64,000 bases of DNA. It comes from Dyadobacter sp. 676 (GTDB lineage Bacteria; Bacteroidota; Bacteroidia; Cytophagales; Spirosomataceae). The stretch covers positions 4,695,001 to 4,759,000 of the forward strand of contig NZ_CP159289.1 of assembly GCF_040448675.1 (NCBI RefSeq). The letters run 5' to 3'. The notes under the pieces were generated by a model that was given only the letters and a program-made list of their open reading frames with translations, ran no database searches and was not told the DNA's origin. Below are positions 1 to 64,000 of the stretch, piece after piece (position 1 is the stretch's first letter; the number at the start of each line of letters is the position of its first letter). The translations under genes and the position numbers were made by a program.

Positions 1-1084
1 TTTCAAACATTCCGAGGAGAATGCCAGCATTGGTAGCTACGCATGGAATGTAGCAACCAACGAGCTGGAATGTTCAGATAACCTCTACCGGCTGATCGGT
101 TACCTGCCGCAGGAATTTACGCCCTCATTCGAGCAATTTCTTTCGTTTCTCCACCCCGACGACCGCCACCAGGCTATCCGGGATGGCATCAGGGCATACG
201 AAACGAAGGTCGTCGTGCAAAATACTTACCGGGTCATTACCAAAAATGGCGACATCAGGCATTTCCGGTTGAGCGGCAATTTTATCAAAGAAGGAGATAA
301 CCACCTGATGATCGGTGCTTTGCAGGACGTGACGAAGGATGTCGAGCTAAGCGACGCCCTGCATAAAAAGAATCTCGAACTCCGCCGGAACAACGAAGAG
401 CTTGCTTCGTTCAGTTATGTGGCCTCGCACGATTTGCAGGAACCTCTGCGGAAGATCCGGGCGTTCAGCAGCCGGATCATGGAAAAGGAATCGGAACATT
501 TCTCGGAAAATACCAGGGACTATTTTGGGCGCATTATCGCGGCGTCCGCACGCATGCAGAAGCTGATAGAAGCGTTGCTGAGCTATTCGGGTACAAGCGG
601 AGTCAATTTCAAATTTGCGGAGACCGATTTGAACAGTATCGTCGACGAGGTGAAAAGCGATCTGGAAGAACTGATCCTCGAAAAAGGGGCGGTAGTGGAA
701 GTGCAGAAGCTGCCGGTACTGCCGGTAATACCGGTGCAGTTTCACCAGTTAATGCAGAATCTGATCGGCAACGGCATTAAATACAGCAGCCCCGACCGAA
801 AGCCGCTGGTGCAGATAACCAGCACGGTTACCGAAAACGAGCAGGGGCCGTTCTGCCGCATCAGCGTGATCGACAACGGTATCGGCTTCGATCAGCGATA
901 CGAAAACCGTATCTTCGACCTCTTCCAAAGGCTGCACGGAAAGAATGAATACGAAGGGACCGGAATAGGGCTGGCAATCTGTAAGAAAATTGTGCAGAAC
1001 CATCATGGGTACATCACCGCCGAAGGAGCACCCGGGATGGGATCGGCCTTTCATGTCTTTATCCCGACCCGTATCGCACAATAA
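1..1084 (+). CDS. PAS-domain sensor histidine kinase, 5' end outside the window
   Basis: The frame is open from base 2, so only the 3' part of the gene is present. The first ~100 codons read as a PAS/PAC fold (GDIRHFRL, then a GALQDVT exit). A short coiled coil leads into a HisKA domain whose phospho-acceptor His is in the box SHDLQEPLRKI at about 422-451. The HATPase domain has the N box (QNLIGNGIKY), DNGIGF and GTGIGLAICKK. It autophosphorylates on ATP and passes phosphate to a response regulator that is not visible here. The catalytic half is a close paralogue of the kinase at 20201-22624. No transmembrane segment is seen in the visible part. The ligand is unknown. Confidence 0.9.
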   Translation, partial: FKHSEENASIGSYAWNVATNELECSDNLYRLIGYLPQEFTPSFEQFLSFLHPDDRHQAIRDGIRAYETKVVVQNTYRVITKNGDIRHFRLSGNFIKEGDNHLMIGALQDVTKDVELSDALHKKNLELRRNNEELASFSYVASHDLQEPLRKIRAFSSRIMEKESEHFSENTRDYFGRIIAASARMQKLIEALLSYSGTSGVNFKFAETDLNSIVDEVKSDLEELILEKGAVVEVQKLPVLPVIPVQFHQLMQNLIGNGIKYSSPDRKPLVQITSTVTENEQGPFCRISVIDNGIGFDQRYENRIFDLFQRLHGKNEYEGTGIGLAICKKIVQNHHGYITAEGAPGMGSAFHVFIPTRIAQ

Positions 1085-1211
1085 TGAATGCGTAAATTTG
1101 GATATGTCGGTGTAAGGATTGGAATAAACCGATAATATATCGCCAAATCAAGGCTGTTTAAAAGTTTCTGCTCTCAAAGTCTTGCGTTTTAATTTTCAAT
1201 AAGTTTACTTT

Positions 1212-1230
1212 GTCTATCATATTTATAGAC
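1212..1230. promoter_or_regulatory. operator-like inverted repeat upstream of the Cys-rich leader ORF and susC
   Basis: GTCTAT-N7-ATAGAC is a perfect 6-bp inverted repeat, and its right arm overlaps a second palindrome, TATAGACTATA (1224-1234). It follows TTTG (1209-1212) and precedes TATATAAA (1231-1238). This would put it in the spacer of a weak -33/-7 promoter, where a repressor or an activator could act. The binding protein is unknown. That this is the promoter of the sulfatase locus is an inference from position. Confidence 0.4.
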
Positions 1231-1299
1231 TATATAAAAATGACCTGCCCGATTAACCACCAGTCAGGCGGAACATTCGTCCAAAATTCTATCGTACCT

Positions 1300-1410
1300 A
1301 TGAAAACGAAAGATGTACTTCTTATGTGGTCCTTCAGCGCCGGTAGGCCGGCCCTGGAAAGCATGGTGGTTTCCGATTGTCCCCGTCCCGCAGCGTGTTG
1401 CTGTTGTTGA
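1300..1410 (+). CDS. 36-residue peptide ending in CCCC, candidate cysteine-sensing leader peptide
   Basis: ATG at 1300 and TGA at 1408-1410. The peptide begins MKTKDVLLMWSF, continues through GRPALESMVV, and ends DCPRPAACCCC, with five of its last ten residues cysteine. The last four sense codons are TGT TGC TGT TGT. It has no signal peptide or lipobox. It lies 172 nt upstream of susC in a long leader, the place of an attenuation peptide, and the operon below encodes sulfatases. Cys-rich leader peptides upstream of sulfur genes are known in Actinobacteria, so cysteine-responsive attenuation is the leading inference. The alternatives are a cysteine-rich RiPP precursor, but no modifying enzyme is nearby, or a chance ORF. 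An in-frame upstream start near 1210 exists but would begin inside the presumed promoter. Confidence 0.55.
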   Translation: MKTKDVLLMWSFSAGRPALESMVVSDCPRPAACCCC

Positions 1411-1440
1411 CCTTCTGACAAACTCCCGAATTATTTATCA

Positions 1441-1470
1441 GATCCCGCTTATCGGCATATGAGGCGGATC
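1441..1470 (+). promoter_or_regulatory. hairpin between the Cys-rich leader ORF and susC, possible attenuator
   Basis: GATCC(c)GCTT pairs with GAGGCGGATC around a ten-base loop: nine pairs, one bulge. A pyrimidine-rich stretch with TTGTTTTA follows at about 1476-1492. It starts 30 nt after the stop of the Cys-rich ORF, so a ribosome stalled at the Cys codons could influence its folding. There is no clean T-run, so termination is not certain. The rest of 1085-1582 holds no other recognisable feature. Confidence 0.35.
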
Positions 1471-1582
1471 AGGCACTTCTTCGCATTGTTTTAGCGCTCA
1501 GGCCCGCGTCGGATTGTGCCGCGTATATGCGCGTAGGTTAGTGTTTGCATGCCTCGAGTATCCATTTTATTCACCACAAATA

Positions 1583-4500
1583 ATGATCAAACATCTAATC
1601 CGCCTGTTCTTGCTGACGGGCTTGGTATCCACAGGTTTTTACCGTGCATCGGCGCAGGACGCCATTACCGGCGTGGTAAAAGACGAGTCGGGGCAGGGGT
1701 TGCCCGGTGCTACGGTGGTTGAGAAAGGCTCTGCCAAATACGCTTTGACGGACATTGACGGGAAGTTCAGTATCCCCCCAGCGAAGGAGTTTCCATTTAC
1801 ATTGCAAATCAGCATTACCGGTTTCCAGCAGCAGGAAATCGAGATTTACGAGCAGCCTGCCGAGCCGGTCGAAGTGGTACTGAAAACCGCCAACCTGCTC
1901 GACGAGGTCGTGGTGGTAGGTTACGGTGAACAGAAACGTAAGGACATTACGGGCTCTGTGGCTTCGGTTCCCATTGAAATCAAAAGCCAGCCGGTTGCCT
2001 CGGTGGAGCGCCTCTTGCAAGGTTCCGTCGCGGGTGCGGTGGTAACGCAGACGTCCGGGCAGCCGGGCGGGGGAGTGAGCGTGCAGATACGCGGGAACAA
2101 CTCTATTACCGCGGGCAGCGATCCTTTGTATGTTATCGACGGTTTTCCCGTCAATAACGATTACGGCCTTACCGATGCCGGTGTGACCGACGGTTCGAAA
2201 ATTAACCCGCTTTCTTCCATTAATACGGCCGATATCGAGAATATCGATGTGTTGAAAGACGCTTCCGCCACAGCCATTTATGGTTCGCGCGGTGCGAACG
2301 GTGTGGTCATTATCACCACCAAAAGCGGTTCAAAAAACAAATCCTCCATTAACTACGACGCCTACTACGGCCAGCAGAAAGTACTCCGCACAATCCCCTT
2401 GCTGAATGCGGCACAATGGTGGCAACTTCGAAAAGACGCGGCGGCCAACTCCGGCAAAACCGTTTCCATTCCAACCATTGCCGGTTACTCGCTCGACACC
2501 ACCGGCGCGGGCACCGACTGGCAGGACGCCGCATTCCGCAGCGCTTCCATCCAGAGCCATAACCTTTCGATTCTATCCGGATCGGATAAGACGAAACTGG
2601 CGATTTCGGGCAACTATTTCAAACAGAACGGTATCCTGCAAAATACCGACTTCCGCCGCTTCTCGGCACGCATTAACCTGGACCACCAGTACAACGACCG
2701 CTTCCGCATTTTTACCAGCCTGAATGCGAGCAATACCAAAGCTAACGTCGCCCCGACGGCGATTGTGGGTAATCTCCTGCTGACACCCCCCCGCGCTGCC
2801 TATTTATCAGGATAATGGGACTTTCGTGGTCAACAGTCCGTTCGAATCCGCATTGCAGAACCCGATCAACTCGCTTTACAACCAGTTGAACGAGACGATC
2901 ACGAACCGTTTCCTGGGGAATGTGTCGGGAGAATACACCATTGCCGACGGTTTGAAGGCGAAAATCCTCATCGGGGCCGACGTGGTGGGTAACAAGCAGA
3001 ACCGCTATTTGCCAAGCACCACTTCCGAAGGAGCTGCTTTGAGCGGCGACGCTATCGTGGGTTCGATTTTTACCAGCAACTGGCTGAACGAGAATACGAT
3101 CAGCTACGATAAGGAGTTGAATGAAAAAAACAAAATCAATGCGGTAGCCGGTTTTACGGCGCAGGTATCCCAAAGCAAAGGGGCGATCGCGGAAGCGGCC
3201 GGCTTTGCGACCGACGCGTTCGAATACAACAACCTTGCCACCGGTATCACCAATATCGCTCCCCGTTCGCTGGCCAACAAGTGGGCGCTCGCTTCGTGGC
3301 TGGGCCGTGTGAACTACAACTTCGACGAGCGTTACCTGTTCACATTCACACTGCGGGCGGATGGTTCTTCGAAATTCGGTAGCGGCAACAAATGGGGCTA
3401 TTTCCCGTCGGCGGCGATCGGCTGGAATGTCAACGAAGAGAAATTTTTCCAGCGTTTCAAAAAAATCAGCCTGCTGAAACTGCGTTTGAGCGCCGGACAG
3501 ACGGGTAACCAGAACATTCCCGCCTACCAGTCGCTTTCGCAGCTGAGTTACTTCCGCTACAACTTCTCGAATACCACCGTTTCCGGTTTCGCCCCGAACA
3601 CCGTGCCTAACCCGAACCTCGGCTGGGAGAAGACGTTTCAGGTGGATGCCGGTGTGGATATCGGTTTGTTCAAAAACCGCATTAACATTATCGCCGATTA
3701 CTATTACAAGAAAACCACCGATTTGCTCCTGACCCGCACGGTACCAGGCACTTCCGGCTTGTCGGATTTCTACAATGGGCAAGCTTCCGTAGTTTATCAG
3801 AACATCGGTGCGGTTTCCAACCAGGGTGTCGAGTTGTATATCAATTCAAGGAATACGGAAGGTGCTTTCAAATGGAATACGATCTTCATTGTTTCCAAAA
3901 ACACCAACAAAATCCTGAGCCTCGGCGATGGTGTGGACCAGATCATCCCGGTGATATCGGCACCTTCGATCGCGAAAGTGGGCTATCCGCTGGGGTCGTT
4001 CATCGTGTACAAAACCGATGGGATTATCCAGGAAGGCGACGCGCCATTGACCCCGCAACAGAACAAAAACCCGGGCGGCCAGAAATACAAGGATATCAAC
4101 GGCGACGGCGTGATTACGCAAGCGGGCGACCGCGTGGTGGTGAAAAACCAGCCGGCGCTGACGGGCGGGATTACCAACACCTTCAATTACAAAGGCTTTG
4201 ACCTGACCGTCTTCTTCCAGGCCTCGATCGGCGGCAAGTTGTATAATGCCAACCGTGCGAACCTGGAACTGGGAACGGGTTACGTAAATGCCTCGACCGT
4301 GGTGCTCGACCGCTGGACGCCCACCCACACCGATACCGACGTAAAAGCGGCCTATCAGGACCCTGCGATCACCATTTCGGACCGGTTTATCGAAGATGCG
4401 ACCTATTACCGTCTGAAAAACCTCTCACTAGGCTACACATTTCCGAAAGAACTCGTTTCGAAACTGCGTATCGAGAACCTGCGCGTGTATGTATCCGCGC

Positions 4501-4643
4501 AAAACCCGAAAACCTGGACGAAATACACCGGTTTTGATCCCGAGGTGAGCCTGAACGGCCAGTCGCTGATCAACAAGGGCGTAGACCAGGGCGTGTATCC
4601 GAACAACAAATCCTACCAGGTGGGCCTGTCCCTTACTTTCTGA
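1583..4643 (+). pseudogene. SusC/RagA-family TonB-linked outer membrane receptor, frameshifted
   Basis: Outer-membrane transporter that imports glycan fragments together with the SusD lipoprotein. The start at 1583 gives a signal peptide ending ASAQ, a carboxypeptidase-regulatory-like domain, DEVVVVGYGEQKRKDITGSV as TonB box and plug entry, the plug (DPLYVIDGFPVN, ATAIYGSRGANGVVIITTK) and a long barrel ending VGLSLTF. The frame breaks at the seven-C run 2786-2792. As written the first part stops at 2815 and the rest continues in another frame from about 2795 to 4643. Removing one C restores TPPALPIYQDNGTFVVN and a receptor of about 1,020 residues. Either a consensus error or a recent or phase-variable frameshift. 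Product family is certain, intactness is not. Confidence 0.9.
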
Positions 4644-4669
4644 TAACCACCATTCCAAAATCGATTGAA

Positions 4670-6238
4670 ATGAAAGCACTTAAATATATTCTGTTGGGAT
4701 TCACGGCATTCGCGTCGCTCTCGTGCGAGGAATTCCTGAAAGAGGAGCCGGAGGCATTTTTGTCGGAAGACCAGTATTACAAAACGCAGGCCGACGCGGT
4801 GAATGCCGTCAATGCGGTGTATTTCTTCCTGAACTCGGGCGGTTCGTCGATCCAGACGCCTTACAATACGCTCTTCAATACCGGTATGAATATGGCCGGA
4901 GACGACGAGGACCCGGGGCCCGGTGCGACCAACCCGGACGTTCGCTCCTTGTCGGTACTGGCGCATTCGTCGACCAACCTGCGGATTTACGAAATCTGGC
5001 AGCAGCATTACGCGGCCATTAAAAAGGCCAATGTAGTACTGGAAAAAGTGCCGGCTATTCAGTTCGACGAGGCATTGAAGACGCGTCTGCTTGGCGAGAC
5101 CAAGTTTCTCCGTGCATTGTATTATTTCAATCTCGTGCGTTTGTACGGCGACGTTCCGCTGATCCTCGAATACCAGAAATTCGTGAACGCCGCGGATTAT
5201 GCGATCGCAAAATCGCCATCGGCGGACGTTTATGCGCAAATAGAGAAGGACCTTACCGAAGCGGCAGCCGTACTTCCGGCCAGTTATGCGGCGCCGAATG
5301 TAGGGCGTGCGACAGCAGGCGCCGCCAAGGCGTTGCTCGCGAAAGTGTACCTCACCCAGGCGTCGCTGCCGTTGAAAGTGAGCGCTAAATACCAGGCGGC
5401 AGTGAATAAGGCGGAGGAAGCATTGTCTCCCGCCGACGGGGGCACGGGTAACTACGGTTATGACCTCGTTAATAACTACGCCGAGGTTTTCCTGCCTGCA
5501 TTCAAAAACAACAAGGAGCACATTTTCTCGGCGCAGTTCAAATCCAACTCGCTGGCGCAGGGCAACAACGAATGGCCCCGGTCGATCCTGTCGGGTGTGC
5601 CGGGTTTGAACGGGAACTATGCGCATATGGTGCGGTATTACACGCAGGGCAACGACAAGTTTTTCAGCATTTACAAGTTGTACAAACCGGACGATAAACG
5701 CCGCGATGTGACGTTTGTGCGCAGCTTTACCAGCCCGTCGAATGGCCGCAAATATGCATTGCCGATCGCAAACCCGGCGGTGCCGAACGATTCGACGCCA
5801 TTCTGGAACAAATGGGCCGACCCGGCATCGACGGCGGTTACGAACCAATCCGCTGCCAATGTACCCATTATCCGGTACGCTGAGCTGCTGCTGATCCACG
5901 CCGAGGCCGAAAACGAAGCCAACGGGCCAACGCAAAAGGCTTATAAATCGCTGAACAAAGTACGCAAACGCGCCGGTTTACCCGACCTTACCCCCGGCCT
6001 GACCAAAGACCAGTTTCGCGATTCGGTGTACCTCGACCGCCGCCTGGAACTCACCTACGAATACCAGCGCTGGTTCGACCTGATCCGTCAGCGCGACGCG
6101 GCGTACAACAGCACCTTTGTGGCCAACCAGCAGAAAGTAGGCAAAACCAATGCGGCGCCGAAGCACGTCTTTTTCCCGATTCCGCAATCGGAGATCGACA
6201 ACAATTCGCTGTTGAAGCAAAACCCGCTTTGGGAGTAA
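4670..6238 (+). CDS. SusD/RagB-family glycan-binding outer membrane lipoprotein
   Basis: Surface lipoprotein that caps the SusC channel and binds glycan. The signal peptide runs to a lipobox with Cys19 (ASLSC), followed by EEFLKEEPEAFLSEDQYY, typical of the SusD N-terminus (mature start, then ...sEdqyykt...). The TPR-like region includes KTRLLGETKFLRALYYFNLVRLYGDVPL, a SusD hallmark. The C-terminus (YELQRWFDL-type YEYQRWFDLIRQ, then FFPIPQSEIDNNSLLKQNPLW) is also diagnostic. At 522 residues it has normal length. It begins 26 nt after susC and is surely co-transcribed with it. The substrate cannot be read from the sequence; the following sulfatases suggest a sulfated polysaccharide. Confidence 0.95.
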   Translation: MKALKYILLGFTAFASLSCEEFLKEEPEAFLSEDQYYKTQADAVNAVNAVYFFLNSGGSSIQTPYNTLFNTGMNMAGDDEDPGPGATNPDVRSLSVLAHSSTNLRIYEIWQQHYAAIKKANVVLEKVPAIQFDEALKTRLLGETKFLRALYYFNLVRLYGDVPLILEYQKFVNAADYAIAKSPSADVYAQIEKDLTEAAAVLPASYAAPNVGRATAGAAKALLAKVYLTQASLPLKVSAKYQAAVNKAEEALSPADGGTGNYGYDLVNNYAEVFLPAFKNNKEHIFSAQFKSNSLAQGNNEWPRSILSGVPGLNGNYAHMVRYYTQGNDKFFSIYKLYKPDDKRRDVTFVRSFTSPSNGRKYALPIANPAVPNDSTPFWNKWADPASTAVTNQSAANVPIIRYAELLLIHAEAENEANGPTQKAYKSLNKVRKRAGLPDLTPGLTKDQFRDSVYLDRRLELTYEYQRWFDLIRQRDAAYNSTFVANQQKVGKTNAAPKHVFFPIPQSEIDNNSLLKQNPLWE

Positions 6239-6273
6239 TACCGGATTTGTAATCTGTTGGAACCGAATATTGA

Positions 6274-7863
6274 ATGAATAGAAAAACTTCCTTTTGGACA
6301 GGCATGATATGGGCGCTGGCGGTGGCCGCGCCGGTGCCCGTACCGGCACAACAAACGCCCGGAAAACCCAATATCGTCCTGATATTAGCCGACGATATGG
6401 GTTTTTCGGACCTGGGAAGTTTTGGCTCGGAAATCAGCACACCGAACCTCGACCGCCTGGCGAAAGAAGGCCTGCGCATTACCCAGTTTTATAATAGCGG
6501 CCGCTGCTGCCCTTCGCGCGCGGCTTTGCTCACGGGCCTGTACCCGCACCAGGCGGGCGTGGGCGACATGGTGCAGGACAAGGGTACACCTGCGTACCAG
6601 GGCTATTTGAGTAAAAACAGCGCCACGATTGTGCAATTACTCAAAACGGCGGGCTATAACACCATTGTTTCGGGCAAATGGCATGTCGGGCTGGTACCGT
6701 CGGCCTGGGCGGTGAACCGCGGGTTCGATCAGTCTTTTACTTTGCAAAACAATGGAGCCAGCTATTTCAACTCCGAGCCGCTTTACAATGACGGACGCAC
6801 CGTCACATTCCAGCTCAACGGCCGCCAGATTCAGCGGTACGACACTTCGCGCTATCTCACACAAGCCATTACCGATTTCGCGATCCAGTCTGTCGACCGC
6901 ATTAAGGATCAGTCCAATCCCTTCTTTTTGTACCTTGCCTATAATGCACCGCACTGGCCGATCCAGGCTTTGCCGGAAGACATTGCCCGCTACAAAGGGA
7001 AGTATTTACAGGGTTGGGACGCATTGCGGGAGGCCCGCTACCGGAAACTGATCTCACTCGGCATTATCCGAAAGGAGTGGAAACTTTCGCCCCGCTACGA
7101 AAAAGCGCCGGAATGGAATGCGCTGAGCGAAGCGGAAAAAGACCGGTGGGGCACCCGTATGGCCATTTATGCGGCCATGGTCGACCGGATGGACCAATGC
7201 ATCGGACAGGTGCTCGATAAACTGAAAGCCATCGGCCGCGACCGCAACACGCTCGTGATTTTCCTCTCCGACAATGGCGGCAGCGGGGATACCGTTCGCG
7301 AATGGAGTTATGTTACCCCAAAAACAGGTGAACCGGGTTCGGTGAACTCCATAGACAGCTACGACCCACCCTGGGGCAATGCGAGCAACACGCCATTCCA
7401 ACTTTTTAAAAAGAACACCCACGAAGGCGGCATCGCCTCCCCGTTCATTGCCTGGTTTCCGGGAAGGATCAGGGCCAATGCGCTGAGTATCCAGGTAAGC
7501 CACATTACCGACATAATGCCGACCATTCTCGAAACGGCAGGCGTGCATTATCCCGGTACATTCGGCAACGAAACGCTTACGCCGCTGGCAGGTACCTCGT
7601 TAACCCCATTATTCCAAAATCCGCAAGCCACGAAGCCCAGAACCATTTTCTGGGAGCACGAAGGCAGCCGCGCCGTGCGCAAGGGCGACTGGAAGCTCGT
7701 CGCGGAGATTGATCGGCCGTGGGAATTGTACGACCTGAAAGCCGACCGTAGCGAAACCAACAATCTGGCCGGCCGGTATCCGCAAAAGGTGAAAGAACTG
7801 GAAAGCGAATACCTCCAGTGGGCTGAGAAAGTAGGTGTAGTGGATTGGAATACGATCAAATAG
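6274..7863 (+). CDS. secreted arylsulfatase-type sulfatase (S1 family)
   Basis: Hydrolyses a sulfate ester, probably on a glycan fragment. The signal peptide ends about residue 25 (VPAQ). The metal-binding Asp pair is in LILADDMGFSDLG (40-41). The formylglycine site is CCPSRAALLTG, with Cys78 the residue to be oxidised. Further sulfatase signatures are GKWHVGLVPS, the LSDNGG metal site and a C-terminal RAVRKGDWKLVAE/WELYDL strand. At 529 residues it is intact, unlike the next two sulfatases. It starts 35 nt after susD. Activity needs a formylglycine-generating enzyme or anSME, neither of which is in the window. Substrate unknown. Confidence 0.93.
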   Translation: MNRKTSFWTGMIWALAVAAPVPVPAQQTPGKPNIVLILADDMGFSDLGSFGSEISTPNLDRLAKEGLRITQFYNSGRCCPSRAALLTGLYPHQAGVGDMVQDKGTPAYQGYLSKNSATIVQLLKTAGYNTIVSGKWHVGLVPSAWAVNRGFDQSFTLQNNGASYFNSEPLYNDGRTVTFQLNGRQIQRYDTSRYLTQAITDFAIQSVDRIKDQSNPFFLYLAYNAPHWPIQALPEDIARYKGKYLQGWDALREARYRKLISLGIIRKEWKLSPRYEKAPEWNALSEAEKDRWGTRMAIYAAMVDRMDQCIGQVLDKLKAIGRDRNTLVIFLSDNGGSGDTVREWSYVTPKTGEPGSVNSIDSYDPPWGNASNTPFQLFKKNTHEGGIASPFIAWFPGRIRANALSIQVSHITDIMPTILETAGVHYPGTFGNETLTPLAGTSLTPLFQNPQATKPRTIFWEHEGSRAVRKGDWKLVAEIDRPWELYDLKADRSETNNLAGRYPQKVKELESEYLQWAEKVGVVDWNTIK

Positions 7864-7898
7864 GAATTGATATTGATTTAAAATGTATTCAAAAACAG

Positions 7899-10213
7899 AT
7901 GGTTATGGGAAAGATTTGTAGTTCGTGGAATAAACTGTCGCTTGGGGCGCTGGCCGTACTGGCCGCGAGCGGCGTGAACGCGCAATATGCGCCTGCGCCC
8001 GCCTATCAGGGTAAAATCGGCAAGACGGTCGCCGAAACGCAGCAATCGTGGCCGGAGAAAAAGAAGGCGGCGAAAGGCTCTCCGAATGTCGTCTGGATTC
8101 TGCTGGACGACATCGGTTATGGTGCGATCAGCACTTTCGGCGGATTGATCAACACCCCCACGCTGGATAGCCTGGCGAACAATGGCTTGCGATATACCAA
8201 TTTTCATACGACGGCCATTTGCGCGCCCACACGTGCATCGCTGCTTACGGGGCGCAATGCGCATTCGGCACATATGGGACTTTTTCCCGAAACCGCCATC
8301 GGCACACCCGGCTACGACGCGCTCATTCCTTTTGAGAAAGGTACCATTGCCGAGATCCTGAAAGACAATGGTTACAACACATTTGCATTGGGTAAATGGC
8401 ATATTACCCCGTTGGCGGACCTGACACCCGCCGGCCCGTTCAACCGCTGGCCGACGGGCCGGGGTTTCGAGCAATTCTACGGATTCCCGTCGCGCGGCAG
8501 CATCGACCAATGGCATCCCGAGCTTTGGGAAGGCACGCACCGCGAGCCCGACCGGCAGGATGGCAAGCATTTCAACGAACTGATCGCCGACAAGGCCATC
8601 AGCTATCTGGCAAGCCAGAAATCGGGAAATCCGGACAAGCCTTTTTTCTGTACGTCGCAACCGGCGCGGGCCATGCGCCGCATCAGGTAGCGAAAAAATG
8701 GTCGGATAAATACAAAGGTAAATTCGACGCGGGCTGGGATGCTTACCGGGAGCAGGTGTTGGCGAACCAGATCAGGCTGGGTGTGGTGCCGAAAAATGCC
8801 AAACTGCCGCCGCGTAACCCCGGTGTGAAGGAATGGAGCTCGCTGGGCGCCGACGAGAAGCGGCTGTATGCGCGGTTTATGGAAACGTATGCCGGCTTTT
8901 TGGAACAAACCGATTATGAAATCGGAAGGATTATCAACCATATCCGCGAAACGGGCGAGCTGGAAAATACGATCGTAATCGTGTCGGTGGGCGACAATGG
9001 CGCGAGTAAGGAAGGGACGTTCGTAGGCACCGTAAACAACTTCGGTACCGGCATTTCGGAGGAGGAGCGTTTGAAAAAGAACATCGAGCAGATCGACCTC
9101 ATCGGCACCGAGTTCTCGAAAGTGAATTATCCCCTCGGCTGGGCCGCGGCCACCAATGTGCCGTTCCGCCACTGGAAGCAGGATGCGAACTCGGAAGGCG
9201 GCACGCATAACCCGCTCATCGTTTTTTATCCCAAAGGCATCAAAGAAAAAGGCGGGGTCCGGAACCAGTACGGTCATGTTTCCGACATTTTACCTACCAC
9301 ATTGGAACTGCTGAACATCAAGGCCCCTGCGGTTTTGAATGGCATCAAGCAGGATCCGATCGAGGGAACGAGCCTGGCATACAGCCTCAACGACGCGGGT
9401 GCCAAAAGCCGCCATACGGTTCAGTACTACGAAATCCGTGGTTCGCGCTCGATTTACAAAGACGGCTGGAAGGCCGGTACCCTGCATGTGAAAGGTCAGG
9501 ACTTTGAAAAAGACAAATGGGAGCTTTATAACCTGAATGAGGATTTCAACGAAACGAACGATCTGTCCGCATCCGATCCGGCGAAGTTAAAAGAACTGAA
9601 AGCATTGTTCGATAGCGAGGCCTCGAAATACAATGTGTACCCGCTGAAAGACGGCACCGAACCGTTTACATTGCCTACCGCCTACAACGACGTAGAGAAG
9701 GTAGTCCTGTATCCGGGCCAATCGACGATCATCGACATCGCCAGCCCGTTCGCATTGAAACGCTCGTTCTCGATCGTTGCGGATGCCGTATTGTCGGGTG
9801 CGGAAACAGAGGGAGTGCTGCTGTCGAGAGGCGGTGCAGCTGGCGGGCTGAGCTTTTTTATCCAAAATCAGAAACTGCAATTCGTGTATGCCGTTGGTGA
9901 CGGTCATAAATATGTGGTGAGCTCTTCGGCTGCAACATTGCCGGCAGGCAAAGTAGAGCTGAAAGCCAGCGTGCAATACGATCAGAATGGCGGGGGAGTG
10001 GTGAGCCTGTATGTCAACAATGCGAAAGTAGGAGAGGGCGCGCTTGCCAAAACTTCGGATGCATTGTATTTGCATGAAGGCGTAAATGTAGGCTTCGACG
10101 ACCTCACGCCGGTAGGGGACACTTACAAAGTGCCTTTTGCGTTCACAGGCAAAATTCAAAAGGTAACCATCGATCTGGCCCCGACGCAGCAGGCCGTTTT
10201 GGGTGCGAAATAA
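7899..10213 (+). pseudogene. secreted sulfatase with C-terminal LamG-like domain, frameshifted
   Basis: Start at ATG 7899 (or 7905) gives a signal peptide ending GVNAQ. Asp70/71 (LLDDIGYG) and the formylglycine motif CAPTRASLLTG with Cys108 define a sulfatase; GKWH and VGDNGAS follow. The frame breaks at the six-T run 8642-8647: as written the first part ends at 8690 with a nonsense tail, and the real continuation (FFLYVATGAGHAPHQVAKK) is in the +1 frame to 10213. One extra T restores about 770 residues. The last ~170 residues (from YPGQSTIIDIASPF) look like a concanavalin/LamG-type beta sandwich, which may hold the enzyme on polysaccharide. It starts 35 nt after the first sulfatase. Confidence 0.87.
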
Positions 10214-10255
10214 GGGTTTTGATTTGTTGCTACTTGCCTGACGGCATTCGATTTA

Positions 10256-10337
10256 ACTAAGTCGCGTAGCGACGTAACATTGGTAGGAAAGAGCCAAACC
10301 CCACGTTTTGAAAAAATCGCACAGCGATGTAACAACC
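10256..10337. repeat. REP-like intergenic element: two small hairpins with identical GTAACA tails
   Basis: GTCGC-GTA-GCGAC (10261-10273) is followed by GTAACATTGGTAG. About 40 nt further ATCGC-ACA-GCGAT (10316-10328) is followed again by GTAACA. The two half-elements share a pattern (xTCGC-N3-GCGAx-GTAACA) but differ in compensating bases, so the hairpins are conserved rather than the exact sequence. A third weak hairpin TGCC-TGAC-GGCA lies at 10237-10248. It fills the gap between the second and third sulfatase genes. I recall similar sequences as interspersed repeats in Cytophagales genomes, but cannot verify this here. Confidence 0.6.
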
Positions 10338-10342
10338 ATGCA

Positions 10343-12173
10343 ATGCAAATGCATAAACTGACCCGCAAAATCCTTTTGGCGATACTCGCAATCGCATTAC
10401 ACCCGGCCATGGCGCAGGACCGCCCGAATATCCTCTGGATAGTGAGCGAAGACAATACCATTCTGCTGGGCAGCTATGGGGATCAATTCGCGACGACGCC
10501 TAACCTGGACAGGTTCGCGAGCGAGAGCATCCGTTACAAGAATGCTTTCTCGACGGCCCCCCGTGTGTGCGCCTTCGCGTAACACGCTCATTACAGGCAT
10601 GTATCCGCCCTCGCTCGGTACCGAACATATGCGCAGCGAGTATCCGTCGCCGGCATTTGTGAAGTTTTTTCCGAAATACCTGCGGGAGGCCGGTTACTAC
10701 ACAACGAATAATGCCAAAAAGGATTACAACACGACCGACCAGACGGATGCCTGGGATGAATCCAGCGCCAGGGCAACTTATAAGAACCGCAAGTCGGGTC
10801 AGCCGTTTTTCGCGGTATTCAACTTAAATGTATCGCATGAAAGCTCGCTCCATGAGCCGCTGCCTGCATTGAAACATGATCCTGAAAAAGTGCCGTTACC
10901 GCCTTACCATCCGGTGACACCCGAGCTGAAACACGATTGGGCGCAGTATTACGATAAGCTGGAAGAAATGGACCGGCAGTTTGGAAAGCTGTGGCAGGAG
11001 TTGAAAGACGAAGGCCTGGCCGACAATACGATCGTGTTCTATTATGCCGATAACGGAGGGGTGCTCGCGCGCAGCAAACGGTTTATGTATGAATCCGGCC
11101 TGCATGTACCGCTCATCGTCCATTTGCCGCCCAAGTATGCGCATTTGGCAAAGCAGGGACAGGGTACCGTGTCGGACAGGCTGGTAACCTTCCTGGATTT
11201 CGCGCCTACTGTTTTGAGTTTGGCGGATATCAAAGTGCCCGACTACATGCAGGGAAATGCTTTTTTGGGCAAACAGCAGAAGCCGGAGCCGCAATATGCA
11301 TACGGTTTCAGGGGCAGAATGGACGAGCGGATCGATATGTCGCGGTCGGTGCGGGATAAGAAATTCCGTTATATCCGGAATTATTTGCCCAACAAAATCT
11401 ACGGCCAGTACCTCGAATACCTTTGGCGCGCTCCTTCGGTGAAATCGTGGGAGAACCTTTATAAGGCCGGTAAGCTGAATGCGGTGCAATCGAAATTCTG
11501 GGAAGAAAAACCTGCCGAGGAGCTTTTCGACGTCGATGCAGACCCGCATAACATTCGCAACCTCGCCGGCGATCCGAAATACAAAAAGGACCTGGAAAGA
11601 TTGCGCAAAGCCAATGAGGAGTGGATCGGCAGCTATAAGGATGTCGGTTTTATTCCAGAGGCGATCATTTACGAAATCGCCGGAACGACGCCTTTATATG
11701 ATTATGCAAGAAGTGGCAAATACAATCTGGAGAAGATCGCGGCCACGGCGGACCTTGCTTCGTCGCGCAATGCGGCTAACGCGCGGGCGCTCATCCGGGC
11801 GTTGAGCGATGCGGACCCGTCGGTGCGGTATTGGAGTGCTACCGGTCTCACGGTTTTGAAAGCGGCCTCCGGCAAAGTGGCATTGCAAAACGCATTGAAG
11901 GATCCCGAACCGGCCGTGCGCATCGCGGCAGCCGAAGCGCTGTATGTGACCGGCGCCGACAAACCCGAAGCCATAGCGGTATTGACAGACGCATTGAAGA
12001 GCGATAACCCATACGTTCGTTTGCAAGCGCTCAATGTCCTGGATTTGACCGGAAAAGATGCGGCACCGGCCATTCCGGCGGCTGAAAAGATTTCGGCGCA
12101 AAAGGCGGAAATGTTTGATTACGACATCCGCGCAGCCAAAGTGCTGGTGAACAATTTCAGGAGTTCAAAATAA
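10343..12173 (+). pseudogene. heparan-N-sulfatase-like sulfatase with HEAT-repeat tail, frameshifted
   Basis: Signal peptide MQMHKLTRKILL...AMAQ, then RPNILWIVSEDNTILLGSYGD, where the usual Asp-Asp is EDN, as in N-sulfoglucosamine sulfohydrolase-like enzymes. The formylglycine motif is CAPSRNTLITG (Cys about 75), YADNG is the second metal site, and ELFDVDADPHNIRNLA is typical of this subfamily. The C-terminal ~150 residues are HEAT/PBS-lyase-like repeats (DPSVRYWSATGL, EPAVRIAAAEAL, NPYVRLQALNVL). The frame breaks in the six-C run 10557-10562: five Cs give NAFSTAPVCAPSR without a break, whereas as written the first frame stops at 10582, just before the catalytic motif. ATG 10349 is an alternative start. 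About 609 residues when repaired. Confidence 0.88.
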
Positions 12174-12230
12174 AGTCGATAGCCAAGGCCAACCACCGAA
12201 AGCAGAAAAATCACTTTAAACTTAATTTCA

Positions 12231-12953
12231 ATGAAAACTTTCAGACCATTGTTCGCATGGGTATGGCTGCTTGCCGCTCACACCGTCCTGTTCGCCCAAA
12301 CCGCTCCCAGGCAGGACCTTGTTTCCTTCGAAGAATTTGAAGCGCGCCTGGCCAGGGCCGGCAAAAATGCGCAGATCCTCGACGCCCGTCTGCCGGAGGA
12401 ATACGCCCAAAACCACCTTGAGGGTGCGGTGAGTTTCAGCGTAGCCAATGAGACGGATTTTGCCAAAGCCATTGCCAAACTCGATAAAAGCAAGCCGACT
12501 TTCATTTATTCCATTGCTAACGGCCGCAGCGGCAAACTTGCCGGCGAGCTCCGCAATAATGGTTTTAAAGACGTAACCGAATTGCCGGGTGGTTTGAGTA
12601 AATGGATCGGGCTGGGGAAACCCGTTGTTTCCACCGTCGGCCCGGGCCTCTCGCTGACCGACTACCAGGCTTCCCTGAAATCGGACAAGCTGGTGCTCGT
12701 TGACTTCGGGTCGCGCTATTGCGGCTCCTGCAAAAAGCTGGCCCCAATCGTGGATTCGATCAAGCACGAGCAGGCCAATTCGGTGAAAGTGATCAATATC
12801 GAAGCCTATGAAAACAAGGCACTAACCAAAGAGCTGGGCGTAACCGCATTGCCTACACTGATTCTTTACCGCGGAAGCCAGGTGGTTTGGAAGAAAACCG
12901 GGGTAACGCCGAAAGGCGAGATTGAAAGGGTACTGGCAGAGGCGAATTTGTGA
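12231..12953 (+). CDS. secreted rhodanese-like/thioredoxin fusion with inactive rhodanese site
   Basis: The signal peptide ends about residue 23 (LFAQ). Residues ~30-135 are a rhodanese fold (ILDARLPEEYAQNHLEGAVSF ... ELPGGLSKWIGLGKPV). At the active loop the sequence is IYSIANGRSGKLA: Ser94 stands where the persulfide-forming Cys should be. Residues ~140-240 are a thioredoxin fold with CGSC at 164-167 and the cis-Pro stretch ALPTLILYR. The Trx half should be redox-active in the periplasm; the rhodanese half is probably a binding module. It is 57 nt after the third sulfatase in the same direction, so it likely belongs to the sulfatase operon. A role in sulfur handling or sulfatase cysteine redox is an inference. 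Confidence 0.85.
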   Translation: MKTFRPLFAWVWLLAAHTVLFAQTAPRQDLVSFEEFEARLARAGKNAQILDARLPEEYAQNHLEGAVSFSVANETDFAKAIAKLDKSKPTFIYSIANGRSGKLAGELRNNGFKDVTELPGGLSKWIGLGKPVVSTVGPGLSLTDYQASLKSDKLVLVDFGSRYCGSCKKLAPIVDSIKHEQANSVKVINIEAYENKALTKELGVTALPTLILYRGSQVVWKKTGVTPKGEIERVLAEANL

Positions 12954-12974
12954 GTGAACCAGTCTTAGTGGTAA

Positions 12975-13024
12975 GGTAATGCGAACCGCAAGCGCGTTAA
13001 ATCCGACAGGCGGCTCGCATTATC
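12975..13024. terminator. long hairpin between convergent genes
   Basis: GGTAATGCGA(a)CCGC pairs with GCGG(c)TCGCATTATC: about 14 pairs with one mismatch and a ~20-nt loop. It separates the sulfatase/thioredoxin operon from the convergent DUF6934 pair. Neither side has a strong T-run, so it may act as a transcript-end stabiliser. Confidence 0.45.
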
Positions 13025-13229
13025 ATTCTTGCTTCTCCTTCAATGTTACCTTCGACCAGTTTATTTTTTCTGCGATTTCTACTGCCCGCTGATATTTGTT
13101 TCGAAAGAAGGGACTTTCTTCTATTTCTCTTACAAAACCTTCATCGTTTATCAGATCAGCCAGTCCGTGAGCCGTGGTTGACTCATTCCCAACTTTCTTT
13201 TGCGTTTTCTTTTCAATTGACACGGCCAT
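13023..13229 (-). CDS. small hypothetical protein downstream of a DUF6934 gene
   Basis: 68 residues, MAVSIEKKTQKKVGNES..., highly charged and rich in Lys and Glu, with no signal peptide. The middle (AHGLADLINDEGFVREIEES) and end (YQRAVEIAEKINWSKVTLKEKQE) look helical. I do not recognise the family. It starts 28 nt after the stop of the DUF6934 gene on the same strand, so the two are probably one transcript. The small basic/acidic partner beside an uncharacterised ~165-residue protein resembles a toxin-antitoxin layout, but nothing in either sequence proves this. Confidence 0.6.
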   Translation of the reverse strand: MAVSIEKKTQKKVGNESTTAHGLADLINDEGFVREIEESPFFRNKYQRAVEIAEKINWSKVTLKEKQE

Positions 13230-13257
13230 AGTTGTTTATATTCATTAAAAATATTGA

Positions 13258-13753
13258 TTATTTAGGTGCGATCAAAATAGCGTCGAAGCAACCGCGGTGC
13301 GAGTATTCGACCAGTTGATTCTCTTTGATTCCTTGAATTTGATAAAACGAAGCCAACGCACTCCAGTTGGATTCAATGACTCTTTGATAGAGAGCATTAC
13401 GTTGATTCCTGCCTTCCGCATTGGTCTTCCCATCTGCGTAACCCTGAAACATCAGGAGAGCATCCGGGTTTTCAGTTAAAAATTCTCTTGCAATTCGGAA
13501 AACTGTCGCAATAACCCTGGGCATGTCACCATTGTTACTTCGGATACTATCATCCAGTACGAGTTTGTTTCCATGAACTCTGAGATCTCCGAACCCGAGA
13601 TTGTAAAGCTTTTTTTGGCATTATCCCGGCTATCTGATTCGGGATTCGTCTGATCAACACGATTTTAGGGATATCGCCGTTTCGGCCTTTACTCACAAAC
13701 GAATACGTATTGCCAGCCTCGGATTTGTTGTAGGCGTAAATCTCCTTGTTCAT
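13258..13753 (-). pseudogene. DUF6934-family protein, frameshifted
   Basis: The first frame runs from ATG 13753 (MNKEIYAYNKSEAGNTYSFVSKGRNGDIPKIVLI) to the seven-T run 13610-13616. Dropping one base there joins it to KLYNLGFGDLRVHGNKLVLDDSIRSNNGD and on to PRVIATVFRIAREFLTENPDALLMFQGYADGKTNAEGRNQRNALYQ...FDAILIAPK. The joined ~165-residue protein has the DUF6934 pattern as I remember it: beta-rich N-terminus with F.S.G..G.IPK, IxSNNGD, then AxTV......T..xPDAxxxxxG and a YR/YQ helix. Function is unknown for the family. A TTG seven codons upstream is a less likely start. The break is probably a homopolymer miscall. Confidence 0.7.
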
Positions 13754-13839
13754 ATAGTGTGCTTGAAAGATCAATATTCAAAACCCACCAACTACAAAGC
13801 CCTATTCATTCCGCATAACACCACTTATCCTGCGGTACA

Positions 13840-13871
13840 AAAAACGCCCGTCCAGTTTCCTGAACGGGCGC
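13840..13871 (-). terminator. rho-independent terminator after the GapN-like gene
   Basis: Read on the minus strand: CGCCCGTTCAG-GAAA-CTGGACGGGCG followed by TTTTTT. That is an 11-bp stem with a GAAA tetraloop 25 nt after the gene's stop, a textbook intrinsic terminator. Confidence 0.9.
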
Positions 13872-13895
13872 CTTGCGTTGAAACCAATGCAAAAA

Positions 13896-15521
13896 CTAGA
13901 ATATAAACTTCGTACTCAAAAAGTTGGAAGTATCGCCATGGACGATCTCGTTGATGAGCTGCTTGTTCGCGTCGTTCATTTTGAACGCTACCAGCGAGCG
14001 GATCGAGAAGGCGCGGATGGCGTCGGGAACGGAAAGGGTACCTTCGGCGCTGTCCTTGCGGCCGGTGAAGGGGAACACGTCCGGGCCGCGCTGGCATTGG
14101 GTGTTGATGTTCACGCGGCTGACCTGATTTACCAGCGGGTCTATCAGTGACGCTACTTCATCGGCGTTGTTGCTGAAAATGCTTACCTGCTGGCCGTGCG
14201 TCGATTCGATGAGGAATTCGATGGTTTCTTCGAGGTCGTCGAAGGGTACCACGGGCACGATCGGACCGAACTGCTCTTCGTGGTAGAGTTTCATTTTCTC
14301 GTTAACGGGGTAAACGACGGCCGGGTAGAAGAACGATCCTTCCGATTTGCCTCCGTTTTCGTTAACCACTTTCGCGCCGTGCGCTTCGGCGTCGGCAATG
14401 CAGTCGTTGAGGTATTCGATTTTATTGGTTTCGGGCAGCGGGGTAAGAGCCACACCTTTTTCCCAGGGCATGCCGAATTTCAGCTCGGCAACGGCTGCGC
14501 TGAATTTTTCCAGGAACGTGTCGGCCACGCTGCGGTGCACCCATACGATTTTCAATGCTGTACAACGCTGACCATTAAACGACAGCGATCCCGTGATGAT
14601 TTCTTTCACAGCGAGGTTCAGGTCTGCATCAGGTGTAACGATGGCCGCGTTTTTCGCATCCAGGCCGAGTACCGCGCGCAAGCGGTTTACTTTCGGGTGC
14701 GATTTCTTCAATTCATTGGCCACTTTGCTGGAACCTATGAGCGTCAGTACATTGATTTTGCCCGACTGCATTAGTCCGGGAACGATGGCGTTACCCCGAC
14801 CGTAAATCACGTTTACTACTCCTTTCGGGAAACAGTCGCGGAAGGCTTCCTGCAAAGGATAATGCAGCAAAGTACCGAACTTCGGAGGCTTGAACAGCAG
14901 CGTATTACCCATGATCAGCGCGGGAATCAGGGTGGTGAAAGTTTCGTTGAGCGGATAGTTAAATGGCCCCATACAAAGCACTACGCCGAGCGGCGAGCGG
15001 CGTACCTGGGCGGCGATGCCGTCGACGATCTCGAAACCCGACGAGTCGCGATCGAGGTTTTTGAGCGAGTCGATAGTGGCATAGATATATTCAACCGTAC
15101 GGTCGAATTCTTTGACGGAGTCCGCAAACGACTTGCCGATTTCCCACATGATGAGCTTGACGATAATGTCCTTTTTCTCGATCATCCGGCCTGTGAATTG
15201 CTCAACGCAGTGGATGCGCTCGGCGACGCCCATGGTGGGCCATTCGCCGCGGCCGCTGTTATAGGCGGCTACGGCCGCATCCAGCGCCTCCGATGCTTCG
15301 GTTGCGGTGCATAGGGGATAGCTGCCGATCAGTTTGCGTTCGAGCCCGTTAGCCGTCCGCACGCAAACAGGCGAATACACCTCATGGAACGGCCCGTCCC
15401 AGGTCTTCATTTCGCCATTGCAGAGGTACTCGCGCTGATGGATCAGCGATGGCAGGCTGAACTCCGCCGGAATGTCTTTTTCTTCAACAAAGATGTTCCT
15501 TAACGTGGAATTGAAATCCAT
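13896..15521 (-). CDS. gapN: NADP-dependent glyceraldehyde-3-phosphate dehydrogenase-like aldehyde dehydrogenase
   Basis: 541-residue ALDH-superfamily protein. PLGVVLCMGPFNYPLNETFTTLIPALIMGNTLLFKPPKFG is the Asn-containing PFNYP region and cofactor groove. The catalytic Cys is in SFNGQRCTALK. EEQFGPIVPVVPFD and the ending NINTQCQRGPDVFPFTGRKDSAEG are typical of the GapN branch, which oxidises glyceraldehyde 3-phosphate to 3-phosphoglycerate and yields NADPH. At the position of the usual ELGGK motif the sequence is GLDAKN, so the canonical general-base Glu is not in place; an Asp sits two residues on. This may be a branch feature. Transcribed alone, ending in a strong terminator. Substrate is assigned by resemblance only. 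Confidence 0.8.
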   Translation of the reverse strand: MDFNSTLRNIFVEEKDIPAEFSLPSLIHQREYLCNGEMKTWDGPFHEVYSPVCVRTANGLERKLIGSYPLCTATEASEALDAAVAAYNSGRGEWPTMGVAERIHCVEQFTGRMIEKKDIIVKLIMWEIGKSFADSVKEFDRTVEYIYATIDSLKNLDRDSSGFEIVDGIAAQVRRSPLGVVLCMGPFNYPLNETFTTLIPALIMGNTLLFKPPKFGTLLHYPLQEAFRDCFPKGVVNVIYGRGNAIVPGLMQSGKINVLTLIGSSKVANELKKSHPKVNRLRAVLGLDAKNAAIVTPDADLNLAVKEIITGSLSFNGQRCTALKIVWVHRSVADTFLEKFSAAVAELKFGMPWEKGVALTPLPETNKIEYLNDCIADAEAHGAKVVNENGGKSEGSFFYPAVVYPVNEKMKLYHEEQFGPIVPVVPFDDLEETIEFLIESTHGQQVSIFSNNADEVASLIDPLVNQVSRVNINTQCQRGPDVFPFTGRKDSAEGTLSVPDAIRAFSIRSLVAFKMNDANKQLINEIVHGDTSNFLSTKFIF

Positions 15522-15631
15522 TGAATCAGATTTTTGTGGATAAGAATTGAATTAAAAAAAGCGCACTTGGATAATGACGAAGTTTCGCAATTATATCCTT
15601 ATCAACAAGTCGGATTTTGACGAAGTTTTGT

Positions 15632-16961
15632 CTAAACCTGATTTCTTTTCGTCATTTTGAAGAAACGTGTCATCAGGAAAATCGAAGCCATCGTCAGGCC
15701 CAAGATCAGCCCCAGCCACATGCCCGACGCGCCCATGCCGAAATGGAACGCCAGTGTGTAACCAACCGGAATACCGATCACCCAATAGGCAATTCCGATC
15801 AGGATCGTGGGTGTTTTTACGTCTTTAATACCCCTTAACAACCCGGCCCCGATGGCTTGCGTGCTGTCTGAAATCTGAAAAACGGCGGCGAAAAGGAGGA
15901 GTAATGCGGCCAAGCCGACTACCTCGGCATTGTCGTTGAATGCAATCGGCAGGTGGTTGCGTAACACGCCGAATGTGATCGCGCAGAACGTTCCGTAGAT
16001 AAGAGCGGTCACGAGCGTGCTTTTGCCAATTGCAACGATTTTCGCCCAATCGCTTCGGCCGAGCGCGTTGCTCACGCGTATGGAGCCAGCCTGTGCGAGG
16101 CCCATCGATACCATAAATGTGAAGGAGGCGCTGCTCAGCGCGATCTGGTGGGCCGCCTGCGCCACCGCCCCCAAAGTCCCGATAATAATGCCCGACACCG
16201 CGAAAGCGCCCGCTTCCATGCCGATCTGCAAGCTGCTCGGTACGCCGATATGCAGCAGCTCGCGCCAGGTTTGCCATTTGAAATACCATTGGCTGCGGCT
16301 TACGGCTATATATTTTGCAAAGGTTCGGTGCCTTAAAATCACGAACAGCAAGGCGAGGAACATCATGCTGCGGGTAATGAGCGTCGCCCAGCCCGCGCCT
16401 TCGAGTTCGAGGCGCGGAAAGCCCCAGTTGCCGTAAATGAGCAGCCAGTTGAGCAGAATGTTCACCGGCATACCCGCCAGTGAGAATATCATAGCCGTAC
16501 GCGTGTGTTCCAGGCCGTCGGCGAATTGCTTCCAGGGTCATAAACAGCAGCATCGGGATAATGGAAAGGCCCATCAGCCTCATAAACGGAATGGCCAGTT
16601 CCACCACTTCCGGGTCCTGGCCGAGATTGTGCAGGTAATCTTTTCCAAAAAGCAATGTGATGGAAATCGCCAGCGCCGTAAGCGTGCAAAGACAAAAGCC
16701 ATTGAACAGGTAATGCGAAACCTGCTGCGCGTCGCGGCGGCCATTGGCGAGGGATACCATTTGGGAAACCGAGATGGTCATGCCGATACCGATCACGAAC
16801 GGAATGTTCATGGCGTTGATCACCAGGGCCGCGGCGGCGAGCTGTTTGTAGCTGATAGCGCCCACCATGGCGCTGTCGATGAGGTGGAGGGCCATTTGGG
16901 CCAGTTCTCCGATGATAATTGGGAACGCAAGTTTTAAAGTTTGTGATGCTTCGTTCTTCAT
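15632..16961 (-). pseudogene. MATE-family multidrug/Na+ antiporter, frameshifted
   Basis: The N-terminal half (MKNEASQTLKLAFPIIIGELAQMALHLIDSAMVGAISYKQLAAAALV) and the C-terminal half (DGLEHTRTAMIFSLAGMPVNILLNWLLIYGNWGFP ... MTKRNQV) are two parts of one 12-helix MATE exporter. The first frame ends its sense at GAAGCAATTCGC, near 16525, and runs on as nonsense to 15825; the second is open from about 16515. MATE proteins here usually read LEAIRQFADGLEHTR, so roughly eight bases seem lost, possibly between short TTCGCC repeats. Unlike the other five breaks in the window, this one is not at a homopolymer, so it could be a real lesion. Total about 440 residues if repaired. Confidence 0.85.
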
Positions 16962-16989
16962 GGCAATGTGCGGATGTGCAAAAAGATTG

Positions 16990-16997
16990 CAAAGGTA
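16990..16997 (-). promoter_or_regulatory. -7 box TACCTTTG of the MATE gene
   Basis: Perfect match to the Bacteroidota -7 consensus TAnnTTTG on the minus strand, 28 nt before the start codon. No -33 TTG at 18-20 nt was found. Confidence 0.5.
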
Positions 16998-17094
16998 CGC
17001 AAATCCTCGCGAGCGTCGGAATGTTCATTTTAATATATCGTTAAGGTAGAGTAAAACGGGACGGTAAAAGGGTTTCTATGGGTAGCAACTTTTA

Positions 17095-19587
17095 ATGCAT
17101 TTGAGAAAATATTACAACAGAATAATGGCTAGCAGGAGCAGTTTGAAGAAGGGCTTTTTACAAGGGAAGTGGCATGGATACGTGTGGTTTGCATTGATTT
17201 TCGGCATATCGGCATTGCCGGCCGCCGCTCAGGGCGGGGGCAAGCTTAAGATAACGGGCCGGATTATCGACGGTGCGAGCAACGCACCGCTCGGCTATGC
17301 GAGTATCCGGCTTTTTAAATCGGCCGACAGTTCTTTTGTGTCGGGCGCCATAACCGATGAAACGGGCGGTTTTATAGTCGATATCCAGGCGGGGACTTAT
17401 TATGCCCTTACCGAATTTATTGGTTATAAACCCCATTACACACCCGGTATCAAACTGACTGCCGCCAATTCCCCGCTCGATCTGGGCTCCATTAAAGTGG
17501 CCGCTTCCGCGCAAACGCTCGACGAGGTAACCGTGCAGGCGGAGAAGAGCTCCATGGAATTATCGCTGGACAAAAAAGTTTTCAACGTCGGAAAGGACCT
17601 CGCGAATGCGGGCGGGACTGCGGTCGATATTTTGACCAATGTGCCTTCCGTGGCCGTAGATGTCGAAGGTAATGTGAGTTTACGCGGAAGCGGCAATGTA
17701 CGCATTCTGATTGATGGCAAGCCGTCGGGCCTGGTGAGCATCAAAGGGGCCAGCGGATTGGCGCAGTTGCAGGGCAGCATGATCGAGCGGGTGGAAATCA
17801 TCACCAACCCGTCGGCGAGATATGAGGCCGAGGGGATGGGCGGTGTAATCAACATCGTTCTGAAGAAAGAGCGGAAGGAGGGCATCAATGGCTCGTTCGA
17901 CATCATTACCGGGCATCCCACCAATTTCGGCGGGGCCGCGAATGTGAATTACCGCAAGAAAAACCTCAATTTTTTTATCAATTACACTATGTCGTACCGG
18001 AATACGCCGGGTAAAAACTATGTGTATCAGGAGCTTTACCGCAATGATTCCACATTCATCATGGAGCGGGACATGAAGAGCAACCTGAAAGGTATGGCCA
18101 ATAGCGCCCGGGGCGGTCTGGATTATTATTTCAATACAAAAAATGTCCTTACAGCCGCGTATACATGGCGTACGAGTAAAGGTAAGCGGTTTTCGACGCT
18201 GAATTACCGCGACTACCTGTCGAACCTCGGCAATATAACCAGCTACACCCACCGCACACAGGACGAGACGGAAACGGAACCCAATTCGGAATATGCGCTG
18301 ACTTACAAAAAGACGTTCAACCGCAAGGGCCGGGAGTTTACGGCGGACGTGCGTTATCTCGACAACTGGGAGGATTCGGACCAGTATTACCACGAGAACG
18401 TTTACAAACCCGATGGTAGCCCGTCGGGCATCCCGCCGCTTTTACAGCGTGCCGTGAACTATGAAACGGAAAAGCAGCTGCTGTTCCAGGTCGATTATGT
18501 ACACCCGTTCGGAAAGGAGGGTAAAATAGAAGCCGGCGGGAGAAGCAGCTCGCGGGACATGACCAACGACTACACCGTGACGCAGCAAACCGGCGACGGC
18601 GCGTGGGTTACGTTGCCGGGGCTTACAAACGACTTTTTGTATGAGGAGAATATCAATGCATTGTACGGGATGATCGGCAACAAAACCGGCAAATTCTCTT
18701 ATCAGGGAGGTGTTCGGGCGGAATGGACCGGCGTGACCACTACTTTGAAACAAACCAATGAAGTGAATGCCCGGAAATATGCCAATTTGTTCCCCAGTAT
18801 GCATATTACTTACGATTTTGCGAAGCAGAATGCCTTGCAGCTCAGTTACAGCCGCCGCGTCCGCCGGCCGCAGTATAACGACCTCAGCCCGTTCGCCACG
18901 TACAGCGATAACCGCAACTACTGGAGCGGTAATCCCGATCTGAACCCGGAGTTCACCAATGCCTTTGAACTGGGCCATATTAAATATATGAACAAGGGCT
19001 CGCTGACCTCCTCCATTTATTACCGCCACACCAATGGCAAGATCATCAGTATCCGCACGGTGCAGGACGACGGGAGCTCGTACACGCGACCTGAAAACCT
19101 CGGGACGGAAGATGCCTATGGGGCCGAATTTACGGGCTCATTTACCCCGTATCCGTGGTGGAAGCTCGACGGCAGTGCCAATTTCTTTCGTGCCATTACC
19201 GACGGTACCCGGGTGAATGAAGACTTTAAGAGCGATACTTACAGCTGGTTCGTACGCGCCATGTCGCGGTTCACGCTTTGGAAAAACACGGATGTGCAGC
19301 TGAGAGGCAATTACGAAGCGCCTCAGCAAACGCCGCAAGGCCGCAGAAAGGCCCTGGCGACGCTGGATCTGGCCGCTACCAGGGACATTCTCAGGGGCAA
19401 CGGAACGCTCACGCTCACCGTCGTGGACGTTTTTAATTCCAGGAAATTCCGTTCCATTACAGAGGGGGCCAATTTCTATACCCGCAACAGCTCGCAGGGG
19501 CGTTTGCGGCAGATTAACCTGACTTTGAACTACCGCCTGCACCAGGCCAAGAAAAAGCCAAAAGAAAGTCTGGAAGGTGAATTTTAA
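17095..19587 (+). CDS. TonB-dependent receptor with carboxypeptidase-like N-terminal domain
   Basis: 830 residues. A basic N-terminus with one hydrophobic segment ends PAAAQ (about residue 45), then a carboxypeptidase-regulatory-like domain (LKITGRIIDGASNAPLGYASIRLF). A plug-like region has VAVDVEGNVSLRGSGNVRILIDGKPSG and IITNPSARYEAEGMGGVINIVLKK, which is the hallmark of the outer-membrane beta-barrel family 3 receptors, distinct from SusC. The barrel runs to NLTLNYRLHQAKKKPKES. No SusD partner follows, so it is probably not a glycan importer; metal chelate or peptide uptake are possible. ATG 17125 is an alternative start and gives a more usual signal peptide length. Confidence 0.88.
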   Translation: MHLRKYYNRIMASRSSLKKGFLQGKWHGYVWFALIFGISALPAAAQGGGKLKITGRIIDGASNAPLGYASIRLFKSADSSFVSGAITDETGGFIVDIQAGTYYALTEFIGYKPHYTPGIKLTAANSPLDLGSIKVAASAQTLDEVTVQAEKSSMELSLDKKVFNVGKDLANAGGTAVDILTNVPSVAVDVEGNVSLRGSGNVRILIDGKPSGLVSIKGASGLAQLQGSMIERVEIITNPSARYEAEGMGGVINIVLKKERKEGINGSFDIITGHPTNFGGAANVNYRKKNLNFFINYTMSYRNTPGKNYVYQELYRNDSTFIMERDMKSNLKGMANSARGGLDYYFNTKNVLTAAYTWRTSKGKRFSTLNYRDYLSNLGNITSYTHRTQDETETEPNSEYALTYKKTFNRKGREFTADVRYLDNWEDSDQYYHENVYKPDGSPSGIPPLLQRAVNYETEKQLLFQVDYVHPFGKEGKIEAGGRSSSRDMTNDYTVTQQTGDGAWVTLPGLTNDFLYEENINALYGMIGNKTGKFSYQGGVRAEWTGVTTTLKQTNEVNARKYANLFPSMHITYDFAKQNALQLSYSRRVRRPQYNDLSPFATYSDNRNYWSGNPDLNPEFTNAFELGHIKYMNKGSLTSSIYYRHTNGKIISIRTVQDDGSSYTRPENLGTEDAYGAEFTGSFTPYPWWKLDGSANFFRAITDGTRVNEDFKSDTYSWFVRAMSRFTLWKNTDVQLRGNYEAPQQTPQGRRKALATLDLAATRDILRGNGTLTLTVVDVFNSRKFRSITEGANFYTRNSSQGRLRQINLTLNYRLHQAKKKPKESLEGEF

Positions 19588-19725
19588 TGCGAATAAATTT
19601 AGTATACGGTTTTTATTGCCTAACTTGTATCTTCTTATCAACGGGATTGACTGCTGCTGTACCTCGATTAGGTTGAATGTATTAAGCAACGTTTATGTTA
19701 TTTCGTGAGTACTTAATTTCAGGTT

Positions 19726-20175
19726 ATGAGCACAAAACCAAATAAATCTATTTTCCTTGCCGACGACGACGAGGACGATTGCCTGCTCTTCGAAGACGCG
19801 CTCAGGGAAGTGAGCACTTCCGCGGAACTGATGACGGCAAGTGACGGGGTCGAGCTGATTGACCTGATGGAGAAAACCGTACCGCCTCCGCCCGACGTCA
19901 TTTTTCTGGATTTGAATATGCCCCGGAAAAACGGTTTCGAATGCCTGGACCAGATCCGTAAAACCAAAGCCTGGGAAGACATACCGGTTGTGATTTTTTC
20001 AACCACCGGCCAGGAGGAAATGGTCAGGAAGGTCCACGAGAAAGGTGCTAACTTCTTTATCCGCAAACCGGGATCGTTTCCCAAACTGAAACAGGCAATC
20101 AAACAGGTGCTGGATATCGACTGGACGAAGCATAACTGGACGCCGGCTCCTGAAAACTTTTATTATCAATATTGA
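19726..20175 (+). CDS. single-domain (CheY/Rcp1-like) response regulator
   Basis: 149 residues, a receiver domain and nothing else. The acidic cluster ADDDED is at 12-17, the phospho-acceptor Asp62 in IFLDLNMPRKNG, the conserved Thr at 93-94 (FSTTG) and Lys114 in FIRKPGS. DDDEDDCLLFEDAL and ECLDQIRK resemble the Rcp1 group that pairs with phytochrome-type kinases. It stands directly upstream of a multi-PAS kinase of the same type, which is the obvious partner. With no output domain it must act by protein contact or as a phosphate shuttle. Confidence 0.92.
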   Translation: MSTKPNKSIFLADDDEDDCLLFEDALREVSTSAELMTASDGVELIDLMEKTVPPPPDVIFLDLNMPRKNGFECLDQIRKTKAWEDIPVVIFSTTGQEEMVRKVHEKGANFFIRKPGSFPKLKQAIKQVLDIDWTKHNWTPAPENFYYQY

Positions 20176-20200
20176 CTTCTCCCGGCTTGTCCGCTTATTT

Positions 20201-22624
20201 TTGAAAGTATCTTCTTCGCGAAAAAAAGTGGACAAGTCTAAAAATCTCCATCAGCACACGTCTGAAAATAACGCGGGTCCTTCGCAATGGGCGAGCCTCA
20301 CGGCCGATAGCGAAAGCAAGTTCAGAAATACGGTAAAGCAAGCCCCGGTAGGAATGGCGATCCTGCGCGGTGAGGATTTTATCGTAGAAATGGCGAACGA
20401 CGCCTACCTGCGCATCATCGACCGTACCGAAGAAGAAGTGGTTGGGAAATCCCTCTTTACGGGCCTTCCCGAGGTTCGCGGGTATGTGGAGCCGATACTT
20501 CTCAATGTTTTGCATTCGGGGAATGCCTATCACGGAAACGAATTCGAGGTCGAACTCCGTCGTTTCGGGCAGCCGGAGGTTTGCTATTTCAATTTCGTTT
20601 ATCAGCCGCTTTTCGACGACGATTCCGGCAAGGCATCGGGTATCATAGTGGTGGCTACCGAAGTTACACAGCAGGTTTTGTCCAAACAGCGCCTGCAACG
20701 CAGCGAAAACCAGTTCCGTAATCTGGTAACGCAATCCCAGTTCGCAAAGGCCATTCTCAAAGGACCGGAGCTGGTGATCAGTATTGCCAATGAGAGTATG
20801 CTTAGTATCTGGCGTAGGAAGTTGGAAGAAGTGGCGGGAAAGCGGTTGATCGACGTTTTCCCCGAACAGAAAGACCAGAAATTCATCGAGCTCCTGAACA
20901 ATGTTTACCGCACTGCCCAAATCTATCGCGAAAACGAGGCGGTCACTTATGTGGACGGCCCCGGCGGGGTGAGAAAGCATTATCTCGATTTTCAGTACGC
21001 GCCTATTTTCGAAGTGGACGGCAGCGTATCCGGCATTATGGTTTCCGTGAACGACGTGACCGACAAGGTTACCTTGCGGCAGCAGTTCGCCGAAACCGCC
21101 GACCGCCTTTCCCTGGCGACCGAGGGGACACGCCTCGCAATCTGGGACCTTAACATCCAGACCCGGGAAATCATCCATTCGGGCCGGTTGGCAGTTATTT
21201 TCGGATATGATGAGCATACGGTGTTGAGCCACGCGCAAATGCGTGCGCAGGTCCATCCGGAGGACCGGCACGCAATCGTTGAAAAGGCATTTCAGATGGC
21301 GCTCGAAACGGGTGTTTACTATTACGAAGCACGGATTATCCACCAGGACCAGTCGATCCACTGGATCAGGACGCAGGGTAAGGTGCTTTTTGGCGAAGGG
21401 CATGTACCGCTGCGTATGCTCGGGACGATGATGGACATTACCGACCGGCGCGAATCGGAACTGGCGTTAAAAAAGAGCGAAGGGAAATTCCGTACGCTGG
21501 CGGATTCGCTCCCGCAGTTTGTGTGGACGGCCGATGCGCGGGGAAACCTCAATTATTTCAACCGATCGATGCTCACTTATTCGGGACATACCGGCGAGGA
21601 AATCGAGCGGGGAGGTTGGTTGCAGCTCGTGCATCCCGACGACCGGGCGGAGAGCCTGCGACTGTGGAACGACTCGATAAAAGCCGGCACCGATTTTATG
21701 TTCGAACACCGCCTGAAACGGTCCGATGGCGAATACCGGTGGTACCAATGCCGTGCGATCCCCCAACGCAATGCCGACGGCACTATAGAGATGTGGGTGG
21801 GGACCAGCCTGGACATTCATGATAATCGCCTTTTCATCGATCAGCTCGAAACGAAGGTGCAGGAAAGAACACAGCAATTGCTGGTTGCCAATAACGAGCT
21901 CGTTCGCACGAACATGGAGCTCGCGCAATTTGCCTACGTCGCCAGCCACGATTTACAGGAACCCTTACGAAAAATCCAGACCTTCGCGACGCGCATTCTC
22001 GAAACCGAGCGTGAAGTACTTTCGGAACGAGGGAAGGACTACTTTAACCGCATGCAGGCGTCGTCCCTGCGTATGCAGCAACTGATCGTGGACCTGCTGG
22101 CTTTTTCGCGCGCGAATGTTGCCGAAAAGCATTTCGAGAGTACCGATCTCAACCTGGTTCTGCAGAATGTGAAAGAACAGCTCAGCGACGTCATTCAAGC
22201 CGAAAATGCGGTTATAACGAGCGACGTGTTGCCGGTCAGGGACGTTATCGTGTACCAATTCGAACAACTGTTTATGAATCTGATCGCCAATGCGCTCAAA
22301 TTCGTCGGCGCGGACAGGGCTCCTGTTATCGAAATCCGGACGGGAGAGGTGGACGGCGCCGCAATCCCGCTGGCAGGGGCCACGCCGGGAAGGCAATATC
22401 GGTACATATCATTCACCGACAATGGGATAGGTTTCGATCCTCAATACAAAGACCGCATTTTTCAGGTTTTTCAAAGGCTTCATAACCGTTCGACTTACGA
22501 AGGGACGGGCATCGGGCTGGCGATCTGCAAGAAGATCGTCGAAAACCACAAAGGGCTGATTGACGCGGTAGGAAAGCCCGGCATCGGTTCGACATTCATC
22601 GTCTATCTGCCGGTAGAGGAATAG
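20201..22624 (+). CDS. multi-PAS cytoplasmic hybrid-less sensor histidine kinase
   Basis: 807 residues from TTG 20201; GTG 20228 is the other candidate start, and no ATG occurs until about residue 53. At least four PAS/PAC units are seen: from FRNTVKQAPVGMAILRG, from FRNLVTQSQFAKAILKGPEL, one with VHPEDRHAIVEKAF ... MLGTMMDITDRRESE, and one with FRTLADSLPQFVWTADARGN ... VGTSLDIHDNR. A coiled coil leads to HisKA, with His583 in SHDLQEPLRKI, and to HATPase (DNGIGFDPQYKDRIF, GTGIGLAICKKIVENHKG). No transmembrane helix, so it senses a cytoplasmic signal. It begins 25 nt after the response regulator. Confidence 0.9.
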   Translation: MKVSSSRKKVDKSKNLHQHTSENNAGPSQWASLTADSESKFRNTVKQAPVGMAILRGEDFIVEMANDAYLRIIDRTEEEVVGKSLFTGLPEVRGYVEPILLNVLHSGNAYHGNEFEVELRRFGQPEVCYFNFVYQPLFDDDSGKASGIIVVATEVTQQVLSKQRLQRSENQFRNLVTQSQFAKAILKGPELVISIANESMLSIWRRKLEEVAGKRLIDVFPEQKDQKFIELLNNVYRTAQIYRENEAVTYVDGPGGVRKHYLDFQYAPIFEVDGSVSGIMVSVNDVTDKVTLRQQFAETADRLSLATEGTRLAIWDLNIQTREIIHSGRLAVIFGYDEHTVLSHAQMRAQVHPEDRHAIVEKAFQMALETGVYYYEARIIHQDQSIHWIRTQGKVLFGEGHVPLRMLGTMMDITDRRESELALKKSEGKFRTLADSLPQFVWTADARGNLNYFNRSMLTYSGHTGEEIERGGWLQLVHPDDRAESLRLWNDSIKAGTDFMFEHRLKRSDGEYRWYQCRAIPQRNADGTIEMWVGTSLDIHDNRLFIDQLETKVQERTQQLLVANNELVRTNMELAQFAYVASHDLQEPLRKIQTFATRILETEREVLSERGKDYFNRMQASSLRMQQLIVDLLAFSRANVAEKHFESTDLNLVLQNVKEQLSDVIQAENAVITSDVLPVRDVIVYQFEQLFMNLIANALKFVGADRAPVIEIRTGEVDGAAIPLAGATPGRQYRYISFTDNGIGFDPQYKDRIFQVFQRLHNRSTYEGTGIGLAICKKIVENHKGLIDAVGKPGIGSTFIVYLPVEE

Positions 22625-23497
22625 CTAGGCCTTGCGGACGGCGGATTTCCGGCGACCGGTGTAAGTAATCGCAATGCCGGTAAGGATAATGGCACCGCCG
22701 GCGATCATTTGCATGGTTATTTTTTCTCCGATAAAAAACCACGCAAAAAGTCCTGTCACAACGGCCTGGCTCAGCAGGCTGAGCGAAACGCTTTTGGCAT
22801 CCATTTGTTTTACCGCCGTGCTGATCGTCAACCAGCCGATAAGCTGACAAATCAGTCCCTGTACCACAAAAACGCCCCAGATTACCGGTTTGAAATACCA
22901 CACGGGCTGGTCGAAAACCAGGCATACGACGAAGAGGTAAGCGCTCGAAACGGCCATGCTGACCGTCATGAAACTTACAATGTCGATTTTGTTCAGAACC
23001 GTTTTGCTGATGAGCATGTAGGAAGCGTAAAGGATGCCCGAAAGCACCGCCAACGCAAAACCGAGGTCGATTTTCATGGCTGTGAATGTCTCGACACCAA
23101 TTAAAATTACCATTCCGATCAATGCGACCAGCGTGCCTGTCCAGAAGCGCGGCCCGGGTTTGTCGGGCAGGAAGAGAAACGAGCCGACCCCTACCCACAC
23201 GGGCGAGAGGTTGGTGAGCAGTGTCGCCTGCGTGGCGTTCGAGTAGTGTATCGACAGGTTCCAAACCGCAATATCGGTAGCGAAAATGATCCCGCAAAGT
23301 ACAATCGGAAACCACAGCGCTCCTTTTGGCAGAGTGAACCTTCCGGTAACGACCAGGTAGGGCAGTAAAAACAGCAATCCGAACAGCATCCGGTAAAATG
23401 CGGAAGTAACGCCCGACACCGGCGCCCATTTCACGAGCACGGGAAAAATGCTGATACTGATAATCCCGATAATCAGGTTAACGCGAGGATTTGACAT
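22625..23497 (-). CDS. EamA/DMT-family membrane transporter
   Basis: From ATG 23497 (MSNPRVNLIIGIISISIFPVLVKWAPVSG) it has about 290 residues and ten hydrophobic segments in two EamA repeats (FYRMLFGLLFLLPYL, LLTNLSPVWVGVGSFLFL in the first; SLSLLSQAVVTGLFAWFFIGEKITMQMIAGGAIILTGIAITYTGRR in the second). This is the drug/metabolite exporter fold; the substrate is unknown. An upstream in-frame start would add twelve residues and pass the -7 box, so it was not chosen. It is convergent with the PAS kinase, with no gap between stop codons. Confidence 0.9.
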   Translation of the reverse strand: MSNPRVNLIIGIISISIFPVLVKWAPVSGVTSAFYRMLFGLLFLLPYLVVTGRFTLPKGALWFPIVLCGIIFATDIAVWNLSIHYSNATQATLLTNLSPVWVGVGSFLFLPDKPGPRFWTGTLVALIGMVILIGVETFTAMKIDLGFALAVLSGILYASYMLISKTVLNKIDIVSFMTVSMAVSSAYLFVVCLVFDQPVWYFKPVIWGVFVVQGLICQLIGWLTISTAVKQMDAKSVSLSLLSQAVVTGLFAWFFIGEKITMQMIAGGAIILTGIAITYTGRRKSAVRKA

Positions 23498-23516
23498 AAA
23501 TCGGATAAATTGAGGG

Positions 23517-23524
23517 CAAAGATA
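23517..23524 (-). promoter_or_regulatory. -7 box TATCTTTG of the DMT transporter gene
   Basis: Perfect TAnnTTTG on the minus strand, 19 nt before ATG 23497. It supports the shorter start and leaves almost no 5' leader. Confidence 0.5.
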
Positions 23525-23549
23525 ACGAATCACCCAAACCGGACGGACA

Positions 23550-23900
23550 TTGAGAGAAATCGATCGCTATTTTATGGAGAGGCCAGAGCCGGCGAAAAGC
23601 TGCCTGCTTGCATTGAGGCATTTGGTACTTTCTTTTGATCGGCAAATACGGGAAGATTGGCAATATAAGATGCCATTTTACAAGCTGGGCGCGAAGCGGC
23701 TTTGTTATTTATGGCAAGAAAAGAAAACGGGCACGCCATACCTCGGCATTGTGGATGGCTACCTGCTGGAACATCCGCTGCTGGTCGCCGAAAAGCGTTC
23801 GAGGATGAAAATCCTGCTGATTAACCCGGCCGAAGACCTGCCGCTCGAAACCATTCACGAAATATTGGAACAAGCCAGGGCTAATCTTCGGTTTCAATAA
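23550..23900 (+). CDS. DUF1801-family protein
   Basis: 116 residues from TTG 23550 (MREIDRYFMERPEPAKSCLLALRHLVLSF); ATG 23574 would give a shorter form. The pattern YFMERPEP..SCLLALR, DWQYKMPFYKL..KRLCYLW, then PYLGIVDG..L.HPLL fits the DUF1801/YdhG-like fold, small single-domain proteins of unknown function. The last 20 bases overlap the 3' end of the convergent ywbE gene. Nothing points to a pathway. Confidence 0.75.
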   Translation: MREIDRYFMERPEPAKSCLLALRHLVLSFDRQIREDWQYKMPFYKLGAKRLCYLWQEKKTGTPYLGIVDGYLLEHPLLVAEKRSRMKILLINPAEDLPLETIHEILEQARANLRFQ

Positions 23901-24090
23901 CTTTTACGCGCCCGATATCGCCCGATTCAAGCCTGACCTTAATGCCGTGCGTGTGCACCGGGGCTTTGGTGAGGATGTCTTTTACAATGCCTTGCGTGAG
24001 CTTGCCGGTCCGCTGGTCTTTTTTGAGTACAATGGACACGGCGAGTCCGGGTTTTATATTCCGTCTTTCTGTTCCTGATAATGAAGCCAT
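23881..24090 (-). CDS. ywbE: YwbE-family protein (DUF2196)
   Basis: 69 residues, MASLSGTERRNIKPGLAVSIVLKK, then DQRTGKLTQGIVKDILTKAPVHTHGIKVRLESGDIGRVK. The core DQRTGKLTxGIVKDILTxxxxHxHGIKVRLxxGxxGRV is nearly invariant in YwbE from Bacillus and other bacteria; the fold is a small beta barrel and its role is not known. It sits 2 nt downstream of the FUSC gene on the same strand and may be its co-transcribed partner. Confidence 0.9.
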   Translation of the reverse strand: MASLSGTERRNIKPGLAVSIVLKKDQRTGKLTQGIVKDILTKAPVHTHGIKVRLESGDIGRVKVIETED

Positions 24091-24092
24091 TG

Positions 24093-26333
24093 CTAAGCTG
24101 CTTTCGCGGTTTTTATTTTTTGAAGGATCTTGATCTCATCGATCGAAATAGTGCTGATGAGCTCGAATAGCCCGTTGATTGTTTTCAAATCCGACAGCAT
24201 TTTGCGCACCGGAGATTGATCGGCCTTCTCGATGCCGAGCTCCTTGATTTCCTTTTTACGGTTCGCAAGCAGTTCGACCAGCCGCTGGTTCTGGGGTAGC
24301 GATTCCCGTACGATTTCCAGGCTGTTGCCCGTCTTGCCGTCGATGATGTCCATAGCAGCCTGCAATTGCCGGTCGATTTGCCGGGTCATCATTTCGAATT
24401 CGACCGAAAATTCCGAGTATTCCAATGTCTGCGCGTAGGTCGAGAGCGAAGCGATGTAGGAAGTCAGCATATGGCTCGTCGCTACGAACTGGTGGTATTC
24501 TTCCATGTTCAACTGCTGACGTTTCGGTTCGGAAAGCATTTTCTGGAAATTGTCCGAAAGATTGGCCATGGCAATGATCGCATTCTTCCTGTGGACTTTC
24601 AGTTCGTTGATATCCAGTGGCTTTCCGGTAAATTTCGCGGCTACGATATCAAAGTACTTACGATTTGCGTCCAGCGCATCCTTCATATATTGCTTGATCT
24701 GCGAATGCTCCCAAACCGGCAGCACATAGGAAGATATAATGTAGGCGATCACCGAGCCGATCACCGTATCGATGACGCGGTCCTGCAAAACCGCCGTTAC
24801 ATGTTGCGGGCTGAGGAAATGGAACGACAGGATCACATACAACGTAATGCTCGTGGATGCAACGAAATAATTGATTTTCAGGAAACTGTACGCCAGGATC
24901 ATGGACACCATCATCAGTAGGAACAAAGGCGTGCTCTCCTCGATGAGATAGAGGAAGAGAAACCCGATGACTACCCCCAAAATGGTCCCGCCGATCCGGT
25001 GGATATTCCGCTGCTTGGTAATGCTGAACGCAGGTTTGAGAATCACCGCGATGGTAAGCAGGATCCAGTAGCCATGCCCTACGGCGAGGAACAACGAAGC
25101 GATATAACCAGCCAGCAATCCCAACGTCACGCGGACGGCATGGCGGAAATGGCTCGACTTCAGCGAGAGGTTATCGAGCAAAATGCGCGGATGGTAATCC
25201 TGCTTCGGGGTAAAATCTTCCGCTTCCACGGTCAATTTGTAATCCTTACTAACATCCGCTTCGTATTTCGTAGCCCTGTGCAGTTTTTTTATTCGCTCGG
25301 TTACGTCTTGCAGGCTGTTGAGGATTTGCCGCAGCATGATGAAATCTTCCATATTATCATGGTTCATCTTGTGTTCGCGCATGCGTTCGAAGGCGCGCTG
25401 GCACTTGTTGAAAGCCTCGTCGAGGTCGTGGCGGGGATGCGACGCGTAACCGCTCTGTACGGCCAACCCGATCTGCTGGATTTCGGCGGCAAGCCAGGTA
25501 ATGTACGTCCCGAACAACCTCAATACTTTGGTATGGTCAAATGCACGATGCAGGTTGGCGTAGTTTTGCTGGGAATTGAGAATACGTTCGAAAAGATCGA
25601 TGCTGTCGAGGAACATCAGCATCAATATACGGCTCTTGGTGGTGGACTCTGTTACGATTTCCCGCGTTTTGAAAAGGATTTCGCGCAGGTTTTCATGGTT
25701 CTCGCGGAGAATGACCTGCTGATGTACCATCCGGTTGAAAAGCTCGTCGTAATCGGGATTGGCAAAATAATAACCGGCCTTTATGGAAAGCAGTTTGCCC
25801 AGCTCCACAAAATTTTCCCCCAGAAGCTGCTGAATGAGCTTGTAGGGTAAAAGCTTCTGCAAAACCATGAACAATATGAAATACCAGATACCACCGGCGG
25901 AAAAAATCGCGGCAGTCCGCAACACCATATCGCCGCTGAGGTGGTCATCAATGTTAAATACAAAAACGAGCAGGGAAATCAGGCCGATGCTGTTCACGCG
26001 GTTGCCGTATACGCCGACCAGCGAGAAAAACATTCCGAATATGATGATTTCCAGAAAGACGATGAAATGAAAATGCCGCAGATAGCCCGTAATACAGGCA
26101 ACTACGAAGCAAGTGGCAATGGCGACCAGCAGCGCGTTCCGCCGTCTGTGGTAAGGTCCGGGATTATCGATGCCGCCGATCAGCAGCGTGCCGAGCGGAA
26201 ACGCGATCATCTCGCCCAGAATGCCGTAGTGGTGAAAAATGAGGCTGGGGATAATCGTCCCGAGGGTTAAACGTACACCGGTCGACAGGTAATGGCTGGA
26301 AATAAACTTTTTAAACTCGTCGAGGTAATTCAT
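24093..26333 (-). CDS. FUSC-family (YccS/YhfK-like) inner membrane protein
   Basis: 746 residues with two membrane blocks, each of about five to six helices (residues ~10-180 and ~395-540), each followed by a soluble helical region. HHYGILGEMIAFPLGTLLIGGIDNPGPYHRRRNALLVA and the repeat-like KSSHFRHAVRVTLGLLAGYIASLFLAVGHGYWILLTIAVILKPAFSITKQRNIHRIGGTILG are characteristic of the FUSC (fusaric acid resistance/YccS) family. Such proteins are related to AaeB exporters and may move aromatic or organic acids, but the substrate is not known. Divergent from the HPP gene. Confidence 0.88.
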   Translation of the reverse strand: MNYLDEFKKFISSHYLSTGVRLTLGTIIPSLIFHHYGILGEMIAFPLGTLLIGGIDNPGPYHRRRNALLVAIATCFVVACITGYLRHFHFIVFLEIIIFGMFFSLVGVYGNRVNSIGLISLLVFVFNIDDHLSGDMVLRTAAIFSAGGIWYFILFMVLQKLLPYKLIQQLLGENFVELGKLLSIKAGYYFANPDYDELFNRMVHQQVILRENHENLREILFKTREIVTESTTKSRILMLMFLDSIDLFERILNSQQNYANLHRAFDHTKVLRLFGTYITWLAAEIQQIGLAVQSGYASHPRHDLDEAFNKCQRAFERMREHKMNHDNMEDFIMLRQILNSLQDVTERIKKLHRATKYEADVSKDYKLTVEAEDFTPKQDYHPRILLDNLSLKSSHFRHAVRVTLGLLAGYIASLFLAVGHGYWILLTIAVILKPAFSITKQRNIHRIGGTILGVVIGFLFLYLIEESTPLFLLMMVSMILAYSFLKINYFVASTSITLYVILSFHFLSPQHVTAVLQDRVIDTVIGSVIAYIISSYVLPVWEHSQIKQYMKDALDANRKYFDIVAAKFTGKPLDINELKVHRKNAIIAMANLSDNFQKMLSEPKRQQLNMEEYHQFVATSHMLTSYIASLSTYAQTLEYSEFSVEFEMMTRQIDRQLQAAMDIIDGKTGNSLEIVRESLPQNQRLVELLANRKKEIKELGIEKADQSPVRKMLSDLKTINGLFELISTISIDEIKILQKIKTAKAA

Positions 26334-26456
26334 GGAATCGGATCACGGTGTGCTATTGCAATACTACTATTTTAAATCTGGCGACCCAACAAAAGCCGTA
26401 CCAAATTTTGCTGCCGGGTAACGGGCACAAAGTCGCGCTGCCTGACCCGTTTTTTG

Positions 26457-26464
26457 TATATTTG
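26457..26464 (+). promoter_or_regulatory. -7 box TATATTTG of the HPP-family gene
   Basis: Perfect TAnnTTTG 46 nt upstream of ATG 26511; no -33 TTG at the expected distance. Confidence 0.45.
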
Positions 26465-26510
26465 GAAGGGAATAGGAAAATGGAGCGGGGGAGAAATTTG
26501 GAGTGTCCCA

Positions 26511-27176
26511 ATGATTTACGAACCATTGGCATCCCGTTATAGTTCTATTTTCACTATTGCCGCAACCAAAAAAAGTTTTCAAGTTTTGAGAAAAAAGATC
26601 AAACGTAACGCAAGATTGGTCCGTTACGTAGTTTACAAAGAGACATTAATCGATTTCAAAGACCATTTCTGGACTTTCCTGGGATCATTTCTCGGTATCG
26701 GGCTGATAGGCCTGCTCAACGACCAGAAATTCACCGATTCCGATTCGTTATTTCTCATCGGCTCCTTTGGCGCATCGTCGGTGTTGATTTACGGCATCGT
26801 GAACAGCCCGCTCGCGCAGCCGCGAAACCTCATAGGCGGCCATGTGGTATGCGCAATCGTGGGAGTGACGGTCCATAAGATCATTCCCGACCAGATTTGG
26901 CTGTCGTCCGCATTTGCTGTTTCGGTCTCCATCGTATTGATGCAGGTGACCAAAACGTTACATCCACCGGGCGGCGCGACGGCGTTGATCGCAAATATTG
27001 GATCAGAGAAGATCAAAGCGCTGGGTTATATGTATGTGCTGAGCCCCGTTTTGAGCGGGGTCCTGATCCTGCTTTTCGTAGCTGTGATGGTGAACCGTTT
27101 TGCCGCTCACCGCAGGTACCCGGCCAACAAAAACTGGTACAGGGTCTGGGAGAGGCGTTATTTTACAAGGGTTTAA
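26511..27176 (+). CDS. HPP-family integral membrane protein
   Basis: About 221 residues from ATG 26511. Four hydrophobic segments carry the family signatures: FLIGSFGASSVLIYGIVNSPLAQPRNLIGGHVVCAIVGV and the name-giving TLHPPGGATALIANIGS. Plant and cyanobacterial members transport nitrite in chloroplasts, but bacterial members are mostly uncharacterised. A basic N-terminal extension (TKKSFQVLRKKIKRNARLVRYVV) precedes the first helix. An open frame continues upstream to 26454 but contains the -7 box, so 26511 was chosen. Confidence 0.88.
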   Translation: MIYEPLASRYSSIFTIAATKKSFQVLRKKIKRNARLVRYVVYKETLIDFKDHFWTFLGSFLGIGLIGLLNDQKFTDSDSLFLIGSFGASSVLIYGIVNSPLAQPRNLIGGHVVCAIVGVTVHKIIPDQIWLSSAFAVSVSIVLMQVTKTLHPPGGATALIANIGSEKIKALGYMYVLSPVLSGVLILLFVAVMVNRFAAHRRYPANKNWYRVWERRYFTRV

Positions 27177-27182
27177 AAACAA

Positions 27183-27208
27183 AATAGCTGCTCTTTCGGG
27201 CAGCTATT
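27183..27208 (-). terminator. terminator after the ferritin gene
   Basis: AATAGCTGC and GCAGCTATT form a perfect 9-bp stem around an 8-nt loop. On the minus strand it is followed by TTGTTTTTAAA. It is 22 nt past the ferritin stop and just after the HPP stop, so it may serve both genes. Confidence 0.75.
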
Positions 27209-27229
27209 CGGGCAGATAAGAAATTTGTA

Positions 27230-27754
27230 TTATTCGTCGGCGCCGATTTTGCCGATTGCTTTGTCGATCACATATAAACCGGTTCCTTCCTCACCGATTA
27301 CATCGAACAGTTCGATCGCGCGGCGTGCGTTGTCTTCTTCTTCGATCTGCTCGCTCACGAACCATTGCAGGAAGTTTTCGGTCGCGTAATCCTCTTCTCT
27401 GCGTGCCGCCGTAATGATGCGGTTGATCGATTGCGTCACCGCGATTTCGCTTTGAAGCGCAGTTTCAAACACGCTTTTGAAGGTCGGATATTCCTGCTTA
27501 ACGCCGGAAATTTCGGGAGAAATCGCCGTACCTCCTACTGTCATCAGGTAGTTGAAGATTTTCAGCATGTGGCCGCGCTCCTCGTCAGACTGTTTGAGGA
27601 AATACTTGGCGCTGTGCTTGAAACCGTTGCGGTCGCACCACGATGCCATGGCAAGGTATTTCGCGGAAGCTTCTGCTTCCATCTTCACCTGGTTGTTCAA
27701 AAGTATCTCTATTTCCTCTTTGAGGGAAGTACGTGCTCTAAGTAAGTCTTTCAT
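27230..27754 (-). CDS. ftnA: ferritin, iron-storage protein
   Basis: 174 residues. Four-helix ferritin with ferroxidase ligands in the normal places: an early Glu in NNQVKMEAEASAKYLAMASW, the E..H pair in QSDEERGHMLKIFNYL, and a Glu/Gln in SEIAVTQSINRII with FVSEQIEEEDNARRAIELF. Ferritins of this type build 24-subunit shells that oxidise Fe2+ and store it as a mineral. The gene is alone between two intergenic regions. The acidic last residues (AIGKIGADE) are ordinary. Confidence 0.93.
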   Translation of the reverse strand: MKDLLRARTSLKEEIEILLNNQVKMEAEASAKYLAMASWCDRNGFKHSAKYFLKQSDEERGHMLKIFNYLMTVGGTAISPEISGVKQEYPTFKSVFETALQSEIAVTQSINRIITAARREEDYATENFLQWFVSEQIEEEDNARRAIELFDVIGEEGTGLYVIDKAIGKIGADE

Positions 27755-27865
27755 GATATCGCTTGTTTATTCGTGCCTTAACAAGTGCAAATATCATGCG
27801 AAAGTTCATCTTTCCAAATCGTTTTAGAAATTTGGAAACGGTCTAATATAGTCTGAATGAGTTAT

Positions 27866-28276
27866 TTAGACTAATTCTTGCTCTGAAAACAGGACTTGGT
27901 GAAGCATGGAGTTGAGCTCAATCGCGAAGTGCGTTCCGTTCACCAGCTCGCGCAGCTGGATTACTTCGCAGAGGGTCATCTTGTGTTCCATATTAAGCCG
28001 GGGAACCTCAACAAACTCATAGTCAGATTCGTCGGATAGATCGAAAATTTTGCTGTGGATGTCGATGCTGTTGATAAACCGGCGGAAATTCAGAAAGTCC
28101 AGAATTTTGAAAGAGGCTTTGATCTCGCCAAAGTGAAGAATAATTCTGGAAGTTAAATCACACTGTACGCTATAACCTTTCGCGGTACTGAACAATTCAT
28201 TCTGGGTATTCACTGACAGCAAGAAATTTGAATCGTGGAAATTGTTGCACAAAGATAAATTCAAACTTTTTGCCAA
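27866..28276 (-). CDS. unrecognised small protein
   Basis: 136 residues, start uncertain: the frame opens at TTG 28276 (MAKSLNLSLCNNFHDSNFLL) and has no early ATG. The centre, GYSVQCDLTSRIILHFGEIKASFKILDFLNFRRFINSID, is predicted to alternate strands and one helix, and LREL..GTHFAIELNSMLHQVLF ends it. No signal peptide or membrane segment. It faintly recalls small Bacteroidota domains with a (C)..C..IhLxFGxxxxxF pattern, but I cannot name the family. Codon use is like the neighbours. It lies downstream of the glnS palindrome. Confidence 0.6.
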   Translation of the reverse strand: MAKSLNLSLCNNFHDSNFLLSVNTQNELFSTAKGYSVQCDLTSRIILHFGEIKASFKILDFLNFRRFINSIDIHSKIFDLSDESDYEFVEVPRLNMEHKMTLCEVIQLRELVNGTHFAIELNSMLHQVLFSEQELV

Positions 28277-28341
28277 GCAAGTTTATTTGTAAGCAATCTA
28301 ATTAAATGATATAATAAAGAATAGATACAAAAGAGCCCTGC

Positions 28342-28381
28342 AACTTCCTTGCCGTCGACTTAAGTCGACGGCAAGGAAGTT
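28342..28381 (-). terminator. 40-bp perfect palindrome just after glnS
   Basis: The two 20-nt arms (28342-28361 and 28362-28381) are exact reverse complements with no spacer: AACTTCCTTGCCG... and its complement meet at CTTAAG. It starts 3 nt after the glnS stop. The transcript can form a hairpin of about 18 pairs; on the minus strand TCTTTTGT follows eight bases later. Probably the glnS terminator, though much longer than the other terminators here. Confidence 0.7.
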
Positions 28382-28384
28382 TGA

Positions 28385-30055
28385 TCAATTAGCTGCTTTT
28401 GCCCAATTGTCCCGCAATGTCGTGGTTCGGTTGAAAATTAGCTTTCTGGAGGTACTATCGGGGTCTTTGGCGAAATAGCCTTTGCGGAGAAACTGGAATG
28501 ATTCGCCTTCCTGCGCCTCTAACAATGCGGGCTCGGCATAACCGGTTATAATATGCAGGGAATCGGGATTAAGATAGTCTTTGAAATCACCGTCCCCGGA
28601 CGACGGGTCTTCTACCGAGAACAAACGGTCATACAGCCGTACCTCGATTTCGACTGCATGGGCGGCCGAAACCCAGTGTAACGTCCCTTTTACATTAATG
28701 CCGGTCGTGTCCTGTCCGCTCTTGCTGTTTTCGATGTACGTACAGCGCACTGCTGTAATTTCTCCATTTTCATCCTTCACAAAATCATCGCATTGGATAA
28801 TATAGGCACCTTTCAAGCGGACCATTTTGCCCGGAGCGAGTCGGAAGTATTTCTTCGAGGGTATTTCCATGAAGTCTTCCTTTTCGATAAAGATCTCACG
28901 GGAAAAAGGGATTTCGCGGTTGCCGGTCGAAATATCTTCCGGGTTATTTTCAGAATGACACATCTCGGTAACGCCTTCTGGGAAATTGGTGATAACCACT
29001 TTCAATGGATCTAGCACCACCATCCGGCGCAATGCTTTTTTGTTCAGGTCTTCACGGACACAAAACTCCAAGAGTCCGACGTCAACCATATTCTCCCGTT
29101 TGGCAACGCCGATCCGGTCGCAGAAATCGCGGATGCTGAATGCGGTGTAGCCTCTCCGGCGCATGCCGCTGATTGTTGGCATCCGCGGATCGTCCCAGCC
29201 GCTTACGTGGCCTTCCTGCACCAGTTGGAGCAGTTTGCGCTTACTCGTGACGGTATAGTTCAGGTTACGGCGTGCAAATTCGTATTGGTGCGAAGGGTAA
29301 ATGCCCAATTTCTCGATCAGCCAGTCGTACAACTCGCGGTGCGGAGCGAATTCCAGCGTGCAAATCGAATGTGTTACCGTTTCGATGGCGTCGCTTTGTC
29401 CGTGCGCGAAGTCGTACATCGGGTAAATACACCATTTGTTTCCGGTGCGGTGATGATGCGCGTGCTTGATCCGGTAAAGGATCGGGTCACGCATGAGCAT
29501 ATTCATGTGCGCCATGTCGATTTTTGCGCGCAAAGTACGGCTGCCGTCGGGGAAGGCGCCGTTTTTCATTTGTTCGAAAAGTGCAAGATTTTCCTCTACG
29601 CCGCGGTTACGGTAGGGACTGTCTTTTCCCGGTTCGGTCGGTGTACCTTTCAAGGCAGCTATTTCTTCGGAAGTAGAGTCGTCCACATAAGCAAGCCCGT
29701 CCTTAATCAGCTTGATCGCGTAGCCGTAAAGAGTGTCGAAATAGTCGGATGCATAGCGCTCGTTCTCCCATTCGAAACCCAGCCAGCGAATGTCGTTCTT
29801 TATATTTTCAACGTATTCGGTGTCTTCCGTCACCGGATTGGTGTCGTCAAATCGCAGATTGGTATAACCCGGAAATTTCTTGGTCAGCCCGAAATTCAAG
29901 CAAATGCTGGTAGCATGCCCAATGTGCAGATAGCCATTCGGTTCGGGGGGAAAGCGTGTAATAATCTGAGTATATTTTCCTGATTGCAGGTCAGCGTCAA
30001 TAATCTCCTCGATAAAGTTCAGGCTTTTCTCTTCTTTTTTCTCTTCCGTAATCAT
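28385..30055 (-). CDS. glnS: glutaminyl-tRNA synthetase
   Basis: Class I synthetase charging tRNA-Gln with glutamine. From ATG 30055 ([19 protein letters not shown]) the length is 556 residues, equal to E. coli GlnRS; an open extension of 94 codons upstream crosses the divergent promoter and was rejected. HIGH motif at 44-47 ([12 protein letters not shown]). The KMSKS region reads [12 protein letters not shown], with Thr where GlnRS usually has Met. [20 protein letters not shown] and the beta-barrel anticodon region to the C-terminus are intact. Presence of GlnRS implies that this organism does not depend on the GatCAB route for Gln. Confidence 0.96.
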
Positions 30056-30079
30056 ACTAAAATGAAATTTTCCAATTTT

Positions 30080-30111
30080 CAAAGTTAACCTTCTTCCCGC
30101 AAATTCCGCAA
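30080..30111 (-). promoter_or_regulatory. glnS promoter: TAACTTTG with upstream TTG
   Basis: Perfect -7 box TAACTTTG (30080-30087) 24 nt before the glnS start, and TTG (30109-30111) with 21-nt spacing on the minus strand. Confidence 0.55.
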
Positions 30112-30139
30112 TCGGCCCTGCTAAATCGCACGTTTGGCT

Positions 30140-30147
30140 TAATTTTG
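30140..30147 (+). promoter_or_regulatory. -7 box TAATTTTG directly before truA
   Basis: Perfect TAnnTTTG ending four bases before the truA ATG (30152). A transcript starting the usual few bases downstream would be leaderless or nearly so. Confidence 0.5.
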
Positions 30148-30151
30148 CGGC

Positions 30152-30898
30152 ATGCGCTATTTTATCGAATTCAGTTACCGCGGTACCGCCTACAACGGCT
30201 GGCAAAAGCAAAACAATGCATTGGGCGTGCAGCAGGTGCTGGAAGAAGCATTGTTCAAGGTCCTGCGCTTGCCCATCGAGCTGACAGGCAGCAGCCGCAC
30301 CGACGCGGGTGTTCATGCAGAACAACAATTCGCTCATTTTGATTTACCCGAAGCGACAGCAAACCCCGATTTGCTCGTTTATAAACTCAATGCGCTCACG
30401 CCCCGTGACATTGCCGTACACCGGCTGATACCGGTAGCCCGTGATATCCACTCGCGGTTCGCCGCTACGTACCGGAAGTATGAATACCGTATTACCTATC
30501 GGAAAAATCCATTTCTCGCCGATCTGGCGACGCAAATGCGTCGAAACCTGGATGTGGCGCGGATGAACGAAGCGGCCGCATTGCTGCTGGTCTATAACGA
30601 TTTCGAAAGTTTCAGCAAGATCCACACGAGCGTGAACAATTTCCGTTGCACCGTTACCGAGGCATGCTGGGTCGAATCGGGTGATATGCTGGTGTTTCAT
30701 GTCAAGGCGAACCGCTTCTTGCGGGGAATGGTGCGCGCATTGGTAGGGACAATGCTGGAAGTGGGGCGCCACAAAATATCCGTCGGCGATTTTGAGCAGA
30801 TAATCCTGTCCCGCAACAGAAAAAATGCCGGAGCGCAGGCCCCGGCAGAAGGTTTGTTCCTGGTAGAAGTCGGTTATCCCGACTCGTTGTTCCGTTAA
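30152..30898 (+). CDS. truA: tRNA pseudouridine(38-40) synthase TruA
   Basis: Isomerises uridines 38-40 in the tRNA anticodon stem. 248 residues, normal length. The start [20 protein letters not shown] and the catalytic motif [11 protein letters not shown] with Asp51 are diagnostic; [12 protein letters not shown] and [19 protein letters not shown] are the conserved later blocks. Divergent from glnS, so two translation genes share a 96-bp promoter region. Its stop overlaps the end of the convergent dehydrogenase by four bases. Confidence 0.97.
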
Positions 30899-32487
30899 AT
30901 GCGCCCCTTCGTCAGCACGTTATCGACCAGCCTGAAAATGTTCAGCGGATTACCGTTTTTCAATTCGTCGGGAAGCAGTGAATCCGGCCAGTTCTGGTAG
31001 GACTGCGGCCGGACGAAACGCAAAATGGAATGCCGCCCTACCGATGTGAACTTCGAATCCGCAGTAGCGGGGAATGGCCCGCCGTGGTGAATGGAAGGAC
31101 AAACTTCCACACCGGTCGGGACGCCATTCATGATAAAGCGGCCGGATATTTTTGCAAGTTGCCGCACAATTTCGGGATATTCGGCCACCTCCGCCTCTTC
31201 GGCGATCAATGTGGCCGTAAGTTGTCCTTTCAAATGCGAGATGGCCTCGTACAGTTCGCCCGTGTCCTCGCAAACAACAAGCAGAGAAAACGGACCGAAA
31301 ACCTCCTCGTGCAGTTTGGGATTTTCAATAAAATCTTTCCCCGAAACCAGTGCGATGGATGCCTCGGCCTGGTTTTCGCCTTCGGGACGAATATCCGAGA
31401 TGGCAAGTGCAGTTACATTCGTTTGTTCCAGGGCCTCCGCACGCAGTTTATTGTAGTTTTTACAAATACCCGCCGTCAGCATCGTGGCGGCAGGCGTGTT
31501 CAGGATTTCCGATTTGTAGGAATTCTGAAATGTTTCGAGCCCCTCCGATTTCGTGATAAATACCAAACCCGGATTCGTGCAGAACTGCCCGGCGCCCAGA
31601 CTCACCGAGCCTGCCAGTGTTTTGCCGAGCTGCTCCGCATTGTTTTTTAAATATCGGGGCAAAACCACGATCGGGTTCACGCTGCCCATTTCCGCGTAAA
31701 CCGGAATAGGTTCTTCGCGTTCCCGGGCCAGCCTGTAAAGTGCCATCCCGCCTTTGTAGGAGCCGGTAAAGCCGACAGCTTTTGTCGCCGGATGCTTCAC
31801 CAATGCGGTCCCTACTTCAAAGCCATCGTCATAAAGCATCGAGAAAGTGCCCTCCGGCATGCCCGTGCGCTTGGCCGCACGCACGATCGCTTGTGCGGTA
31901 AGGTCGCTCACGCCCGGGTGTGCCGGATGCGCTTTCACAACCACCGGATTACCGGCCGCCAACGCGGGGCCGGAGTCCACGCCAGCCACCGAATAGGCGA
32001 ACGGGAAATTGCTGGAACCGAAAATGACAACCGGACCAATGGGAACGAGCATTTTACGGATGTCCGGCTTGGGAACCGGGGGTCGTTCGGGTTGGGCGGT
32101 GTCGATGGCGGCCTCTACCCAGGAGCCCTCCCGCAGGAGTTCCGCGAACTGCGTAAGCTGATTGATTGTCCGGGCGCGTTCTCCCTGCAACCGGGCGATG
32201 GGAAGTCCTGTCTCCTGGTTAGCCCGTTCGAGGAGTTGATCGCCCAATGCCATTATTTCCTCGGTAATGGCAATCAGGAAATCCGCACGGTCGTAAGCGG
32301 GGACCCTCGAATAGCTGTCAAAAGCCTTTTCCGCCAGTTGCATTGTTTTGTTAACCTCTTCAACGGTGGCGCATTGGAAAGTTTCGGGGAGATAAGTATC
32401 GGTTACGGGCACATACGCTTTGAACTGGCGGCCGCCTTCTGCCGAAAGTGCGTAGCCGATAAAGTTCCTGCCTTGAATGTTGGTCAT
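30895..32487 (-). CDS. alpha-ketoglutaric semialdehyde (2,5-dioxovalerate) dehydrogenase
   Basis: 530-residue ALDH of the KGSADH type, the last step of oxidative pentose, glucarate or hydroxyproline breakdown to 2-oxoglutarate. The signatures are VPIGPVVIFGSSNFPFAYSVAGVDSGPALAAGNPVVVKAHPAHPG, the general base in YAEMGSVNPIVVLP and the nucleophile in GAGQFCTNPGLV, all of the YcbD/AraE-like branch. It lacks other pathway genes nearby, so which pentose or amino acid feeds it cannot be told. It follows the MoxR terminator and is convergent with truA. Confidence 0.85.
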   Translation of the reverse strand: MTNIQGRNFIGYALSAEGGRQFKAYVPVTDTYLPETFQCATVEEVNKTMQLAEKAFDSYSRVPAYDRADFLIAITEEIMALGDQLLERANQETGLPIARLQGERARTINQLTQFAELLREGSWVEAAIDTAQPERPPVPKPDIRKMLVPIGPVVIFGSSNFPFAYSVAGVDSGPALAAGNPVVVKAHPAHPGVSDLTAQAIVRAAKRTGMPEGTFSMLYDDGFEVGTALVKHPATKAVGFTGSYKGGMALYRLAREREEPIPVYAEMGSVNPIVVLPRYLKNNAEQLGKTLAGSVSLGAGQFCTNPGLVFITKSEGLETFQNSYKSEILNTPAATMLTAGICKNYNKLRAEALEQTNVTALAISDIRPEGENQAEASIALVSGKDFIENPKLHEEVFGPFSLLVVCEDTGELYEAISHLKGQLTATLIAEEAEVAEYPEIVRQLAKISGRFIMNGVPTGVEVCPSIHHGGPFPATADSKFTSVGRHSILRFVRPQSYQNWPDSLLPDELKNGNPLNIFRLVDNVLTKGRI

Positions 32488-32528
32488 GGTGATGCGGTTG
32501 GAATAATTGACTGTCTGAAAAAATAAAA

Positions 32529-32556
32529 GTTTGTGCCATCCGGGGACGACACAAAC
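32529..32556 (-). terminator. terminator after the moxR gene
   Basis: GTTTGTG/CACAAAC stem (7 bp) with a 14-nt loop. On the minus strand it is followed by TTTTATTTTTTC. 35 nt after the moxR stop. Confidence 0.75.
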
Positions 32557-32591
32557 CTCTTGATTAATTCTGGCTGATAGGAGACCCTGTC

Positions 32592-33554
32592 TTACAGCAG
32601 TCTTCCGATAATGTCGTCTACCGAAATGCCTTCCGCTTCCGCCTTGAAATTGCGGATAATACGGTGGCGCAATACGGGTAATGCAACTGCTTTCACATCC
32701 TCGATATCAGGGGAATATTTGCCCGAAAGCAGCGCATTGCATTTTGCGGCGAGGATCAGTGCCTGCGAGGCGCGCGGGCCGGCACCCCATTCGAGGTAAT
32801 CGTTGGTGTCTTTGATAGCCAGGCTGCCGTTCGGGCGTGTCTTGTGCACGAGTTTTACGGCATATTCAATCACATGATCGGTCACCGGAACTCTTCTGAC
32901 CAGGTGCTGGAAATCGGTAATTTCCTGGGCGCTGATAACCTTCTGTACCTGATATCGGCTGTCGGTAGTGGTATTCTTGACGATACTTACTTCCTCTGTG
33001 TACGAAGGATAATCGAGCTGGATCATGAACATAAACCGGTCGAGCTGGGCCTCGGGCAGGGGATAGGTACCTTCCTGTTCGATCGGGTTCTGGGTGGCGA
33101 GCACGAAAAACGGCCTGTCGAGCGAATGTTTCGCACCGGCGATAGTGACCGAATATTCCTGCATCGCTTCCAGCAATGCGGACTGCGTCTTGGGCGGAGT
33201 CCGGTTGATCTCGTCCGCGAGGATGATGTTGGCGAATATAGGGCCCTTGATGAATTTGAAATTACGGTTCTGGTCGAGTGTTTCCGAACCGAGAATGTCG
33301 GAAGGCATCAGGTCGGGTGTGAACTGGATCCGGTTAAAGTTCAGATCGAGCGAGGAAGCGATGGTCTGGATCAGAAGCGTTTTGGCGAGCCCCGGAACAC
33401 CTACCAGCAAGCAATGGCCCTGGCAGAAAATAGCGGTGAGCAATCTTTTAACAACTTCATCCTGTCCGATAATCACATTTCCGATTTCACTCCGGATTTT
33501 ATCATAAGCTACTTTCATAGCTTCGGCAGCTTCTACGTCCGATGAATACTTCAC
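32592..33554 (-). CDS. MoxR-family AAA+ ATPase
   Basis: 320 residues from GTG 33554. Walker A is GVPGLAKT (52-59), Walker B LADEIN (111-116), sensor 1 in LATQNPIEQEGTYPLPEAQLDRFMF, and the C-terminal lid has WGAGPRASQALILAAK. MoxR proteins work as chaperones for maturation of partner proteins, often with VWA-domain proteins. No VWA gene is present; instead it lies 56 nt below two periplasmic prolyl isomerases, suggesting a shared envelope-protein role (inference). Confidence 0.93.
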   Translation of the reverse strand: MKYSSDVEAAEAMKVAYDKIRSEIGNVIIGQDEVVKRLLTAIFCQGHCLLVGVPGLAKTLLIQTIASSLDLNFNRIQFTPDLMPSDILGSETLDQNRNFKFIKGPIFANIILADEINRTPPKTQSALLEAMQEYSVTIAGAKHSLDRPFFVLATQNPIEQEGTYPLPEAQLDRFMFMIQLDYPSYTEEVSIVKNTTTDSRYQVQKVISAQEITDFQHLVRRVPVTDHVIEYAVKLVHKTRPNGSLAIKDTNDYLEWGAGPRASQALILAAKCNALLSGKYSPDIEDVKAVALPVLRHRIIRNFKAEAEGISVDDIIGRLL

Positions 33555-33610
33555 GTTATGTTTGGTTAGATTTTCACTCGTTTAAAGCAATGATTACCGC
33601 CGTTTTACCG

Positions 33611-34984
33611 CTATAAATCATCCCCATTGGCGGCCAGACCAAGCACCTTGCAGTTTTTATACTCTGGTTCGATACTGATGTAGACATCGCCCTGCGCTTT
33701 TTTGAACCACTCTTCCAGCGCATTGTTCCGCTTGTTGCTCAGCACGATCTGCGCCAGTTTTTCATAATCGTCGTGCAGGTTTGCCGTATGCGGTTCGGAC
33801 TTGCTTTTATACCAAAGTATCCGCATCGCGCTGCTGCCGTCCTCCATGCGATACGATACGGGCATACTCAAATCGCCCACTTTCATGGTATCGATCGCGA
33901 AGTACAACGCGGGGTCCATCGATGCATCGAGGGTCAGCTTGGATAGTCCGGTACTTCTGTCCTGGATTAACCCTCCCGATTCGGCTGTTTCCTTGTCGTC
34001 GGAGTTGTCGAGCGCCGCTTTCGCGAATTTCAGCGAGTCGCTTTTGATAAGCGTGCGGAGGCTGTCGAGTGCACGGGTCGCGGCGGTCATATCGGTGCCT
34101 TTGTTGTAGTCGGGGCGGAGCAGGATGTGGCGTGCGTGGTATTCGGCGCCCCGCGTTTCAATCAGTTTAATGAGGTGAAAGCCGAACTGCGATTCGATTA
34201 CATTGGACATTTCGCCCGGTTTAAGCGCCAATGCTGCCCCTTCGAACTCCGGTACCATTTGTCCGCGTTTCGCGAAACCGAGATCGCCGCCCACTTTGGC
34301 TGAACCAAGGTCTTCGGAATAGATCTGCGCGAGCATGGCAAAGTCTTCCCCTTTCTCGGCGCGCTGCTTCAATTCCTGCAACTGTTGGCGGAGCTTTTCC
34401 TTTTGCTCCCTGGTGACGGTCCCTTTCTTGACAATATGGCCCACTTCCACTTCGGCGGGAATGTAGGGCAAGCTGTCCTTTGGAATAGAATTAAAAAACT
34501 TACGTACCTCGGCCGGCGTGATCTTCACATTGCCGGAGATCGTCCGCTGCATTTTTTCGACGATCTTTTGCTCTTTTACCTGTTGCCGAAGTTCGTTTTT
34601 GAGATTTTCAATGCTTTTGCCGTATGCTTCGACGATATTCTTTTCCGAACCGAAACGCTGAATCATGTAATTCATCTTCGCGTTCAGTTCGCCGTCGACC
34701 TCCTTGTCATCGACTGTCACAGAGTCAATCTCGGCCTTTGCCAGGAGCATTTTGTTGATGATCAGGGATTCGAGCAACTGACATTTTTCCGGAGCCGTCC
34801 TTCCTTCGGCCTTGTACTGATTGTACATGTCTTCCAGTTCCGAATTCAGGATGTAATGGTTATCGACCCTCGCGATAATCTTGTCCAGGCTCACTCCCTG
34901 CTGGCCTTGCCCGTAGCTTATCATGCTGATCAACAACATGAAAACGGCTGTCAAATGAGCGCCGATCCATTTATTTACTTTCAT
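33611..34984 (-). CDS. SurA-like periplasmic peptidyl-prolyl isomerase
   Basis: 457 residues with signal peptide ending ISYGQ. A SurA N-terminal domain (VSLDKIIARVDNHYILNSELEDMYNQY ... QLLESLIINKMLLAKAE) is followed by a parvulin domain (EVEVGHIVKKG ... GEDFAMLAQIYSEDLGSAKVGGDLGFAKRGQMVPEFEGAALALKPGEMSNVIESQFGFHLIKL) and a degenerate second one starting YHARHILLRPDY. It should chaperone unfolded outer membrane proteins, which are abundant here (SusC-type receptors). It lies 94 nt after the lipoprotein isomerase, likely one operon with it and moxR. Confidence 0.92.
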   Translation of the reverse strand: MKVNKWIGAHLTAVFMLLISMISYGQGQQGVSLDKIIARVDNHYILNSELEDMYNQYKAEGRTAPEKCQLLESLIINKMLLAKAEIDSVTVDDKEVDGELNAKMNYMIQRFGSEKNIVEAYGKSIENLKNELRQQVKEQKIVEKMQRTISGNVKITPAEVRKFFNSIPKDSLPYIPAEVEVGHIVKKGTVTREQKEKLRQQLQELKQRAEKGEDFAMLAQIYSEDLGSAKVGGDLGFAKRGQMVPEFEGAALALKPGEMSNVIESQFGFHLIKLIETRGAEYHARHILLRPDYNKGTDMTAATRALDSLRTLIKSDSLKFAKAALDNSDDKETAESGGLIQDRSTGLSKLTLDASMDPALYFAIDTMKVGDLSMPVSYRMEDGSSAMRILWYKSKSEPHTANLHDDYEKLAQIVLSNKRNNALEEWFKKAQGDVYISIEPEYKNCKVLGLAANGDDL

Positions 34985-35078
34985 ATTTTCTTGTATGCTG
35001 ATTTGGATTTAATGCGGGTTTTATTCAATTAAAATCTTAAAAATGAAACAGATTCGATTTATAAGTGCTAAAATACGG

Positions 35079-37370
35079 CTAACGCTTAATTTTTTCTAAT
35101 TCCTGCGCGTTGACTTTGACCGGGAACTTCTCCTGCAACCGGGTCACCCATTGTTTTTCGAGCTCTTTCTGGTAATCGTTGATCACGCTTCCCCGCGCCT
35201 CCGGGAACGTCTTGGGACGTGGCGGATCGATTTTCGTCACATTTGCCCATAAAAACGCACCGTTCGCATGGGCGGTCTGTTCGCCGGTCTGCCATTTGAA
35301 ACCATTGAACAACGGGTCTGTCTTAGTAAAGTAACCTTCGCGGATCGTTACTGTTCCCGGCGCATCCGTATTGTAAACCTTTTCCACGTCGTTTTTCGAT
35401 TGGCTGTAAAACTGGAACGCGACCCTCCGGTTACGCTCCGGCTCGGCCGATTGCCGGAAAGAACCATAGTCTTTCTCTATGATACGCAGAATCGGGATGT
35501 TTCGTGCATTTAAATATTTTACAACATTGCGGACGCGGGTCGAAGAAATGATTTCCGGCTCGTCGGTGGCGCGGTACCCCGCTATCTCAACTACGTAATC
35601 CGCATTTTTTTCCATGATAATGTAAAGATCGTTCAGTGCGTCGAGTTGCTGGTTGCCGATTTCCGCCGAATTGACCGGGAAAAGGAGCTCCTTCGACTTC
35701 CGTTCCAGCCGGTACGGGCTCGTGGCCAGCGTTTTTCTGACATTGTTCAGCGTCTGGGTATCTTTCGCCGCCACTATCGTCGCGAACGCACGTTCGGGGT
35801 AGTTGTAGCGGTCCTTATTTCTTTCGTAAAAATTCCGCTGGCCGGTCGAATCGGAAAGCGAGCGCTGCCAGACCTGCTCTTCCATGATCTGCGAAAGCAG
35901 CACGCCGTCGCGAATCTCGTTCATCAGGCTACGGAACTCGGGATTGGATTCTTCGAGGTGCTCTTTCTCATATTCAACCAGCGATTCGGTGAGGTAATCG
36001 TTGTAATAGCGTTTAAAAATCACGTCCGGCGATGCATCTTTCGGGCGGGGCGTCTGTTTGCGTTTGACATAGGTCAGGAACGACAATGCATCGTATTGCC
36101 TCTGCCCGATGCGGAAAAGTGTCACTGCCGACCAATCGGCGGAAACGGCCCGCTGGTAATCCCATTTGCCGGTCCTGAGCGTGCTGTCGGCCAGCGCGGC
36201 CACCAGCTTCCATTGATCGGCGGCTTCCTGCACCGCGTATTTCTGGCGCAGGCGCCTTGCATTCGCCTGCTCGATGATTTTTCCGCGCGAATCGGTTACC
36301 ACTTTTTTGCGCAGCGACGGGGCCATATTGGCAAACGTTTCGATAGGCCGCTTTTCGACAAGGCGGATAATGTGCCAGCCGTACATGGTGAGTACGGGTT
36401 TTGAGTACGATTGGGGGCGTGTCAATGCAAATGCGGCGTCTTCGATTTCGGGCACCATTTGCCCGGTGCCGAAAATGGGCAGCAGTCCGCCATTCTTCCG
36501 CGACTCGCGGTCGTCGGAGTATTTGTCGACGATCATATTCCAATCCGCGCCGTTCTGTAATTGGGCGTATGCCTCTTCAATGCGCGCTTTGGCCGATTCT
36601 TTCTGGGCCGCAGTCCCGGCGGTATCCGCTTTCACCATAATGTGCGCGATACGCACCATCCCACGATTAGGCCGGCGGTCGTTGACTTTGATCAGATGGT
36701 AGCCGGCTTTGGTACGGACGGGCTGGGATATTTTCCCTACTGGTAATGTGTAGGCCGCCGTTTCGATTGGGTACAGGGTTTGAAATGCGGTGAAATAACC
36801 CAGATCGCCCCTGGTCGTTCTGGCGGCAGGATCTTTGGAAAACCGCGCAGCCATGTCGCCGAAATCCGTGCCTTCTTCCAGCCTTCCGCGAAGCGCTATG
36901 GACGCCCGGTAGGCTTCCAGCGTGTCCGCCGGCGAAGCGTCTTCCGAAACACCAACGAGAATATGCGACGCGCGTACTTCCTGTTTCAGGCGGTTATAGG
37001 CTTCGTCGGCCAGCTTTTCGACGAGTTCTTTATCGACGAGGTGGTTTTTGGCGAGCTGGTCGCGGTAAGAGGCGATTTCCTCGCGGTAATCCAGTGTCGT
37101 GTCTTTTCCTTCGGATTTTGCTTGTAATACTTTGATTTTTAAGTCCGTATATAGTGGAAGGTATTCCTCGGGCGTCAATGCTTTCGTGGAATCGGAGGCA
37201 AACTTGTTTTTATCGTAGGAATCCTGGTAATCATCAAGTGAAAATCGCTCGTTACCGATTTCGAGCAGCGGCTGGGTTTCGGCAACCGTTTGCTGAGGCG
37301 GAGCCGTAGTTTTACATGCGCTGAGAAGTGAAATCGTAAAGAGACCAATATGGAACTGGATTTTGGACAT
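35079..37370 (-). CDS. parvulin-type prolyl isomerase lipoprotein with an embedded OmpA-like domain
   Basis: 763 residues. A lipobox with Cys19 (SLLSAC) anchors it. There are two full parvulin domains: RASHILVGVSED ... GDLGYFTAFQTLYPIETAAYTLPVGKISQPVRTKAGYHLIKV and RIAHIMVKADT ... GGLLPIFGTGQMVPEIEDAAFAL ... GWHIIRL. A helical stretch follows. Residues ~560-650 read like an OmpA C-terminal peptidoglycan-binding domain: LFPVNSAEIGNQQLDALNDL, VEIAGYRATD, RVRNVVKYLNARNIP and the closing ERNRRVAFQFYS. A final ~110-residue part ends the protein. It may tether folding activity to the cell wall. First gene of the operon with surA-like and moxR genes. Confidence 0.88.
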   Translation of the reverse strand: MSKIQFHIGLFTISLLSACKTTAPPQQTVAETQPLLEIGNERFSLDDYQDSYDKNKFASDSTKALTPEEYLPLYTDLKIKVLQAKSEGKDTTLDYREEIASYRDQLAKNHLVDKELVEKLADEAYNRLKQEVRASHILVGVSEDASPADTLEAYRASIALRGRLEEGTDFGDMAARFSKDPAARTTRGDLGYFTAFQTLYPIETAAYTLPVGKISQPVRTKAGYHLIKVNDRRPNRGMVRIAHIMVKADTAGTAAQKESAKARIEEAYAQLQNGADWNMIVDKYSDDRESRKNGGLLPIFGTGQMVPEIEDAAFALTRPQSYSKPVLTMYGWHIIRLVEKRPIETFANMAPSLRKKVVTDSRGKIIEQANARRLRQKYAVQEAADQWKLVAALADSTLRTGKWDYQRAVSADWSAVTLFRIGQRQYDALSFLTYVKRKQTPRPKDASPDVIFKRYYNDYLTESLVEYEKEHLEESNPEFRSLMNEIRDGVLLSQIMEEQVWQRSLSDSTGQRNFYERNKDRYNYPERAFATIVAAKDTQTLNNVRKTLATSPYRLERKSKELLFPVNSAEIGNQQLDALNDLYIIMEKNADYVVEIAGYRATDEPEIISSTRVRNVVKYLNARNIPILRIIEKDYGSFRQSAEPERNRRVAFQFYSQSKNDVEKVYNTDAPGTVTIREGYFTKTDPLFNGFKWQTGEQTAHANGAFLWANVTKIDPPRPKTFPEARGSVINDYQKELEKQWVTRLQEKFPVKVNAQELEKIKR

Positions 37371-37717
37371 ATCAAAATTGTATTAGGCTATGGCAGCTTG
37401 CTAAGTTTAAACCGCATTAGCGCTCAATTATTGTAAAGCCAGCAAAGTTAGCCGCTTTCTGGTCAGGACAAAAAAATGCATGCGGCTATGTGGATTTGTA
37501 CCTTCTACAATTCCACATTTTTAGCAGCCGGTTATGGCAAAATTTGCCCAGGATCGGGGCCGGATTTTGTGTCCGGAATTTTGAAAAAAGTTTAATAATT
37601 CCTTTTTGTGATTTAAAGAGGATAAAGTATTTAAATAACGGCAAAACAGGCGTTTAGGGGCAATTTGGGTATGGTTTTTTAAGAACTTATTCTACATCGC
37701 TTTAACATTTACAGCAT
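37371..37717. other. 347-bp intergenic region between divergent genes
   Basis: No ORF worth calling. It holds the promoter of the isomerase operon on the minus strand. On the plus side it is AT-rich (37585-37650) with TTTAAATA but no clear TAnnTTTG box for the gene at 37718. Confidence 0.6.
37443..37472 (-). promoter_or_regulatory. promoter of the prolyl isomerase-moxR operon
   Basis: TTTG (37469-37472), 18-nt spacer, then TAACTTTG (37443-37450) on the minus strand: both Bacteroidota elements at nearly ideal spacing. It implies a leader of about 65 nt. Confidence 0.65.
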
Positions 37718-38200
37718 ATGGAGGAGAGCAAAGGAAACGAGTTCATTCAGATGATCCGGGCGTTATGGAATGAGCAGAAAAAGCGGGAAGTTCTGTATCT
37801 CGAGGCATTGAAAAGAGACGGAATGGGGCCATTCCGGCGGATATTAAGCCAGGGACATCTGAGCGCTTTGCTGTTTCAGAAGGAGATCCGTGCTGTTTAT
37901 GACTATTTCAAATGTTTTCTCAACGACAAGGAACTGGCAGACCACAATCAGATCGCCTCGCGCACTTCCCTGCAACTGCTGGAAAACGCGCACGACAAGG
38001 AAGAAGTAGTTTCGTGCCTTAAAAAAATAGAAGCCGCTGTTATACAGCTCTATAAATCGGTACGCAGTTATCTTGAAAAGGAACCCGAAGCCCAGCGCCT
38101 GATGGACGAACACCTTTTGCGGGTTTCGGAGTTTTACGAATCGCTCTGCAAGCTGGAATCGGGCAACCGCCGCAACTTCGGCTTGACCGCCGCGGCCTAG
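37718..38200 (+). CDS. helical protein, possibly PA2169/DUF2383-like four-helix bundle
   Basis: 160 residues, no signal peptide, no cysteine motif. Almost all helical by eye: EFIQMIRALWNEQKKREVLYLEALKR, LSALLFQKEIRAVYDYFKCFLND, SLQLLENAHDKEEVVSCLKKIEAAVIQLYKSVRSYLE and MDEHLLRVSEFYESLCKLE. Spacing of the helices suits a ferritin-like bundle of the PA2169 type, often stress-related, but the match is weak. It stands alone. An ATG right after CAT is followed by GGAGGAGAG, which lies inside the gene and cannot be its ribosome site. Confidence 0.6.
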   Translation: MEESKGNEFIQMIRALWNEQKKREVLYLEALKRDGMGPFRRILSQGHLSALLFQKEIRAVYDYFKCFLNDKELADHNQIASRTSLQLLENAHDKEEVVSCLKKIEAAVIQLYKSVRSYLEKEPEAQRLMDEHLLRVSEFYESLCKLESGNRRNFGLTAAA

Positions 38201-38215
38201 TGAGCCCGTCAAATC

Positions 38216-38605
38216 TCAAATCTCATATAATTCGATCGGCAGATCATCCGGATCGGCGAAAAATGTGAATTTCTTGCCTGTGAATTCATCCGTCCGGATG
38301 GGTTCCGGAAAAACCCCTTTCGTATTCAGCACTGCGATGGCCTTTTCGATATCCGCAACTTTGAAAGCGATGTGCCTTAGCCCGCATGCTTCCGGGCGCG
38401 ATACGCGCGGGGGAGGGGATGGGAATGAAAAAAGCTCGATAATATACTGGCCGTTAAGCGATAGGTCGAGCTTGTACGAATCCCGCGCTTCCCGGTATAC
38501 CTCCCGTTCGATCTTAAAACCTAGAATCCCGGTATAAAACTGTTTAGATCTGGCATAATCGGAGCAAATGATCGCGATATGATGTACGGCTTGAAGTTCG
38601 AGCAT
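38216..38605 (-). CDS. VOC-family protein, YaeR/glyoxalase I-like
   Basis: 129 residues, two betaalpha-beta-beta-beta modules. The four metal-ligand positions are filled: His8/9 (VHHIAI), Glu57 (IELFSF), His78 (LRHIAF) and Glu125 (IELYEI). The motif VHHIAIICSDYARSKQFYTGILGF and SRPEACGLRHIAFKV are those of the YaeR/SMU.1112c subgroup of unknown substrate, close to glyoxalase I. Convergent with the helical protein gene, 15 nt apart. Confidence 0.88.
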   Translation of the reverse strand: MLELQAVHHIAIICSDYARSKQFYTGILGFKIEREVYREARDSYKLDLSLNGQYIIELFSFPSPPPRVSRPEACGLRHIAFKVADIEKAIAVLNTKGVFPEPIRTDEFTGKKFTFFADPDDLPIELYEI

Positions 38606-38639
38606 TTTGAAAAGTGTTTGAAAATATTTTCAAAGATCG

Positions 38640-39872
38640 TCAGATCTTGATAAAAACCTTCTTTTTATACATCCAGCGGAGGACCAGCCATTCCACCAGG
38701 AGAATTAATGCGCCGCTGACGAGCGATGCATAGCTGGCGCCGAAAATCGAGTCGTAATGCTGCCCGAAATGGATCTTGAACGATTCCCGGATAAACCCGC
38801 CAAGGCCGTCGGCGATCACGTAGGCGGCGATGGAATTCGTGCCGATTACGATCAACGGGTAAAACCAGGATTTACGGTTTTTCACATCCACGATAAAATA
38901 GAATGCGGAAAGCAGCAGGAATGCACAGCCGCCGCTGAATAGCGTCCAGGCCGGCGTCCAGATGCGTTTCACGATCGGGTTAAGGCCGGTGAAGTGGAGA
39001 AGCAGCGAAAGGATCAGTAAAGCCGCCGCGGTAACGATGTATCGTTTCAGCAGCCACGCGGTCGATGTCGCCGATTTTAGCCATTTACCTGCTATCAAAC
39101 CCAATAACATAGTTCCCAGTGTTGGAATGAAACTTAATGTGCTGTAACCGCCACCGTTGTACCGGAATGGCTTTTCTCGTGGAAAGAGGTTCAGAAACCA
39201 CCGGTCGAATGCCCAGGCGGCATTGGTGTTTTTGTTCCAGTGTGCAGCGAACCCTTTCAGGTTATGCTCCCAGTCGGCCGTGACGCCGGTTTGGGACCAG
39301 TCGAAATCCGGCCCGGGGAGCGGATACAACGCAAACAGGGTTGCATAACCCGCGAGAATGGCGGCCAATGCTCCCCACTGGATTTTTTCCGAAGCAAAGC
39401 CCAGTGCAAAAAGGATCGGGTAACCAAGGCCGATTTGCGTCAAAGTGTCTTCGAATGTGAAATTGGTTTGCTCCGAATGCATCGAGCGGAGAAAAATGCC
39501 TAAGAATATCAGTATCAGCGAACGCCGGATAGTGTGCACCCACATCATCGAAACCGACTGATTCCTGCCCGCCCGGCTGGCCATCGAGTACGGCAGGGCA
39601 ACGCCTACCAGAAAGGAAAACGAAGGCTGGATCAGGTCATGCAGCGAACAACCCACCCACGGGACATGGCTTTGATGAAAATCCATGAATGCCCAGAAAG
39701 CACTGTCGGGAAGCGCTTCGGCCACATTTCCGAAACGCAGCACTTCGGCCATCATCAGGAACATCACAAATCCACGGTAGGCGTCGACAGACGAAACACG
39801 TTGAGGCGAAAGGGTAGCGGTTTCTTTCAAAATAATGCGGTTTAGGGTAATGGTTTTAAGCAATACTGACAA
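38640..39872 (-). CDS. DUF5009/NagX-like multi-pass membrane protein
   Basis: 410 residues from TTG 39872; the true start could be a later codon before SPQRVSSVDAYRGFVMFLMM. About ten membrane helices. The opening RVSSVDAYRGFVMFLMM and HVPWVGCSLHDLIQPSFSFLVGVALPYS, with an invariant His-Asp pair, belong to the family related to heparan-alpha-glucosaminide N-acetyltransferase. Such proteins are thought to acetylate sugars across the membrane using acetyl-CoA. Whether this one is linked to the sulfatase locus 27 kb away is unknown. Confidence 0.82.
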   Translation of the reverse strand: MSVLLKTITLNRIILKETATLSPQRVSSVDAYRGFVMFLMMAEVLRFGNVAEALPDSAFWAFMDFHQSHVPWVGCSLHDLIQPSFSFLVGVALPYSMASRAGRNQSVSMMWVHTIRRSLILIFLGIFLRSMHSEQTNFTFEDTLTQIGLGYPILFALGFASEKIQWGALAAILAGYATLFALYPLPGPDFDWSQTGVTADWEHNLKGFAAHWNKNTNAAWAFDRWFLNLFPREKPFRYNGGGYSTLSFIPTLGTMLLGLIAGKWLKSATSTAWLLKRYIVTAAALLILSLLLHFTGLNPIVKRIWTPAWTLFSGGCAFLLLSAFYFIVDVKNRKSWFYPLIVIGTNSIAAYVIADGLGGFIRESFKIHFGQHYDSIFGASYASLVSGALILLVEWLVLRWMYKKKVFIKI

Positions 39873-39902
39873 ACGGCACGAAAAGGTTACCTGTCAAAAG
39901 AA

Positions 39903-39933
39903 AAAACCTCACAGGATTTACCTGCGAGGTTTT
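39903..39933. terminator. bidirectional terminator
   Basis: AAACCTC(a)CAGG-ATTTA-CCTG(c)GAGGTTT: an 11-pair stem with one mismatch, A-rich on the left and T-rich on the right, so it works in either direction. It lies 24 nt after the GMC oxidoreductase stop. Confidence 0.85.
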
Positions 39934-39956
39934 TATCGTGGCGGGATCGGGAATCG

Positions 39957-41675
39957 CTATACATTCATCTTTTTCAGCTCCTTCACTGCGTGGTCTGCTG
40001 CGCGCGCGGTCATCGCCATGTAAGTCAGCGACGGGTTCACGCAGGAAGCCGAGGTCATGAACGATCCGTCGGTGACATAAACGTTCTCGGCACCCCAAAC
40101 CTGGTTGTATTTGTTTAAAACGGATGTTTTCGGGTCGTTGCCCATGCGTGCGGTACCCATTTCGTGGATGCCGATACCCGGGTGTTTCGATTCGTCGTTG
40201 TACGGCGTCACGTTTTTCAAACCGGCCGCTTCAAGCATTTCCGCGGCGTCGTTCATCATATCCTGGCGCATTTTCTTTTCATTTTCGCCATAAGCGGCGT
40301 CGAAAACGACGATTGGCAGGCCCCATTTGTCTTTTTCGGTCGGGTGCAGGGTGAAGCGGTTTTTTTCGTCGGGGATCATTTCGCCGAATCCGCCGATATT
40401 CATTGTCCATCCGCCCGGTTCCGAAAGCGATTTTTTGAAATCGGCCCCGAAACCGTCGGTAGCCACGCCGCGGCCCCAGCTCTCGCGGCTGGCACCGCCC
40501 TGGTAGCCGAACCCGCGTACATAATCGCGTTTGTCGTTACCCCAGTTACGGTAGCGCGGAATGTAAATACCGTTCGCGCGGCGTCCGAAGTAGTATTTGT
40601 CTTCGAAGCCCGGCATGTCGCCTCTCGCCCCCACGGCAAGGTGGTGGTCCATGATGTTACGCCCGAGCTGGTCGCTGTCGTTACCCATTCCGTTCGGAAA
40701 ACGTTTCGATTTGGAGTTCATCAGGATGGACGTCGAGGCGATGGCCGACGCATTTAAAAAGATGATTTTGGCAAAATACTCTCTTGTTTCAAGCGTATTC
40801 TGGTTGATCACACGCACGCCGGTCGCCTTATTCAGTTTATCGTCGAAAATTACCTCCGAAACGATCGAATCGGGCAGGAGCGTCAGGTTACCGGTTTTTT
40901 GCGCCGCGGGCAATGTCGCGGCCTGTGTGCTGAAATAGCCCCCGTATGGACAGCCGCGCATACACATGTTCCTGAACTGGCACGCGGCACGGCCGAGTTC
41001 GGTATGGAATGCCTGCGGCTGGGTGAGGTGCGCCGCGCGGCCCATGATGATATGGCGGCCGGGGAATTTTTTCTCGACCTCGCCTTTCACATGCTTTTCC
41101 ACGCAGTTCATCTGCATCGGAGGCAGGTAATTGCCGTCAGGCAGCACATCGAGGCCGTCTTTGGCGCCGCTGATACCCGCGAATTTTTCTACGTAGTCGT
41201 ACCATGGAGCGATATCCGCGTAACGGATCGGCCAGTCGACACCGATACCTTCTTTCGCATTCGCTTCAAAATCCGCCGGATTCAGGCGATAGCTCTGGCG
41301 CCCCCACAACAGCGAGCGGCCACCCACGTGATAGGCGCGGATCCAGTCGAACCCACGGGTTTCCTTATAAGGGTTTTCTTTGTCGTTTTCGAAGAGGTAA
41401 CGGTGTTCTTCGTTGGCGGTATAGCCCGTGCGTACGCCTGCCCAGTATTCTTCTTTGGCAACAGTGGTAACGCGTCCGCGGTGTTCGAACTCCCATGGCG
41501 CGAGTGTGGCCGTTTTATAGTCAACGATATGCTTGATATCCCTTCCCCTTTCGAGCATCAGGACTTTCAATCCCTTCTCCGTCAGCTCTTTTGCGGCCCA
41601 TCCGCCGCTTATACCCGAACCAACCACTATCGCGTCATAAGTGGCCTGTTTTGTTGCTTTTATGTTCAGATTCAT
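39957..41675 (-). CDS. GMC-family FAD-dependent oxidoreductase (gluconate 2-dehydrogenase large-subunit type)
   Basis: 572 residues. The FAD-binding GSGISGGWAAKELTEKGLKVLMLERG is at the N-terminus, HVGGRSLLWGRQSYR near the flavin, ACQFRNMCMRGCPYGGYFSTQAA with a Cys-rich loop, and HEMGTARMG plus YVTDGSFMTSASCVNPSLTYMAMTARAADHA at the C-terminus. This arrangement is the sugar-oxidising periplasmic branch (gluconate or sorbosone dehydrogenase-like). The small subunit gene is 58 nt upstream; it supplies the Tat signal, and this subunit has none, so export is probably hitch-hiking. No cytochrome c subunit is encoded nearby. Confidence 0.9.
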   Translation of the reverse strand: MNLNIKATKQATYDAIVVGSGISGGWAAKELTEKGLKVLMLERGRDIKHIVDYKTATLAPWEFEHRGRVTTVAKEEYWAGVRTGYTANEEHRYLFENDKENPYKETRGFDWIRAYHVGGRSLLWGRQSYRLNPADFEANAKEGIGVDWPIRYADIAPWYDYVEKFAGISGAKDGLDVLPDGNYLPPMQMNCVEKHVKGEVEKKFPGRHIIMGRAAHLTQPQAFHTELGRAACQFRNMCMRGCPYGGYFSTQAATLPAAQKTGNLTLLPDSIVSEVIFDDKLNKATGVRVINQNTLETREYFAKIIFLNASAIASTSILMNSKSKRFPNGMGNDSDQLGRNIMDHHLAVGARGDMPGFEDKYYFGRRANGIYIPRYRNWGNDKRDYVRGFGYQGGASRESWGRGVATDGFGADFKKSLSEPGGWTMNIGGFGEMIPDEKNRFTLHPTEKDKWGLPIVVFDAAYGENEKKMRQDMMNDAAEMLEAAGLKNVTPYNDESKHPGIGIHEMGTARMGNDPKTSVLNKYNQVWGAENVYVTDGSFMTSASCVNPSLTYMAMTARAADHAVKELKKMNV

Positions 41676-41733
41676 GATGAATATGCTTCAATATTTTTAA
41701 AATAGGGCCTTTCCGGCCGATTACTTGTTAATG

Positions 41734-42333
41734 TTACATTGCCCAGTTTTTCTGGCCTGGTTTCAGGTCGATGCAGCCGTCGTAGCGGCCGGGAACCGCA
41801 ACGTATTCCAGTGCCTGGGTAGCGCCGGGCTCGGAGGTGAAGTACCCCAGCAACGTGAGTTCTTTCATCAGGCGGAAGAATGGTACACCGGCATCCGTGT
41901 ATTCCTTACCTGCCTCGGTATATTTTTTCTTCTCTTCTCCGGCTTTGGCGATTTCCTCTTTCGCGGAGGCTTCCATATCCTTTAATATCTTGGTTTGCTC
42001 TTCGGGTTTCGCTTTCAGGAAATCTTTCTTTTCCAGTTCTGCCAGGCCTTTGTTAAAGCTCTCCTGGTCTTTCGCGCCATAGCAATCTTTCAGCATCATT
42101 TCGATAAACTCACCAACCTTGGCGTCTTTCGCCCCCGGGGTATCTGTTTTTGGAATGATAATTTCAGCTACTTCCGAAACAAGCGCCTTGCGGTCGGCGG
42201 AAAACGGGAAAGTCATTGCCGAGGCACTTTCCGTAGAAGACTTGCAGCCTTCCAAAAAAGCCAGCATGGTGGGTGCGGAGAGTGTGCCACCCATTAACAG
42301 TGCCACACGACCAAGGGCATCACGTCTTTTCAT
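41734..42333 (-). CDS. gluconate 2-dehydrogenase subunit 3 family protein
   Basis: 199 residues. Starts MKRRDALGRVALLMGG, a Tat-type twin-Arg signal, with a possible lipobox at Cys30 (FLEGC). The core ALVSEVAEIIIPKTDTPGAKDAKVGEFIEMML and ALEYVAVPGRYDGCIDL are hallmarks of the subunit-3 family, which accompanies GMC dehydrogenases and carries them across the membrane. Middle part is a Lys/Glu-rich helix (KPEEQTKILKDMEASAKEEIAKAGEEKKKY). Confidence 0.92.
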   Translation of the reverse strand: MKRRDALGRVALLMGGTLSAPTMLAFLEGCKSSTESASAMTFPFSADRKALVSEVAEIIIPKTDTPGAKDAKVGEFIEMMLKDCYGAKDQESFNKGLAELEKKDFLKAKPEEQTKILKDMEASAKEEIAKAGEEKKKYTEAGKEYTDAGVPFFRLMKELTLLGYFTSEPGATQALEYVAVPGRYDGCIDLKPGQKNWAM

Positions 42334-42438
42334 TTGATATACTTAATATAGGTTAACAATCCAAAGTGTAATTCTACATTCGATAAATGCAATTTTGAAC
42401 GACCTGCTAATTTATGAAATATTCTGACTCATACGTTG

Positions 42439-42477
42439 GTTAGAATGATTCTATATAGCTCCTGATGCGTTAGAATG
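42439..42477. promoter_or_regulatory. paired GTTAGAATG repeats upstream of the GMC operon
   Basis: GTTAGAATG occurs at 42439-42447 and 42469-42477, exactly 30 bp apart (about three helical turns). The first is part of a perfect inverted repeat TAGAAT-G-ATTCTA (42441-42453). About 105-145 nt before the subunit-3 start, so it may be an activator site; the regulator is unknown. Confidence 0.35.
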
Positions 42478-42559
42478 CTATCTCAGAGGCCGCTCGGGGC
42501 TATTAAAATTGCATTAAAATGTCACCAGGCGTTTATGTCGGACTGCACATTCCAACGGT

Positions 42560-43616
42560 TCACAGGACCATTAAATTGCAACCCCGGATATCGGAATTGT
42601 CGAAACGGCCCATGACATAGAATGTGCCGGGTTTGTCGCCGAACCGGCCGAGGTCCTGCGTTTCGATAAACGAGCAGGTATCCAGGTTAGCCAGATCGAT
42701 CACATTGATTCCCCCCGGTTTTCGACGGCCCGAGATTGTGGTCGCTGACCGCGAAAGGATCGTTGATGTCGCGGAGGAAAATACGCATCGAATGCCCGGG
42801 CGTAAACAGCCCGTGGCCGTGGGAATAACCTTGCGAAAGGAGCTCGGTCATGCCGTATTCGGAGTGGATGGCCGGCACGCCGAAACTGCCGGTCAAGATG
42901 TCGTGCACTTCTTCGCGGAGCATTTCCTTGCGGCGGCCCTTCATTCCGCCGGTGTCCATGACGGTAAAATGCCCGATATTCTTCAAAAACGAGAGGTCGA
43001 AACTGCTTTCCGCCAGATCGAGCAGCGCGAATGTAACCCCCAGCAACAGGATACTTTTGCCGTCGGGGTTTTCGGCAAGGTGCCGAAGGCGGTGCAGCAT
43101 TTCGCCGGCGTTGTTCAGGTAAAACCCCGAATACTCGGAACCGCTTTCCTCAATAAAATGCTGCATCATATACACCAGTGAAGAGTTGTTTCGTTCAAGG
43201 TATGACGGCAGCAGGGCGAGGATATGAAAGCGGTTCGGGTCCCCGTAATTTTGCTGGAAAATGCGATAGGAAACCGCTTTGTACAGCGGTTCGTCATAAA
43301 GATGGTGACTGCTGGTGGTCTGGCCGGTCGTTCCGCTGCTTTGAAAAACAACAGATGCGTCGGTAGTATGCCCCGTAGCGACGCGATGATTCTTAAAAAA
43401 CTGGATTGGAAGAAAGGGAATGCCCGTCAATGTGGTGATGCCCGAAGGATCGATACCAAGGTGCCGGATGTATTCCCTGTAAACGGGGTTGTACGCGGCC
43501 TGGTAACGAAAAACCCGGAGCGCAAGCGCTTCGAAATCGGCCGGTTCGACGGTCACGATCTGTTCCCTGAGCCCTGCCCGTATTTCGGCAATGGTTTTAT
43601 TGTTTTGAAGTTCCAA
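42560..43616 (-). pseudogene. LuxE/PaaK-like acyl-protein synthetase, frameshifted near the C-terminus
   Basis: TTG start at 43616 (MELQNNKTIAEIRAGLREQIV). The AMP-binding stretch SSGTTGQTTSSHHLYDEPLY and the later IHSEYGMTELLSQGYSHGHGLF show an adenylating acyl-protein synthetase of the LuxE type. The frame breaks in the six-C run 42711-42716; with five, the sequence continues GGINVIDLANLDTCSFIETQDLGRFGDKPGTFYVMGRFDNSDIRGCNLMVL to a stop at 42560. As written it ends prematurely at about 42687. Homologues in Bacteroidota often stand near phenazine- or flexirubin-like or O-antigen genes, none of which is seen here. Substrate unknown. Confidence 0.85.
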
Positions 43617-43644
43617 TCCTCTTACTTTCGTAGATACTAAAAAG

Positions 43645-43652
43645 CAAAGTTA
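43645..43652 (-). promoter_or_regulatory. -7 box TAACTTTG of the LuxE-like gene
   Basis: Perfect TAnnTTTG on the minus strand, 28 nt before the TTG start at 43616. Confidence 0.5.
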
Positions 43653-43666
43653 AAAATAGAACTCAT

Positions 43667-44221
43667 ATGAAGCTGAAAGTTTCCTTGTTCATACTATTGG
43701 CGGTGGCGGCCATGGGATGTGTCGATATTCCGGATTTTAGCGATACGCCGGTGATTTATTATAACGGAATCTCTCAGGAAACCAGGACAGACACCGTATT
43801 GGGCGTGCCGCAGAAAACCGAAGTAGTGACGATAACGATCAATTTCGAAGACGGCGACGGCGACCTTGGGGCAACCAATGCCGAGATACAGGATACGCTC
43901 GTTTTTACCAAAAATTACCTGAAAGTGCCGGGTTGGAAAGTGGAAGGGAACTATGAGCTCGTTACAATGACCCAGAATAAAGACAGCACCTGGACGGAAT
44001 CCATCCTGGTCGGCGACAAATTTAAATTTTTCCCTTTGCTTAAAACAGACGGGAAACCGGGTCCAATCAAGGGTAAACTCGATTTGAACGTACGTTTCCG
44101 GAGGCTCGACAGCGCCATCCCAACGAAAATGAAGTTTAAGGTCCGGATTATGGATCGCGCATTCCATATCAGTAATCAGACTCCTGAAACGGATGTGGTG
44201 AGCGTGCCGATCTGGCAATAA
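43667..44221 (+). CDS. lipoprotein of unknown function
   Basis: 184 residues with lipobox Cys18 (VAAMGC) and VDIPDFSDTPVIYYNGIS following. The body is beta-rich and contains the loop FEDGDGDLGATNAEIQDTLVF, which resembles a calcium-binding DxDGD turn, and ends RIMDRAFHISNQTPETDVVSVPIW. This layout (conserved GDGDLG after a short lipoprotein N-terminus) is common among Bacteroidota surface lipoproteins of unknown role. Divergent from the LuxE-like gene by 50 bp; convergent with the kinase, four bases between stops. Confidence 0.8.
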   Translation: MKLKVSLFILLAVAAMGCVDIPDFSDTPVIYYNGISQETRTDTVLGVPQKTEVVTITINFEDGDGDLGATNAEIQDTLVFTKNYLKVPGWKVEGNYELVTMTQNKDSTWTESILVGDKFKFFPLLKTDGKPGPIKGKLDLNVRFRRLDSAIPTKMKFKVRIMDRAFHISNQTPETDVVSVPIWQ

Positions 44222-44225
44222 TGGG

Positions 44226-45509
44226 TTAGGCTTCTTCTACAATATCGGCATTCAGGATAATCCTGAATGTCGTTCCTTTTCCGACCTCGGAGCTTTTCAC
44301 GAACAACTTCCCCGAGTGGTAGTTTTCAATTATCCTTTTCGCGAGCGTCAGGCCGAGCCCCCAGCCCCGTTTTTTAGTGCTGAAACCGGGATTGAAGATC
44401 TTGCTGATCTGCGCCTTGTTCATTCCCTTACCGGTATCCGCGATATCGATCCATATTTCCCTCGCACGCGGAGGCGCCTGCAAGGTCACGTGAATTTCCC
44501 CCACGCCGCTCATCGCGTCCACGGCATTCTTGCAGATGTTTTCGATTACCCATTCGAAAAGGTTTTTGTTCAATAACGCAGTCTGCTCTTCCGCAAGCTG
44601 GTTATGCACTTCGAACCTGACTTTGGAAGAAACCCGTTTTTCCAGGTAGTTGACGAAATTCGTTACGATAGCCGCGATGGGTTCCTGCCGCAGCGTAGGT
44701 ACCGAACCTATGTTGGAAAATCGCGTCGTGATCATTTCCAGCCGGATTACGTCCTTTTCGATTTCCTCGGCAATCGACGGGTCGATCGCCGGATCGGAGC
44801 GGAAGTACTCCACCCAGGCCATCAGCGACGATAACGGCGTGCCGAGCTGGTGGGCCGTTTCCTTCGCCAGCCCGACCCACACCCGGTTCTGCTCCGCTTT
44901 CCGCGCCGAACTGAATGCGAGGTAAGCGAGGTAGCCGATCAGCAGCATGACCGATAATTGCAGAAAAGGATAGTAGCGTAACTGCGTAAGCAGAAAAGAG
45001 TTACTATAATAGATCTTGCCCGCGCGGCCTTTCCCGAGTTCCACGGGAATCGGCGGGTGTTCGAGTTTCATTTCTTCCAGACGCTCCCGGATAATGCGTT
45101 CACGCTCCTGGCGACTTATTTTGTCGGGGAATTTAATGTTCTTGTTGGGGTTCGGGATATTGTTTTCATCCACATAAATGGCCGGGATCTGATAGAAGTT
45201 GACGGCGTCTTCGATGACCTGGTATATCACGTTAAAGTTTTCGTCCAGCGGGCTGTTGACTACATACCGCAAGCCTTCGGCGTACAGCTGGACTTCCCTT
45301 TCCTCTCTTTCTTCCAGTTCCTCCACCAGCTTATCGGTATAAAAAAGCGATCCGATACTGAGAATAAGCAGGATAACCCCGATTCCGTATTTATAAAAGC
45401 TTTTCTGGTCGTAAGTATCCATCAGTGAACGGCGCAGGCGCTGGCTGTTCAGAATGGCTACGGGATGCAGCCTGAAACGCGGTTTTTCTTTAGGGCTTTC
45501 GCTGATCAT
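44226..45509 (-). CDS. two-helix membrane sensor histidine kinase
   Basis: 427 residues. The N-terminus has a transmembrane helix at about 41-58 (GIGVILLILSIGSLFY), a ~110-residue periplasmic region, and a second helix at about 180-200 (YPFLQLSVMLLIGYLAYLAF). The HisKA box is GLAKETAHQLGTPLSSLMAWVEYF. The ATPase has NAVDAM, DTGKGM, FNPGFSTKKRGWGLGLTLAKRIIENYH. No HAMP domain. Its variant H-box ETAHQLGTPLSSL is that of a Bacteroidota-specific kinase group. No response regulator is adjacent. M at residue 30 is another candidate start. Confidence 0.9.
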   Translation of the reverse strand: MISESPKEKPRFRLHPVAILNSQRLRRSLMDTYDQKSFYKYGIGVILLILSIGSLFYTDKLVEELEEREEREVQLYAEGLRYVVNSPLDENFNVIYQVIEDAVNFYQIPAIYVDENNIPNPNKNIKFPDKISRQERERIIRERLEEMKLEHPPIPVELGKGRAGKIYYSNSFLLTQLRYYPFLQLSVMLLIGYLAYLAFSSARKAEQNRVWVGLAKETAHQLGTPLSSLMAWVEYFRSDPAIDPSIAEEIEKDVIRLEMITTRFSNIGSVPTLRQEPIAAIVTNFVNYLEKRVSSKVRFEVHNQLAEEQTALLNKNLFEWVIENICKNAVDAMSGVGEIHVTLQAPPRAREIWIDIADTGKGMNKAQISKIFNPGFSTKKRGWGLGLTLAKRIIENYHSGKLFVKSSEVGKGTTFRIILNADIVEEA

Positions 45510-45753
45510 TCCGGGCCGGGCACATTCTGCCCGATGTTAGTGTTATAGTCTACAAATAACGTAAATAATTTAAGCTTAGTGGTTTCATGGCCGTTTTTCG
45601 TTCCCCCCCGTCGTCAGTCGCAGATATGACGAAAATCATGTTTCGGGAGTGCGCCCGAGGCGAAATTTGTATGACTTATGACAGTATTATTTAAATGCTT
45701 TCTAAATAAGTGAACGGTCATAGTTCCACATTCATATTATGATTTTTGTGCCG

Positions 45754-45761
45754 TATTTTTG
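45754..45761 (+). promoter_or_regulatory. -7 box TATTTTTG of hemA
   Basis: Perfect TAnnTTTG 21 nt upstream of ATG 45783. It leaves a leader of only about 15 nt. Confidence 0.55.
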
Positions 45762-45782
45762 TGAATCGAATTAGACCAAGTG

Positions 45783-47042
45783 ATGTATAACCAGTTCAAA
45801 TCAGTCAGTTTATCACATCGGAATGCTCCTCTTGCTATCAGGGAACAGCTTGCATTGAATGAGGCGGAAGCAAAGAGCATGATGCTTCGTCTGAAAGATT
45901 TTTTCGATATCTCCGACGTTCTTGCTGTTTCTACCTGCAACCGGACTGAGATATACTACTCCTCCGCCAACGACCTTAATGAAGAGATTATCAAGCTTTT
46001 ACTGATCGAAAAAGGGATTGAGGACATAGATGCGTTCAAAGCATATTTCGAGCAGTTTTCTGAAGGCGACGCAGCGGTGAAGCACCTCTTCCAGGTCGCT
46101 ACCGGCCTGCAATCGCAGGTAGTAGGGGATATGCAAATCCCGAATCAGATCAAGCATGCGTATCAATGGTCTGCCGACCTCAATATGGCAGGCCCGTTTC
46201 TGCACCGTCTGCTTCACACGATATTTTTTGCCAACAAACGCGTGGCTCAGGAGACGTTCTTTCGTGATGGCGCGGCTTCTGTTTCCTATGCGGCCGTCGA
46301 ACTGCTGGAAGGTCTGATGCCAAATCCCCGGATACTCGTTGTGGGATTGGGTGAAATCGGAACGGACGTTTGCCGCAACCTTTCGCAAAACACCAATGCG
46401 GACGTGACGCTGGTAAACCGGACCCGTAGCAGAGCCGATGCATTGGGCACGGAGCTTGGGTTCCGCGTGGCGGATTTTGCCGACATTGAATCCGAAATTT
46501 CACGTGCGGACGTGATCGTATCGTCCATTCAGCGTGAAGAGCCGTTCTTTACCAAAGAAATGATGGTGCGCCTCCGTGGCATGTCGTTCAAATATTTTAT
46601 CGACCTCTCGGTGCCGCGGAGCGTGTCTCCCGAGGTGGAGGAAGTGCCCGGCGTGATGCTTTACACGATCGACTCGATACGTTCGAAGGCCGACGAAGCA
46701 TTGCAACGTCGGCTCGATTCAGTTCCACATGTGGAAGAGATTATCAACGAAGCGGTGCTTGAATTCAACGACTGGTCACGCGAGATGATCGTTTCGCCGA
46801 CCATTCAGAAACTGAAAGGTGCATTGGAACAAATCCGCAGAGAGGAATTGACCCGTTTCACCAAAAACCTGACCGAATCGGAACTGGAAAAAGTGGAACG
46901 CATTACCACCAGTATGATGCAGAAAATCCTGAAACTTCCGGTACTTCAATTGAAAGCGGCGTGCAAGCGAGGAGAGGCGGAAACGCTGATCGACGTATTA
47001 AACGACCTTTTCAACCTCGAAAAAGAGAAAGAAAGCCATTAA
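45783..47042 (+). CDS. hemA: glutamyl-tRNA reductase
   Basis: First step of C5-pathway tetrapyrrole synthesis: reduces glutamyl-tRNA to glutamate-1-semialdehyde. LSHRNAPLAIREQLAL and the catalytic Cys52 in STCNRTEIYY are clear; QVVGDMQIPNQIKHAYQWS, the Rossmann ILVVGLGEIGTDVCRNL and the dimerisation helix follow. About 419 residues, normal. ATG 45783 is preferred over the GTG just before it. No other hem gene is near; the usual hemA neighbours in this phylum are absent. Confidence 0.96.
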   Translation: MYNQFKSVSLSHRNAPLAIREQLALNEAEAKSMMLRLKDFFDISDVLAVSTCNRTEIYYSSANDLNEEIIKLLLIEKGIEDIDAFKAYFEQFSEGDAAVKHLFQVATGLQSQVVGDMQIPNQIKHAYQWSADLNMAGPFLHRLLHTIFFANKRVAQETFFRDGAASVSYAAVELLEGLMPNPRILVVGLGEIGTDVCRNLSQNTNADVTLVNRTRSRADALGTELGFRVADFADIESEISRADVIVSSIQREEPFFTKEMMVRLRGMSFKYFIDLSVPRSVSPEVEEVPGVMLYTIDSIRSKADEALQRRLDSVPHVEEIINEAVLEFNDWSREMIVSPTIQKLKGALEQIRREELTRFTKNLTESELEKVERITTSMMQKILKLPVLQLKAACKRGEAETLIDVLNDLFNLEKEKESH

Positions 47043-47069
47043 TATCACATAGACCTCTTCCAATATCAC

Positions 47070-47099
47070 ACTCCCGGGCGCTTGTCCGGGAGTTTTTTT
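47070..47099 (+). terminator. hemA terminator
   Basis: ACTCCCGG-N8-CCGGGAGT then seven Ts: an 8-bp GC-rich stem with T-run, 27 nt after the hemA stop. Confidence 0.9.
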
Positions 47100-47104
47100 A
47101 TGCC

Positions 47105-47139
47105 AAAAAAAAGAGAGAGCGTCATCTGCCGCCCTCTCT
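47105..47139 (-). terminator. terminator of the ABC exporter gene
   Basis: On the minus strand AGAGAGGGC-N10-GCTCTCTC followed by eight Ts. It lies 138 nt after the stop, back to back with the hemA terminator. Confidence 0.65.
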
Positions 47140-47276
47140 ACGTATTACCTTACCCTCCACAATAATTAATTGTTATCTTTCGACGCCACAGGCCGGCATT
47201 GGCGCTGGCCGGGCGCTATCCTGAAACGACATACGTTTGCAAGGTTCACTTTGGATCAGCGACCCGAAAAATTCTT

Positions 47277-49067
47277 TTATTCCTGCTCCCGGCTCATGGT
47301 TTCGAGCATCTTACCTAAGTTCAGACTACGTGCGGAAGCGTCGAAAATCTGCCGGTAAACGCCATTTTTTTCGTACAGATCCTCATGTTTGCCTGATTCG
47401 ACGATCTGTCCCTTCTTCATCACGTAAATCTGGTCGGAGTCGAGAATTTGTGCGAGGCTATGCGAAATGATCACTACCGTGCGGTTTTTCTTGATCGCGT
47501 CCAGGCTGTTTTTGATCTGCTCGGTAGCAATGGCGTCGAGGCTGGCCGTAGGCTCGTCGAGGAAGATAATGGGCGGATTTTTGAGAAACAGCCGCGCAAT
47601 GGCGATGCGTTGCTGCTGGTCGCCGGAGAGCATTTGGGCATCGGTATCATTGCCGGCGGGCAGCTCCATAATCTGTTCGTGCAAATAGGCGCTTCTGGAA
47701 GCTTCGACGAGCTCTTCCCAGCTGGCTTCGGGCTTTCCATAGCGGATATTCTCGGAAATGGACCCTTTGAAAATATGGTTCTTTTGAAGTACCATTCCGA
47801 TGGCATTGCGCAGGGAGGACAAGTCGTAGGATTTCAGAGGTTTTCCGTCCAGCAAGATTTCCCCCGAATCCTGGGCGTAGAAACCCACCAGCAGATTAAT
47901 AAGCGTGCTCTTGCCTGCCCCCGACAGTCCTACCAATGCAGTCGTTTGTCCGGCTTTAATATTCATAGAAACGCCTGAAAGTGCCCTGGTGCCGTTGGGA
48001 TATTCGAACGATACGTTCCGGAGCTCGTAGTTGCCCCGAAAACGTGCCGATTCTGTTTGTCCGCTTTTCTCGACCGCGTCGTTCGCATCCAGGATATCGA
48101 AGAAGCCCTCCGAATAGGTAAGTGCATCGTTCATCTCGTCGTAAATGCGGTGCAGCTGGCGGATGGGTGCGGAAACGTTATTGAACAGCAGAATATGGAA
48201 CATGATCGCGCCGATGGACATTTGCTGATCCAGCACGAGGTAGGCGGTGAGAATGATGATCAGCACGACGCCGATCTGCTCGATAAAGCTTTTGATACCG
48301 TCGTAGGCAAAGTTGGTCTTCCGGGTTTTAAGCTGTGAATCCATCAGCTCCATTTGCAGGCGATATTGCTTTTCGCCTTCCAGTTTTTCACGCACGAACG
48401 ATTTGATTACGATCACCGACTCGATGAGGTTGATCAGCCCGTTGCTCTTATTCTCGCGCTGCCGTTTCAGCTTGCGCCGAACACCCTGCAGTTCGCCGGC
48501 CTGCCGGTAGCTCACCCAGAAATACACGGGGAGAATGGCCAGGGCAATGCAGCCGACGTAAAAATTGGCCGAGAACATAATGCCGAGCGCCACAATGGCA
48601 TTCGCAAAAAGCGGCAGAATGTCGATGAAAAAGTTCTGGATCAGCTTGGTAAGGCTTTCCACGCCGCGATCGATGCGGGTTTGCAGCTTGCCTTTCTGAT
48701 TTTCATTGTCGCCGAAAAACGCCAGGTTGTAGGTCAGAATGCGGTTGACAGCGTTCTGTGACAGGTCGCTGGATACTTTGATACGGATTTTTTCACCAAA
48801 ATACCGCTGCCCGAAAACGATAAAAGAATTGACGATCTCTTTCACGAAAAGCACCACCGTGATACGCAGGAGCAATTCCCTGCCTTGCAGCAGGCTCCAG
48901 TGTTTATCGAGCATGGTTTGCACCGTATCGACGGTGTACCGAAGCACCCAAGGGTTTACCTGGGCCGTAACGGCACCAAGCAGGGTGAGGAATAGTGCAA
49001 ATGCGATTTGCCGCTGGTAGGGCTTAATGAATGGCCGGAGCCTTTGGAAGATTTGCCAGATATTCAT
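47277..49067 (-). CDS. ABC exporter half-transporter (permease fused to ATPase)
   Basis: 596 residues: six-helix permease domain (1-~320), then ATPase. Walker A is GLSGAGKST (about 380-388), Q loop MVLQKNHIF, Walker [13 protein letters not shown] and H loop ISHSLAQI. The signature sequence is [13 protein letters not shown]: Asp replaces the second Gly of LSGGQ. It works as a homodimer of the MsbA/lipid or peptide exporter type. Gene alone, ending at a terminator. The substitution in LSGGQ could weaken ATP hydrolysis. Confidence 0.9.
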
Positions 49068-49120
49068 GCAGGTTCAACAACAAATCCCGTAAAATGATTT
49101 GAATATCTGGTGCTTAACAA

Positions 49121-50455
49121 TTATTTGCTCTTTTTGCCCGAACGTTTGATCGGCCGCCCGTATTTGATCATCTTCTCTTTGGCATAATCCCGGCGGACAT
49201 TAACCTTCTGATTCTTAGCTTTCTTTTCATGAAATGCGGGGCCTATGTCTTCTCGCTTCGGGCGCTTCGGCTCGATGTTTTTCATGAAAACTTTCGGCTC
49301 TTCGTCCGGCGTCAGCACTTCCGATATTTTCAGGTCCTCCGGCAGTGGCAGTATAGGTATTTCAAAATCCATCAGCTCTTCAATCTGCTGCTGGAACGGC
49401 TTTTCCCGCTCGGAGATAAAGGAAATGGCAATGCCTTTCTGATCGGCACGGCCGGTGCGGCCAATCCGGTGGATATAGTTCTCCGGTACTTCCGGAATAT
49501 CGAAATTGATTACATGGGAAACTTCGGCGACATCGAGCCCGCGTGCGATGATGTCCGTGGCGATCAGGATGCGGTAATTGCCGGCGTGAAACTGCCTGAT
49601 GGTATTGAAACGGTGGTTCTGGTCTTTATTGGAATGGATAACGCCGATTTCGTTCAGGTAGCCGAGTTCCAGTTGCCCGTATAGCTGATCGGCGAGCTTT
49701 TTGGTAGCGACAAAAATCAGGACCTTGTTCATTTCCCTGTGGCGGTCGAGAAGCAGGTCGAGCAAGTTGACTTTCGTATAGAAATTAGGGACATAATAGG
49801 CTTGCTGTTCGATATTTTCAAGCGGCGTGCCCACCGGCGCCGCTTCAATCCGGACCGGATCGTTGAAATAGGTTTTCATCAGAGCCTCCACCTCCTGTGT
49901 GATCGTCGCCGAAAAGAGCAGGTTCTGGCGTCGCTGGGGCAGCAGGTCCAGGATGTTTTTCAACTGCGCACGAAAACCGAGGTTCAGCATTTCGTCGACC
50001 TCGTCGATCACCAGTTTTTTGATCGACTTGGTTTTTAGCGAGCCATTCATAGCCAGGTCGAAAACTCGCCCGGGAGTTGCCACTACGACGTCCGCACCCT
50101 GATGCAGCTCGGCCATTTGCACCTTGATATTCCCTCCACCGTAAACACCCACCACTTCGAGTGTCGTGTAAGCCGTGAGCTTTCGCACTTCTTCCACTAC
50201 CTGCACCACCAGTTCGCGCGTGGGCACGAGAATGAGCAGTTGAGGCAACCGGTCTTTGGCATATTCTATCTGACGGAGCGTCGGTAACAAATAGGCGAAT
50301 GTTTTTCCGGTACCGGTTTGTGCAATGCCGCAGACGTCCTTTCCGGACATCATTACCGAAAAAACCTTGTGCTGAATTGTCGTAGGGGTGGTATATCCGG
50401 CTTCTGAAAGGGCTTTGAGAAGCGGTTTGGAGAGATTTAAATCTTCAAAAGTCAT
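49121..50455 (-). CDS. DEAD-box RNA helicase
   Basis: From ATG 50455 (MTFEDLNLSKPLLKALSEAGYTTPTTIQ) about 444 residues. Q motif at the start, AQTGTGKT 45-52, PTREL, TPGR, motif II VIDEVDEM (DEVD 151-154), SAT 182-184, then RGLDV and HRIGRTGR in the second domain. The C-terminal ~60 residues are Lys/Arg-rich (KKAKNQKVNVRRDYAKEKMIKYGRPIKRSGKKSK), suited to binding RNA. Probably RhlE-like with a role in ribosome assembly or cold RNA unwinding. The upstream extension of 17 codons was rejected because it starts inside the promoter side. Confidence 0.94.
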   Translation of the reverse strand: MTFEDLNLSKPLLKALSEAGYTTPTTIQHKVFSVMMSGKDVCGIAQTGTGKTFAYLLPTLRQIEYAKDRLPQLLILVPTRELVVQVVEEVRKLTAYTTLEVVGVYGGGNIKVQMAELHQGADVVVATPGRVFDLAMNGSLKTKSIKKLVIDEVDEMLNLGFRAQLKNILDLLPQRRQNLLFSATITQEVEALMKTYFNDPVRIEAAPVGTPLENIEQQAYYVPNFYTKVNLLDLLLDRHREMNKVLIFVATKKLADQLYGQLELGYLNEIGVIHSNKDQNHRFNTIRQFHAGNYRILIATDIIARGLDVAEVSHVINFDIPEVPENYIHRIGRTGRADQKGIAISFISEREKPFQQQIEELMDFEIPILPLPEDLKISEVLTPDEEPKVFMKNIEPKRPKREDIGPAFHEKKAKNQKVNVRRDYAKEKMIKYGRPIKRSGKKSK

Positions 50456-50476
50456 AATGCAATGCTTAAAGGATTG

Positions 50477-50484
50477 CAAAGTTA
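50477..50484 (-). promoter_or_regulatory. -7 box TAACTTTG of the helicase gene
   Basis: Perfect TAnnTTTG on the minus strand, 21 nt before ATG 50455. Confidence 0.5.
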
Positions 50485-50541
50485 GGGTTAATCCTCTTGA
50501 ACGCATTATGTAAGTTGCTTAATCTGTCGGTGCGCCGGTTT

Positions 50542-51948
50542 TCATAGCCTGATCAACACTTTTGAGGTGACATAGGATGCGCGCGTGGCGGGATCGAGAA
50601 AGCGAAAATCGAGAATCGGCCGCGGGTATTCTTCGCAGGTCCCGACGATCTTCAGATCGGGGCGCATTGCCCTGAATTCACCGAGCAAGTTCTGGTGGGT
50701 GTAAACGAGACAGTTTTTCATGCCAACCAGTTTGCCGAAATCATCGATTTCCGTTACACGCACACCTGCGTAAAAGCGGAGGCTGTAAGGCGTCCCGGCC
50801 TGATAGCTGAACAGCCGGTTCTCGCGGGCGCCGTTGGCCCTTGCCAGAATGCCCAGTTTCGCGGCCGCCTGGTATTCATAAATGTTGGGGTAAAAATAGG
50901 TTGTAAGCACCAGGTTGGCACCTATCGCAAAAACGACGCAGCCAACGATCAGCTTGTTCCGTACAGGCGAAAAGAAGATCAGCCAGGTAAGTACCCCCAG
51001 CAGCACCATAAAATGGACCAGCCCGTAGTAGTTGTCGGCCGGGAACGAAAACCACACCAGGCAGAAAAGCAAAGCCAGGGAAGCGTATGCGGCCACCGCA
51101 TGCACATACGCGATAAGCCCGGAAAAGATTTCGGGGTCGCTTTCCAGGCGCCGGACAATGTATGACGAGGTTACCACCGCGGCCAGCGGATATGCCATAT
51201 ACACATCGAAAGTGGCCCTGAACGGGTTCAGGTAAGCGAAGATGAAAGGCATTACGATCGCTAAAAGGCAGATTAGCTCATGTTTCTGTGTTTCGTCGTG
51301 TTCGGGAAACGCCAGCCGCTGGGCCAGGTCGGCAATGGCGAGGATGAAGAAGATGGTCCAGGGCGAGAATGTAACAAGCAAGGTCAGGACGGGATTGGCC
51401 GGCCATTCACCGGCACCGCCCGGAAATGTGTTTTTTACGAATACGAGCGCAACCCCGCCTGCGAGCGCGAGGAACAGGTACAGGAAATTCTTTTTTTCGA
51501 GGTATAAATTGATCTGCCACAATGTAAACACATAGCAAGCCGCCAGGTAGTTCGCATCGCCAAGATCGTTGTTGACGAGGAAAGTAGCCTGGGCGGTGGC
51601 TAATATTAAAACGGAGAGAATGGCCGACTCGCGACCTGCAAGGTTTCTGGTAAGACGATAGGTACAGAAGAGGCTGAAAAGGAGAGCAAGGAACCCCGGG
51701 ATATGCAGCGAAAGTTGGTTGGACCCGAATATCCGCATTGCGCCGACGGAAAGCGAGATGATCGGCCCGGATATGCCCGTCTCTTCGACCAAACGCCCGC
51801 TTTTAATCGTTTCCGCGGCGATGGCGGCAATCTGCGCCGACAAGTCTTCGGGAATCAGCATCAGCCAGCCGATCATCCAGATTACTAAGGCGGTCCCAAG
51901 GCCCCATCGGGTAATTTTTAACAAATCCTTTTGAAGCATAGGCAGCAT
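50542..51948 (-). CDS. GT39-like (ArnT/PMT-type) membrane glycosyltransferase
   Basis: 468 residues, about eleven helices. A first periplasmic loop has EDLSAQIAAIAAETIKSGRLVEETGISG where such enzymes hold the catalytic Asp after the first helix, then PGFLALLFSLFCTYRLTRNLAGRESAILSVLILATAQATFLVNNDLGDANY, which is typical of the GT39/PMT fold that uses polyprenyl-phosphate sugars. The ~100-residue C-terminal soluble part (ANGARENRLFSYQAGTPYSLRFYAGVRVTEIDDFG) matches periplasmic domains of this family. MLPMLQKD: ATG 51939 may be the real start. Acceptor unknown. Confidence 0.75.
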   Translation of the reverse strand: MLPMLQKDLLKITRWGLGTALVIWMIGWLMLIPEDLSAQIAAIAAETIKSGRLVEETGISGPIISLSVGAMRIFGSNQLSLHIPGFLALLFSLFCTYRLTRNLAGRESAILSVLILATAQATFLVNNDLGDANYLAACYVFTLWQINLYLEKKNFLYLFLALAGGVALVFVKNTFPGGAGEWPANPVLTLLVTFSPWTIFFILAIADLAQRLAFPEHDETQKHELICLLAIVMPFIFAYLNPFRATFDVYMAYPLAAVVTSSYIVRRLESDPEIFSGLIAYVHAVAAYASLALLFCLVWFSFPADNYYGLVHFMVLLGVLTWLIFFSPVRNKLIVGCVVFAIGANLVLTTYFYPNIYEYQAAAKLGILARANGARENRLFSYQAGTPYSLRFYAGVRVTEIDDFGKLVGMKNCLVYTHQNLLGEFRAMRPDLKIVGTCEEYPRPILDFRFLDPATRASYVTSKVLIRL

Positions 51949-51967
51949 ACATTAAACCTACCGGAAG

Positions 51968-51975
51968 CAAAAGTA
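51968..51975 (-). promoter_or_regulatory. -7 box TACTTTTG of the GT39-like gene
   Basis: Perfect TAnnTTTG on the minus strand, 19 nt before 51948. It overlaps the T-rich tail of the upstream terminator, so terminator and promoter share sequence. Confidence 0.45.
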
Positions 51976-51980
51976 AATAA

Positions 51981-52009
51981 AGAAGGGCATTCAAAATGGA
52001 TGCCCTTCT
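51981..52009 (-). terminator. terminator of the outer membrane beta-barrel gene
   Basis: AGAAGGGCAT and ATGCCCTTCT form a perfect 10-bp stem with a 9-nt loop; TTATTTACTTTTG follows on the minus strand. 19 nt after the gene's stop. Confidence 0.85.
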
Positions 52010-52028
52010 GTTTACGAATCATAGTGTG

Positions 52029-52670
52029 TCAGCGCGTACGTAGTCTTCCGGTATTTTTGTTGTAAGTACCCAGCGGGAAACTCAGCCCAACGTTGATACC
52101 CCAGTTGTTGTTTTTAATGTTCGAATTGTCCAGCCGAGTCACATCCAGCAACCCGACACCGTACCGGGCATCGAAATTCAGCCAGATCTTCTCCTGCAAC
52201 CGGTAGTTCAGGCCCGCCCCGAAAGTAAGTCCGAGATCAAAAGGATTATAAACGCGGTTGTTGGAATCTCCGTTGATATTGTTGCCGTTCTTGTCGCGCG
52301 CTCCTACCAGGAAATTGAGGTTGGGGCCGAGGAATATTTTTGGACGCAGCCGGTCGCCATAACGTCCGAAAAAGAAAGTGGCCAGCAACGGTGCCTGAAT
52401 ATAATTCAGGTTAATTTCGTTGGTTTTATTATTGATTTGCGCTCCAAGCTGCGTAAAAAGGAGCTGTCCGCTGAAACCGAATCCTGATTCGGAGCTGTAA
52501 TTGTAAAAACCTCCTATGGTCAAACCGGGTTTCCAGTCCGTATTGATAACATCGCCACGGAAATTGGCAATGGATATCCCGACGATCGGGCCGATGGAAA
52601 CGTTTTCCTGCGCTTGTGCCCGCGAGCTACAAAAGGCGATCGCAAGCAGCAAAAAAATACAATTTTTCAT
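52029..52670 (-). CDS. outer membrane beta-barrel (porin-like) protein
   Basis: 213 residues, signal peptide ending AQAQ. Alternating aromatic/glycine strands (GPIVGISIANFRG, GLTIGGFYNYSSESGFGFSGQLLFTQLGAQI, YIQAPLLATFFFG, KIFLGPNLNFLVGAR, FDLGLTFGAGLNYRL, IWLNFDARYGVGLLDV, NNWGINVGLSFPLG) fit an eight-stranded barrel of the PorT/OMP-b-brl family. The last residues after LSFPLG are a short basic tail. Role unknown; the gene stands alone with its own terminator. Confidence 0.85.
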   Translation of the reverse strand: MKNCIFLLLAIAFCSSRAQAQENVSIGPIVGISIANFRGDVINTDWKPGLTIGGFYNYSSESGFGFSGQLLFTQLGAQINNKTNEINLNYIQAPLLATFFFGRYGDRLRPKIFLGPNLNFLVGARDKNGNNINGDSNNRVYNPFDLGLTFGAGLNYRLQEKIWLNFDARYGVGLLDVTRLDNSNIKNNNWGINVGLSFPLGTYNKNTGRLRTR

Positions 52671-52871
52671 TTAAATGGAAATTTGGGTGCGTCGTGGATA
52701 GTCAGCATAAATTATATGCCAAATACGCGGCTTTGGCGCCGTTTCGTATAATCGGTTAATCACTAGCGTTGTCTGCCGCAATATGTATAAAATCATATTT
52801 GAAGATGTGATGAATTTCGTGGAAAAACCTCTACGTATTGTATACGTTTCCCACGCAAATGCGGCCTGTTC
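52671..52871. other. 201-bp intergenic region
   Basis: No ORF or hairpin that I can support. Contains TATTTGG-like sequence on the minus strand at about 52731-52737, not a full -7 consensus. Confidence 0.5.
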
Positions 52872-53915
52872 TCACTCGTCGAAATCGCCTTCGTGCGGTA
52901 TTTGGAAAGGTTTGAGATAGGCTTTAAGCTGGGAGGGCACCTGCCAATGATTGTAGATTTTCCTGGTATTTCTGATTTCCGTTTTCAGCTCGTTGATATT
53001 GGCATTAAATTTCGCGATAACCGTCACCATCGAATTGGCGTGCCGGAAAGGAAGGCCGCAAATAGCGGATATCTCTTGCTGGACGGACATTTTCTGCTGA
53101 GCGAGTTCTTCTACCTGCTGCCTCAGGAGTTTGTTGTAATAACCCAGCTGGTTCTTGTCGACGTTTGCCAGGCCGGCCCGGTCGAGTTGTTCGAGCTCCA
53201 TTTGCAGTTTCAGCAAGCCGAGCAGGTTATTGTCCTGATAAGCCCGCGTAATGCGCTGCATGGTCGCGGTTTTGCGCTGTTTTTCGGTTTCATCGGTTTC
53301 CCGGTCCGGATGAAAGGTTTTCACGAGCTCCACGTACACGCAGCGGACAGACTTCGTGGTTCTCTCCCGATGCGTTCCGTGCTCTTCCGGGCGCCGGTCC
53401 CTTCTCTCCGCTTTGATGCGCATCTGCTCCGCTTCCGATAATTCATGAAATGCGACTTCTGGTTCCGTTTCATTGATACTTTCCAGCAAGAAGGCCGGGT
53501 CTTCGATACGCGATGCATTCCTTGCGCGGTCCTCTTCCAGAAGTACCTCGATATCCACCGGACTGTATCTGTTAAAAACCGGTTTCAGATAATCCAAGCC
53601 GTGATTTTTGACCAGATCAAAGGCATTTTCGGTAATCAGGTAGGCGAGTTTGGTTTGATAGGCCTTACGGAAGTGTCCGGCTTCGTAGGCCCGGTCCCAT
53701 AGGTTCACTATGTCGGCCCGGCAACTTTGGTATTCCGCGACCAGCGGATCGAGTTCTGTCGGCATTCGTCTCAGCATTTCATCGTAAGCCTGTTGCAATT
53801 CGGCGATCTGCCGGTCCAGTGCTTCGATGGCGCCCGAAAGCGTATTGAATTCTTTCTGTTTTTTGTTAAGCGGTCTTTCGCTCTCAGGAATGTTCAAAAT
53901 GGCGGTGTCGGTCAT
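52872..53915 (-). CDS. coiled-coil protein with a J-domain-like HPD segment
   Basis: 347 residues, no signal peptide or membrane segment. The N-terminal ~60 residues are coiled coil (LNKKQKEFNTLSGAIEALDRQIAELQQAYDEML). Around residues 190-235, RCVYVELVKTFHPDRETDETEKQRKTATMQRITRAYQDNNLLGLL has the helix II-HPD-helix III pattern of a J domain, with HPD at 202-204. A second coiled coil (residues ~255-290) follows. J proteins stimulate DnaK-type chaperones; the family is not named with certainty. Third gene of the purN operon, 24 nt after the DMT gene. Confidence 0.7.
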   Translation of the reverse strand: MTDTAILNIPESERPLNKKQKEFNTLSGAIEALDRQIAELQQAYDEMLRRMPTELDPLVAEYQSCRADIVNLWDRAYEAGHFRKAYQTKLAYLITENAFDLVKNHGLDYLKPVFNRYSPVDIEVLLEEDRARNASRIEDPAFLLESINETEPEVAFHELSEAEQMRIKAERRDRRPEEHGTHRERTTKSVRCVYVELVKTFHPDRETDETEKQRKTATMQRITRAYQDNNLLGLLKLQMELEQLDRAGLANVDKNQLGYYNKLLRQQVEELAQQKMSVQQEISAICGLPFRHANSMVTVIAKFNANINELKTEIRNTRKIYNHWQVPSQLKAYLKPFQIPHEGDFDE

Positions 53916-53939
53916 GATACGGTAACCGGCGCGGCGGGA

Positions 53940-54851
53940 TTACAAGTTCAATTCCTGGTAGGAAATCAATACAATCGCTGCCACGGCCAGCAGGAGTCCC
54001 CATTTGTTCAACGTGTTCAACCGCTCCTTGTACAAAACCCAGGCGGCCAGGGCCGACACGAGCATCGTCAGGATGTTGTAGATCGGAAATACATAAGCCG
54101 CACTGTTACCGAAAGCCGCCAGGGCCAGCAAGAGGAAATAAAGCGACAGAAAATTGGGCACGCCGAGAATCAACCCGCCCAGTACGCTCCGGAATTTTAG
54201 CTTGTGACCATGAACTACCATGCGGTAAACGAGGATCGAAGTTCCGATGACGACCGCCCCCAGGCATGCGATGATCATGAAAACGGTGATTTGGCCCGCG
54301 GGATAGTATCTGGAAGACAGGAAGTTGATGAGCGTATTGTTGGTGCCGCTCGCAAAGAAGGTCAGAATCGGGAAAATCCAGAGTGTCTGTTTGGGACCGG
54401 CTGTATTCGCTGCGCCTGCCGGCTCCCGCGACCGCTGGATCGCGCCGAGCGCCAGCGCCACCAGAGCGAGTGCGAGGCCCAGGTAATTGAGCCCGGTGAA
54501 AACCTTATTGTTGTTCCGGAAAACAAACAGCCCGAAAAGCACCGGTATGACCAACGACATATTCCCCGCCAGCGACGTCGCCGTTACACTCACTTTTTGC
54601 GCAGTGAGGCCGATCAGCAGGAATGCCGTTACGAACATTGCGCCAAGCGCCATGGTAAGGGCTGTGCCTTCGGCCGTCCATCGCACCTCCATAAACACGG
54701 CGGGGTCCGGCGTCAGGACAAGCCCCGTGAGCACGCAGGAGTAGTAATTGAAAACCACCGCGTGAAAGGAATCTACCTGATAACGCGGGTAAGCGCGCAT
54801 GATCAGGTAGAGCATAACGGTAAAAATGACGGCGAGCAGGAAGAAAAGCAT
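53940..54851 (-). CDS. DMT-superfamily transporter
   Basis: 303 residues, ten helices in two EamA-like halves. MLFFLLAVIFTVMLYLIMRAYPRYQVDSFHAVVFNYYSCVLTGL opens it and FGNSAAYVFPIYNILTMLVSALAAWVLYKERLNTLNKWGLLLAVAAIVLISY ends it with the conserved second-half signature. It begins 3 nt after the purN stop, so it is translationally coupled to purN. Substrate unknown; co-transcription with a purine gene hints at a nucleobase or one-carbon product, but this is weak. Confidence 0.85.
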   Translation of the reverse strand: MLFFLLAVIFTVMLYLIMRAYPRYQVDSFHAVVFNYYSCVLTGLVLTPDPAVFMEVRWTAEGTALTMALGAMFVTAFLLIGLTAQKVSVTATSLAGNMSLVIPVLFGLFVFRNNNKVFTGLNYLGLALALVALALGAIQRSREPAGAANTAGPKQTLWIFPILTFFASGTNNTLINFLSSRYYPAGQITVFMIIACLGAVVIGTSILVYRMVVHGHKLKFRSVLGGLILGVPNFLSLYFLLLALAAFGNSAAYVFPIYNILTMLVSALAAWVLYKERLNTLNKWGLLLAVAAIVLISYQELNL

Positions 54852-54854
54852 GGG

Positions 54855-55424
54855 TTAGCGGCGCGTGAGGATTTCGTCGATCACGCGCGGGTAATGCTCG
54901 TATTCGAGCGCGTGCACCTTGCGCGCCACTTCCTCAGGCGTATCGCCGGGCGCTATGTCGCAGCTTGCCTGGAAAATAATGTCGCCCTCGTCGTAATGCT
55001 CGTTTACATAGTGGATCGTAATGCCCGATTGCGTGTCGCCTGCATTCACGACGGCTTCGTGTACGAAATGTCCGTACATGCCCTTACCGCCGTATTTCGG
55101 CAGCAATGCGGGGTGGATATTGATCATTTTATTGGGAAATGCCTGGACGAGCACCGGCGGTACGAGCATCATAAAGCCTGCCAGCACGACAAGGTCGATG
55201 CCTTCGTTTTGCAGGATTTGCGGGATCTTGCCGGTCTGATAAAAGGTTTTCCTGTCAAAAAAAACGACTGGGACCTGTAATTTAAGTGCCCTTTTAATCA
55301 CTCCGGCCATGGGATTGTTCGTGAATATCAGCGACACGTCCACATCTTCCCTGTTGGCAAAATACTCACAGATTTTTTCGGCATTCGATCCCGAGCCGGA
55401 GGCAAAAATGGCAATTCTTCTCAT
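54855..55424 (-). CDS. purN: phosphoribosylglycinamide formyltransferase
   Basis: Third step of de novo purine synthesis: transfers formyl from 10-formyl-THF to GAR. 189 residues. RIAIFASGSGSNAEKI is the phosphate-binding start, LVVLAGFMMLVPPVLVQAFPNKMINIHPALLPKYGGKGMYG holds the catalytic Asn-His, and GITIHYVNEHYDEGDIIFQ the third catalytic Asp. First gene of the operon purN - DMT transporter - J-like protein. Confidence 0.95.
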   Translation of the reverse strand: MRRIAIFASGSGSNAEKICEYFANREDVDVSLIFTNNPMAGVIKRALKLQVPVVFFDRKTFYQTGKIPQILQNEGIDLVVLAGFMMLVPPVLVQAFPNKMINIHPALLPKYGGKGMYGHFVHEAVVNAGDTQSGITIHYVNEHYDEGDIIFQASCDIAPGDTPEEVARKVHALEYEHYPRVIDEILTRR

Positions 55425-55482
55425 TAGTAAGTGTAGTTGATATATGTTGACAGAATAGGAGTCCGGATGGAAAATATCCCGA

Positions 55483-55490
55483 CAAAGCTA
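55483..55490 (-). promoter_or_regulatory. -7 box TAGCTTTG of the purN operon
   Basis: Perfect TAnnTTTG on the minus strand, 58 nt before the purN start; it sits at the foot of the preceding terminator. Confidence 0.5.
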
Positions 55491-55493
55491 TAA

Positions 55494-55532
55494 AAAAGAA
55501 CGGCTTACGGGCGAACCGGAAGCCGTTCTTTT
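55494..55532. terminator. bidirectional terminator between DUF3108-like and purN genes
   Basis: AAAAGAACGGCTT and AAGCCGTTCTTTT form a perfect 13-bp stem with a 13-nt loop, T-rich in both directions. It ends the gene at 55563-56258. Confidence 0.92.
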
Positions 55533-55562
55533 AGGTAAATGTTAATATTATGGGGGTTAAAA

Positions 55563-56258
55563 TCAAAAGATTTTCGCGAGTTCGCTGGACGCCATCAGTT
55601 TTCCTTTCCTGTAAGTTTCTGTTTTCAGGTCCCAGATGACACCCGGTACGCGGTACGAGATTGTCTGCATATTCATTTTCACGGGGAAGCCCATTACCAT
55701 TTCCATATCCATGTCGGAGCTGATTTTGTAAGCATCGAAGTTTCCGGCCGGAATCGTCAGTTTTTCCTGCGAATCGACCTTCCGGTTTTTGATCGTCATG
55801 TTAAAATTCACTGGCATGGGGCCGGATTTACCTTCGCCCTTTACCGACGCGTCTTTCAACTGGCTACCTACCGAGAGCTTCGAAGGATATTCGATATTGT
55901 CATAGGTAAATTTCATTTCCATATTCCTGAAAGACTTCATTTGTTCCTCGTTGATCAGCGAAGCGGCATCTATCGTAAGCACATTACCGTCGCATTTCAT
56001 TTGATAAGTGTTTTTTAACTCCGACTTCCCTTTGTTGTTGAACGATTCCATTTCGATGGAAACTACAGTGTTACCGCCTTCTTTGGAGACCTTTGCGATT
56101 TTGTAGACGAGTTTGCCGGTCGGTTTGCCTTTGCCGTCGAAGTTATTCATTTCGAAACCGCCTCCTTCCTTGAATGTAAAACCGGCGCATTCCTGGGCAT
56201 TTGCACTCAGGCCGAGCATCATAAGACAGGCGATGCTCCATACAATGAACTTTTTCAT
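55563..56258 (-). CDS. secreted DUF3108/TapB-like protein
   Basis: 231 residues with signal peptide ending SANAQ. Repeating beta strands with paired hydrophobics: GKLVYKIAKVSKEGGNTVVSIEMESFNNKGKSELKNTYQMKCDGNVLTIDAASLI, later KLTIPAGNFDAYKISSDMDMEMVMGFPVKMNMQTISYRVPGVIWDLKTETYRKGKLMASSEL, which fits the DUF3108 (TapB) fold, a lipocalin-like beta barrel of unknown ligand. Sits alone with a good promoter and terminator, so it is probably well expressed. Confidence 0.75.
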   Translation of the reverse strand: MKKFIVWSIACLMMLGLSANAQECAGFTFKEGGGFEMNNFDGKGKPTGKLVYKIAKVSKEGGNTVVSIEMESFNNKGKSELKNTYQMKCDGNVLTIDAASLINEEQMKSFRNMEMKFTYDNIEYPSKLSVGSQLKDASVKGEGKSGPMPVNFNMTIKNRKVDSQEKLTIPAGNFDAYKISSDMDMEMVMGFPVKMNMQTISYRVPGVIWDLKTETYRKGKLMASSELAKIF

Positions 56259-56288
56259 ACTGCTTGCTGCGATTTAGTTTGGGTTATT

Positions 56289-56317
56289 CAAAGATAACTT
56301 TTCAGCGGGTTAATCAA
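56289..56317 (-). promoter_or_regulatory. promoter of the DUF3108-like gene
   Basis: TTG (56315-56317), 18-nt spacer, TATCTTTG (56289-56296) on the minus strand, 31 nt before the start: one of the best -33/-7 pairs in the window. Confidence 0.65.
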
Positions 56318-56346
56318 GCAGCGGGGCCCGGTTAAATTAGTGAGCG

Positions 56347-57228
56347 TCAGGCCCAGATCATGGTAATCAATCCGAGGAGCATAATGATCTTACAGAGGCT
56401 GCTGATCTCCCTGAAATCTCGTCGGGTATCGGCCTGATAGAGGCGGAGCAAGAGTAATGCGATCGGGATCAGCAGCAGCAGGAACAGGAGCGTAAGCAGG
56501 TTGTTCTGCAACGCCCTGGCCATCACAAACAGGGTGAGCACAAAAATGACGGTCACCGAATACAGGAACGTTTTGGTCCGGCGGATGCCCCAGACGATCG
56601 GTAATGTGCGGCAGCCGTGCGCCTCGTCGCCGCGAATATCTTCCATGTCTTTTACCACTTCACGGATGAGCGAAATAAAGAAAGAGAATACCGCATAAAT
56701 GAAAACCAGGTGCCGGTTGGCGGGGTAATGGACGGTAAGGATCAGCAATGTAAGGCCCGTCAGTAACGACACGATGAAATTTCCGATGAAAGGCAGCCGT
56801 TTGTAACGCTCGGAATAGAACCAGAGCAGTGTGATCGAGAATACATTGATAATGAATATATAAGGACTGACGGCCAGTCCGAGAATGGCCCCCAGCACGT
56901 TCAGGACCTGATGCGCGCCCATAGCCCAGCGACGTTTGAGGTACCGGCCCACGACGACGCGCTCCGGCTTGTTGACGATGTCGATCTTGATGTCGAAATA
57001 ATCGTTGATGATGTAACCCGCGGCGGCAATGCAAACCGTCGACAGCGAAAGCACGAACATGTCCGGGTCGGTCACGATCGATCGCCATTCATGCCTCGGG
57101 CCAATGAGCAGAATACGTGTGAGATATTGTGTGAGGGCCACAATGATCAGGTTGGTCATGCGCACAAGCCGCGCACTCCCGGTGACATAATCCCACGTTG
57201 TGATCTTGGGTCTGGCCGACACATTCAT
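56347..57228 (-). CDS. UbiA-family prenyltransferase
   Basis: 293 residues, about nine helices. The two Mg-binding Asp-rich motifs are NDYFDIKID (75-83) and DMEDIRGDEAHGCRTLP. This pair, with the early RLVRMTNLIIVALTQYLTR, fits the geranylgeranylglycerol-phosphate geranylgeranyltransferase-like branch common in Bacteroidota rather than MenA. It attaches a prenyl chain to an aromatic or glycerol acceptor; acceptor not determined. Divergent from bshA, 181 bp apart. Confidence 0.85.
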   Translation of the reverse strand: MNVSARPKITTWDYVTGSARLVRMTNLIIVALTQYLTRILLIGPRHEWRSIVTDPDMFVLSLSTVCIAAAGYIINDYFDIKIDIVNKPERVVVGRYLKRRWAMGAHQVLNVLGAILGLAVSPYIFIINVFSITLLWFYSERYKRLPFIGNFIVSLLTGLTLLILTVHYPANRHLVFIYAVFSFFISLIREVVKDMEDIRGDEAHGCRTLPIVWGIRRTKTFLYSVTVIFVLTLFVMARALQNNLLTLLFLLLLIPIALLLLRLYQADTRRDFREISSLCKIIMLLGLITMIWA

Positions 57229-57409
57229 GCAATTTGACGCTTGAAAAAGAAGGTTTAGGCAATAAAATTATTCATTTTATCCCATTAACGACAATTCTTC
57301 ACTTCTTTATCCATTTGTGGGATAAAAAACATGCATTTGTTGTTAGCAGGAAAGAGCCGTTATCCGGACGGTTGTTCAGACCGGACATTCAACCATTTGC
57401 TGACTTACT

Positions 57410-58552
57410 ATGAAAATTGGTATCGTATGCTATCCGACCTTCGGAGGAAGCGGAGTGGTAGCTACCGAGCTTGGAAAAGCGCTTGCGAAAGCGGGCCATC
57501 AGGTTCATTTCATTACCTATTCCCAGCCACAGCGGCTGGATTTTTTCAATGAGAATCTTTATTACCATGAAGTAAATATACCCGCCTATCCATTGTTCCA
57601 GTACCCGCCTTACGAGTCGGCGCTGTCGAGCGAAATGGTCCACGTGGTGGCTAACGCGGGCCTGGATTTGCTTCACGTACATTATGCGATCCCTCACGCA
57701 TCGTCGGCCTACCTCGCCAAACAGATTCTGGCCGCACAAGGTATTCATATTCCGGTGATCACGACATTGCACGGCACGGACATCACACTGGTTGGGAAAG
57801 ATCCCTCGTACGAGCCGGTCGTGACGTTCAGTATCAACCAGTCGGACGGCATTACCACCGTCTCTGAATCCCTCAAAAGAGATACCTACGATCATTTCAA
57901 GATTACCAAAGACATCGAGGTAATCCCCAACTTTATTGACCTCGACCGTTTCAGCCGCCAGAAAAAAGACCATTTCAAACTTGCCATCTGCCCCAACAAC
58001 GAGAAACTGATCGTCCACACATCCAACTTCCGGAAAGTAAAGCGGATCGACGACGTAATCATGACTTTCGAGAAACTGCGCAAGCTCCTGCCGAGCAAGT
58101 TGCTGCTCGTAGGCGACGGTCCCGAACGCCTGCGGATCGAGCGCTTGTGTAAAGACCTCGACATGCTTTCGGATGTGCGTTTCCTTGGCAAACTGGATGC
58201 GATAGAGGAGGTCCTTTCCGTGGCCGATCTTTTCCTGATGCCGTCCGAAACGGAGAGTTTCGGTCTTGCGGCACTGGAAGCCATGGCTTGCGAAGTGCCT
58301 ATCATTACATCCAATGCGGGTGGCTTACCCGAGCTCAACGTACATGGCGTAACCGGTTTCCTGAGCAATGTGGGTGATGTAGAGGATATGGTCAGGCATG
58401 CGGCATACATTCTGGACGACGCCAACCTGCCGACATTCAAAGCGAACGCGCTTGCAAGGGCCCGTGAATTCGATGTAGCGAAGATTCTGCCGCATTATGA
58501 AGCGTATTACGAACGCGTGGTAGAAAACAGCAAGGCGGTCGATCTGGCGTAG
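57410..58552 (+). CDS. bshA: N-acetyl-alpha-D-glucosaminyl L-malate synthase (bacillithiol synthesis)
   Basis: First step of bacillithiol biosynthesis: joins UDP-GlcNAc and L-malate. 380 residues, GT4 fold. Start MKIGIVCYPTFGGSGVVATELGKALAKAGHQVHFITY and HVHYAIPHASSAYLAKQIL, TTLHGTDITLVGKDPS are BshA-specific; the nucleotide-sugar site is ETESFGLAALEAMACEVPII. BshB and BshC, which deacetylate and add cysteine, are not here, but the presence of BshA means that bacillithiol is the likely low-molecular-weight thiol of this organism. Confidence 0.95.
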   Translation: MKIGIVCYPTFGGSGVVATELGKALAKAGHQVHFITYSQPQRLDFFNENLYYHEVNIPAYPLFQYPPYESALSSEMVHVVANAGLDLLHVHYAIPHASSAYLAKQILAAQGIHIPVITTLHGTDITLVGKDPSYEPVVTFSINQSDGITTVSESLKRDTYDHFKITKDIEVIPNFIDLDRFSRQKKDHFKLAICPNNEKLIVHTSNFRKVKRIDDVIMTFEKLRKLLPSKLLLVGDGPERLRIERLCKDLDMLSDVRFLGKLDAIEEVLSVADLFLMPSETESFGLAALEAMACEVPIITSNAGGLPELNVHGVTGFLSNVGDVEDMVRHAAYILDDANLPTFKANALARAREFDVAKILPHYEAYYERVVENSKAVDLA

Positions 58553-58676
58553 CAACCGCTGGTAACCGTAAAGCGCCGCTCGATGCCCGGTTTCGTCTTT
58601 CATGCGGTTTTACTTATATTCGTGTGCTATTTATGCTAGGTTTACGTTATTGATTGAGGTAAAAAATTGTTGAAAG

Positions 58677-58934
58677 ATGAAACTGGTATTTAATATATTA
58701 TTCATATTCCTGCTCCTGATCGCATTCGTGCCGTTTTTCCGGCGCTTCCTTTTCCACTTATTGGTAGGCAGGCAATTGATCAAGCAACAGGAGAGAGCAT
58801 ACCGCGCGCAGCAGCAACAGGAGCGGGCCCGTACGAAGCCGGGCGGCATCCGGGTGGATAGCACACCGCCTAACGGCAACGAATCGTCCAGGTTCAAAGG
58901 CGGAGAGTATGTCGATTATGAGGAAGTGAAATAG
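58677..58934 (+). CDS. DUF4834-family small membrane protein
   Basis: 85 residues: one transmembrane helix (LVFNILFIFLLLIAFVPFFRRFLFHLLVG), a Gln/Arg-rich coiled stretch and the family-typical tail GGIRVDSTPP....FKGGEYVDYEEVK. Function unknown. It follows bshA by 124 nt on the same strand; this neighbourhood may be conserved. Confidence 0.88.
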   Translation: MKLVFNILFIFLLLIAFVPFFRRFLFHLLVGRQLIKQQERAYRAQQQQERARTKPGGIRVDSTPPNGNESSRFKGGEYVDYEEVK

Positions 58935-58964
58935 AAAGTGGCGTTTTTCTTTTATGCTATAAGA

Positions 58965-58995
58965 CAGAAAGCCCGGGTCGTCCCCGGGCTTTCTG
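58965..58995. terminator. bidirectional hairpin between DUF4834 and carB
   Basis: CAGAAAGCCCGGG-TCGTC-CCCGGGCTTTCTG is a perfect 13-bp GC-rich stem with a 5-nt loop between convergent genes. Ts inside the stem end replace a separate T-run. Confidence 0.8.
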
Positions 58996-59011
58996 CGTCG
59001 ATCGGCTATTT

Positions 59012-61855
59012 TTAGCGGCTCAGGTAAAGATTCCTTTCGCCGTAAATTTTCTGGAAGAACTCATCTTCCAGGTCCTTGATAAAGTAAATCGCTTCGCCGG
59101 TCGATTTCATTTCGGGGCCGAGTTCCTTGTTCACATTTGGGAATTTGTTGAATGAAAATACAGGAATCTTGATCGCCCAGCCGTTTTTCTCAGGTTTGAA
59201 ATTGAAATCTTTCACCTTCTTGTCGCCGAGCATCAATTTGGTAGCGAAGTTCACGTAAGGTTCCTTGTAGGCCTTGCAAATGAATGGCACGGTACGCGAA
59301 GCGCGAGGGTTAGCTTCGATCACATACACGACGCCGTTTTTCACGGCGAATTGTACGTTAATCAACCCTTTCACATTCATCGCCAGTGCTATTTTACGTG
59401 TATGTGCTTCGATCTGGCGGATTTCGTCCTCGGTCAGGTCGAATGGCGGCAATGCGGCGTGCGAGTCGCCTGAGTGGATGCCCGCAGGTTCGATGTGCTC
59501 CATTATGCCGATGATGTAAGCGTCTTCACCATCGCAGATCGCGTCTGCTTCCGCTTCCAGGGCACCTTCCAGGAAATGGTCGAGGAGGATATTGTTATCG
59601 GGAATATCGTGCAGGATTTTCACCACATGCTGTTCGAGTTCCTTCTCGTTGATGACGATCTTCATGCTTTGACCACCCAAAACGTAGCTCGGGCGGACCA
59701 GCAGCGGGAAGCCCAACATCCGGGAAAGTTCCACGGCTGCATCCGAGCTTCTTACAGTCCCGAATTTTGGATAAGGAATGCCGAGCTCTTCGAGTAACGA
59801 TGAAAAACGTCCGCGGTCTTCGGCCCAGTCGAGCGAATGGTAGCTGGTACCGATGATTTTTACACCGTATTTGTCCAGCTTCTCGGCCATTTTCAGGGCA
59901 GTCTGGCCACCCAGTTGTACGATTACGCCTTCCGGCTTTTCGTGTTCGATAATATCGAACACATGCTCCCAGAACACCGGCTCGAAGTATAGTTTATCGG
60001 AAATATCCGGGTCGGTAGAAACCGTTTCAGGGTTACAGTTCACCATGATCGTTTCATAACCCGCCTCTTTGGCAGCCAATACACCGTGTACGCAGGAATA
60101 GTCGAACTCGATACCCTGACCGATGCGGTTAGGGCCCGAGCCAAGTACCATTACTTTCTTGCGGTCGCTTACAACCGACTCGTTATCAGGGAATTCCTGC
60201 GAAGTATTGAAAGTTGAGTAGTAATAAGGGGTTTTCGCTTCGAACTCGGCCGCGCAGGTGTCAACGCATTTATAAACACGCTTGATACCCAATGCCTTCC
60301 GGCGGTCGTAAACCTTGCTTTCTTTCGTGCCGAGCAGATGCGCGATCTGGCGATCGGCGTAACCTTTTTGTTTCGCGGTCAAAAGCAATTCTTTCGGCAG
60401 GTCTTCCAGATCGTATTTCTCGATTTCGTGTTCCAGCTCGATCAGCTCTTCGATCTGACGTAGGAACCAGGCGTCGATTTTAGTCAGATTCTGGATCGTT
60501 TTAAACGAAAGCCCGATCTTGAATGCGTCGTAAATGTGGAACAAACGGTCCCAGCTGGGATGTGCCAGGCTGTGCTTGATCGCCTCCTGGTCGCGCAGCT
60601 CGCGGCCGTCGGCTCCGAGGCCGTTCCGGCGGATTTCCAGCGACTGACATGCTTTTTGCAATGCTTCCTGAAAGTTCCGTCCGATACCCATCGCTTCACC
60701 CACCGACTTCATTTGAAGGCCCAGTGAGCGGTCGGCGCCTTTGAATTTATCGAAGTTCCAGCGTGGGACTTTCACGATCACATAGTCGATCGAAGGTTCG
60801 AAGAATGCGGAAGTGCTGCCGGTAATCGGGTTAATGAGCTCGTCGAGATTATAACCGATCGCCATTTTCGCGGCGATTTTCGCGATAGGATAACCGGTCG
60901 CTTTCGAAGCCAGCGCCGACGAACGCGATACCCGCGGATTAATCTCGATCGCGATGATCTTGTCGTCGGCGGGGTTCACCGAAAATTGTACGTTACACCC
61001 ACCTGCGAATTTACCGATCCCGTCCATCATTTTGATGGCCAGGTCGCGCATCTGCTGGTACAGCGTATCGGGAAGCGTCATCGCTGGTGCGACCGTGATA
61101 CTGTCGCCGGTATGCACGCCCATCGGGTCGAAGTTCTCGATCGAGCAGATTATAATGAAATTACCCTTGCTGTCGCGGAGCAATTCGAGTTCGTATTCTT
61201 TCCAGCCCATCACACTTTGCTCTACCAGTACCTCGTGTACGGGCGACGCGTGCAGGCCGTTATTAAGCGCTTTGTCGAAGTCTTCTTCTTTCTCCACAAA
61301 TCCGCCTCCCGTACCTCCAAGGGTAAATGAAGGGCGAATTACCAGTGGGAAGCCGATTTCCTGGGCGATCTCTTTTCCTTCGAGGAAAGAGCGGGCAGTG
61401 CGGCCCTGGCACACGTTTACGCCCAATTCGAGCATTTTCAGACGGAATTTCTCCCGGTCCTCGGTGGTTTCAATCGCCTTGATATCCACCCCGATAATGT
61501 CCACGTCGTACTTTTTCCAGATTCCTGCCTTGTCACAATCGATTGCCAGGTTCAGCGCCGTCTGGCCTCCCATGGTAGGAAGTACGGCGTCGATGGGCCT
61601 GCCCATCGCCTTGTGTTTTTCAAGGATTTCAACAATATACTTCTTTTCCAGTGGCAACAGATATACATGATCTGCACTGATAGGGTCAGTCATGATTGTT
61701 GCAGGATTGGAGTTGATCAGAACTACCTCAATCCCCTCTTCGCGTAACGAGCGGGCCGCCTGAGAGCCAGAATAGTCAAACTCGCACGCCTGACCGATAA
61801 CGATGGGACCTGAACCGATAATCAGAACGGAATTGATATTCGTATTTTTGGGCAC
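59012..61855 (-). CDS. carB: carbamoyl-phosphate synthase large subunit without the allosteric domain
   Basis: Makes carbamoyl phosphate for pyrimidines and arginine from bicarbonate, ATP and glutamine-derived ammonia. GTG start at 61855 (MPKNTNINSVLIIGSGPIVIGQACEFDYSG); a longer open frame to 61951 crosses the -7 box and was rejected. The two ATP-grasp halves are visible: FTLGGTGGGF and ENFDPMGVHTGDSI in the first, YVLGGQSM and IEPAGIHSGDS in the second, with the ammonia-tunnel region between. At 947 residues it stops after EAIYFIKDLEDEFFQKIYGERNLYLSR, where E. coli CarB (1073) continues into the MGS-like domain for UMP/IMP/ornithine control. Loss of that domain implies different feedback. 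No carA in the window. Confidence 0.96.
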   Translation of the reverse strand: MPKNTNINSVLIIGSGPIVIGQACEFDYSGSQAARSLREEGIEVVLINSNPATIMTDPISADHVYLLPLEKKYIVEILEKHKAMGRPIDAVLPTMGGQTALNLAIDCDKAGIWKKYDVDIIGVDIKAIETTEDREKFRLKMLELGVNVCQGRTARSFLEGKEIAQEIGFPLVIRPSFTLGGTGGGFVEKEEDFDKALNNGLHASPVHEVLVEQSVMGWKEYELELLRDSKGNFIIICSIENFDPMGVHTGDSITVAPAMTLPDTLYQQMRDLAIKMMDGIGKFAGGCNVQFSVNPADDKIIAIEINPRVSRSSALASKATGYPIAKIAAKMAIGYNLDELINPITGSTSAFFEPSIDYVIVKVPRWNFDKFKGADRSLGLQMKSVGEAMGIGRNFQEALQKACQSLEIRRNGLGADGRELRDQEAIKHSLAHPSWDRLFHIYDAFKIGLSFKTIQNLTKIDAWFLRQIEELIELEHEIEKYDLEDLPKELLLTAKQKGYADRQIAHLLGTKESKVYDRRKALGIKRVYKCVDTCAAEFEAKTPYYYSTFNTSQEFPDNESVVSDRKKVMVLGSGPNRIGQGIEFDYSCVHGVLAAKEAGYETIMVNCNPETVSTDPDISDKLYFEPVFWEHVFDIIEHEKPEGVIVQLGGQTALKMAEKLDKYGVKIIGTSYHSLDWAEDRGRFSSLLEELGIPYPKFGTVRSSDAAVELSRMLGFPLLVRPSYVLGGQSMKIVINEKELEQHVVKILHDIPDNNILLDHFLEGALEAEADAICDGEDAYIIGIMEHIEPAGIHSGDSHAALPPFDLTEDEIRQIEAHTRKIALAMNVKGLINVQFAVKNGVVYVIEANPRASRTVPFICKAYKEPYVNFATKLMLGDKKVKDFNFKPEKNGWAIKIPVFSFNKFPNVNKELGPEMKSTGEAIYFIKDLEDEFFQKIYGERNLYLSR

Positions 61856-61948
61856 AGTAAATGGTAATTTGTAGAAATGAAGGAAATACTTGAACAACTT
61901 TTGGCAGTTGCCTGACGATTTTGAGCAGGGGTACGTCCAAAAATTCCA

Positions 61949-61956
61949 CAAAGTTA
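61949..61956 (-). promoter_or_regulatory. -7 box TAACTTTG of carB
   Basis: Perfect TAnnTTTG on the minus strand, 93 nt before GTG 61855; a leader of about 85 nt, long for this window. No clear pyrimidine attenuator was seen in it. Confidence 0.5.
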
Positions 61957-62062
61957 ATCCTCATATCCGAAAATGGAGAGGTTGTGAGTTGAAATAACTG
62001 TAAAAATTTGAAATTGGCATGATAAACATTTGTATTACAGCTAATTGTGAAATTTCTTTCAG

Positions 62063-63904
62063 CTACTGAAATGGCGCAATGGCCGGAGCGGAGATGTCGA
62101 AGTCGCGCAAACGCAGCGGGACATTGCCGGAAGCGGCGAAGCGGGTGGGGGACGACAATTCGGGAATATTGCGGTAATAACCGAATCGTACCTGCAGCGT
62201 ATTGAATGTAAGGTTTTCGTTGCGCAGACGTAACCCGAGCCCGTAACCCTGGTACAACGGACTTTCCCAAAGGTGAGGCACGCCATTGACCAACCCTAAA
62301 TCGGCGAATACGAAATACGCGATCCGGAACCCCAAAAGGCTTTTGTCGGAGAAGAATACGGTTTCGGTACCGATAGTCAGTTTTTTTGTGCCGATGAGCC
62401 GGTCGTTGTTAATGCCCCGTATGCCCCTGTCGCCGCTGATATTGAGGTAATCGAGCGGGTCGCGGTTAATGCCCTTGGCAAACCGGATATTGACGAACTG
62501 CCGGAAGAAGCTGTACCGGAAAGGGATCAGATTACTGATGTAGGTTACCTCCCCGTTGATGACACCCTGCTGCGCTTTCCCGTTTTTTGAATACGACCCC
62601 AGATTGGCCAGCCCATAGAAATAACCAAGGTTGTGGGGCAGGTATTTGCCTGTCGCGAACTGGATGCCTCCGTAGCCGCGCGCACCGAATTCGGTATTCT
62701 CGCGGCCGACCGTCAGCGCAAAGAGGCTACCGACCGGGACGTCCTCCGTACGGCCGAAGCCGTAGATCAACACGTCCCGCTTATAGTTCCGGTTCGAAAA
62801 TCCCAGACTGACGAGTGTGGCCGTGCGGTTCCAATAGTTTTTGTTGAGGTTCGGTGCTACTTCCGGGCGTTCGTCGTAATTGTACTTGTTATGCCTGAAT
62901 GCGGTGACGATCCGTGAATTCTGCGCCAGTTTGCTGTTTGGAAAAGGGAATTTGAACGCCCGCCCGATCCAGAAATCATAGTATTTGTAATCGGTAAGGA
63001 GCAATGTCAGCGAGTCTTTCGATTGGAGCTCCCGTTTGACTTGCCTCGTGTTGTAATGCCCGACTTCCAGCGCACCTGCATATTTCGTCTCGGTCGTGAT
63101 GAAGCGGCGATTGAAACGGATGGATTGCTCCCTCAGATCGCGTTCGAATATCAGGCTCGCCTGGGCGGTGATAAATGTTTTACCAATATAAGGAATCGTG
63201 TAGATGGCCCGGAACTGAAACTTCCCGTTTTTGGCAGTATCCTTCGAGTCCCACCGGATGGCCGTTCGCTGGGAATGCGTCGTCCCGCGGACGTTGATGT
63301 TTTCGAGCCCGACATTGAATTTGTTGAAAGAACTGAACCCGCCCGAGAAGTTGAGCGACCAGGAATCCTGTATGAGCACGACAATGTCGGCCATCCAGGT
63401 AACATCCTTCCGGGGTACGACGATGATACGGGCATCGACGAACATCCGGTTGGCACGCAGAAGGCGCTCCGTATCCTTTAAAACATGCGCCTGAATATCG
63501 TCGCCCTCCGAAAACAGCAGAAAAGAGCGCCGGATAATGCCCTCCCGTGTATTAGTATGCAGATTTTTACTTAAAAACCTTTCCAGCTGGTTTCCTTTCC
63601 TGGTCGTGTCGTAAACCGATTCGCCGAGGATATCGAGTTGCCGGATGTATATTTTCCGGATCACCATTCCTTCGTAGGGCGTGAATGGGTTGGTTTCGAT
63701 CTCCTTGACTTCGGTGACTTTTCCCTGGTTGTATACGTCCCTGAACAGCAGCCGGTAGACAGCCCGCGAGAATTTGGTTTTCGACATCCGGGCTTTCAGA
63801 TTGGTATAGCGGATACTGTCGCGGCTATGTACTTCCAGGCTGTCGGGGTTTTGGGCCGACGCGAAGAAAGAAAGCATCAGAAACAACAGCAAATATCTGC
63901 ACAT
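62063..63904 (-). CDS. BamA/TamA-like outer membrane assembly protein
   Basis: 613 residues; signal peptide ends FASAQ. Two POTRA-like units (VTEVKEIETNPFTPYEGMVIRKIYIRQLDIL, then LLRANRMFVDARIIVVPRKDVTWMADIVVLIQD) precede a 16-strand-type barrel with SLNFSGGFSSFNKFNVGLENINVRGTTHSQRTAI, DVLIYGFGRTEDVPVGSLFALTVGRE, GDRGIRGINNDRLIGTKKLTIGTETVFF and FNTLQVRFGYYRNI. The GDRGIRG strand resembles the (V/I)RG(F/Y) substrate motif of the Omp85 family. It is shorter than BamA, which has five POTRA domains. It may insert surface proteins. Followed upstream by the window edge. Confidence 0.82.
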   Translation of the reverse strand: MCRYLLLFLMLSFFASAQNPDSLEVHSRDSIRYTNLKARMSKTKFSRAVYRLLFRDVYNQGKVTEVKEIETNPFTPYEGMVIRKIYIRQLDILGESVYDTTRKGNQLERFLSKNLHTNTREGIIRRSFLLFSEGDDIQAHVLKDTERLLRANRMFVDARIIVVPRKDVTWMADIVVLIQDSWSLNFSGGFSSFNKFNVGLENINVRGTTHSQRTAIRWDSKDTAKNGKFQFRAIYTIPYIGKTFITAQASLIFERDLREQSIRFNRRFITTETKYAGALEVGHYNTRQVKRELQSKDSLTLLLTDYKYYDFWIGRAFKFPFPNSKLAQNSRIVTAFRHNKYNYDERPEVAPNLNKNYWNRTATLVSLGFSNRNYKRDVLIYGFGRTEDVPVGSLFALTVGRENTEFGARGYGGIQFATGKYLPHNLGYFYGLANLGSYSKNGKAQQGVINGEVTYISNLIPFRYSFFRQFVNIRFAKGINRDPLDYLNISGDRGIRGINNDRLIGTKKLTIGTETVFFSDKSLLGFRIAYFVFADLGLVNGVPHLWESPLYQGYGLGLRLRNENLTFNTLQVRFGYYRNIPELSSPTRFAASGNVPLRLRDFDISAPAIAPFQ

Positions 63905-64000
63905 GGGCTATCCGGGATCCAAATCAACTGTCTCTTAACGCAAACGCACCCAGGGGAGGTATAGCCGCCACGGAACTTACTCGCGGTTAGCCTCGATAAG
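63905..64000 (-). other. window edge; possible 3' end of another minus-strand gene
   Basis: Bases 64000-63977 on the minus strand read LIEANRE then TAA, so the final residues of an upstream gene may lie here, 72 nt before the BamA-like gene. Too short to assign; no other feature is visible. Confidence 0.25.

Follow-up and report, generated by a model that had tools for sequence, protein, structure and literature searches.

The window, by which we mean the whole stretch of 64,000 nucleotides of Dyadobacter sp. 676 DNA that was analysed, contains an operon of SusCD, sulfatase and rhodanese-thioredoxin genes and, in the leader of this operon, a short ORF ending in a run of Cys codons. The features of the locus, in window coordinates, were as follows.

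1182..1212, + strand: predicted Bacteroidota-type promoter with TTG at 1182-1184 and a -7-like TTTACTTTG at 1204-1212, nearly invariant in 13 leaders
1212..1230, no strand assigned: 19-bp operator-like palindrome GTCTATCATATTTATAGAC, overlapping the -7 box, identical in 12 of 13 orthologous leaders
1257..1261, + strand: CCACC element ahead of the ORF; found 8-34 nt downstream of the operator at 83 of the 138 sites
1300..1410, + strand: leader ORF, 36 codons plus TGA, ending Cys-Cys-Cys-Cys-stop; supported by orthologues in 13 of 48 Dyadobacter genomes and by control tests
1365..1369, + strand: GGTGG within the ORF (Met-Val-Val codons), complementary to 1257-1261; compared in 46 leaders of classes A-C
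1396..1407, + strand: four Cys codons, TGT 1396-1398, TGC 1399-1401, TGT 1402-1404 and TGT 1405-1407, the proposed stall site, read from the sequence
1441..1470, + strand: hairpin 3' of the ORF, without a U-run, longer in relatives and partly deleted here; 11 sequences including the window
1521..1541, + strand: conserved GCGTATATGC...GGTTAG block, about 50 nt 5' of susC, from the class A alignment
1583..4643, + strand: susC, split by a frameshift (1583-2815 / 2826-4643), both halves matching TIGR04056
4670..6238, + strand: susD (PF07980, 1e-41)
6274..12173, + strand: three sulfatase genes (6274-7863; 7899-8690/8396-10213; 10340-10582/10476-12173), PF00884, the last two frame-shifted
12231..12953, + strand: rhodanese-thioredoxin protein gene at the operon end (PF00581, PF00085)

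The leader ORF encodes the peptide MKTKDVLLMWSFSAGRPALESMVVSDCPRPAACCCC. The initial annotation had described a 36-codon ORF at 1300-1410 ending in TGT TGC TGT TGT TGA, with susC, susD and three sulfatase genes beyond it, and both descriptions were borne out, the latter by Pfam and NCBIfam matches. Two alternative in-frame starts lie 5' of the leader ATG, TTG 1210 (66 aa) and ATG 1240 (56 aa); the start conserved among relatives is ATG 1300. The window has 580 ORFs that start with ATG and encode 15-75 aa (counting both strands and one ORF per stop), and only the leader ORF has at least three Cys among its last six residues. No NCBIfam or Pfam family matched the leader ORF, and no Rfam family matched at gathering scores anywhere in the window.

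The leader ORF was intact despite its frame-shifted neighbours, among which the third sulfatase gene has an 80-aa first piece scoring just below the PF00884 cut-off. In relatives susC was one open frame (12 of 12) and the sulfatase genes were open wherever the DNA covered them, six of these loci stopping within the third sulfatase gene; we therefore concluded that the window sequence holds indel errors or decay. A MATE transporter gene at 15632-16961 of the window was also frame-shifted.

A first search of 59 genomes yielded relatives within the same genus. With profile A1, made from seven sequences, 13 confident leaders were detected in 48 Dyadobacter genomes, and the 13-row profile A2, searched against 222 genomes of the family, returned the same 13 at E<1e-3, all of them from Dyadobacter. 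The next-best A2 match in the 222 genomes (E 0.004) had a stop inside and none else fell below 1e-3. All 13 leaders preceded susC-susD and two or three sulfatase genes, and the promoter, the palindrome, the CCACC block and ATCGTACCTATG were nearly invariant across them. The middle of the peptide varied in sequence and in length (33-53 codons), the ATG and the Cys codons staying in one frame, and an N-terminal MKAKDVLL-like stretch was conserved in the class A leaders. Many orthologous PULs were without a class A leader. The initial annotation had made its proposal depend on a short ORF with terminal Cys codons in relatives; such an ORF was kept in 13 of the 48 Dyadobacter genomes, with the Cys codons as its most persistent feature. 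We concluded that the leader ORF is real and conserved.

Among 18 diverged SusC orthologues of the same genus (75-86% identity), five had a leader that kept the plan but not the sequence, for example MKTNLLLSSQIQSANSVVSNFFQSASYCCCQRC and MKTDFLLLSQKTYYFGMVSPLNLTQPQCCQACISC, and in G016 the intergenic region was without a leader. At the remaining diverged loci susC lay behind another gene, read as a fatty-acid-hydroxylase gene (the copy at L174 matched PF04116), and several such loci had the operator, sometimes together with a Cys leader, upstream of the hydroxylase gene. For SusC homologues from other genera (n=15, 53-77% identity), seven had a Cys-run ORF within about 3 kb upstream, by a criterion laxer than that applied to the 138 sites below, and eight had no Cys ORF in that distance; the same test was positive for 1 of the 15 reverse strands and for a mean of 0.3, with a maximum of 2, in 20 shuffles. 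The positives were G162, G155, G157, G156 and G154, which belong to one genus (5 of 5 sampled), G174 and G197. Five of the other-genus Cys ORFs lay about 360-610 nt before susC. The one in G197 lay about 180 nt before susC and had several possible starts, the SusC there (53% identity) being probably a paralogue, and in G174 the link between leader and susC is weak because they are about 2.7 kb apart. One further Cys-run ORF was found in G123, at an operator.

The region 1182-1212, which we predict from the consensus to be a Bacteroidota-type promoter, is followed by the palindrome with the arms GTCTAT (1212-1217) and ATAGAC (1225-1230); in the 13th orthologous leader (G034) the palindrome had one changed base. 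When the palindrome was joined to the -7 box, the pattern CTTTGTCTAYN7RTAGAY gave 148 sites in 45 of the 48 Dyadobacter genomes, against 3 matches for the backward control in the same 48 genomes. The pattern was also found in other genera of the family in low numbers, 59 of the 222 family genomes having it overall. A stricter operator pattern was found in 1 of 296 genomes of the phylum, the window's own, in a sample that held two other family members. Similar operator sites in the window's genome precede sulfatase genes and a class-V aminotransferase gene that itself follows a SAM riboswitch; a mismatched site lies near an O-acetylhomoserine sulfhydrylase-like gene; rhodanese-thioredoxin-like genes follow the operator at seven sites elsewhere, both of these gene names being readings of the sequence. 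The operator is directly followed by a SAM riboswitch (RF00162) at L112:6380-6473, and the next gene is class-V aminotransferase/cysteine-desulfurase-like. The motif GTCTAY-N7-RTAGAY, which adjoins the -7 box, appears to be a regulon-wide, operator-like promoter element in Dyadobacter, and from the site and its genes we infer that the promoter belongs to a sulfur-linked regulon under this predicted operator.

The DNA downstream of 80 listed operator sites and of the earlier loci was then combined into 138 sites, each with at least 300 nt downstream and distinct by 120 nt, which cover a large part, not all, of the operator sites. An ORF with at least two Cys in the last six codons was found at 55 of the 138 sites, and with at least three Cys at 45. 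The reverse-complement control of the same sites gave 8 and 1, respectively, and 20 dinucleotide shuffles gave means of 4.3 and 0.3. No other residue rose above the shuffle maximum at the threshold of at least three; His at the threshold of at least two was slightly above the shuffles (9 vs a maximum of 7). In a frame test that ignored how ORFs end, the first ATG at 40-80 nt was taken together with the first (TGY)3 run after it; the two shared an open frame at 28 sites and did not at 2, with 65 sites having no run and 43 no ATG at that distance; the background for this test, from the window outside the leader, was 2 of 13 in frame. The counts of 28 and 45 are not independent events, because the leaders include orthologues. 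The inverted repeat listed in the initial annotation is present at 1212-1230; it is an operator-like element and not an attenuator arm, because 83 of the 138 examined sites share the repeat without an ORF that passes the Cys criterion. Sorted by the first gene behind the operator, the Cys leaders were distributed as follows.

Fatty-acid hydroxylase first: Cys leader at 17 of 24 sites
Binding protein first: 18 of 20
susC first: 18 of 20 (13 of 15, and 5 of 5 in a separate cluster that arose from a wrong-frame ORF)
Sulfatase first: 0 of 22
Small gene of no assigned function first: 0 of 14
Aminotransferase-type groups: 0 of 13 and 0 of 11
Rhodanese-thioredoxin first: 0 of 7
Five lone sites: two with a Cys ORF
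Two sites: no gene found

The name binding protein is weak, as it rests on a PF12849 match that, at E 0.004, does not reach the Pfam cut-off. The class tests took 50 of the 55 Cys leaders, namely those assigned to classes A-D, and in these the operator was followed by the assigned ATG at a distance of 45-73 nt. By eye, no relationship is apparent between leaders of different promoter groups; common to them are the start position, the Cys run and, in classes A-C, an MVV/MVG-like block. Exact GGTGG occupied one ORF phase in all 41 leaders having it, and the spacing from CCACC to the ATG occurred in all three phases. Eight class-B-type sites failed the Cys criterion: in five of them 2-4 Cys codons remain at a distance of 5-10 residues from the end, two have a single Cys at the position of the run, and L169 has no recognisable run; the Cys run can thus be displaced or lost. 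The window's genome has two more leaders, L313 of the binding-protein class and L401 of the hydroxylase class, the latter with a diverged operator. At about 1570 of L101 the 5' end of the binding-protein gene resembles a class C leader (MKSMDVYSSQ...RVV) without the Cys run, and this class-C-like stretch is fused in frame to a signal peptide.

The leader contains several other conserved elements. The core columns of CCACC and GGTGG were 93-100% complementary in the 46 leaders of classes A-C and nearly invariant. The flanks of this candidate pairing beat a shuffle over all leaders (p 0.003) and did not beat a shuffle within classes (p 0.10), and with the invariant core this leaves the pairing unproven. 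CCACC and GGTGG co-occur at 25 sites failing the Cys criterion, seven of which are class B leaders keeping at least one Cys codon, and the two may therefore be a separate element. Of the 17 class A leaders aligned, 16 have CGTATRT in the block before susC and one has CGTATAG. A block of the GCGTATATGC type before susC persisted even in diverged leaders.

The hairpin that the initial annotation placed at 1441-1470 was confirmed and is conserved in 11 sequences, with 11 pairs of which one is changed on both sides; it is without a U-run and not terminator-like. No intrinsic terminator was found in the window leader, the fold of which was not unusually stable (z -0.65), and terminator-like hairpins were found in 2 of 50 leaders of classes A-D; among these leaders no alternative terminator/antiterminator pair was found. 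A pairing of the Cys-codon segment with a downstream CAGGAAC that visual inspection suggested for some class A leaders was broken in others and was rejected. A count of TGYTGYTGYTGYTRA was a weak test, many of its matches being repeats, and no figure was taken from it. In the segment after the ORF, C outnumbered G in classes C (27% vs 18%) and A (26% vs 21%) and equalled it in class B (21% each); the 5' UTRs show the same C excess, which is compatible with Rho loading and no evidence for it. Consensus folds of the post-ORF segments revealed no strong shared structure in classes A and C (-13.2 and 0.0), and an energy of -52.9 in class B.

The class B fold energy led to R1, a structured RNA some 115 nt long, invariant in its TTTTCGGTGGTTG core, that lies downstream of the operator before sulfatase genes and, in class B, between the Cys ORF and the gene. 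An alignment of 31 copies, selected by the TTTTCGGTGGTTG core, gave a model of 115 positions in which 15 of 26 predicted pairs had changes on both sides. At E 0.001 the model detected R1 in 44 of the 48 Dyadobacter genomes and in eight genomes of other genera within the 222-genome family sample, and in the phylum sample in 1 of 296 genomes, the window's own. No Rfam family reached its cut-off on the R1-bearing loci; below threshold, rliB overlapped at L355 with 25 bits (cut-off 40, E 0.16). Two copies lie in the window's genome, before sulfatase or fatty-acid-hydroxylase genes.

L111:4742-4901, - strand (C1:2313760-2313874 in the window's genome): R1 copy, from the covariation model
L401 (C1:2307491-2307602): R1 copy

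R1 looks like a riboswitch candidate.

We consider it probable, with good though not full confidence, that the leader peptide senses Cys-tRNA and controls organosulfur uptake. This reading is supported by the conservation, the frame, the Cys specificity and the site shared across promoters. Transcription would start from the operator-controlled promoter of the sulfur-linked regulon and a ribosome would translate the leader ORF. When charged tRNA-Cys is scarce, this ribosome would slow or stop at the C-terminal Cys codons, at or near the stop codon, and the stall would alter completion or translation of the susC-susD-sulfatase mRNA. Cysteine shortage would in this way most likely lead to more scavenging of organosulfur. 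This device would also stand before two other promoter groups, an operon led by the fatty-acid-hydroxylase gene and an operon led by a product with a weak resemblance to periplasmic binding proteins. Translation of the leader, ribosome stalling and the direction of the response are what we infer from comparing sequences. Output by Rho-dependent termination or translational control appears more likely than intrinsic termination. Of the Cys-sensing attenuator proposed by the initial annotation, the conserved Cys-ending leader tied to SusCD/sulfatase operons remains; a part for the repeat as an attenuator arm or for the hairpin as a terminator is not supported. More tentatively, and with somewhat less than even confidence, we suggest that Dyadobacter and its relatives have a three-layer sulfur switch on outer-membrane scavenging operons, made up of the operator, the Cys-tRNA-sensing leader and, in one class, the metabolite-sensing RNA R1, which would stand in tandem with the leader on a single transcript. 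Under this same joint suggestion the leader peptide would be constrained in little but its Cys run.

Alternatively, the Cys run could be an RNA element, its UGUUGY repeats serving as a binding site for a protein or Rho or as a pairing partner, with the coding incidental. The end of the leader is U/G-rich, and the neighbouring CCACC and GGTGG stand together at the 25 sites that fail the Cys criterion. We nevertheless regard this explanation as unlikely, since 28 sites have the run in an open Cys frame against 2 that do not, TGT and TGC interchange within it, and it is interrupted by TCC, CCC, CGC and CAG; moreover, the last residue is Cys in 40 of the 55 leaders, and Cys occurs among the last three residues in 52 of 55.

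The initial annotation had considered a RiPP precursor as the main rival. That the peptide acts in trans, either as such a precursor or as a metal/thiol-binding small protein, is now disfavoured and seems to us very improbable: no maturation gene was recognised at the 13 loci when the first 70 residues of the large ORFs were inspected (family scans covered the window genes and a few others, the remaining loci being judged by inspection), NCBIfam and Pfam gave no match, and the leaders of the promoter groups look unrelated by eye beyond their Cys ends and the MVV/MVG-like motif. In favour of a peptide acting in trans are the Cys-rich C-terminus and the MKAKDVLL-like N-terminal stretch kept in class A. 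A chance ORF inside a conserved untranslated leader could be accommodated by the long 5' leader with its several conserved non-coding blocks; the uniqueness of the ORF among the 580 of the window, the 45 sites against 0.3 in shuffles and the frame maintained through length changes make it, in our view, extremely improbable.

Full-text searches of open-access papers gave no report of a Cys leader in Bacteroidota, in agreement with the initial annotation, to which no described case tied to a SusCD/sulfatase locus of this phylum was known. Leader-peptide candidates have been presented in transcriptome papers for Flavobacterium psychrophilum (PMC9723704) and B. thetaiotaomicron (PMC7366714), and the text passages on these candidates name no Cys leader, the lists being placed in the supplements.

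If the Cys-tRNA-sensing reading is true, Bacteroidota would possess regulon-wide Cys-codon leaders that act on SusCD/sulfatase nutrient uptake and not on amino-acid biosynthesis, and a polysaccharide-style locus would be tied to the need for sulfur and not for carbon. The regulon offers a natural test set, with three promoter groups having the leader and others lacking it under one operator.

The classical trp, his and leu attenuators carry in their leader ORF a run of codons for the limiting amino acid. The Dyadobacter leader resembles them in having a codon run for the amino acid that would be sensed; it differs in that no terminator/antiterminator pair was found and in that the genes take up a nutrient instead of synthesising an amino acid.

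Leaders with Cys runs have been described in mycobacteria and other Actinobacteria (candidates in PMC1262725, 2005), and polycysteine leaderless short ORFs are reported to be attenuators in mycobacteria (Canestrari 2020). As in the account of the former (PMC1262725), the Dyadobacter leaders carry their Cys run close to the stop codon, lack an obvious terminator and lie upstream of sulfur genes. They belong to another phylum and the peptides have no evident similarity, by inspection without alignment. The Dyadobacter ATG lies mostly 45-73 nt past the operator-like site. Further differences are the targets, which are SusCD/sulfatase uptake operons, the shared operator and, in class B, the additional structured RNA. 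In Rhodobacterales the uORFC-8-2 motif before cysS has been read as a Cys-tRNA sensor with a tandem-Cys uORF (PMC8632094), and the Dyadobacter leader is likewise a conserved uORF with tandem Cys codons. According to the description of that motif (PMC8632094), uORFC-8-2 has a terminal U-run that would fit an intrinsic terminator, and its Cys codons are usually at positions 14-15, whereas the Dyadobacter leader is without a terminator and carries its run at the end of the ORF.
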